From: a virus
Reading direction: 5' to 3' (one strand)
Length of the DNA: 21,483 bases
Virus record (IMG/VR): IMGVR_UViG_3300032293_002265
Coordinates: 1 to 21,483 of that record
Positions 1 through 21,483 of this stretch are shown here, piece after piece; position 1 is the stretch's first letter, and the number at the start of each line of letters is the position of its first letter. A program made the position numbers and the translations under genes. The notes below the pieces were generated by a model. The model made no database searches. It worked only from the letters and a program-made list of their open reading frames with translations, and had not been told where the DNA came from.

Positions 1-196
1 CAATCATATGTTTGGATAGAATTGCTCCAATAATTCTCATATCCTGATGAAATTCCTCATAGTCAATTGGTTTTTGAAGAGGTAGATTATCTTGAATTTC
101 CCTCCACTGACCAAGTTGAACTCGTTGAAGCAAATCAGTAGCATCTACAAGTGCTCGTGCCTGCTTTTCAGTGATGGTGAGATTGTAGGTTTTCAT
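1..196 (-). CDS. Small phage protein, C-terminus outside window (partial)
   Basis: The reading frame opens with ATG at 196 and runs off the left edge after 65 codons. It begins MKTYNLTITEKQARALVDAT and continues with a leucine/arginine-rich stretch containing LLQRVQLGQW. This pattern (short beta start, helix, then a R-V-x-x-G-Q motif) resembles a small family of unknown function often seen in tailed phages; I recognise the pattern only, not a function. Its ATG overlaps the TGA stop of the upstream gene as ATGA, so translation is probably coupled and it is the most distal visible member of the small-gene operon. No Shine-Dalgarno is obvious. Confidence 0.75.
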   Translation of the reverse strand, partial: MKTYNLTITEKQARALVDATDLLQRVQLGQWREIQDNLPLQKPIDYEEFHQDMRIIGAILSKHMI

Positions 197-384
197 TGAT
201 TTTCAATAATGGATTTGATTTGTTTGAGGTCTTCTATTCGTTGTTTAGTAAGGTCGTATTGTTCAGTATACCAATCAAGGTCATTCACTTCGTGATTGAG
301 TTCTTCACGAATGTCCCACTCATAACACTGAAGGTCTCCTTCTTGGTCTTGTATGAGGTAATTGAGAGTATCAAGGAGTGACAT
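193..384 (-). CDS. Hypothetical acidic small protein (63 aa)
   Basis: This is an intact 63-residue frame starting with ATG at 384. The product is highly acidic and largely helical in composition, rich in Glu, Asp and Gln, with a heptad-like spread of Leu/Ile in the last third (LTKQRIEDLKQIKSIIE) that could form a short coiled coil. No catalytic motif, signal peptide or membrane segment is visible. It overlaps the upstream gene by 14 nt and the downstream gene by 4 nt (ATGA), which supports it as a real, co-translated gene. No ribosome-binding site is evident. I do not recognise the family. Confidence 0.65.
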   Translation of the reverse strand: MSLLDTLNYLIQDQEGDLQCYEWDIREELNHEVNDLDWYTEQYDLTKQRIEDLKQIKSIIENQ

Positions 385-652
385 CTGGAACAGGGGGAGG
401 AGGTGTTGGATCAGGAAGTACGTTAGGTTGTGGTGCTACTGTTTGAACTGTAGGTTGTGGGAGATTTACAGGTTCTGGAGCAACTTGAGGTTGTTGTGCT
501 TGGTCAAGTTTCTTTTCCAACTCCATCACCTTTTGATCCAATGGACTCAAAGGAACTTCTTTTTGAGAATCAGCAAGTTTCCAACCAGTAGCACCAGCAG
601 CAAAGATACTTGCAAGAGCAGCAAAAACAGAAACAGTTTTAGAAAAACTCAT
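371..652 (-). CDS. Small membrane-anchored protein with proline-rich tail (93 aa)
   Basis: The N-terminus MSFSKTVSVFAALASIFAAG is a hydrophobic alanine-rich segment (about residues 5-27) that looks like a signal anchor or an uncleaved signal peptide. A short charged helix follows (about 36-52, with KVMELEKKLDQAQQ). The last 40 residues are proline- and valine-rich and end in PTPPPPVPDVTP. The layout (one membrane anchor, short coil, extended Pro-rich tail) suggests an inner-membrane protein projecting a rod-like tail. A spanin-like lysis role is conceivable but unsupported, since no lysis genes are nearby. The start overlaps the upstream stop as ATGA (649-652). Confidence 0.7.
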   Translation of the reverse strand: MSFSKTVSVFAALASIFAAGATGWKLADSQKEVPLSPLDQKVMELEKKLDQAQQPQVAPEPVNLPQPTVQTVAPQPNVLPDPTPPPPVPDVTP

Positions 653-864
653 TCAATAACCTCCCAATGTGCGTCAGATTTGTCACCGAAACGATTAGTG
701 CCAGTTCTTGTGCTTACCCAGAAGAAGTATTTACGATTCTCAGAGGCAAGAAACAATTCACCACCAGTGTCCTGCTCTACAATACAAACAGGATTGTTGT
801 CCATAGTATTAGCAAGACGGTTCTTCGCTTTGCTGGACTTGGGTTTGACTATTACTTTTCTCAT
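649..864 (-). CDS. Hypothetical phage protein, basic N-terminus (71 aa)
   Basis: The frame also extends to a TTG at 870, but ATG at 864 (MRKVIVKPKSSKAK) is the more likely start, with a purine-rich AAGAGATTGAAG just upstream. The product has a lysine-rich N-terminus, then an Asn/Glu-rich middle, then an aromatic stretch (RKYFFWVSTRT) and a conserved-looking end (DAHWEVIE). The beta-rich composition suggests a small folded domain of unknown function. It overlaps the upstream zinc-finger-like gene by 56 nt, which is long for this cluster, and overlaps the next gene by 4 nt. I do not recognise a function. Confidence 0.65.
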   Translation of the reverse strand: MRKVIVKPKSSKAKNRLANTMDNNPVCIVEQDTGGELFLASENRKYFFWVSTRTGTNRFGDKSDAHWEVIE

Positions 865-1084
865 CTTCAATCTCTTTTTTCAGTTTGCGAATACCAGTAA
901 TGAAGTAAGCAAAATCACGGGTTTCGGTGATAGGTTTGGTTTCACCACATACACCACACTTTGACTCATAAACGGAGGAGCAACCTACAGAATAAACTCC
1001 ATACTTCTTCCCACAATCAAAACAAGTGTTGTAGGCAGTTTCAAGTTTCTTCAGAAGTGCTTTCTTTTCTTTTAAAGTCATCAT
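809..1084 (-). CDS. Small zinc-ribbon-like protein (91 aa)
   Basis: From the ATG-ATG pair at 1084/1081 the product is MMTLKEKKALLKKLETAYNT followed by CxxC (C21, C24), a further Cys at 35 and a second CxxC (C43, C46). This is a likely zinc ribbon flanked by basic helices. The C-terminal 25 residues are polar and probably disordered (SNSQTQVQQSEEPSC). The open frame continues upstream to 1183, but that extension is overlapped by the neighbouring gene in another frame and has no better ribosome-binding site, so I prefer the shorter form; 1093 and 1120 are alternative starts. A DNA/RNA-binding or protein-contact role is inferred only from the CxxC pairs. Confidence 0.6.
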   Translation of the reverse strand: MMTLKEKKALLKKLETAYNTCFDCGKKYGVYSVGCSSVYESKCGVCGETKPITETRDFAYFITGIRKLKKEIEDEKSNSQTQVQQSEEPSC

Positions 1085-1229
1085 AGAGTCCATAAGGGTC
1101 GTTGTCTGCAAGGTAATCATACAGTAGTTTGGCAAACCCGTATTGGGGTCTTGTGCCAGTTTCAATACTGGTCGAAGTGGCAACCGTCCACATTATATCC
1201 AAATTAAGTTTATCAGGAAAGGGTTTCAT
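1041..1229 (-). CDS. Hypothetical small protein (62 aa)
   Basis: The ATG at 1229 is preceded by GGAG (1237-1240) at good distance, which supports translation. The product starts MKPFPDKLNLDIMWTVATST and has an aromatic/acidic centre (YDYLADNDPYGLYDDF) before a charged tail. It overlaps its upstream neighbour by 17 nt and its downstream neighbour by 44 nt. No membrane segment or known motif is visible. The strong ribosome site makes this more convincing than its overlaps suggest, but no function can be assigned. Confidence 0.6.
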   Translation of the reverse strand: MKPFPDKLNLDIMWTVATSTSIETGTRPQYGFAKLLYDYLADNDPYGLYDDFKRKESTSEET

Positions 1230-1494
1230 CTAATTTCTCCAGGCGATTCCAGTTCCAAGTTCTTTCAATAAATCCAATATCAAATCCAAACTTATATACC
1301 CAGAACAAAATACTCAGCAGACCATTACTGCCAGAAGTGATTTGAATGTAGGGCCAAGAAGGAAAATCATTCCAACTTATAGATGTTTGAATAAGTGCCC
1401 AACGATCTGTAAATAGAAATTGAACATACCATTCGTGTCCAAAGTCTTCACGATGAGACCATTTAGCAACTTGAAAAAATTTAATTGGTTTCAT
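1213..1494 (-). CDS. Hypothetical tryptophan-rich small protein (93 aa)
   Basis: The open frame extends to 1521, but the ATG at 1494 (MKPIKFFQVAKW) has the strongest Shine-Dalgarno in the cluster, GAGGAG at 1499-1504, ending 4 nt upstream. The product is rich in Trp and Phe (eight Trp). A central stretch (WPYIQITSGSNGLLSILFWV, about residues 47-66) is hydrophobic and may associate with membrane or be a buried beta sheet. It resembles a family of small phage proteins in which an aromatic-rich core is followed by a helix, but no function is known to me. It overlaps the flanking genes by 14 nt and 17 nt. Confidence 0.65.
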   Translation of the reverse strand: MKPIKFFQVAKWSHREDFGHEWYVQFLFTDRWALIQTSISWNDFPSWPYIQITSGSNGLLSILFWVYKFGFDIGFIERTWNWNRLEKLDETLS

Positions 1495-1666
1495 TGTTCT
1501 CCTCAAAGTCAAACCATTCATACAGAGAGTTCATAACCTGTTCCACAATATTATCAATAATAGCATCTTCTGTTGGATTTTCTACGTGTTTATGGGCACG
1601 TTTGTACCCATAACGAACACCTTCTTCCAGTGCCATCTCCAATACTTTACGAAAATTGGGTTTCAT
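1481..1666 (-). CDS. Hypothetical small acidic protein (61 aa)
   Basis: An intact frame from ATG 1666, beginning MKPNFRKVLEMALEEGVRYG. The product is mainly helical in composition: an N-terminal amphipathic helix, a turn (HVENPTEDAI), a second helix (IIDNIVEQVMNSLYEWFDFE) and an acidic Asn/Glu-rich end. The shape is that of a small two-helix protein. The start is part of an ATGA overlap with the preceding membrane protein gene, and the end overlaps the next gene by 14 nt. No function can be read from the sequence. Confidence 0.65.
   Translation of the reverse strand: MKPNFRKVLEMALEEGVRYGYKRAHKHVENPTEDAIIDNIVEQVMNSLYEWFDFEENNETN
1499..1504 (-). promoter_or_regulatory. Shine-Dalgarno GAGGAG that fixes a start
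   Basis: GAGGAG lies 4 nt before the ATG at 1494 on the minus strand. It is nearly a full anti-Shine-Dalgarno match and decides the start of the 93-residue protein against the longer frame beginning at 1521. Most other genes in the cluster lack a comparable site and seem to rely on overlap coupling. Confidence 0.7.
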
Positions 1667-1893
1667 TGTTTAAACTCTTTCTCAAGTTCTTTTGCAAGTT
1701 TATATGCTCTTCTCCACATCAAATACTTTACAATTGGATTACGTGGATTATGAAGCAACCACCACTTTCTTTTTTCATATTCTGACTTTAGAATTTTAGA
1801 AATTAATGTGACGGCATATGCCACACTATCGTCCGTTGCAATCAAATATGCAACAAACATAAAAATTCCAAACCAAAGATAGTAAGAAGTCAT
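1663..1893 (-). CDS. Small single-span membrane protein (76 aa)
   Basis: The N-terminus MTSYYLWFGIFMFVAYLIAT is a clear hydrophobic segment, and hydrophobicity continues to about residue 35 (SVAYAVTLISKIL). It is followed by a strongly basic, Trp-containing helix (YEKRKWW, RRAYKLAKELEKEFKQ). By the positive-inside rule the basic tail should be cytoplasmic. Such small phage membrane proteins can alter the host envelope, exclude superinfecting phage or assist lysis, but nothing here identifies which. It starts at an ATGA overlap with the 56-residue frame upstream and ends in an ATGA overlap with the next gene. Confidence 0.65.
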   Translation of the reverse strand: MTSYYLWFGIFMFVAYLIATDDSVAYAVTLISKILKSEYEKRKWWLLHNPRNPIVKYLMWRRAYKLAKELEKEFKQ

Positions 1894-2060
1894 TTTTTAT
1901 CTTTTTCAATTTTAATGGGGCAAGATGGAACTAATCGCCGTATTTCAATGACAATTTCTGTTTTTTGTTTATCAGTAAGTCCAGCAACATTTGCTACGTT
2001 ATTCAATAACTGAAATGCTTGACTGCAAGATATAATGGTTGCTGAAAAAAGTACTACCAT
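1890..2060 (-). CDS. Short protein with lipobox-like N-terminus (56 aa)
   Basis: This 56-codon frame runs from ATG 2060 to TGA 1890-1892 and overlaps the next ATG (1893) as ATGA, like its neighbours. It begins MVVLFSATIISCSQAFQLLN: a short hydrophobic stretch ending in I-I-S-C, which fits the loose lipobox consensus, though it has no positive charge before the hydrophobic run. The rest is helical and charged (TDKQKTEIVIEIRRL), ending in KIEKDKK with a second Cys at 47. A GGGGGTGAG purine stretch upstream may serve as the ribosome site. The frame stays open further upstream without an ATG, so a non-ATG start is possible. Confidence 0.5.
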   Translation of the reverse strand: MVVLFSATIISCSQAFQLLNNVANVAGLTDKQKTEIVIEIRRLVPSCPIKIEKDKK

Positions 2061-2105
2061 ACCACTCTCACCCCCAATTCTATTACTATTTAATGATAGT
2101 CATAT

Positions 2106-2348
2106 TTAAAGAAATTTTTCTAATGATGATGTACCTGAATTGGTTTTTGTTTTTAATACTTTGATTTGTTTTTGAATGTAAGATTTGGCAGTTGAATAGT
2201 TGTTGGCAGTGTGAACTTGTTGTCCTTTATAGACAATAATAAACTTCTTTCCCCAAGGAATTGCTGCCCATTCCCCATCTTTTGATACAAAACCATTTGG
2301 GTCTCCTGGAGTTGGATTCAGAAGACCCTCATTCTGAATATTAGTCAT
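2106..2348 (-). CDS. Hypothetical phage protein (80 aa)
   Basis: The frame starts with ATG 2348, sharing one base with the TAA stop of the 46-residue gene (TAATG), a typical coupling arrangement. The product begins MTNIQNEGLLNPTPGDPNGF, then has a beta-rich centre (GEWAAIPWGKKFIIVYKGQQVHTA) and a basic helix (TAKSYIQKQIKVLKTKT) before a short Ser/Thr tail. It looks like a small soluble globular protein. The 45-nt gap after its stop is the only real gap in this gene run. I do not recognise a function. Confidence 0.7.
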   Translation of the reverse strand: MTNIQNEGLLNPTPGDPNGFVSKDGEWAAIPWGKKFIIVYKGQQVHTANNYSTAKSYIQKQIKVLKTKTNSGTSSLEKFL

Positions 2349-2488
2349 TAAAATGCCACAGTCACATTCAGAATTTGTGCATTTGGATACTGAGACTTTG
2401 CGACTCGTTTTGCATCCTGATAGTCACGAGCATAGCATTCCACATAGAATACATTGCCTTGAACATAGCACTGAACACGATGTTTCAT
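2348..2488 (-). CDS. Very small phage protein (46 aa)
   Basis: A 46-codon frame from ATG 2488 to TAA 2348-2350. AGAGG at 2497-2501 is a well-placed ribosome site. The product begins MKHRVQCYVQGNVFYVECYA and ends DAKRVAKSQYPNAQILNVTVAF: strand-strand-helix-strand, with the A-K-x-x-A-x-x-x-Y-P-x-A helix ending common to small phage proteins of this shape. It is the first gene after the extended -10 promoter at 2517-2525, so it probably heads the operon extending to the left edge. Function unknown. Confidence 0.7.
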   Translation of the reverse strand: MKHRVQCYVQGNVFYVECYARDYQDAKRVAKSQYPNAQILNVTVAF

Positions 2489-2516
2489 TGGAAGAACCTC
2501 TGTTGGTTACGAATGT

Positions 2517-2525
2517 ATTATAGCA
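2517..2525 (-). promoter_or_regulatory. Extended -10 promoter TGCTATAAT
   Basis: On the minus strand, TGC (2523-2525) directly precedes a consensus TATAAT (2517-2522). No -35 match lies 17 bp upstream, where a GC hairpin sits instead, so this would be a TGn-extended -10 promoter. It would start transcription near 2510, about 20 nt before the ATG at 2488, and can drive the small-gene run down to position 1. The same nine bases occur at 5064-5072. Confidence 0.6.
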
Positions 2526-2529
2526 GAAT

Positions 2530-2549
2530 GGGGATCCCGAAGAATCCCC
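2530..2549 (-). terminator. GC hairpin after the DUF262 gene, possible terminator
   Basis: A perfect 6-bp stem (GGGGAT with ATCCCC) encloses the 8-nt loop TCTTCGGG on the minus strand. It lies between the DUF262 gene stop and the promoter at 2517-2525, where a terminator is expected. The downstream bases (ATTCTGC) are not a T-run, so intrinsic termination is uncertain and it may instead protect an mRNA 3' end. Confidence 0.4.
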
Positions 2550-2550
2550 C

Positions 2551-2574
2551 TGTGACAGTTATGAAAGTGTCACA
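2551..2574. repeat. Inverted repeat, copy 1 of an 18-nt dyad motif
   Basis: TGTGACA and TGTCACA form a 7-bp inverted repeat around a 10-nt centre. The minus-strand core GACACTTTCATAACTGTC matches 16 of 18 bases of the core at 5104-5121. It begins five bases after the DUF262 stop codon. It could be a hairpin in RNA or a protein-binding operator on DNA. Confidence 0.6.
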
Positions 2575-2578
2575 TCAC

Positions 2579-3700
2579 TCACACAGCAACCGCCTCAAGA
2601 ACTTTAGACAGTTCGCGCAACTTAAGTTCATTGTTTTTGGCTGCAGTGCCATTACAAGCCCAGTAAAAAGTGGATCCATCATCATTGACAATTGTATTGT
2701 CACGATAAAGTTCATCATTAATGTCAAAGAACTTCATGACCAATTCGTCAGTAATTTCACCTTCATAATTAGAAATCAACCAAAAAACATTTGCTACAGA
2801 ATTGGGACGAACTTTTGCAGGATCGATTTCGTTAATAATGTTTTCGATGATAGTAAGGTTTTTCACTACTTTATCTTTGTCAAGAACCTTGTTAGTGTAA
2901 TCATAATCTTTCTTAGATTGAGCGATTCCAAAAATTTCACCAGGTTGCATTTCAGAAAAGATAATAGTATCAACCAACCATTCATCACCTTTCAAACGCT
3001 TCTTGTAATTAGTACCATGAATTCGAATAAGGAGAGTGAAAAATTTGTTGCTAAGTTCCCGAATAAAATCTGCATAGTCCGTCCCAAAAGCATTCCGCTT
3101 TTCTTGGCGATTCAACGGGCATCCAGCGTTAACATTCAAAAACACATCACTTAGACCCTTATATCCAATCTCGGTGTAAGTGTTAACAACAACTTTGCGA
3201 TTTCTGAGTTCATGTTGCATTGTTTCGCTCAGTTTAGAAAAAACCCTGTTGTGATTACCAACAACCAATGGTTCTACTGAATCCCCCATAATAATCTTGT
3301 AGGAACCTCGTGGAATAGTGTACTCATCATTGAAGAACCTGGTGAACCAATTAAACCGATTGTTACCATCCAAAGTGATGTAACTAAAGCATTCTGCCCT
3401 CAATTGTTGAAAATAATCCTTTGCTCGATCATCACTTTCTTGAAGTTTTTTACTAGCAGAGGCACGAATAAGATCTACAAAAACAAATGAACCCTCAAGA
3501 CGATCCAGAAGAAAAGATTGAAAATACCCTTTACAATCTTTTGCGTTCCATGCTTCAGGCCGCTGAAATTCAGGAGGAGCAATTGTTGCAGAAATATTGT
3601 CCATCATGTTGCGTACCGTAAGAATTTCAGTAGGACGCTTCATGGGAGTAATTTCCTTCACTTCTTTTTTAAGAAGATCCAGAATGTTAGATTGTGTCAT
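2579..3700 (-). CDS. DUF262 (ParB/GmrS-like) domain protein, no nuclease domain (373 aa)
   Basis: Three DUF262 hallmarks are visible: PPEFQRPEAW at 42-51 (family pattern FQR-x-x-W), LDGNNRFNWF at 110-119 (the DGxxR nucleotide-site motif) and FLNVNAGCPLNRQEKRNAF at 187-205 (the N-x-G-x-P-L-x-x-x-E-x-R-N motif). The remainder (about 206-373) is helical and lacks the H-x-x-P/HNH signature of the DUF1524 nuclease found in GmrSD-type restriction enzymes. The family has a ParB/sulfiredoxin-like fold and often binds or hydrolyses NTPs. A role in host takeover, anti-defence or inter-phage competition is inference. It follows the helicase gene by 114 nt and has its own promoter (3772-3800); the ATG has no Shine-Dalgarno. 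Confidence 0.85.
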   Translation of the reverse strand: MTQSNILDLLKKEVKEITPMKRPTEILTVRNMMDNISATIAPPEFQRPEAWNAKDCKGYFQSFLLDRLEGSFVFVDLIRASASKKLQESDDRAKDYFQQLRAECFSYITLDGNNRFNWFTRFFNDEYTIPRGSYKIIMGDSVEPLVVGNHNRVFSKLSETMQHELRNRKVVVNTYTEIGYKGLSDVFLNVNAGCPLNRQEKRNAFGTDYADFIRELSNKFFTLLIRIHGTNYKKRLKGDEWLVDTIIFSEMQPGEIFGIAQSKKDYDYTNKVLDKDKVVKNLTIIENIINEIDPAKVRPNSVANVFWLISNYEGEITDELVMKFFDINDELYRDNTIVNDDGSTFYWACNGTAAKNNELKLRELSKVLEAVAV

Positions 3701-3771
3701 TTTTTTATTAGTAAAGTATAAAAAGTTGATGGAAGAGAAGGGAAAAAATATCTCAACCGATCAACATAGAC

Positions 3772-3800
3772 AGTTTAACAACTTTGGGTGGGGATGTCAA
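3772..3800 (-). promoter_or_regulatory. Sigma70-type promoter for the DUF262 gene
   Basis: On the minus strand TTGACA (3795-3800) is followed by exactly 17 bp and TAAACT (3772-3777), with TG one base before the -10 (extended form). Transcription would begin near 3765, leaving a leader of about 65 nt before ATG 3700. The -35 hexamer lies in the loop of a GGGG/CCCC hairpin (3790-3805) just after the helicase stop codon. Confidence 0.65.
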
Positions 3801-3814
3801 GCCCCCTCGACGGG

Positions 3815-5050
3815 TCAGCGTTTGATCACACTGACAGCAGGTTCGCCTTGAACAAAGATGGTGTCCACGACTGCCTGCAGTTTCTTGGCGGTTGTAATGC
3901 CAGTGTTACTATACACGGGAACATGGACGAATCCATATGCCTTGTGATAGTCCTTCAACTGTCCAGGAACCAGAGTACCTTCTGAGAGGCGCCTAGCATC
4001 GTCTGTGTGGAGTCGAATCACACGCCCAATGGTCTGCGCCATAGCAATGTAATCCATGTTCCTCATGAGCACACAGGAGGTCAATCCAGGGCAGTTAATG
4101 CCTTCACTGAGAATGGAATAATGAAGAAGAATGAATTTCTTCTCAGAATCCTTACCCCACTTTGTCAGAGTGTCAAAGAACACCTCACGACCAACCTTTT
4201 GATTGTTGATGAATGCACCATACTTTGCAGTAATCCACATGACATCATAACCATGAGACTGAACCTCACTCATAAAATCAGTCTCTGCAAGCATCCGAAT
4301 CAGAACCTTGGTGTTTGGTGCAGCAACCAAGACCTTCTCCATATGATCTTCGTTGAGAATCGTATCCAAAAGAGTCATGCAATCACGCTCCGCAGCAAAC
4401 TCTTTGTCACGATGAACATTCATAGAATGAACTTGAACTTGAGGAGGAAGAATATATCCACCTTCAACGAGTTCAGGTGCAGAAACATTACAGATTACTT
4501 GACCATATACAGTGCCATCATTCATTCCTGGTTTGGATACAATAGATGAATGCTTCGGAGTTGCAGTAAAGAAATAGCAACGATTCGCATGAGCACTGAA
4601 ATGCTTGGTTGGTTCAAAGAAATGGCGTTGAACGGAATTATGTGCTTCATCAAAATAAATTGTGTCCACATGAATATCAGATCGTTGAATCTGAATCAGT
4701 GAATGATAAGTCGTAAAGATCAGTTTGTGACCTTTGACCTGATAATTCCAAGCAAAGATCTTACTTGGATTAGTTGTGCTAAAGTGATGTGTCTCACCAG
4801 AGTGTACATGCATCACAGAAGCATTGGTGATATGCTCCAAGAATTCTGCAGACAACTGCTCCGCGAGCATGATTCTTGGTGCCACCACCACAATTGTCTG
4901 AGGAACGCTATTGGAAAACTCTCTGATTGCATCAAAAATCATAGTCGGAGTCTTACCACCTCCAGTGGTCATCAGCACTTGACCCTTGCTGTGCTGCTCC
5001 ATGGCACTGTAAGCACGGTTCTGATGTGGACGAAGAATCATGAGTTTCAT
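3815..5050 (-). CDS. SF2 DEAH-type DNA/RNA helicase (411 aa)
   Basis: A complete superfamily 2 helicase. Numbered from the longer ATG at 5065, the motifs are: LRPHQ (11-15), Walker A TTGGGKTP (33-40), DEAH (139-142), TATP (167-170), motif V around SEGINCPG (320-327) and QTIGRVIR (344-351), ending in a helical tail. The type III restriction/UvsW-like core points to ATP-driven translocation or unwinding in phage replication, recombination or transcription. It is short and lacks obvious accessory domains. I chose ATG 5050 (MKLMILRPHQ) over 5065 because the TATAAT of the promoter at 5064-5072 contains the earlier ATG, so that codon would not be in a transcript from this promoter. No Shine-Dalgarno is seen. 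Confidence 0.92.
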   Translation of the reverse strand: MKLMILRPHQNRAYSAMEQHSKGQVLMTTGGGKTPTMIFDAIREFSNSVPQTIVVVAPRIMLAEQLSAEFLEHITNASVMHVHSGETHHFSTTNPSKIFAWNYQVKGHKLIFTTYHSLIQIQRSDIHVDTIYFDEAHNSVQRHFFEPTKHFSAHANRCYFFTATPKHSSIVSKPGMNDGTVYGQVICNVSAPELVEGGYILPPQVQVHSMNVHRDKEFAAERDCMTLLDTILNEDHMEKVLVAAPNTKVLIRMLAETDFMSEVQSHGYDVMWITAKYGAFINNQKVGREVFFDTLTKWGKDSEKKFILLHYSILSEGINCPGLTSCVLMRNMDYIAMAQTIGRVIRLHTDDARRLSEGTLVPGQLKDYHKAYGFVHVPVYSNTGITTAKKLQAVVDTIFVQGEPAVSVIKR

Positions 5051-5063
5051 TGTGTATGGAGTC

Positions 5064-5072
5064 ATTATAGCA
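5064..5072 (-). promoter_or_regulatory. Extended -10 promoter TGCTATAAT for the helicase
   Basis: TGC (5070-5072) plus TATAAT (5064-5069) on the minus strand repeats exactly the nine bases at 2517-2525. No -35 is present; the position is taken by the terminator hairpin. Transcription would begin near 5057, giving a leader of only about 7 nt before ATG 5050. Confidence 0.6.
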
Positions 5073-5074
5073 TC

Positions 5075-5096
5075 AAAAAACCCCCTATGATGGGGG
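5075..5096 (-). terminator. Rho-independent terminator
   Basis: On the minus strand CCCCC, a 6-nt loop (ATCATA) and GGGGG are followed directly by TTTTTT. This is a canonical intrinsic terminator placed upstream of the helicase promoter. It would end transcripts from the structural genes to the right and any short RNA begun at the promoter at 5163-5191. Confidence 0.8.
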
Positions 5097-5102
5097 TGTA
5101 GT

Positions 5103-5122
5103 GGACAGTTCTTAAAGTGTCC
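5103..5122. repeat. Inverted repeat, copy 2 of the 18-nt dyad motif
   Basis: GGACA and TGTCC form a 5-bp inverted repeat with a 10-nt centre. The minus-strand core GACACTTTAAGAACTGTC differs at only two positions from the copy after the DUF262 gene. It again precedes a GC hairpin and a TGCTATAAT promoter. Confidence 0.6.
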
Positions 5123-5162
5123 TATAGATGCTTAAAGCCTCATCTTCAACCGGGACAAAGGT

Positions 5163-5191
5163 AGTCTAGCAGTATTAGAGCATTATGTCAA
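5163..5191 (-). promoter_or_regulatory. Sigma70-type promoter overlapping a stop codon
   Basis: TTGACA (5186-5191), a 17-bp spacer and TAGACT (5163-5168), with TGC before the -10, form an extended sigma70-type promoter on the minus strand. The TGA within TTGACA is also the stop codon of the 112-residue gene. The first termination signal is only about 80 nt downstream. Confidence 0.55.
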
Positions 5192-5526
5192 TCTTTTGAA
5201 TCTTTTTCTATTTCTTCAACCATTTCTTCAAATGCTTTTTCCCAACCATCTGTGGATTCCTTCCACTTTTCTAATGGACAACTATCAAGTATTATTCTTG
5301 CTTTAGTTTCAAGAAAACATCCACATTCAATACATCTTTTTTGATCAGAGTCATATTTGTCACAGGATTTGCATATTTCTAATCTTTCATTAAAAAGATT
5401 ATCGTCTGCAAATAAGTTTTTACCGTTTGTACTCTGAATATGTTTAATTATATCTAAAGTAAACTTAGATAAATTTTTAGACTGCTCAATCAAAGAAGGA
5501 TATTTTTTTTCCACGAATAAACTCAA
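5188..5526 (-). CDS. Cysteine-rich, zinc-finger-like phage protein (112 aa)
   Basis: The central region carries C52-x-x-C55, C65-x-x-C68-x-C70 and C83-P, followed by L-E-K-W. The pattern CxxC...CxxCGC...CP-x-x-KW is one I associate with small uncharacterised proteins of T4-like marine phages; it probably binds zinc. An N-terminal helix and an acidic C-terminal helix (EEMVEEIEKDSKD) flank it. No ATG is available: the frame opens with TTG at 5526, or GTG at 5514 (VEKKYPS), and neither has a good Shine-Dalgarno. It follows the 415-residue adhesin by 11 nt, so it is probably the last gene of the late unit. A structural or assembly role is inference from position. Confidence 0.75.
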   Translation of the reverse strand: MSLFVEKKYPSLIEQSKNLSKFTLDIIKHIQSTNGKNLFADDNLFNERLEICKSCDKYDSDQKRCIECGCFLETKARIILDSCPLEKWKESTDGWEKAFEEMVEEIEKDSKD

Positions 5527-5537
5527 AAATAACTGAT

Positions 5538-6785
5538 TTATTTAGTACCTAGTATTAAATCGTTTCTACCATTCGGATCAAATCCATAGTTAGATCCAAC
5601 AACAGCTGCTCCAGGACTACCTCCATTAGATCCATAATATGCAGAAGCAGGTGCAATGTAAAAAATATTCGTCATAGTTTGAGTGTCGTTTCTTATAGTT
5701 CCACCACCTTGTTTTGCCCAATCACCACCATTTCCACCAACTTTTCCATTCTCTCCAGTTGTTGCATATGTTGGGCAATTTGCAGCAGTTCCCGATGTTG
5801 GTCCATTTGTTATATTTAATGTTGATATTGCATTTGATCTTGTTTGATTATATCCTTGTCCTAAACCACCATTTCCACCTGTTCCTCCAGGAGCACCAGG
5901 TTTATTTTTTGGATCATAGACTTCACAAAATGCAGGTCCTATGCAAGTATTTCTGCACCAAATAAAACAATTACATCCTCCACCAACATTATGACCTCCA
6001 TATCGACGAGCATCCTTAGAATCATATTTTGTACCGTTAATGGTTACTGGAGTGTTTGGATTTCCACATTGTGGATACCATTCACAATTACAACCACCTC
6101 CCTTTGTATATGTTCTTCTTTCCCAACATGGTCCGTTAGGTCCAGTCCAACCATCCGCACCTCTTGCACCACCTCCGCCACCACCTTTAATTGCGGAACC
6201 TTCATTCATTGTAATCAAAATTTTAGATGTTACTCCTTGACCAGTAGAATTTACATATAAAGCGTTTCCTCCTACTCCAGAATTTCTTGCACCACCAGCA
6301 CCTAAAATTTGACCACCATTTCTCAATTCAATTTCAAAATTATATGCCTCAGTATCAAAATACGCAGCATATTTTGATACTGAGATGGAACCTATAGTTC
6401 CATCTACGTAAAAAACTTTATTAATATTTTTATTTAAATTTGAATTCCAAGATTGGGAAGATATATTAATTCCATTATTATTAGTATCAGATGAATTATC
6501 ATTTGTTTCGCTTTGTATGATATCATAGTATTTAATTTTTCCACCATAAAATTGAGATAGTTTCCAATTTATAGATGATGAAATCGTAGAATTTTCTGTT
6601 GCATTTGGGACTATTGGATTTGATTCAGCGTTACTTGTATTTCTTAGTAATTCTGAAGCCTTAATCGAACCACTATCAGTTTCTTTGAAGTTAGTTCTCA
6701 GTGAAGAAAATGATATTGGAGTGGAACCAAGTAATACATTGTAAAATTTTCCAGCGCCTTTATTGTAAGAGATTGTAACTGCCAT
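5538..6785 (-). CDS. Glycine- and cysteine-rich tail fibre/adhesin (415 aa)
   Basis: The N-terminal third resembles virion-attachment segments of phage fibres, with a repeated serine-rich pattern (STPISFSSLR at 21-30 and NWKLSQFYGG at 73-82). From about residue 160 the chain is glycine-rich (GGGGGGARGADGW at 201-213; GGTGGNGGLGQGYNQ at 300-314), as in polyglycine-sandwich receptor-binding tips. Ten cysteines (220, 232, 234, 240, 271, 273, 277, 281, 287, 337) lie in this part, with the tag GGGCNC occurring twice (229-234 and 268-273). The last 60 residues end in GSNYGFDPNGRNDLILGTK. The gene sits 11 nt after the 633-residue fibre gene. I infer a distal host-recognition protein. The ATG at 6785 lacks a Shine-Dalgarno. 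Confidence 0.8.
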   Translation of the reverse strand: MAVTISYNKGAGKFYNVLLGSTPISFSSLRTNFKETDSGSIKASELLRNTSNAESNPIVPNATENSTISSSINWKLSQFYGGKIKYYDIIQSETNDNSSDTNNNGINISSQSWNSNLNKNINKVFYVDGTIGSISVSKYAAYFDTEAYNFEIELRNGGQILGAGGARNSGVGGNALYVNSTGQGVTSKILITMNEGSAIKGGGGGGARGADGWTGPNGPCWERRTYTKGGGCNCEWYPQCGNPNTPVTINGTKYDSKDARRYGGHNVGGGCNCFIWCRNTCIGPAFCEVYDPKNKPGAPGGTGGNGGLGQGYNQTRSNAISTLNITNGPTSGTAANCPTYATTGENGKVGGNGGDWAKQGGGTIRNDTQTMTNIFYIAPASAYYGSNGGSPGAAVVGSNYGFDPNGRNDLILGTK

Positions 6786-6796
6786 TTTATGCTATA

Positions 6797-8698
6797 CTAG
6801 TAAAGGTCCTGCCATCCATATGTAGTTCCACCATTAAGACTTCCATAACCTTGATGTTTTTTAGTTGTAGTATTGTAAATGATAGCACCCTCAACAGTAG
6901 TAAGACCTACATTATCTGCAAAAGTATTTCTATTGCTGGTAGATACGGATGGTGGAATAAAATATCCAATAGAAGTTGCACCACCAACAATTCCAAAATC
7001 TAAAATTGATCTTGGTCTATGTGTACCAAATCCAATTTTAGAACTTGTTACATCATTGGCGCCACTAGTTAATAATAAAGATCCATTAAAAATACGAAGA
7101 GCACTATTGTGAATTTGGAAAGATCCTGTTACCACATCTCCTTCATAAAGTGTGGTTGTTCCTATCCCAATAGAGTTAAATCTACCAAATCCATCACATG
7201 CAAGAGATTCAGTGCCCAAAATTACCGTATTAATTCCTACGGAAGAAAATAAAGCAACAGATGTTTTTGCATCTAATCCTACGGTTGGATTAGAACTATT
7301 AATTCCTATATTTGTAGCATTTAAAAAACGTAATGTTGTTATTCCAGCAATATTATTTAAATTCGTATTATCTATAACATCTGGATAATCAATAGATGCT
7401 GTTAATGTACCATCTACAATTAAATCTCCACTTACAAATAAATCATCATTTACTGTGACTGAACTAATACCAGAAGTTCCTAATTCAACATCTCCAGGTA
7501 CGGTTAAAGTTCCATCATAATTCAAACTCATTAGTTCATCATTGTTTTGTCCATAAATCCATCTAAACTTTCCAGTATTAATTCCAACTTCACCATTATG
7601 TAAATATGAGTTAATGTTTCCAGTATCATTATTAATAATATCAAAAGTTTTAGATGCAAATCCAAATCTTAAAATCGCTGTGCTCTTTCCGATGCCAACA
7701 GATTGTCCAATACTAATTCTTGATTGTCCACTATCAGAAATGACTTCTAACAAAGATCCTGATGATTTACGAATTTGAAGGTCTGATGTTGGTATTGAAG
7801 TTCCGATACCAACTCTTCCTACACTTGAAACATTAAATGATGTTCCTAAATTTCCAACATTTACCGAAGTTTGAACTTTTAAAAATCCAGAAGAATCTAT
7901 ACTTGATGCTGTTATTGCCCCAACACTAATGTTTGGAGTTCCTGTGAGTGACTGTGCTGTACTTGCTGTTCCAGTTACGTTTCCAACAATACCACCAGAA
8001 AATGTTGAAAGACCTGTAGAATTTACATTCCCAGTTACATTTCCAGTTATATTTCCACTAAAATTTGTAGATGCAGTAATAATGCCAGAAACACTTATAT
8101 TTGATGGAAATTTGTCATTATTGATGACTGGCAAATAATTATTACTTATTGTTCCACTTGTGATGTTACTTGCATTTAATGTAGTTAATAATGATCCATC
8201 ACCACTGAAATATCCTGCTGTAATAATTCCGCTTGCTTTAATACTGCCTGTTGAATTGAAACCCACACCAGATGCTATATCTGGATTTCCACCAACTTGG
8301 AAAGTATAACCTGGATTAGTAGTTGCTACACCAACATTTCCTGCAGAATATATGCTTGTAACAGAATATGCTGAAGGACTAACATCAATCCATTGTGATG
8401 TTGGTAAATTAGTAAGAGTTCCACCATTCCCATAAAATGCTGTGGCAGTAATAATGCCACTATTAGATGACATCTTAATACCACTTCCAAGTCTTACTTC
8501 AGTAAAAGTTGAAAATCCAGTTACATGCAAATCTCTTGTTGTAACTAATCCAGTTATTCTTGCCGTTCCATAAACATCCAAGAATTCTCTTGGTATAGAT
8601 GTTCCAATACCAACAAGACCATTTGGGTTTACGATAAAATTATCATAATCAACCTGAACACCATTTCTAAAATTAAATGACTTATTGATATTTGCCAT
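6797..8698 (-). CDS. Tail fibre / virion structural protein with VGIGT repeats (633 aa)
   Basis: The protein is almost entirely short beta-strand repeats. A motif of type VGIGTxxPxxxLDV recurs: LVGIGTSIPREFLDV, VGVATTNPGYTFQV, VGIGTSIPTSDLQI, IGINSSNPTVGLDA and IGFGTHRPRSILDF. A GNxTGNVTG segment lies at about 215-245. These features predict a trimeric beta-helical shaft. The C-terminus GAIIYNTTTKKHQGYG...GWQDLY matches a terminal domain I associate with marine T4-like phage fibres. There is no S74 chaperone. A late-promoter-like box lies just upstream at 8716-8723. The exact place in the tail (long fibre or baseplate-linked) cannot be told from sequence. Confidence 0.85.
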   Translation of the reverse strand: MANINKSFNFRNGVQVDYDNFIVNPNGLVGIGTSIPREFLDVYGTARITGLVTTRDLHVTGFSTFTEVRLGSGIKMSSNSGIITATAFYGNGGTLTNLPTSQWIDVSPSAYSVTSIYSAGNVGVATTNPGYTFQVGGNPDIASGVGFNSTGSIKASGIITAGYFSGDGSLLTTLNASNITSGTISNNYLPVINNDKFPSNISVSGIITASTNFSGNITGNVTGNVNSTGLSTFSGGIVGNVTGTASTAQSLTGTPNISVGAITASSIDSSGFLKVQTSVNVGNLGTSFNVSSVGRVGIGTSIPTSDLQIRKSSGSLLEVISDSGQSRISIGQSVGIGKSTAILRFGFASKTFDIINNDTGNINSYLHNGEVGINTGKFRWIYGQNNDELMSLNYDGTLTVPGDVELGTSGISSVTVNDDLFVSGDLIVDGTLTASIDYPDVIDNTNLNNIAGITTLRFLNATNIGINSSNPTVGLDAKTSVALFSSVGINTVILGTESLACDGFGRFNSIGIGTTTLYEGDVVTGSFQIHNSALRIFNGSLLLTSGANDVTSSKIGFGTHRPRSILDFGIVGGATSIGYFIPPSVSTSNRNTFADNVGLTTVEGAIIYNTTTKKHQGYGSLNGGTTYGWQDLY

Positions 8699-8714
8699 CT
8701 TAGATACTTTTTAG

Positions 8715-11700
8715 TTATTTATTGTTGATTTGATCCTGAAGATCTTCAACTTTTGCAGAAAGATCCTTAATTGCTTCAATTAGAAGTGGAACAAGTTTTT
8801 CATAGCGAACGGCAAGATATCCATTATCTCTAGTGGTTACCGATTCTGGAAGAACTTCTAAAATTTCTTGTGCGAGTACACCGACATCGGATCCTTCTTT
8901 TTCAGATTTTTCATTCCAATCAAATGTATTACCACTGATTGAAAGTACCTTATTCAGAGCATCAGGAATTGGAGTAATCTTACTTTTCAGTCTTTGGTCA
9001 GAGGTAGAGTATGCGGTAATATCACCATTGGTTTCAATTTGTCCATTAACAAAAATTCTGTTACTAAAGTAAAATGTATCTGCAGCAATACTATTGGTAT
9101 CAATAGTAATAGCAGTATCTGTAAATTGAATTGTCGGATTATAATTATTCGCACTATCATTATAAAAGTAAATATTAGCATGTGATCCATCATTTTTACC
9201 AACAAACAAGTCACCCTGAACTATTGCATCAGTTTGGAATGTTGCAGTATTAGTAACGTCAAGAGTACCAGAAATATTTGTGTTTCCTGAAGAGGAATCT
9301 ACAGTAAACTTATTATCAGAAGATCCATTTTGAATCTTAAAATATTCTGTTGCTGCAGTATTAGAACCAACTAAGGTAACATTTTTGTTTAGAGTAGTAT
9401 TATCAGTAACTGTAAGAGTTCCTTCAATACCAGTATTTCCACCAACATTTAAATTCTTACTAATTCCTGCACCACCAGTTAAGATCAATGCTCCTGTAGT
9501 TTTACTGTTCGAATCTTGAACATCATTTATTTTTAATGTAAATGATGCTGTTGAAGTAGTTGGTTTTGTAAAAGTAACTTGATTATTAATCTTAACTTCT
9601 TTATTAAAGGTGACTGGTCCATCAAATTGTGAAAGAACTGTACGAGAGTTTCCACCTTCAACAACTAATCTTTCTTTAATTGTAACTTCATCATAAACTA
9701 CGCTTAATCTTGAAGGATCTTCACCAGTTACTGTTGGGTTTGGAATATCATAAGAAACAACTTCTCCACTTGATGCCGTTGTTTTAGTATTTCCATTGAA
9801 TACATCACCATTATTATTCATTCCAGTATAGACACAAAGACCACAAGATCTTTCTTGTGCTTGAACAAGGAAATCTTCTCTTTCTGTTAAAGTCTTTACT
9901 TGTACTTGAGGAAGTCCTGTTGAATAGTTTCCTGGACCATAACCAAGATATTCAAATGTATGCCCAGATGCACGAAGAATTGCTGGTCTACGGAATTCTA
10001 TAGCAATTGGTTTGATTTTTTTAATCAGTGATCCAGCAGCATGAGTTTCTGCAATTGTACCAAACACTCCACGTTCAACATTAATCGCATCACTACTACC
10101 ACCAACACCATAATCGCTGGTGGTTCTCATAATTTCTTCATCAATTTGAATATAAGATCCTAATGGGAATCTTTTTGAAATTCCAGATGCAGAAATTGGA
10201 CTACTAACTCTAATTTGATTGTTAGTAGTAAATGAAACTACTGTTAAAATCTCATCATCATATAAAGAAACTGATCTTGCTCCAAGATTTTCTAATATAG
10301 AATCTGAAGTTTTATCATTTGCAGAAAGACCATGTTTTAAAATATAACCACCAGTTGCAGATAATGATGTATTTGTAATTGATGTAAATTCAGTTAAACT
10401 ATTTTTTGCCTCGACAATATAATCGCCAAGATTATTATTACTTGAATCGATAACTCTAAATTTATTTCCTGCAACTAATCCATGAGGAGAAGAGCAAGTA
10501 AAAGTAGTACTTCCTGAAGTAGGATCTACAACAGTATTAGAGGAGACTCTAATAGAAGGTCCAACTACAAAAGCATACTGAGACGTTGTAACACTTGGAT
10601 CTCCTGCAGTTTTGGCAATTGAAATTGTGGTTGCAGAAGGAACTGATGTGATTCTATAGTATCCATCAGAAGTTGTACCTGCACCAGTAAATTGAACAAC
10701 ATTTCCAACTGATGTTGAAATTCCAGAAGCTGCAACAGTTATTTTTGCACCACTACCAGAACCAATTGTAGAGGCATCAAAGAATAAGTCACCAGCACTA
10801 TATCCAGAACCAGAAGAAGTAACATCTACAAAAGTAACTTGACCATTATTAACTTTTACTGTTGCAGTGGCACCTCGCCAATCAGTTGAAACTTGAGATG
10901 TATTTAATAGTTTAACATTATAATATGTTGTAATTCCTGAAATTGGAGTATAACCACTACCTGCAGTGATGCTACCAGAATATGTTACAATACCAGATAA
11001 TCCATGATTCCTTGCAAATGTAATTGTTGGATTTACTTGAGGAGATACTGGAGCAGAAGATACATCAAGTCCAACACCAAAGGATGTAAGTAAAGAATCT
11101 ATCGATTCTTTCGTAATACTTTTTTTCAAATCATTGGTTACAACTTGACCTAATGGGAATCTTTTTGCAAAAGATTTGGCCGATGTTGGATTATCATTAA
11201 TATTGTCTCTATCCAATTGTGGATATAAGTCAACAATGTTTTGACTATATTTTAGATTTGTAAATTCCTGATCAATTGCGTTATTTGCATTTAAAAGGTA
11301 CAGATGATAGATGCCATCTTGAACTCCTTCGATATAAGAGTTAATAACTTCATTTCTATAGATGTAAAGATTAGATTGTAGATCATTTCTTTCAAATCTA
11401 GGTGATAATATTGTTCTAAGACTTGTATTATTTGTAAATGGGCTTCCTGGAGTTCTTATTGTTGTATATGTAAATGTCATATCATCAACAACAGATGCAA
11501 CGGTAAATGTACCATTATACCCAACATCATCAGTTCCGGAAGAATTTGTACTGTCAGTTACATTTTTAATGATTACAGTATCATTAACTTGGAGATTATG
11601 GGGAAGTTCGGAAATAATTGTTACAATACTTCCACTTCTGGTGCATTTTGCAATAAGTCTTAGATTTTTATTATAATCATAATCACTACGAATAAGTGAT

Positions 11701-14231
11701 GATAAGTTAATGTCAGTATCTGATCTAATTCCTGTAGTACTGGATTCTTGAATTACAAATCCATTTTCTGGTTTTTTACTATTTGCATATTCTTTTGGAA
11801 TAACAACTCTAACCTTATAAAGTTTTTCATCCAAACTTCTAGAATCAGAATATCTCTTTACATATGATGGTTCCGTTCTTGATCCTAGAGTAACTTGGTT
11901 TGCATTAATAGCAGTCCAAATAGCACTAGGTACTCCAGAAGTTCCGTTTGTATTGATATACCAATTAGAATTAGTGGCATCATATTGAACTGGATGTCCA
12001 AGTTCCCCAGCAATTTTATCAGATACTCTACTTAGGATTCTAAGATTTGTACCCTTATATACTGTAATTGCTGTCCCATTATCTGCGTTTGTTTTAGAAG
12101 ATGCTAATTGAATTTCTGTAGATAACAGAACTGTCCCATCAGGTCTAGTAGCATTTATTGAATCTGTAATTGCATAATAAACTGTATTTTCTACAATATT
12201 TTCTGGCAAATCTCCATCATCACTTAAAATAATAACTTTTTCACCAGTGCTTAATGTATGTGCTCCAATTGTAAACTTACTTGATGATGGTATTGAAGAT
12301 GTATATTCCTTTACACTACTTGTAACTCCATCCGACATTAAAATATTTGCAGAATATTCTGCCAACCCATCTCCAGTAAAATAGATTTTATCATTGACTC
12401 TTGCACCAATACGATATCCCTGAGTCAAAGTTGGTGGAATATCATCTAGAGAAGTGAATCCATAAAGATAAAGACGATTTTTATTTGGATTTTTTGTTAC
12501 ATTAACAGTTGTGGCAACATCCAATGCAATCCAGTCAACATCGTTTTCGGTAGAAATAATTGATCTTGGTGATATAATTGAAGTGATGAATGCCTTATTG
12601 TCCTTTTCAAATGCTTCTTTTTTAAATCCAGATGCACTTAAAGAAATTTGCCCAAAGTTTGAGTTTGAGTTTGTAATACTTAAGTCAGCGCCAGTTTGAG
12701 AATCAAAATGTTTATTATATCCAATCGCAAATACGGATACGATTTGAATAAATGCATCATTACTCGCTTTAATGTGACTTGATTCCCAACCATTTCTATA
12801 AAGTGCTTGAGAATCTAAATGATATACTTTACCAATATCAGTAGAAGATGCGCCATTCGCTAAACTTGCACCAGCAACTCTGCTGATAGAAATATTATCA
12901 GAATAATCTCTATTTACTGGATTATATTTTACGAACGCACGATCATCTTTTTGTAGGGATACACCAGTGAATTGTGCAACAACCATTGAACGGAATCCAG
13001 AAGCTTTGGATCCATCAGCGTGCATTCCATTGAGACCCCAAACGGATCTCATTGAACAGTTGAAGATGTATGGAGAAGCACCAGATACTGTATCAGTTTC
13101 AACCGTTACTGTTGCACTAGATGCACTTGGATTTGTTGGTAAATTATTTCTTACTGACGCCAGAAGATATTTAAATTTTGTAGGATCAGTAGGATCGACA
13201 TATGAAACTTTTGTTGAGACATTATAATCACTTACTGAAACCCCACGAATTTTAATTTGTGTTCCTACATTTAATTCGTGAGGAATTGTGGTTTTGACTG
13301 TAATTTCTGGAGTTGCCGTTCCACCACTACCAGATTCAATAGTTTGAATATTAATTGGATCTGATGCAAATGCCCCAACAATTTCCCATTCTGGACGACG
13401 CTTTGCAAAACCATCAGGATTTGCAGGATACTTATCTACATCTTTGATTTCTCTACCAGATGCTAAATTGAAAGCATTTGATAGTTTACTATAATACATA
13501 TCAAGATCTGTAAGATCATATGTAGTTCCCTTTTTAACTACTTTATTCTTACCATCTGCATATTCAAATATTGTTAATTTATGGTGAGAAAATGTTGGCC
13601 TTGATTTATTGTTGGTACTATAATCTTCTGGATCAGTATAAACTGTTCCAGATTCATCCCCATCAAAAATAGAAAACTGCCAGAAATAACAAGCACCAGT
13701 GATTCTGAAAATTGCCGAATTGGGGACATTCGAATCAGTTGGATTTGGAACATACTTAGGGCGAATCTTAGTCTTTCTTAAGTCAAGACCAACAACTGAT
13801 GTTCCTCTAGGTACTACAATACCACCATTGACACTATTGAACTTGTAGAGAATATTATCTTCTTGAGTTAAGTCAAAGTTAGAATTCAAATCAAGTGTAA
13901 GTGTATCCGAAGCAGGAGTTATTGGACTTCCTGACAATGGTTTTGTTTTGGCACCAGAATCATCATAAACAATATAACCTGGTCTGTTATCAACTACATG
14001 CTCACCAGGCATCAATAAAATTGTAGTTTTTTCTACAAGATCATTATTATTTCCTAACTGATAGGAAAATCTTGCAGCCTCTAAAAGTGCTCTCTGCAGT
14101 GTCTTAAAAGGTTGTGCAAGAGAATTTCCTTGATTACTAATACTATCTGTAGAATCGAGGTCACTTGGCGAAACATAAAGAATACGACCTTCAGTATTCT
14201 TTATGAAATTATCAAGTTTGTTAAGAGGCAT
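8715..14231 (-). CDS. Giant tail fibre protein with C-terminal S74 self-cleaving chaperone (1838 aa)
   Basis: The N-terminus (MPLNKLDNFIKNTEGRILYV) and the segment AQPFKTLQRALLEAARFSY at about 39-57 have the P-F-x-T-x-x-x-A pattern that begins many phage pectin-lyase-like beta-helices. The body is Ser/Thr/Asn-rich beta structure. About residues 1420-1600 include FEYLGYGPGNYSTGLPQ and ALILTGGAGISKNLNVGG, segments typical of large marine-phage fibres. The last 95 residues are a peptidase S74 intramolecular chaperone: S1744-D-Q-R-L-K1749, GVLAQEILEVLPE, then YEKLVPLLIEAIKDL and a coiled coil. The family's Ser-Lys dyad is intact, so autocleavage before S1744 is expected after trimer folding. A CTAAATAG box about 40 nt upstream may be a late promoter. 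It is the largest gene here. Confidence 0.9.
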   Translation of the reverse strand: MPLNKLDNFIKNTEGRILYVSPSDLDSTDSISNQGNSLAQPFKTLQRALLEAARFSYQLGNNNDLVEKTTILLMPGEHVVDNRPGYIVYDDSGAKTKPLSGSPITPASDTLTLDLNSNFDLTQEDNILYKFNSVNGGIVVPRGTSVVGLDLRKTKIRPKYVPNPTDSNVPNSAIFRITGACYFWQFSIFDGDESGTVYTDPEDYSTNNKSRPTFSHHKLTIFEYADGKNKVVKKGTTYDLTDLDMYYSKLSNAFNLASGREIKDVDKYPANPDGFAKRRPEWEIVGAFASDPINIQTIESGSGGTATPEITVKTTIPHELNVGTQIKIRGVSVSDYNVSTKVSYVDPTDPTKFKYLLASVRNNLPTNPSASSATVTVETDTVSGASPYIFNCSMRSVWGLNGMHADGSKASGFRSMVVAQFTGVSLQKDDRAFVKYNPVNRDYSDNISISRVAGASLANGASSTDIGKVYHLDSQALYRNGWESSHIKASNDAFIQIVSVFAIGYNKHFDSQTGADLSITNSNSNFGQISLSASGFKKEAFEKDNKAFITSIISPRSIISTENDVDWIALDVATTVNVTKNPNKNRLYLYGFTSLDDIPPTLTQGYRIGARVNDKIYFTGDGLAEYSANILMSDGVTSSVKEYTSSIPSSSKFTIGAHTLSTGEKVIILSDDGDLPENIVENTVYYAITDSINATRPDGTVLLSTEIQLASSKTNADNGTAITVYKGTNLRILSRVSDKIAGELGHPVQYDATNSNWYINTNGTSGVPSAIWTAINANQVTLGSRTEPSYVKRYSDSRSLDEKLYKVRVVIPKEYANSKKPENGFVIQESSTTGIRSDTDINLSSLIRSDYDYNKNLRLIAKCTRSGSIVTIISELPHNLQVNDTVIIKNVTDSTNSSGTDDVGYNGTFTVASVVDDMTFTYTTIRTPGSPFTNNTSLRTILSPRFERNDLQSNLYIYRNEVINSYIEGVQDGIYHLYLLNANNAIDQEFTNLKYSQNIVDLYPQLDRDNINDNPTSAKSFAKRFPLGQVVTNDLKKSITKESIDSLLTSFGVGLDVSSAPVSPQVNPTITFARNHGLSGIVTYSGSITAGSGYTPISGITTYYNVKLLNTSQVSTDWRGATATVKVNNGQVTFVDVTSSGSGYSAGDLFFDASTIGSGSGAKITVAASGISTSVGNVVQFTGAGTTSDGYYRITSVPSATTISIAKTAGDPSVTTSQYAFVVGPSIRVSSNTVVDPTSGSTTFTCSSPHGLVAGNKFRVIDSSNNNLGDYIVEAKNSLTEFTSITNTSLSATGGYILKHGLSANDKTSDSILENLGARSVSLYDDEILTVVSFTTNNQIRVSSPISASGISKRFPLGSYIQIDEEIMRTTSDYGVGGSSDAINVERGVFGTIAETHAAGSLIKKIKPIAIEFRRPAILRASGHTFEYLGYGPGNYSTGLPQVQVKTLTEREDFLVQAQERSCGLCVYTGMNNNGDVFNGNTKTTASSGEVVSYDIPNPTVTGEDPSRLSVVYDEVTIKERLVVEGGNSRTVLSQFDGPVTFNKEVKINNQVTFTKPTTSTASFTLKINDVQDSNSKTTGALILTGGAGISKNLNVGGNTGIEGTLTVTDNTTLNKNVTLVGSNTAATEYFKIQNGSSDNKFTVDSSSGNTNISGTLDVTNTATFQTDAIVQGDLFVGKNDGSHANIYFYNDSANNYNPTIQFTDTAITIDTNSIAADTFYFSNRIFVNGQIETNGDITAYSTSDQRLKSKITPIPDALNKVLSISGNTFDWNEKSEKEGSDVGVLAQEILEVLPESVTTRDNGYLAVRYEKLVPLLIEAIKDLSAKVEDLQDQINNK
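8716..8723 (-). promoter_or_regulatory. T4/cyanophage-type late promoter box AATAAATA
   Basis: AATAAATA on the minus strand fits the NATAAATA late -10 box of T4-like cyanophages, which needs no -35. It overlaps the stop codon of the 1838-residue gene and would start transcription near 8709, about 11 nt before ATG 8698. Confidence 0.5.
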
Positions 14232-14266
14232 GGTATTATGACTTTTAAAATATTTCTATCTTCTAT

Positions 14267-14572
14267 TTAGTTAGTCAAATCTTCTTCATCATACTGATAT
14301 TCTATATCATCTGGCATATCTTCAGGGTTCTCTAACTCAACTGGAAAGAAGCAAGGATGAACTTCTTCATCTATCAAATAGAAAGAATTTTTGTATAAGT
14401 CTTCTGGTTCAAAAGATCTTTCTTTGTCTGCTAATCTACAAAGATCTTGATCGTATAAGTGTCCGTCTGGAAGTTCGTCAAATGTGAAAGGAATATGATT
14501 GATAAAATACATCTTCACAATCATACTGCCATTATTGTACCAGCAGTATGCGTGATCGATACGATAAGACAT
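14267..14572 (-). CDS. Hypothetical acidic protein (101 aa)
   Basis: The open frame runs to 14644, but that extension passes through the tRNA-Leu gene, so ATG 14572 (MSYRIDHAYCWYNNGS) is the real start. The product begins with beta-like strands rich in Tyr and ends in a strongly acidic tail (ENPEDMPDDIEYQYDEEDLTN). No catalytic motif or membrane segment is visible. A late-type box at 14592-14599 lies 20 nt upstream, and the giant fibre gene follows 35 nt downstream, so expression with the virion genes is likely. It could be a small accessory or DNA-mimic-like acidic protein, but this is speculation. Confidence 0.7.
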   Translation of the reverse strand: MSYRIDHAYCWYNNGSMIVKMYFINHIPFTFDELPDGHLYDQDLCRLADKERSFEPEDLYKNSFYLIDEEVHPCFFPVELENPEDMPDDIEYQYDEEDLTN

Positions 14573-14591
14573 AGGGTTTTCCCATATCTTA

Positions 14592-14599
14592 TATTTATT
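14592..14599 (-). promoter_or_regulatory. Late promoter box AATAAATA between tRNA-Leu and the 101-aa gene
   Basis: AATAAATA on the minus strand begins 6 nt after the 3' end of tRNA-Leu. It would start transcription near 14585, about 13 nt before ATG 14572. It marks the switch back from the early-type islet to late genes. Confidence 0.55.
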
Positions 14600-14604
14600 T
14601 TTTA

Positions 14605-14687
14605 TGCGAGTAGGGAGACTTGAACTCCCACGGGCAATGCCCAACAGATTTTAAGTCTGGTGTGTCTACCGATTCCACCATACTCGC
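14605..14687 (-). tRNA. tRNA-Leu (anticodon UAA)
   Basis: The 83-nt gene folds fully: acceptor GCGAGTA with TACTCGC, D-arm closed by GTG/CAC with a GG-containing loop, anticodon loop CTTAAAA (anticodon TAA), a long class II variable arm (GGGC-ATT-GCCC) and T-arm GGGAG-TTCAAGT-CTCCC. The discriminator is A and CCA is not encoded. The top anticodon-stem pair is a C-U mismatch. It reads UUA, common in AT-rich phage genes. A separate sigma70-type promoter sits 14 nt upstream. Confidence 0.95.
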
Positions 14688-14700
14688 TTGTTGTAAGACC

Positions 14701-14729
14701 ATTATAACTCAAAGAATCATAATAGTCAA
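14701..14729 (-). promoter_or_regulatory. Sigma70 promoter for tRNA-Leu
   Basis: TTGACT (14724-14729), 17 bp, TATAAT (14701-14706) on the minus strand: eleven of twelve consensus bases with ideal spacing. It fills the gap between two tRNA genes and would start transcription near 14694, about 7 nt before mature tRNA-Leu. Confidence 0.75.
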
Positions 14730-14730
14730 G

Positions 14731-14802
14731 TGCTCGTTGTCGGTTACGATCCGACCTTCTATCGTTTATGAGACGATTGCATTCCCAGATTGCTAAACGA
14801 GC
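14731..14802 (-). tRNA. tRNA with anticodon CAU (Met, or Ile2 if lysidine-modified)
   Basis: The 72-nt gene folds as a cloverleaf: acceptor GCTCGTT/AACGAGC, D-stem GCA/TGC, anticodon arm ATCGT-CTCATAA-ACGAT (anticodon CAT), 5-nt variable loop, T-stem GTCGG/CCGAC, discriminator A, no encoded CCA. It is not an initiator type, because the acceptor's first pair is G-C and the anticodon stem lacks three G-C pairs. The T-loop ATCGTAA is unusual: normal U54 and A58 are swapped to A and U. Elongator Met and Ile(k2C-AU) cannot be separated by eye. It may be partly decayed or specialised. Confidence 0.8.
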
Positions 14803-14826
14803 ATTCGCTATTCGCAAATAGCGAAT
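14803..14826 (-). other. Perfect 10-bp hairpin filling the spacer between two tRNAs
   Basis: ATTCGCTATT and AATAGCGAAT pair perfectly around a 4-nt loop. One end is directly adjacent to the first base of the CAU tRNA (14802) and the other end coincides with the discriminator base of tRNA-Ile (14826). In a joint transcript the hairpin would separate the two tRNAs exactly, so it is probably a processing or folding element. Confidence 0.7.
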
Positions 14827-14897
14827 GGGAATACTGGGAGTTGAACCCAGACTAAGCCCTTATAAGGAGCCCGCTCTAACCATTAAGCTATACTCCC
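14826..14897 (-). tRNA. tRNA-Ile (anticodon UAU)
   Basis: The 72-nt gene has acceptor GGGAGTA/TATTCCC (one G-T), D-arm GCTT/GAGC with a GG-containing loop, anticodon arm GGCTC-CTTATAA-GGGCT (two G-T pairs) giving anticodon TAT, and T-arm CTGGG-TTCAACT-CCCAG. The discriminator is A and CCA is not encoded. It should read AUA directly. Most bacteria read AUA with a lysidine-modified CAU tRNA instead, so this anticodon is uncommon. Its own consensus promoter is 16 nt upstream. Confidence 0.9.
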
Positions 14898-14912
14898 TTA
14901 AAACCCAGATCA

Positions 14913-14941
14913 ATTATAGAGGATCTGGAACTCTTTGTCAA
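14913..14941 (-). promoter_or_regulatory. Perfect consensus sigma70 promoter for tRNA-Ile
   Basis: TTGACA (14936-14941), exactly 17 bp, TATAAT (14913-14918) on the minus strand: all twelve bases match consensus. TGA within the -35 is the stop codon of the antitoxin gene. Transcription would begin near 14906, about 9 nt before mature tRNA-Ile, and could include the CAU tRNA. Confidence 0.85.
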
Positions 14942-15111
14942 GGTGCTTCGTTGTTTTCTTCAGTGTGTATTCGTATGAGTTCATCATCGGCAGGCATCAT
15001 TACTGCCGCCTGCCCATTCTCATTGACAATACCCAATTGTTCTCCATTTTCGACTCGTTCCATAAGTTCGTCGAATCTCTCTTGAAACTCTTCTACTGTA
15101 AAAACTTCCAT
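14938..15111 (-). CDS. Phd/YefM-family antitoxin-like protein (57 aa)
   Basis: A 57-codon frame from ATG 15111 to TGA 14938-14940. The sequence MEVFTVEEFQERFDELMERV then ENGEQLGIVNENGQAAVMMP has the Phd/YefM layout: a short strand, a helix with E-F-x-x-x-x-x-x-L-x-x-V, then N-G-x-x-x-x-I-x-x-x-x-G-x-A-A-V-x-x-P. In the family this half dimerises and binds operator DNA, while the C-terminal tail blocks a toxin (Doc, YoeB). Here the tail is short and acidic (DDELIRIHTEENNEAP). No recognisable toxin is adjacent; the gene 3 nt upstream encodes 61 residues of unknown type. It may be an orphan antitoxin or a small repressor. It is read from the promoter at 15326-15354. Confidence 0.7.
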   Translation of the reverse strand: MEVFTVEEFQERFDELMERVENGEQLGIVNENGQAAVMMPADDELIRIHTEENNEAP

Positions 15112-15114
15112 TTT

Positions 15115-15300
15115 TCAAAGGGGATCGGTGTAAGCAAGACAATCATCACTTACCTGAGTGCGAACTACTTCCAGTACATTCATAAACTGGTCAACACTCT
15201 CACATTCTACTACTCGTTCTGAACCTTCGCTAGAATATAGGTAAAATTTACGTGCAAGAGTATCGATAACGCAACGACTCAAGAACTCTTCGGTTTGCAT
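15115..15300 (-). CDS. Hypothetical small protein upstream of the antitoxin (61 aa)
   Basis: The product begins MQTEEFLSRCVIDTLARKFY and continues LYSSEGSERVVECESVDQFM, then a helix NVLEVVRTQV and a short tail ending CLAYTDPL. A strand-strand-helix core is likely. It is the first gene after a perfect sigma70 promoter, with a leader of about 20 nt and only weak ribosome-site character (AAAGA). The antitoxin-like gene follows after 3 nt, so they form one operon. Too short for known RelE, Doc or YoeB toxins and without their motifs; a partner relationship to the antitoxin is possible but not shown. Confidence 0.7.
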   Translation of the reverse strand: MQTEEFLSRCVIDTLARKFYLYSSEGSERVVECESVDQFMNVLEVVRTQVSDDCLAYTDPL

Positions 15301-15325
15301 TCGGTCTTTGATTGATTACCTGAGT

Positions 15326-15354
15326 ATTATAGGGCATCTGGGGAGGGTTGTCAA
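15326..15354 (-). promoter_or_regulatory. Perfect consensus sigma70 promoter of the islet operon
   Basis: TTGACA (15349-15354), exactly 17 bp, TATAAT (15326-15331) on the minus strand. All twelve bases match consensus. It begins 9 nt after the stop codon of the 973-residue fibre gene and would start transcription near 15319, upstream of the 61-residue gene, the antitoxin and the tRNAs. Confidence 0.85.
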
Positions 15355-15362
15355 GGGGGGGC

Positions 15363-18284
15363 TCAGTTAACTCTCCCTCTAACATCTCCAGTATTTACCC
15401 ATGTTACATTAGAGTAAATATAACTATTTGCAATATAATATCCTGCAAGTCCAGCAGAACCTTGAGAAATAGAAGGTGTTTTCCCAGATTCCCCATAATT
15501 TCCCCCATCACCACCATTACCAGGTATTTTTTGTGGTGGAAAACTTATATCATAAGTGTAGTTATTTTTGGTGGTAGTTATTCTGACTATATCAATTGGA
15601 TATGGATTAGATTGCGGTGTGGTGGATGTGTTAGTTATAGTCCATCCAGTATCAGTTACGGGAGCAACAACTTGAGTTGGTCTATAAAAATTAATAATTT
15701 GTCTATATGGAGCACCATTAGCAAGATCAGGTTGAAGTGATATTGTGTTATTAGTACCAAAAGCGAACAAATTGGTTATTTTTATAATATGACCTACACC
15801 GAACCCCGGACTGGAAGCGTAGATTGTACCACTAACAGTTCCTATTGTAGGTGCAGACCAAGAACCAACTGATGATCCAGACCCAAGATAAACATTTTTC
15901 CATGTTGCTGGTGCTGTACTCATTGCACCTGCCATCCACCCATACAATCCCAAAGATACTTGAACATTGGGTGGTATGGATATTAAATCCAAATAAGGAT
16001 CTACCCCACTAGTAAATGTGTTATTTCCATATCCTATGAGATACGCATATTTTTGTGCATTTGGATTGGCAGATCCTGGTGTACCTAAAGTTTTTGCTTG
16101 ATTATATCCCTGCCCATTTCCACCAGTCCCATTAAATCCAGGATCTATGGCTAATTGAACCTTACATGCAAGTTTATCTGGATCATTTACAGTACCAGTA
16201 GTAGTGCTACTATATCTGTTTGTCAAATAATTATATAAAGTTCCACTAGATCTGTTTTCTCTTGAGTTAGCCCCAGCACCTCCACCACCATAAATTCTAC
16301 CATAATTAAGAATTGTAATAGGAGTAGTGAAAGGTATAGTTGTACTAGTTGGGAAGGATCCGTTTGATGAAGAATAAGTATTATCAATTCTAGTGGTAGC
16401 GACAAAAAATTGAGTAGAGTTTAGTTTATTAATACTACTCCATGTACGATTAAATATTGATGTGTTTATACTTGTAGTATTAGTACCTGTTGCGCTCGCA
16501 GTTGATCCAGAAATTGTAACAGACTGACCTTGTGTTAATGCTGATAAACCAGCAGAAGTAGTGGTAACGGTAAATCCGGGAGAAGTACTTCCACCAGCAG
16601 TGAAAAATTTGAAATTTGAAGTTTTACTCCGCACATCTATAGATGAATCTATAGATCTGTTCAATTCGTAACAAACTGCAGTCATTGATGTTGGAGAACT
16701 TGCTAATGGAGAACCAAATAGGTCGCTGCTATCTAAAATATGTACAATGCCTACAATATCAATAGGACCTGTTATATTTTGAGATTGATTAAGAAGATAA
16801 TATGAATAAAAATCAATAGAAGCGTTAGCACTAGTATTAACTAGATACCTTCCCGTACCTCCAGTAGGTCCATCTATTTGCTCAACTATGTATAGTGTAC
16901 CTGTTGTAGGCATTCCAATACCACCACTTAAAATATAACCAGGCAAAATTGGTTCCGTTGGAGTTGCAGTGACTGTAAAAATAGTACCACTAACAGATCC
17001 CCAAGAAGACCCTCTTGGAGAGAATGACATATGTCGTGTAACTACGGTTCCTGCAAGAACTCCTGTACCAGAAATTACCATACCAATACTCATCTCGGCA
17101 CGTAAAAGTTTATTTCCACTAAACGTTGCATTTGTTGCACTTCGCGTATAAACAGTATCAATTACAAGTTTCTTATCACGAATACCTGTAATTATTCCCA
17201 TTCCTGCAATTGGTTGTGTTCCACTTATAACAGATAAACGGAATCCTGCAGTGGTCAAATTTCCATTACTAATATAACCAGTAAATGTTGCAGTTTTTTT
17301 CGCTGTTATTTTACATAAATTTACAGGAGGTTCTGTTGAAGGAGATGGGTCAAGAATAAGATCATCATCAAGAGCGTCCAAAACTGCTGGTTTACTGTAT
17401 ATGTAAATTGAATCTCCTGGAGAAAATTCTCCAGTTCCATGCGCTATGGACTGATTTGTTGAGGCCATAGACGAACTAACAAATTCACTAGGTCCGATTG
17501 GAGTTAATATATTACCGGTTAAACCAACTCGTCGTACTATTCCATAAATTCCAGATGTAAGATTGTGAGTTATGTTAGTAATTGTATGATTAGTAATTGT
17601 TGGCGAAGATGTTCCTACTAAAATTGCATTTCCACCAGTAATTGTTCCGCCTGATATGCCCCCATATCCAACAATATCACCATAATTAATTAATACTAAT
17701 CCTGCCCCAAGATTTGTAGAGACTTTTAAGGCATAGTTTTCAGGATTTGTACTAGTTCCACCAATAACAACATTTTTTTTAATAATAACTCTTTTTCTTC
17801 TTTCAGTATCTATCCATTCGGCATTAGTAAATATTGTTTGTAAATCTAAATTTTCTCTATTTGTACTAATAAATTTAACTATATCTCCACCTACTCCACC
17901 ATAAAAATTCGCTAAACTTATTTCCCCGCTTGTAGGAATTGATTGATTTCGCAATGGAGTATCATTTGATACATAAATACCTCCACGATAATACTCATTA
18001 ATTGGTATCGTGTATTCTGGTAATTGATTATCATTTGAAGTATTGGAATGAGTAACTGATCCATATGAAGTTTTAATTCCAATATCTCCTGTTAGTTGAA
18101 TTTGTGGACTGGATATTGTGGTTTTAGTACCAGTTGTTCTTCCTGGAAATGGATTACTTTCATCAGTCCAGGTTGTTGGTGGTAATTTAACTACCTCAGT
18201 TGCGAATTCTATACCTTCATCGGAAGATTTAAATTCATTCTGAACGTCTAAAAGACTAATAACACCAGAAGATTGTAAAGTCAT
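15363..18284 (-). CDS. Large glycine-rich tail fibre/adhesin (973 aa)
   Basis: The N-terminal about 130 residues (MTLQSSGVISLLDVQNEFKS ... PTSGEISLANFYGG) carry an S-G-x-I-S-L pattern repeated at both ends. I associate this with the virion-attachment domain of many phage fibre proteins. The central part is Ser/Thr/Gly-rich beta structure with repeated ISGT/TGTxY segments. Glycine-rich stretches follow: YGGGGAGANSREN (about 665-680), GTGGNGQGYNQ (about 710-720) and GNGGDGGNYGESGK (about 920). The end, SAGLAGYYIANS...WVNTGDVRGRVN, resembles terminal segments of phage glycine-rich adhesins. It shares GQGYNQ with the 415-residue adhesin. No S74 domain is present; the mini-fibre gene ends 1 nt upstream and may supply a chaperone. 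Confidence 0.85.
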   Translation of the reverse strand: MTLQSSGVISLLDVQNEFKSSDEGIEFATEVVKLPPTTWTDESNPFPGRTTGTKTTISSPQIQLTGDIGIKTSYGSVTHSNTSNDNQLPEYTIPINEYYRGGIYVSNDTPLRNQSIPTSGEISLANFYGGVGGDIVKFISTNRENLDLQTIFTNAEWIDTERRKRVIIKKNVVIGGTSTNPENYALKVSTNLGAGLVLINYGDIVGYGGISGGTITGGNAILVGTSSPTITNHTITNITHNLTSGIYGIVRRVGLTGNILTPIGPSEFVSSSMASTNQSIAHGTGEFSPGDSIYIYSKPAVLDALDDDLILDPSPSTEPPVNLCKITAKKTATFTGYISNGNLTTAGFRLSVISGTQPIAGMGIITGIRDKKLVIDTVYTRSATNATFSGNKLLRAEMSIGMVISGTGVLAGTVVTRHMSFSPRGSSWGSVSGTIFTVTATPTEPILPGYILSGGIGMPTTGTLYIVEQIDGPTGGTGRYLVNTSANASIDFYSYYLLNQSQNITGPIDIVGIVHILDSSDLFGSPLASSPTSMTAVCYELNRSIDSSIDVRSKTSNFKFFTAGGSTSPGFTVTTTSAGLSALTQGQSVTISGSTASATGTNTTSINTSIFNRTWSSINKLNSTQFFVATTRIDNTYSSSNGSFPTSTTIPFTTPITILNYGRIYGGGGAGANSRENRSSGTLYNYLTNRYSSTTTGTVNDPDKLACKVQLAIDPGFNGTGGNGQGYNQAKTLGTPGSANPNAQKYAYLIGYGNNTFTSGVDPYLDLISIPPNVQVSLGLYGWMAGAMSTAPATWKNVYLGSGSSVGSWSAPTIGTVSGTIYASSPGFGVGHIIKITNLFAFGTNNTISLQPDLANGAPYRQIINFYRPTQVVAPVTDTGWTITNTSTTPQSNPYPIDIVRITTTKNNYTYDISFPPQKIPGNGGDGGNYGESGKTPSISQGSAGLAGYYIANSYIYSNVTWVNTGDVRGRVN

Positions 18285-18285
18285 A

Positions 18286-18804
18286 TTAAATATTTTCTAA
18301 ATCTTCAATTCTCCTTTGCAGATTTATAATTATTTCTTGCTGTTCTTTAATTGCCTCAATTAAAAGAGGAATTAGTTTATCGTATTGGACTGTTTTATAA
18401 TTTTCTCCGCTCTTTGAATATTCATTTCCATCTTCATCTTGTTCAATATCAAATGGCGCTGGCACTACAATCTGTGGTAGTACTTTTTCTACTTCTTGAG
18501 CAATAACACCAACTTGCTCCTTCTTATCAAAATATCCATATTGTTCTGCAAGTTTATTACTATTAAATGTAACTCCTCTTAATGAAAGAAGTTTTGAGAG
18601 AGCACTTGGGATTGGTTTAATATTTTCTTTCAATCTTTCATCAGAATAAAAAGCAGTGATGTTGTTGGTTGCCCGAATTTCACCAGTAGTTCCTGTTGCA
18701 TTAGTACCGACACCAAGAGAAAATATTTTTATTCCTGGAGATGAAAAAGTTGCAATAGTATTTCCATCAAGATCGACTATTTTATTTGCTACTACTACGC
18801 TCAT
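18286..18804 (-). CDS. Mini-fibre with S74 intramolecular chaperone domain (172 aa)
   Basis: Residues 1-53 are a short beta-rich stub (MSVVVANKIVDLDGNTIATF ... GEIRATNNITAFY). Residues 54-172 are a complete peptidase S74 chaperone: S54-D-E-R-L-K59, VGVIAQEVEKVLPQ, YDKLIPLLIEAIKEQ and a C-terminal coiled coil. The Ser-Lys dyad for self-cleavage is intact, so the mature portion would be only about 53 residues. AAGGAA (18811-18816) is a good ribosome site for ATG 18804, and a late box (18823-18830) lies upstream. The position directly before the 973-residue adhesin, which lacks a chaperone, suggests it might trimerise a fibre segment for it; this is inference. Confidence 0.88.
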   Translation of the reverse strand: MSVVVANKIVDLDGNTIATFSSPGIKIFSLGVGTNATGTTGEIRATNNITAFYSDERLKENIKPIPSALSKLLSLRGVTFNSNKLAEQYGYFDKKEQVGVIAQEVEKVLPQIVVPAPFDIEQDEDGNEYSKSGENYKTVQYDKLIPLLIEAIKEQQEIIINLQRRIEDLENI

Positions 18805-18822
18805 AATAAGTTCCTTTTTTTG

Positions 18823-18830
18823 TATTTATG
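18823..18830 (-). promoter_or_regulatory. Late promoter box CATAAATA
   Basis: CATAAATA on the minus strand fits the NATAAATA late consensus. It overlaps the stop codon of the 136-residue gene and would start transcription near 18816, ahead of the mini-fibre and adhesin genes. Confidence 0.5.
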
Positions 18831-19236
18831 GTGAGATACCTAAAAGAATCTTTAAATCATCAACAGTTAATCCAAGAGATTCTAATTTTTGTTGAATAGT
18901 AAGTTTTTGAAGAACCCATCCATCATTCCAAGTCAAAGAATGACCCTCTGGAACTTCTGGTGGTTGTTCCTTTGTTGAATTTTTTGGTACTTTTAATGGG
19001 TTATCATTTATAATTATTTCTTTTGTCTGAGTAGAATAATAAATTCCTCTTTTATCATCAACAATATCCCAGGAAGTTCCATTAAAAATTTGTATTTTAC
19101 CAAGTTCACATTCTGGTGGTTTTATATCTGTGGCAAAAAGTGGAATTAAATAATCTCCACGTCTTCTTGGAGATTCAAATGCATCACTTTCCCCAGTATA
19201 GTATCCATAATTTAAATTAAAATGATAAGCTTTCAT
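18826..19236 (-). CDS. Tail fibre assembly-like protein (136 aa)
   Basis: Residues 1-60 (MKAYHFNLNYGYYTGESDAF ... FNGTSWDIVDDKRG) resemble the N-terminal strand region of phage fibre-assembly proteins. Residues about 81-107 (VPKNSTKEQPPEVPEGHSLT then WNDGWVL) carry the P-x-N-x-T, P-P-x-x-x-x-G and W-x-x-x-W spacing seen in Caudo_TAP (gpK/Tfa) chaperones. The C-terminal helix (IQQKLESLGLTVDDLKILLG) could contact the fibre. Its place among fibre genes agrees with a chaperone or a small structural attachment protein. The match is by pattern only. Confidence 0.6.
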   Translation of the reverse strand: MKAYHFNLNYGYYTGESDAFESPRRRGDYLIPLFATDIKPPECELGKIQIFNGTSWDIVDDKRGIYYSTQTKEIIINDNPLKVPKNSTKEQPPEVPEGHSLTWNDGWVLQKLTIQQKLESLGLTVDDLKILLGISP

Positions 19237-19243
19237 ATGTTTA

Positions 19244-19774
19244 TTAATATTTTATAATGGCCATAAGAGCAATACTTCCACTTGTAGTTGAAACTGTGGA
19301 TGGTATTATATCCGTTTTAAACGAACCAAATACTCGTCCTGATCCTCCAGAACTATCCAATGTAAAATCACCTGGTCCAGACCAACAACGAATAAAAACA
19401 CCACTTAAATATGGTAAACGAAACTGAGTTGAATTTGGTACAGGTGAAGTAAGATAATTGATAGCACCAGTTCCAGGAAATCCACCAATTGCACCCAGAT
19501 TCCACAATCCATTTGATGTAGTTGGTGAACCAAGAGCCTCATATAATTTTGAATAATCTACCCTACTAACTATAGCTCCATTACAGGGTAAGTAACCATC
19601 TGGAACCTTTGCTGTACCAGCAATATTTGTTGCAGTATAAATGACAGATCCAGTTGGAATAATACCTTCTGCACTATAAATTCCAACAATTGATCCACCT
19701 GTAGTATTCCCTGCAGGACTAGCACTTCCACTTCCAGAAATAATAACATTATTACCAAGTTGTAATGTACTCAT
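19244..19774 (-). CDS. Tail collar domain protein, short-fibre type (176 aa)
   Basis: The collar signature is clear: VPDGYLPCNGAIVSRVDYSK (about 57-76), where the W/Y-L-x-C-N/D-G core is typical, then LYEALG, and FRLPYLSGVFIRCW (about 118-131), the F-x-L-P-D/Y-L-x-G-x-F-x-R motif. The end, SGRVFGSFKTDIIPSTVSTT, matches the R-x-x-G-x-x-Q/K stretch after the collar. T4 gp12 and many host-recognition fibres use this domain. The ATG overlaps the upstream stop as ATGA. It is probably a structural tip or collar component of a fibre. Confidence 0.85.
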   Translation of the reverse strand: MSTLQLGNNVIISGSGSASPAGNTTGGSIVGIYSAEGIIPTGSVIYTATNIAGTAKVPDGYLPCNGAIVSRVDYSKLYEALGSPTTSNGLWNLGAIGGFPGTGAINYLTSPVPNSTQFRLPYLSGVFIRCWSGPGDFTLDSSGGSGRVFGSFKTDIIPSTVSTTSGSIALMAIIKY

Positions 19775-20220
19775 GTTTCATTCTCCACATTTGAATCTAT
19801 AGAAGAATCATTTACTATCTGTTCAATAATAGTATCTTCTTGAACAGATAAAACTTCAGGATTTTCTAAAATCATGTCTGGAGAGGAATCTTGATTAGTA
19901 TTTTCTTCCTGCACAGGTTTTGGATATGATGATTTTATCATATTTATTTTTTCTTTCCAAGCATCATATCCACCATGATATAGAAGATCAAATTGGTCGG
20001 CAAAGGAAGGATATTCTGCTTCTCTAAGTCGTTGATATTCTTTACTTTCATATTCTACTCGAAGTCTTTCTATTTCTGCTATTACCTCTTCTTTAGTTGG
20101 TTGAGATTGACCACCTAATATTTCTGACAATTCTAACCATTGAATATTAGAATAATCATTCCCATCAAGATGCCATTTTGCTCCTGGTCTTAATGATAAA
20201 AGTGCTCTGTAAATATCCAT
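19771..20220 (-). CDS. Small tail protein of the ADQ/YHGG type (149 aa)
   Basis: The product starts MDIYRALLSLRPGAKWHLDG and has a coiled-coil-like helix (EEVIAEIERLRVEYESKEYQ). The segment YPSFADQFDLLYHGGYDAWK then EKINMIKSSYPKP matches the P-S-x-A-D-Q-x-D-x-x-Y-H-x-G-x-x-x-W motif of small tail-associated phage proteins (XkdW-like). A low-complexity acidic tail follows (about 110-149). It starts at a TAATG overlap with the upstream gene and ends in an ATGA overlap with the collar gene, so all are translated together. Its precise role in the tail is unknown. Confidence 0.7.
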   Translation of the reverse strand: MDIYRALLSLRPGAKWHLDGNDYSNIQWLELSEILGGQSQPTKEEVIAEIERLRVEYESKEYQRLREAEYPSFADQFDLLYHGGYDAWKEKINMIKSSYPKPVQEENTNQDSSPDMILENPEVLSVQEDTIIEQIVNDSSIDSNVENET

Positions 20221-20729
20221 TATGCAGATACCTCCATCAATGTAATTGTGGATATTAATGATGTTTCTGTATTTTGTTCTATAGATGTCGTTCTATTAAT
20301 AAAGGCAAGAGATGAATTTTCCGTTGCCCATTGAATTTTATATGTGGTTGAATATATGCTGTTTGGAGAATCTAGATAATTTTGAGAGAATGCTGTGGTA
20401 CTACTACTATAATTTATATTTGAAGTTTGACTACCATTAGAAGATGTGGTTTTTCCGAAAAGAATATCAGTAGAATTTCTAACTAATTTAAAAAATACTG
20501 TAGAATTTTCCGATTGACCAACACTAAGATTAAAAAATATTAAAATTTTACTACTAAGTGAATATGGAACTATTGAAAGACTTAATCCGCCAATATCAAC
20601 ATAATCTGTCGATGTTGTTGATGAAGTGTTGTCTTTCGTTGCAGTAATTACTTGAAGAATGCTACCAGTATTATTCAGGATTGCTCTTCCGTCAAGTGAT
20701 TGAATTTGATCTAGTATTAATGTACTCAT
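20220..20729 (-). CDS. Virion/tail fibre-like protein (169 aa)
   Basis: MSTLILDQIQSLDGRAIL is followed by NNTGSILQVITATKDNTSST, YVDIGGLSLSIVPYSLSSKI, and a Ser/Asn/Thr-rich beta region ending in STITLMEVSA. The layout (a GSILQV strand, YVDIxGLxxxIxPxSxSSKIL, and a terminal S-x-I-T-L-M-E-V) is one I associate with tail proteins of marine phages, where it forms an antiparallel beta sandwich. The N-terminal MSTLxLxx resembles that of the collar gene, so the two may share an attachment segment. It begins 6 nt after the stop of the collagen-like gene. Confidence 0.7.
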   Translation of the reverse strand: MSTLILDQIQSLDGRAILNNTGSILQVITATKDNTSSTTSTDYVDIGGLSLSIVPYSLSSKILIFFNLSVGQSENSTVFFKLVRNSTDILFGKTTSSNGSQTSNINYSSSTTAFSQNYLDSPNSIYSTTYKIQWATENSSLAFINRTTSIEQNTETSLISTITLMEVSA

Positions 20730-20735
20730 AATGTC

Positions 20736-21483
20736 TTATACAATTGACCAACGAGCGCCACTCTGAACTGTTACTGTATATCCACTATTTATTCGAATTG
20801 GTCCAACACTCATTTCATTATAAGCGGAAGTTATAGTATAATTCTCATTTAAAATCGGAACATTACGGAAGAATGGTTTATTGGACACAGTAAATGGTCC
20901 TCCAGTAGAAAATTCTCCAGTAGAAGGATTGTAAGTAAGTTTTGGTGTATCAAGTTTAATATTAGTTTGTTGGATCCCTTCTCCAAGTACAAATGATGGA
21001 TAATATAATTGATTATCACTTACTCTTAAAACATTTGTTTTATCTGCATTGGCAGCACCAGTTCCCGGAGGACCTTGAAGTCCTTGAGCTCCTTGTCCAC
21101 CACCACCTTGAAGTCCTTGAGTCGATCTTCCTTGAGCACCTTGAAAACCTGTCCCTTGAATTCCTTGAGTCCCTTGATCTCCTTTAGTACCATCACTACC
21201 AAAACCACCTTGAATTCCTTGAACGCTTCTTCCTTGAGTTCCTTGATCACCTTTTTCACCTTGAAGTCCTTGAGTTCCTTGAGTTCCTTGAGCGCCTCTT
21301 CCTTGAAGTCCTTGAATTCCTTGATCACCTTTTTCACCTTGAAGTCCTTGAGTTCCTTGAGTTCCTTGAAGTCCTTGAGCACCTCGTCCTTGAAGTCCTT
21401 GAATTCCTTGATCACCCTTTTCACCTTGAAGTCCTTGTCTTCCTTGAAGTCCTTGTCTTCCTTGAGTACCTTGATCTCCTTGA
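20736..21483 (-). CDS. Collagen-like fibre protein, 5' end outside window (partial)
   Basis: The minus-strand frame ending at TAA 20736-20738 stays open to the right edge (248 residues visible). The first about 140 residues are Gly-X-Y triplets, mostly GLQ, GTQ, GIQ with GEKGDQ, ending GLQGPPGTGAANADK. The rest (about 100 residues) is a beta-rich head: VLRVSDNQLYYPSFVLGEGI ... TSAYNEMSVGPIRINSGYTV then TVQSGARWSIV, a C-terminal domain I associate with marine T4-like phage fibres. Collagen-like triple helices give rigid shafts in phage fibres. The start and any attachment domain lie beyond the window. Gln at Y is typical of phage and bacterial collagens, which lack hydroxyproline. Confidence 0.85.
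   Translation of the reverse strand, partial: QGDQGTQGRQGLQGRQGLQGEKGDQGIQGLQGRGAQGLQGTQGTQGLQGEKGDQGIQGLQGRGAQGTQGTQGLQGEKGDQGTQGRSVQGIQGGFGSDGTKGDQGTQGIQGTGFQGAQGRSTQGLQGGGGQGAQGLQGPPGTGAANADKTNVLRVSDNQLYYPSFVLGEGIQQTNIKLDTPKLTYNPSTGEFSTGGPFTVSNKPFFRNVPILNENYTITSAYNEMSVGPIRINSGYTVTVQSGARWSIV
20786..20793 (-). promoter_or_regulatory. Possible internal late promoter box AATAAATA
   Basis: AATAAATA on the minus strand lies inside the 3' end of the collagen-like gene, about 57 nt before ATG 20729. It matches the late box, but the DNA is AT-rich and coding, so a chance match is possible. Confidence 0.3.
21059..21483 (-). repeat. 9-nt periodic repeats encoding Gly-X-Gln
   Basis: The DNA is built from CAAGGA-NNN units, with longer near-identical blocks of about 78-87 nt that each begin with the codons for LQGEKGDQG. 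At least three such blocks are visible. The periodicity is coding and reflects the collagen-like triplets. Such arrays can expand or contract by recombination. Confidence 0.85.

Follow-up and report, generated by a model that had tools for sequence, protein, structure and literature searches.

The window considered here is the whole stretch of 21,483 nucleotides of the IMG/VR virus record IMGVR_UViG_3300032293_002265, which is, as judged by its sequence, a relative of the cyanomyoviruses; its source is a virus that infects cyanobacteria of the ocean or of fresh water. Positions 5064–5122 of this window are occupied by a composite gene boundary, all of whose elements lie on the minus strand and which is referred to below as copy 2. 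Read along that strand, it consists of a dyad (GGACACTTTAAGAACTGTCC, 5103–5122; PWM score 36.1) that represents a putative operator, a short gap, a hairpin (ACCCCCATCATAGGGGGT, 5080–5097), a run of six T (5074–5079), the dinucleotide GA and the extended −10 box TGCTATAAT (TGC-TATAAT, 5064–5072), and transcription is predicted from the class consensus to start at the A at position 5057, 7 nt past the −10 box. A preliminary description of this DNA had placed a terminator, six T and an extended −10 here and had reported pairing of GACA with TGTC and of TT with AA within the dyad; each of these elements was recovered, and the dyad also contains an internal C:C mismatch. When up to 3 mismatches are allowed, this dyad has a single occurrence in the window, and shuffles expect none.

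The hairpin and the T run form an intrinsic terminator (5074–5097) located in the spacer between the operator and the −10 box. It has the two marks of an intrinsic terminator, a stem rich in G+C and a T run after it (6-bp stem, 6-nt loop, six T), folds at −11.6 kcal/mol and is listed second among the 18 found in the terminator scan of the window. The longest stem in that scan is an 18-pair stem (TCTCAGTATCAAAATATGC..., 6347–6385, minus strand) that lies within a 415-aa ORF (5538–6785). As had been suggested, the −35 position of copy 2 is taken by the hairpin, and no TTGACA-like −35 is present at 16–18 bp.

The gene that copy 2 would drive encodes a ResIII/DEAD helicase (3815–5050, minus strand; 411 aa from the ATG at 5050). 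This ATG is likely the true start and leaves a 7-nt leader after position 5057; the start chosen by the ORF finder (5065) falls within the −10 box. Upstream lies a gene for a 112-aa DUF6171 protein (5188–5526, minus strand), whose transcript would end at the copy 2 terminator. The nearest match over the copy 2 module is found in Synechococcus phage S-SRM01 (74% identity over 84% of the 151-base query), which keeps the same order of the 112-aa gene, the dyad and a DEAD/DEAH helicase.

The designation "copy 2" implied a first copy, and this copy is real. Copy 1, also on the minus strand, consists of a longer dyad (TGTGACACTTTCATAACTGTCACA, 2551–2574; PWM score 45.2), a spacer hairpin with a weak T tract (2530–2549) and the same extended −10 box TGCTATAAT (TGC-TATAAT, 2517–2525), with a spacing of 30 bp as measured from the 20-bp core of the dyad. 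It is predicted to drive a 46-aa gene (phrog_685; 2348–2488, minus strand), relatives of which in P-SSM2 and S-PM2 likewise come after a module. A third, weaker module is present at 1116–1173 on the minus strand (dyad 1154–1173, TATGAT 1116–1121), before a 94-aa ORF starting at 1093, and a weak site at 3945–3964 was excluded, being inside the helicase ORF. Between copy 1 and the helicase gene, a 373-aa protein (2579–3700, minus strand) shows a weak match to GmrSD_N, under the Pfam cut-off, and may be a relative of type IV restriction proteins; its gene is preceded by a host-like promoter (TTGACA-17-TAAACT, 3800–3772).

Copies 1 and 2 belong to a class of modules, found in IMG/VR contigs and in nine cyanomyovirus genomes (viz. 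Syn9, S-PM2, P-SSM2, P-SSM4, P-HM2, S-SRM01, metaG-MbCM1, one uncultured phage, and S-TIM5, whose operator has diverged), in which the dyad TGTGMCAsTTN4AAsTGKCACA is located 30–32 bp upstream of the −10 box. The nine genomes contain 156 distinct modules, 8 to 32 in each, when one strand is counted per dyad. By PWM scan, 14–34 strand-sites are found per trained phage genome and 0–1 in the reversed-sequence controls, which test for chance but not for every bias; no module was found in the T4 genome at the same score threshold. Since eight of the nine genomes served to train the matrix, most weight is given to the reversed-sequence control and to S-TIM5, a more distant cyanomyovirus outside the training set, which has approximately 9 modules with a shifted operator (AGCCA/TGGCC).

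A scan of IMG/VR with the strict dyad pattern includes chance palindromes, and the spacing was therefore chosen as the test. In IMG/VR stretches that were drawn by the dyad only, TATAAT lies 29–32 nt past the exact dyad in 40 of the 59 occurrences within 115 nt (binomial probability ~1e-44), with a peak at 30–31 nt, and the IMG/VR scans yielded at least 120 stretches with an offset of 29–32 nt vs. 8 with an offset of 39–42 nt. Within 80 non-redundant strict modules the main spacings are 30 and 31, the −10 box is TATAATA, the flanks are ACT, and an A or G start lies seven bases beyond the −10 box. The constant part of the module is the dyad together with its distance to the −10 box, and the stem-loop is optional. 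It could be supposed that copy 2 is an ordinary extended −10 promoter joined to a terminator and that its dyad is a chance palindrome, given that TGCTATAAT can by itself support transcription; the enrichment, the spacing statistics and the conservation before orthologous genes make this extremely unlikely.

In copy 2 the upstream placement of the dyad given in the preliminary description is correct, and the gap, given there as about 34 bp, measures 33 bp. This slightly exceeds the class mode of 31; a spacing of 33 is seen in 11 of the 156 modules, at the tail of the range, and the helicase module of P-SSM4 has it too. The centre of the copy 2 dyad is at −55.5 and that of the class at about −53.5, and this longer spacing may weaken the copy 2 promoter.

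The modules are placed as promoters would be. In 134 of the 156 modules, as compared with 30% of random positions, an ORF that starts with ATG and has 30 codons or more begins within 80 nt past the −10 box, and the distance from the −10 box to the ORF has a median of 23.5 nt. In each of the 8 core genomes a module precedes cobS and the CobT-like gene; the gp150-like gene has one in 8/8 genomes and the helicase gene in 7 phages including the present one; in the helicase promoters the dyad and the −10 box are common to the phages but the intervening sequence is not conserved. In P-HM2, a nine-gene minus-strand block (PHM2_056-064) has minus-strand modules, so that the modules have been inverted along with the genes. 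At the level of the box itself, TGn is found in 35% of modules vs. 14% at other −10 boxes. Fewer than 5/6 matches to a TTGACA-like −35 at 16–18 bp are seen in 88% of the TATAAT modules; a −35-like hexamer with at least 5/6 matches is found in the other ~12% (2% at random positions), and some modules may therefore work without a factor. These observations suggest that the module acts as a promoter. A second class of promoter is present in the same phage within 14605–15354 of the window, where host-like promoters without a dyad occur on the minus strand (perfect TTGACA-17-TATAAT at 15354–15326 and 14941–14913, near-perfect at 14729–14701).

The spacer is the variable part. Stems of at least 5 pairs are present in 30 of the 156 spacers, where shuffles expect 5.5, and 21 of these 30 have a T-rich tail, so that about 20–30 modules carry a stem-loop and approximately one in seven to eight bears a terminator. 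The spacing is identical in modules with and without a terminator. In the terminator-bearing modules, the spacer would appear to do two jobs, ending the upstream transcript and setting the distance of the operator. Three CTGCCC-type repeats replace the terminator in some spacers (Syn9 at 44776; IMG/VR L102, L109 and L068), hinting at a further binding array.

The composite nature of copy 2 recalls the PeSL (promoter early stem-loop), a terminator-promoter composite reported from T4-like phages (Arbiol 2010; Comeau 2014; cited in PMC4503421). The likeness lies in a terminator of the stem-loop kind and a promoter, of early type in PeSLs and putatively so here, that are joined in one intergenic cassette, as they are in copy 2, and that are repeated in a T4-like phage genome, whereas in the present class, which is numerous in each genome, an upstream dyad at a fixed distance is constant and the stem-loop is found in only about 20–30 of the 156 modules. 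A role in gene shuffling between phages has reportedly been proposed for PeSLs (work cited in PMC4503421), and the modules described here, being intergenic and common to several genera, could similarly serve mainly as recombination seams, i.e., as patches of homology. We regard this as quite unlikely, since the sequence between dyad and −10 box is not conserved and hence offers little homology, and the conserved spacing indicates transcription; the two roles are nevertheless compatible.

Whether the dyad is read as DNA or as RNA can be addressed from the 156 modules. The frequencies of the dyad pairs approximate the product of the frequencies of the two sides at every position, no base-pair covariation is found at any dyad pair, and G/G or C/C, which cannot pair, are commoner at positions 6/15 (73/156) than the paired combinations G/C or C/G (51/156). 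Because its two sides do not covary, the dyad is read as a DNA site and not as an RNA hairpin, as far as comparison of sequences can tell. The dyad of copy 2 adjoins the terminator and folds weakly (−5.2 kcal/mol), as might an RNA element such as a second hairpin aiding termination or a processing mark on the upstream transcript; however, this is very unlikely in view of the excess of unpaired combinations, and the dyad is also kept at its fixed spacing where the spacer has no terminator. The suggestion that the dyad has operator-like symmetry is borne out to the extent that mismatches which would break an RNA stem are tolerated and that the element was not found in the host genomes searched.

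The DNA site would require a protein that binds it, and its distribution bears on the origin of this protein. One 189-kb phage-like contig aside, the exact dyad was found in 0/250 and the relaxed module in 0/100 host-family genomes, with two control matches for the exact dyad; the relaxed module gave 24 matches in 13 phage and virus records and zero control matches. A scan of genome contigs returned 14 matches. The module is present in only one of them, L258, which is the 189-kb phage-like contig and comes from the single-cell assembly of a Prochlorococcus; the matches in Anabaena and others seem to be due to longer hairpin repeats or to chance. The absence from host-family genomes and the presence in phage records favour a factor that is probably of phage origin. 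A host transcription factor (e.g., NtcA, PhoB, LexA or one of the CRP type) would have the merit that early genes require a factor that is present at once, and host PhoB is used by cyanophages at some promoters (PMC10976474). It is nonetheless unlikely, though with a chance that deserves to be kept in mind, that such a factor binds the dyad, as neither NtcA (GTAN8TAC) nor Pho-box (CTTAN7CTTA) signatures are found in any of the 156 modules, the host-family genomes searched do not have the module, and the letters of the operator drift between phage clades, as in S-TIM5.

The search for the putative phage factor has provided leads. No clear HTH regulator is present among the 25 of 62 Pfam families listed in a scan of 126 Syn9 proteins. 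The comparison of core genes points to CobS, whose gene itself carries a module in the genomes noted above, and to a 104-aa protein (Syn9 gp136), which S-TIM5 also has. A structural model of the N-terminus of phage CobS shows the order helix-strand-helix-helix-strand-strand with a pLDDT of ~79–87 over residues 11–60; it matches PDB entries only weakly (E ≥ 0.2), many of these entries being winged-helix regulators, and this region is predicted to form a winged helix-turn-helix ahead of the AAA+ domain. Since S-TIM5 carries modules but a close relative of CobS was not found in it, CobS stays a lead and was not accepted as the regulator. The usual cobalamin-biosynthesis label of cyanophage CobS (e.g., L202:2987–3286) may mislead. 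The absence of motA and/or asiA has been reported from marine T4-like cyanophages (PMC5780444). There is a small chance that the modules form an undescribed cyanophage-wide regulon whose switch is a phage protein, CobS being one candidate, that has taken the place of the missing MotA/AsiA system.

The reading that we consider likely is that the site belongs, as one of its promoters, to a regulon of cyanomyoviruses, in which host polymerase would act on the extended −10 box, a phage dimer would act as an activator on the dyad, and a terminator is an optional part of the spacer. The extended −10 box would be recognized by the RNA polymerase of the host together with the main sigma factor and, there being no usable −35, a dimeric phage-specific DNA-binding protein on the 20–24 bp dyad near −53.5 (−55.5 here) would contact the polymerase from that position and help the helicase gene to start. 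The terminator within the fixed-length spacer would stop upstream transcription a few bases short of the point at which the new transcript starts. We infer the protein binding, the dimer, the polymerase contact, the activation, the encoding by the phage and the early timing. The earlier proposal that a factor on the dyad stands in for the −35 agrees with the fixed spacing across the 156 modules and with their conservation before orthologous genes in different genera. A palindrome at a fixed position could also be the operator of a repressor that silences these promoters until, or after, a given stage, and successive repression of genes is common in phages; but the dyad, at about −64 to −44, is clear of the −10 box and most of the promoters lack a −35, to which an activator is better suited, and we accord repression only a slim chance.

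The proposed activator-dependent promoter resembles the class I promoters (e.g., CRP at −61.5), in which a palindromic site has a fixed position on the upstream side of the polymerase footprint; it differs from them in its centre near −53.5, in its sequence and in the spacer terminator of some members. Doron and colleagues are said to have described (ISME J, 2016) a "novel regulatory element" of the early genes of Syn9 and P-TIM40. We presume that the operator may be this element of the Syn9 early genes and hence may already be known. The phage group is the same, and Syn9 has 13 modules, many of them in a small-gene block and before the helicase. In the middle promoters of T4, an activator site (the MotA box) combined with an extended −10 replaces the −35 (PMC2988021), and the present modules would similarly have a phage element in place of the −35 and have, in part of the sites, a TGn −10. 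However, the MotA box is 9–10 bp in length, has its centre at −30 and is the target of a monomer, unlike the 20–24 bp dyad near −53.5, and the MotA TGCTT core is found near −30 in 2/156 modules and is absent from copy 2.

It has long been asked how marine cyanomyoviruses, reportedly without MotA/AsiA, order their genes. With the operator consensus, its spacing, the list of regulated genes and the absence from hosts in hand, the search for the switch protein becomes a direct pull-down, and the module provides a rule by which promoters can be annotated and gene starts corrected in phages that are very abundant in the ocean. A very basic peptide of ~41 aa (MQLPNWQKHSKKEQKRTLKPQALRAAKKRRQSL...; S-PM2d 153611, S-SRM01 145702, S-TIM5 172224–172475) is common to distant cyanomyoviruses and comes after a module in S-PM2 and S-SRM01.

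Elsewhere in the window, three tRNA genes (Leu-TAA, Met-CAT and Ile-TAT) are located at 14605–15354 on the minus strand, and a 57-aa ORF (14938–15111, minus strand; MEVFTVEEFQERFDELMERVENGEQLGIV...) looks like a putative antitoxin of the Phd/YefM type. The region 21035–21481 consists of dense repeats with a 9-nt period (approximately 10 overlapping 87-nt copies), which suggest that an ORF running off the window beside fibre-like genes encodes a collagen-like G-x-x tract.
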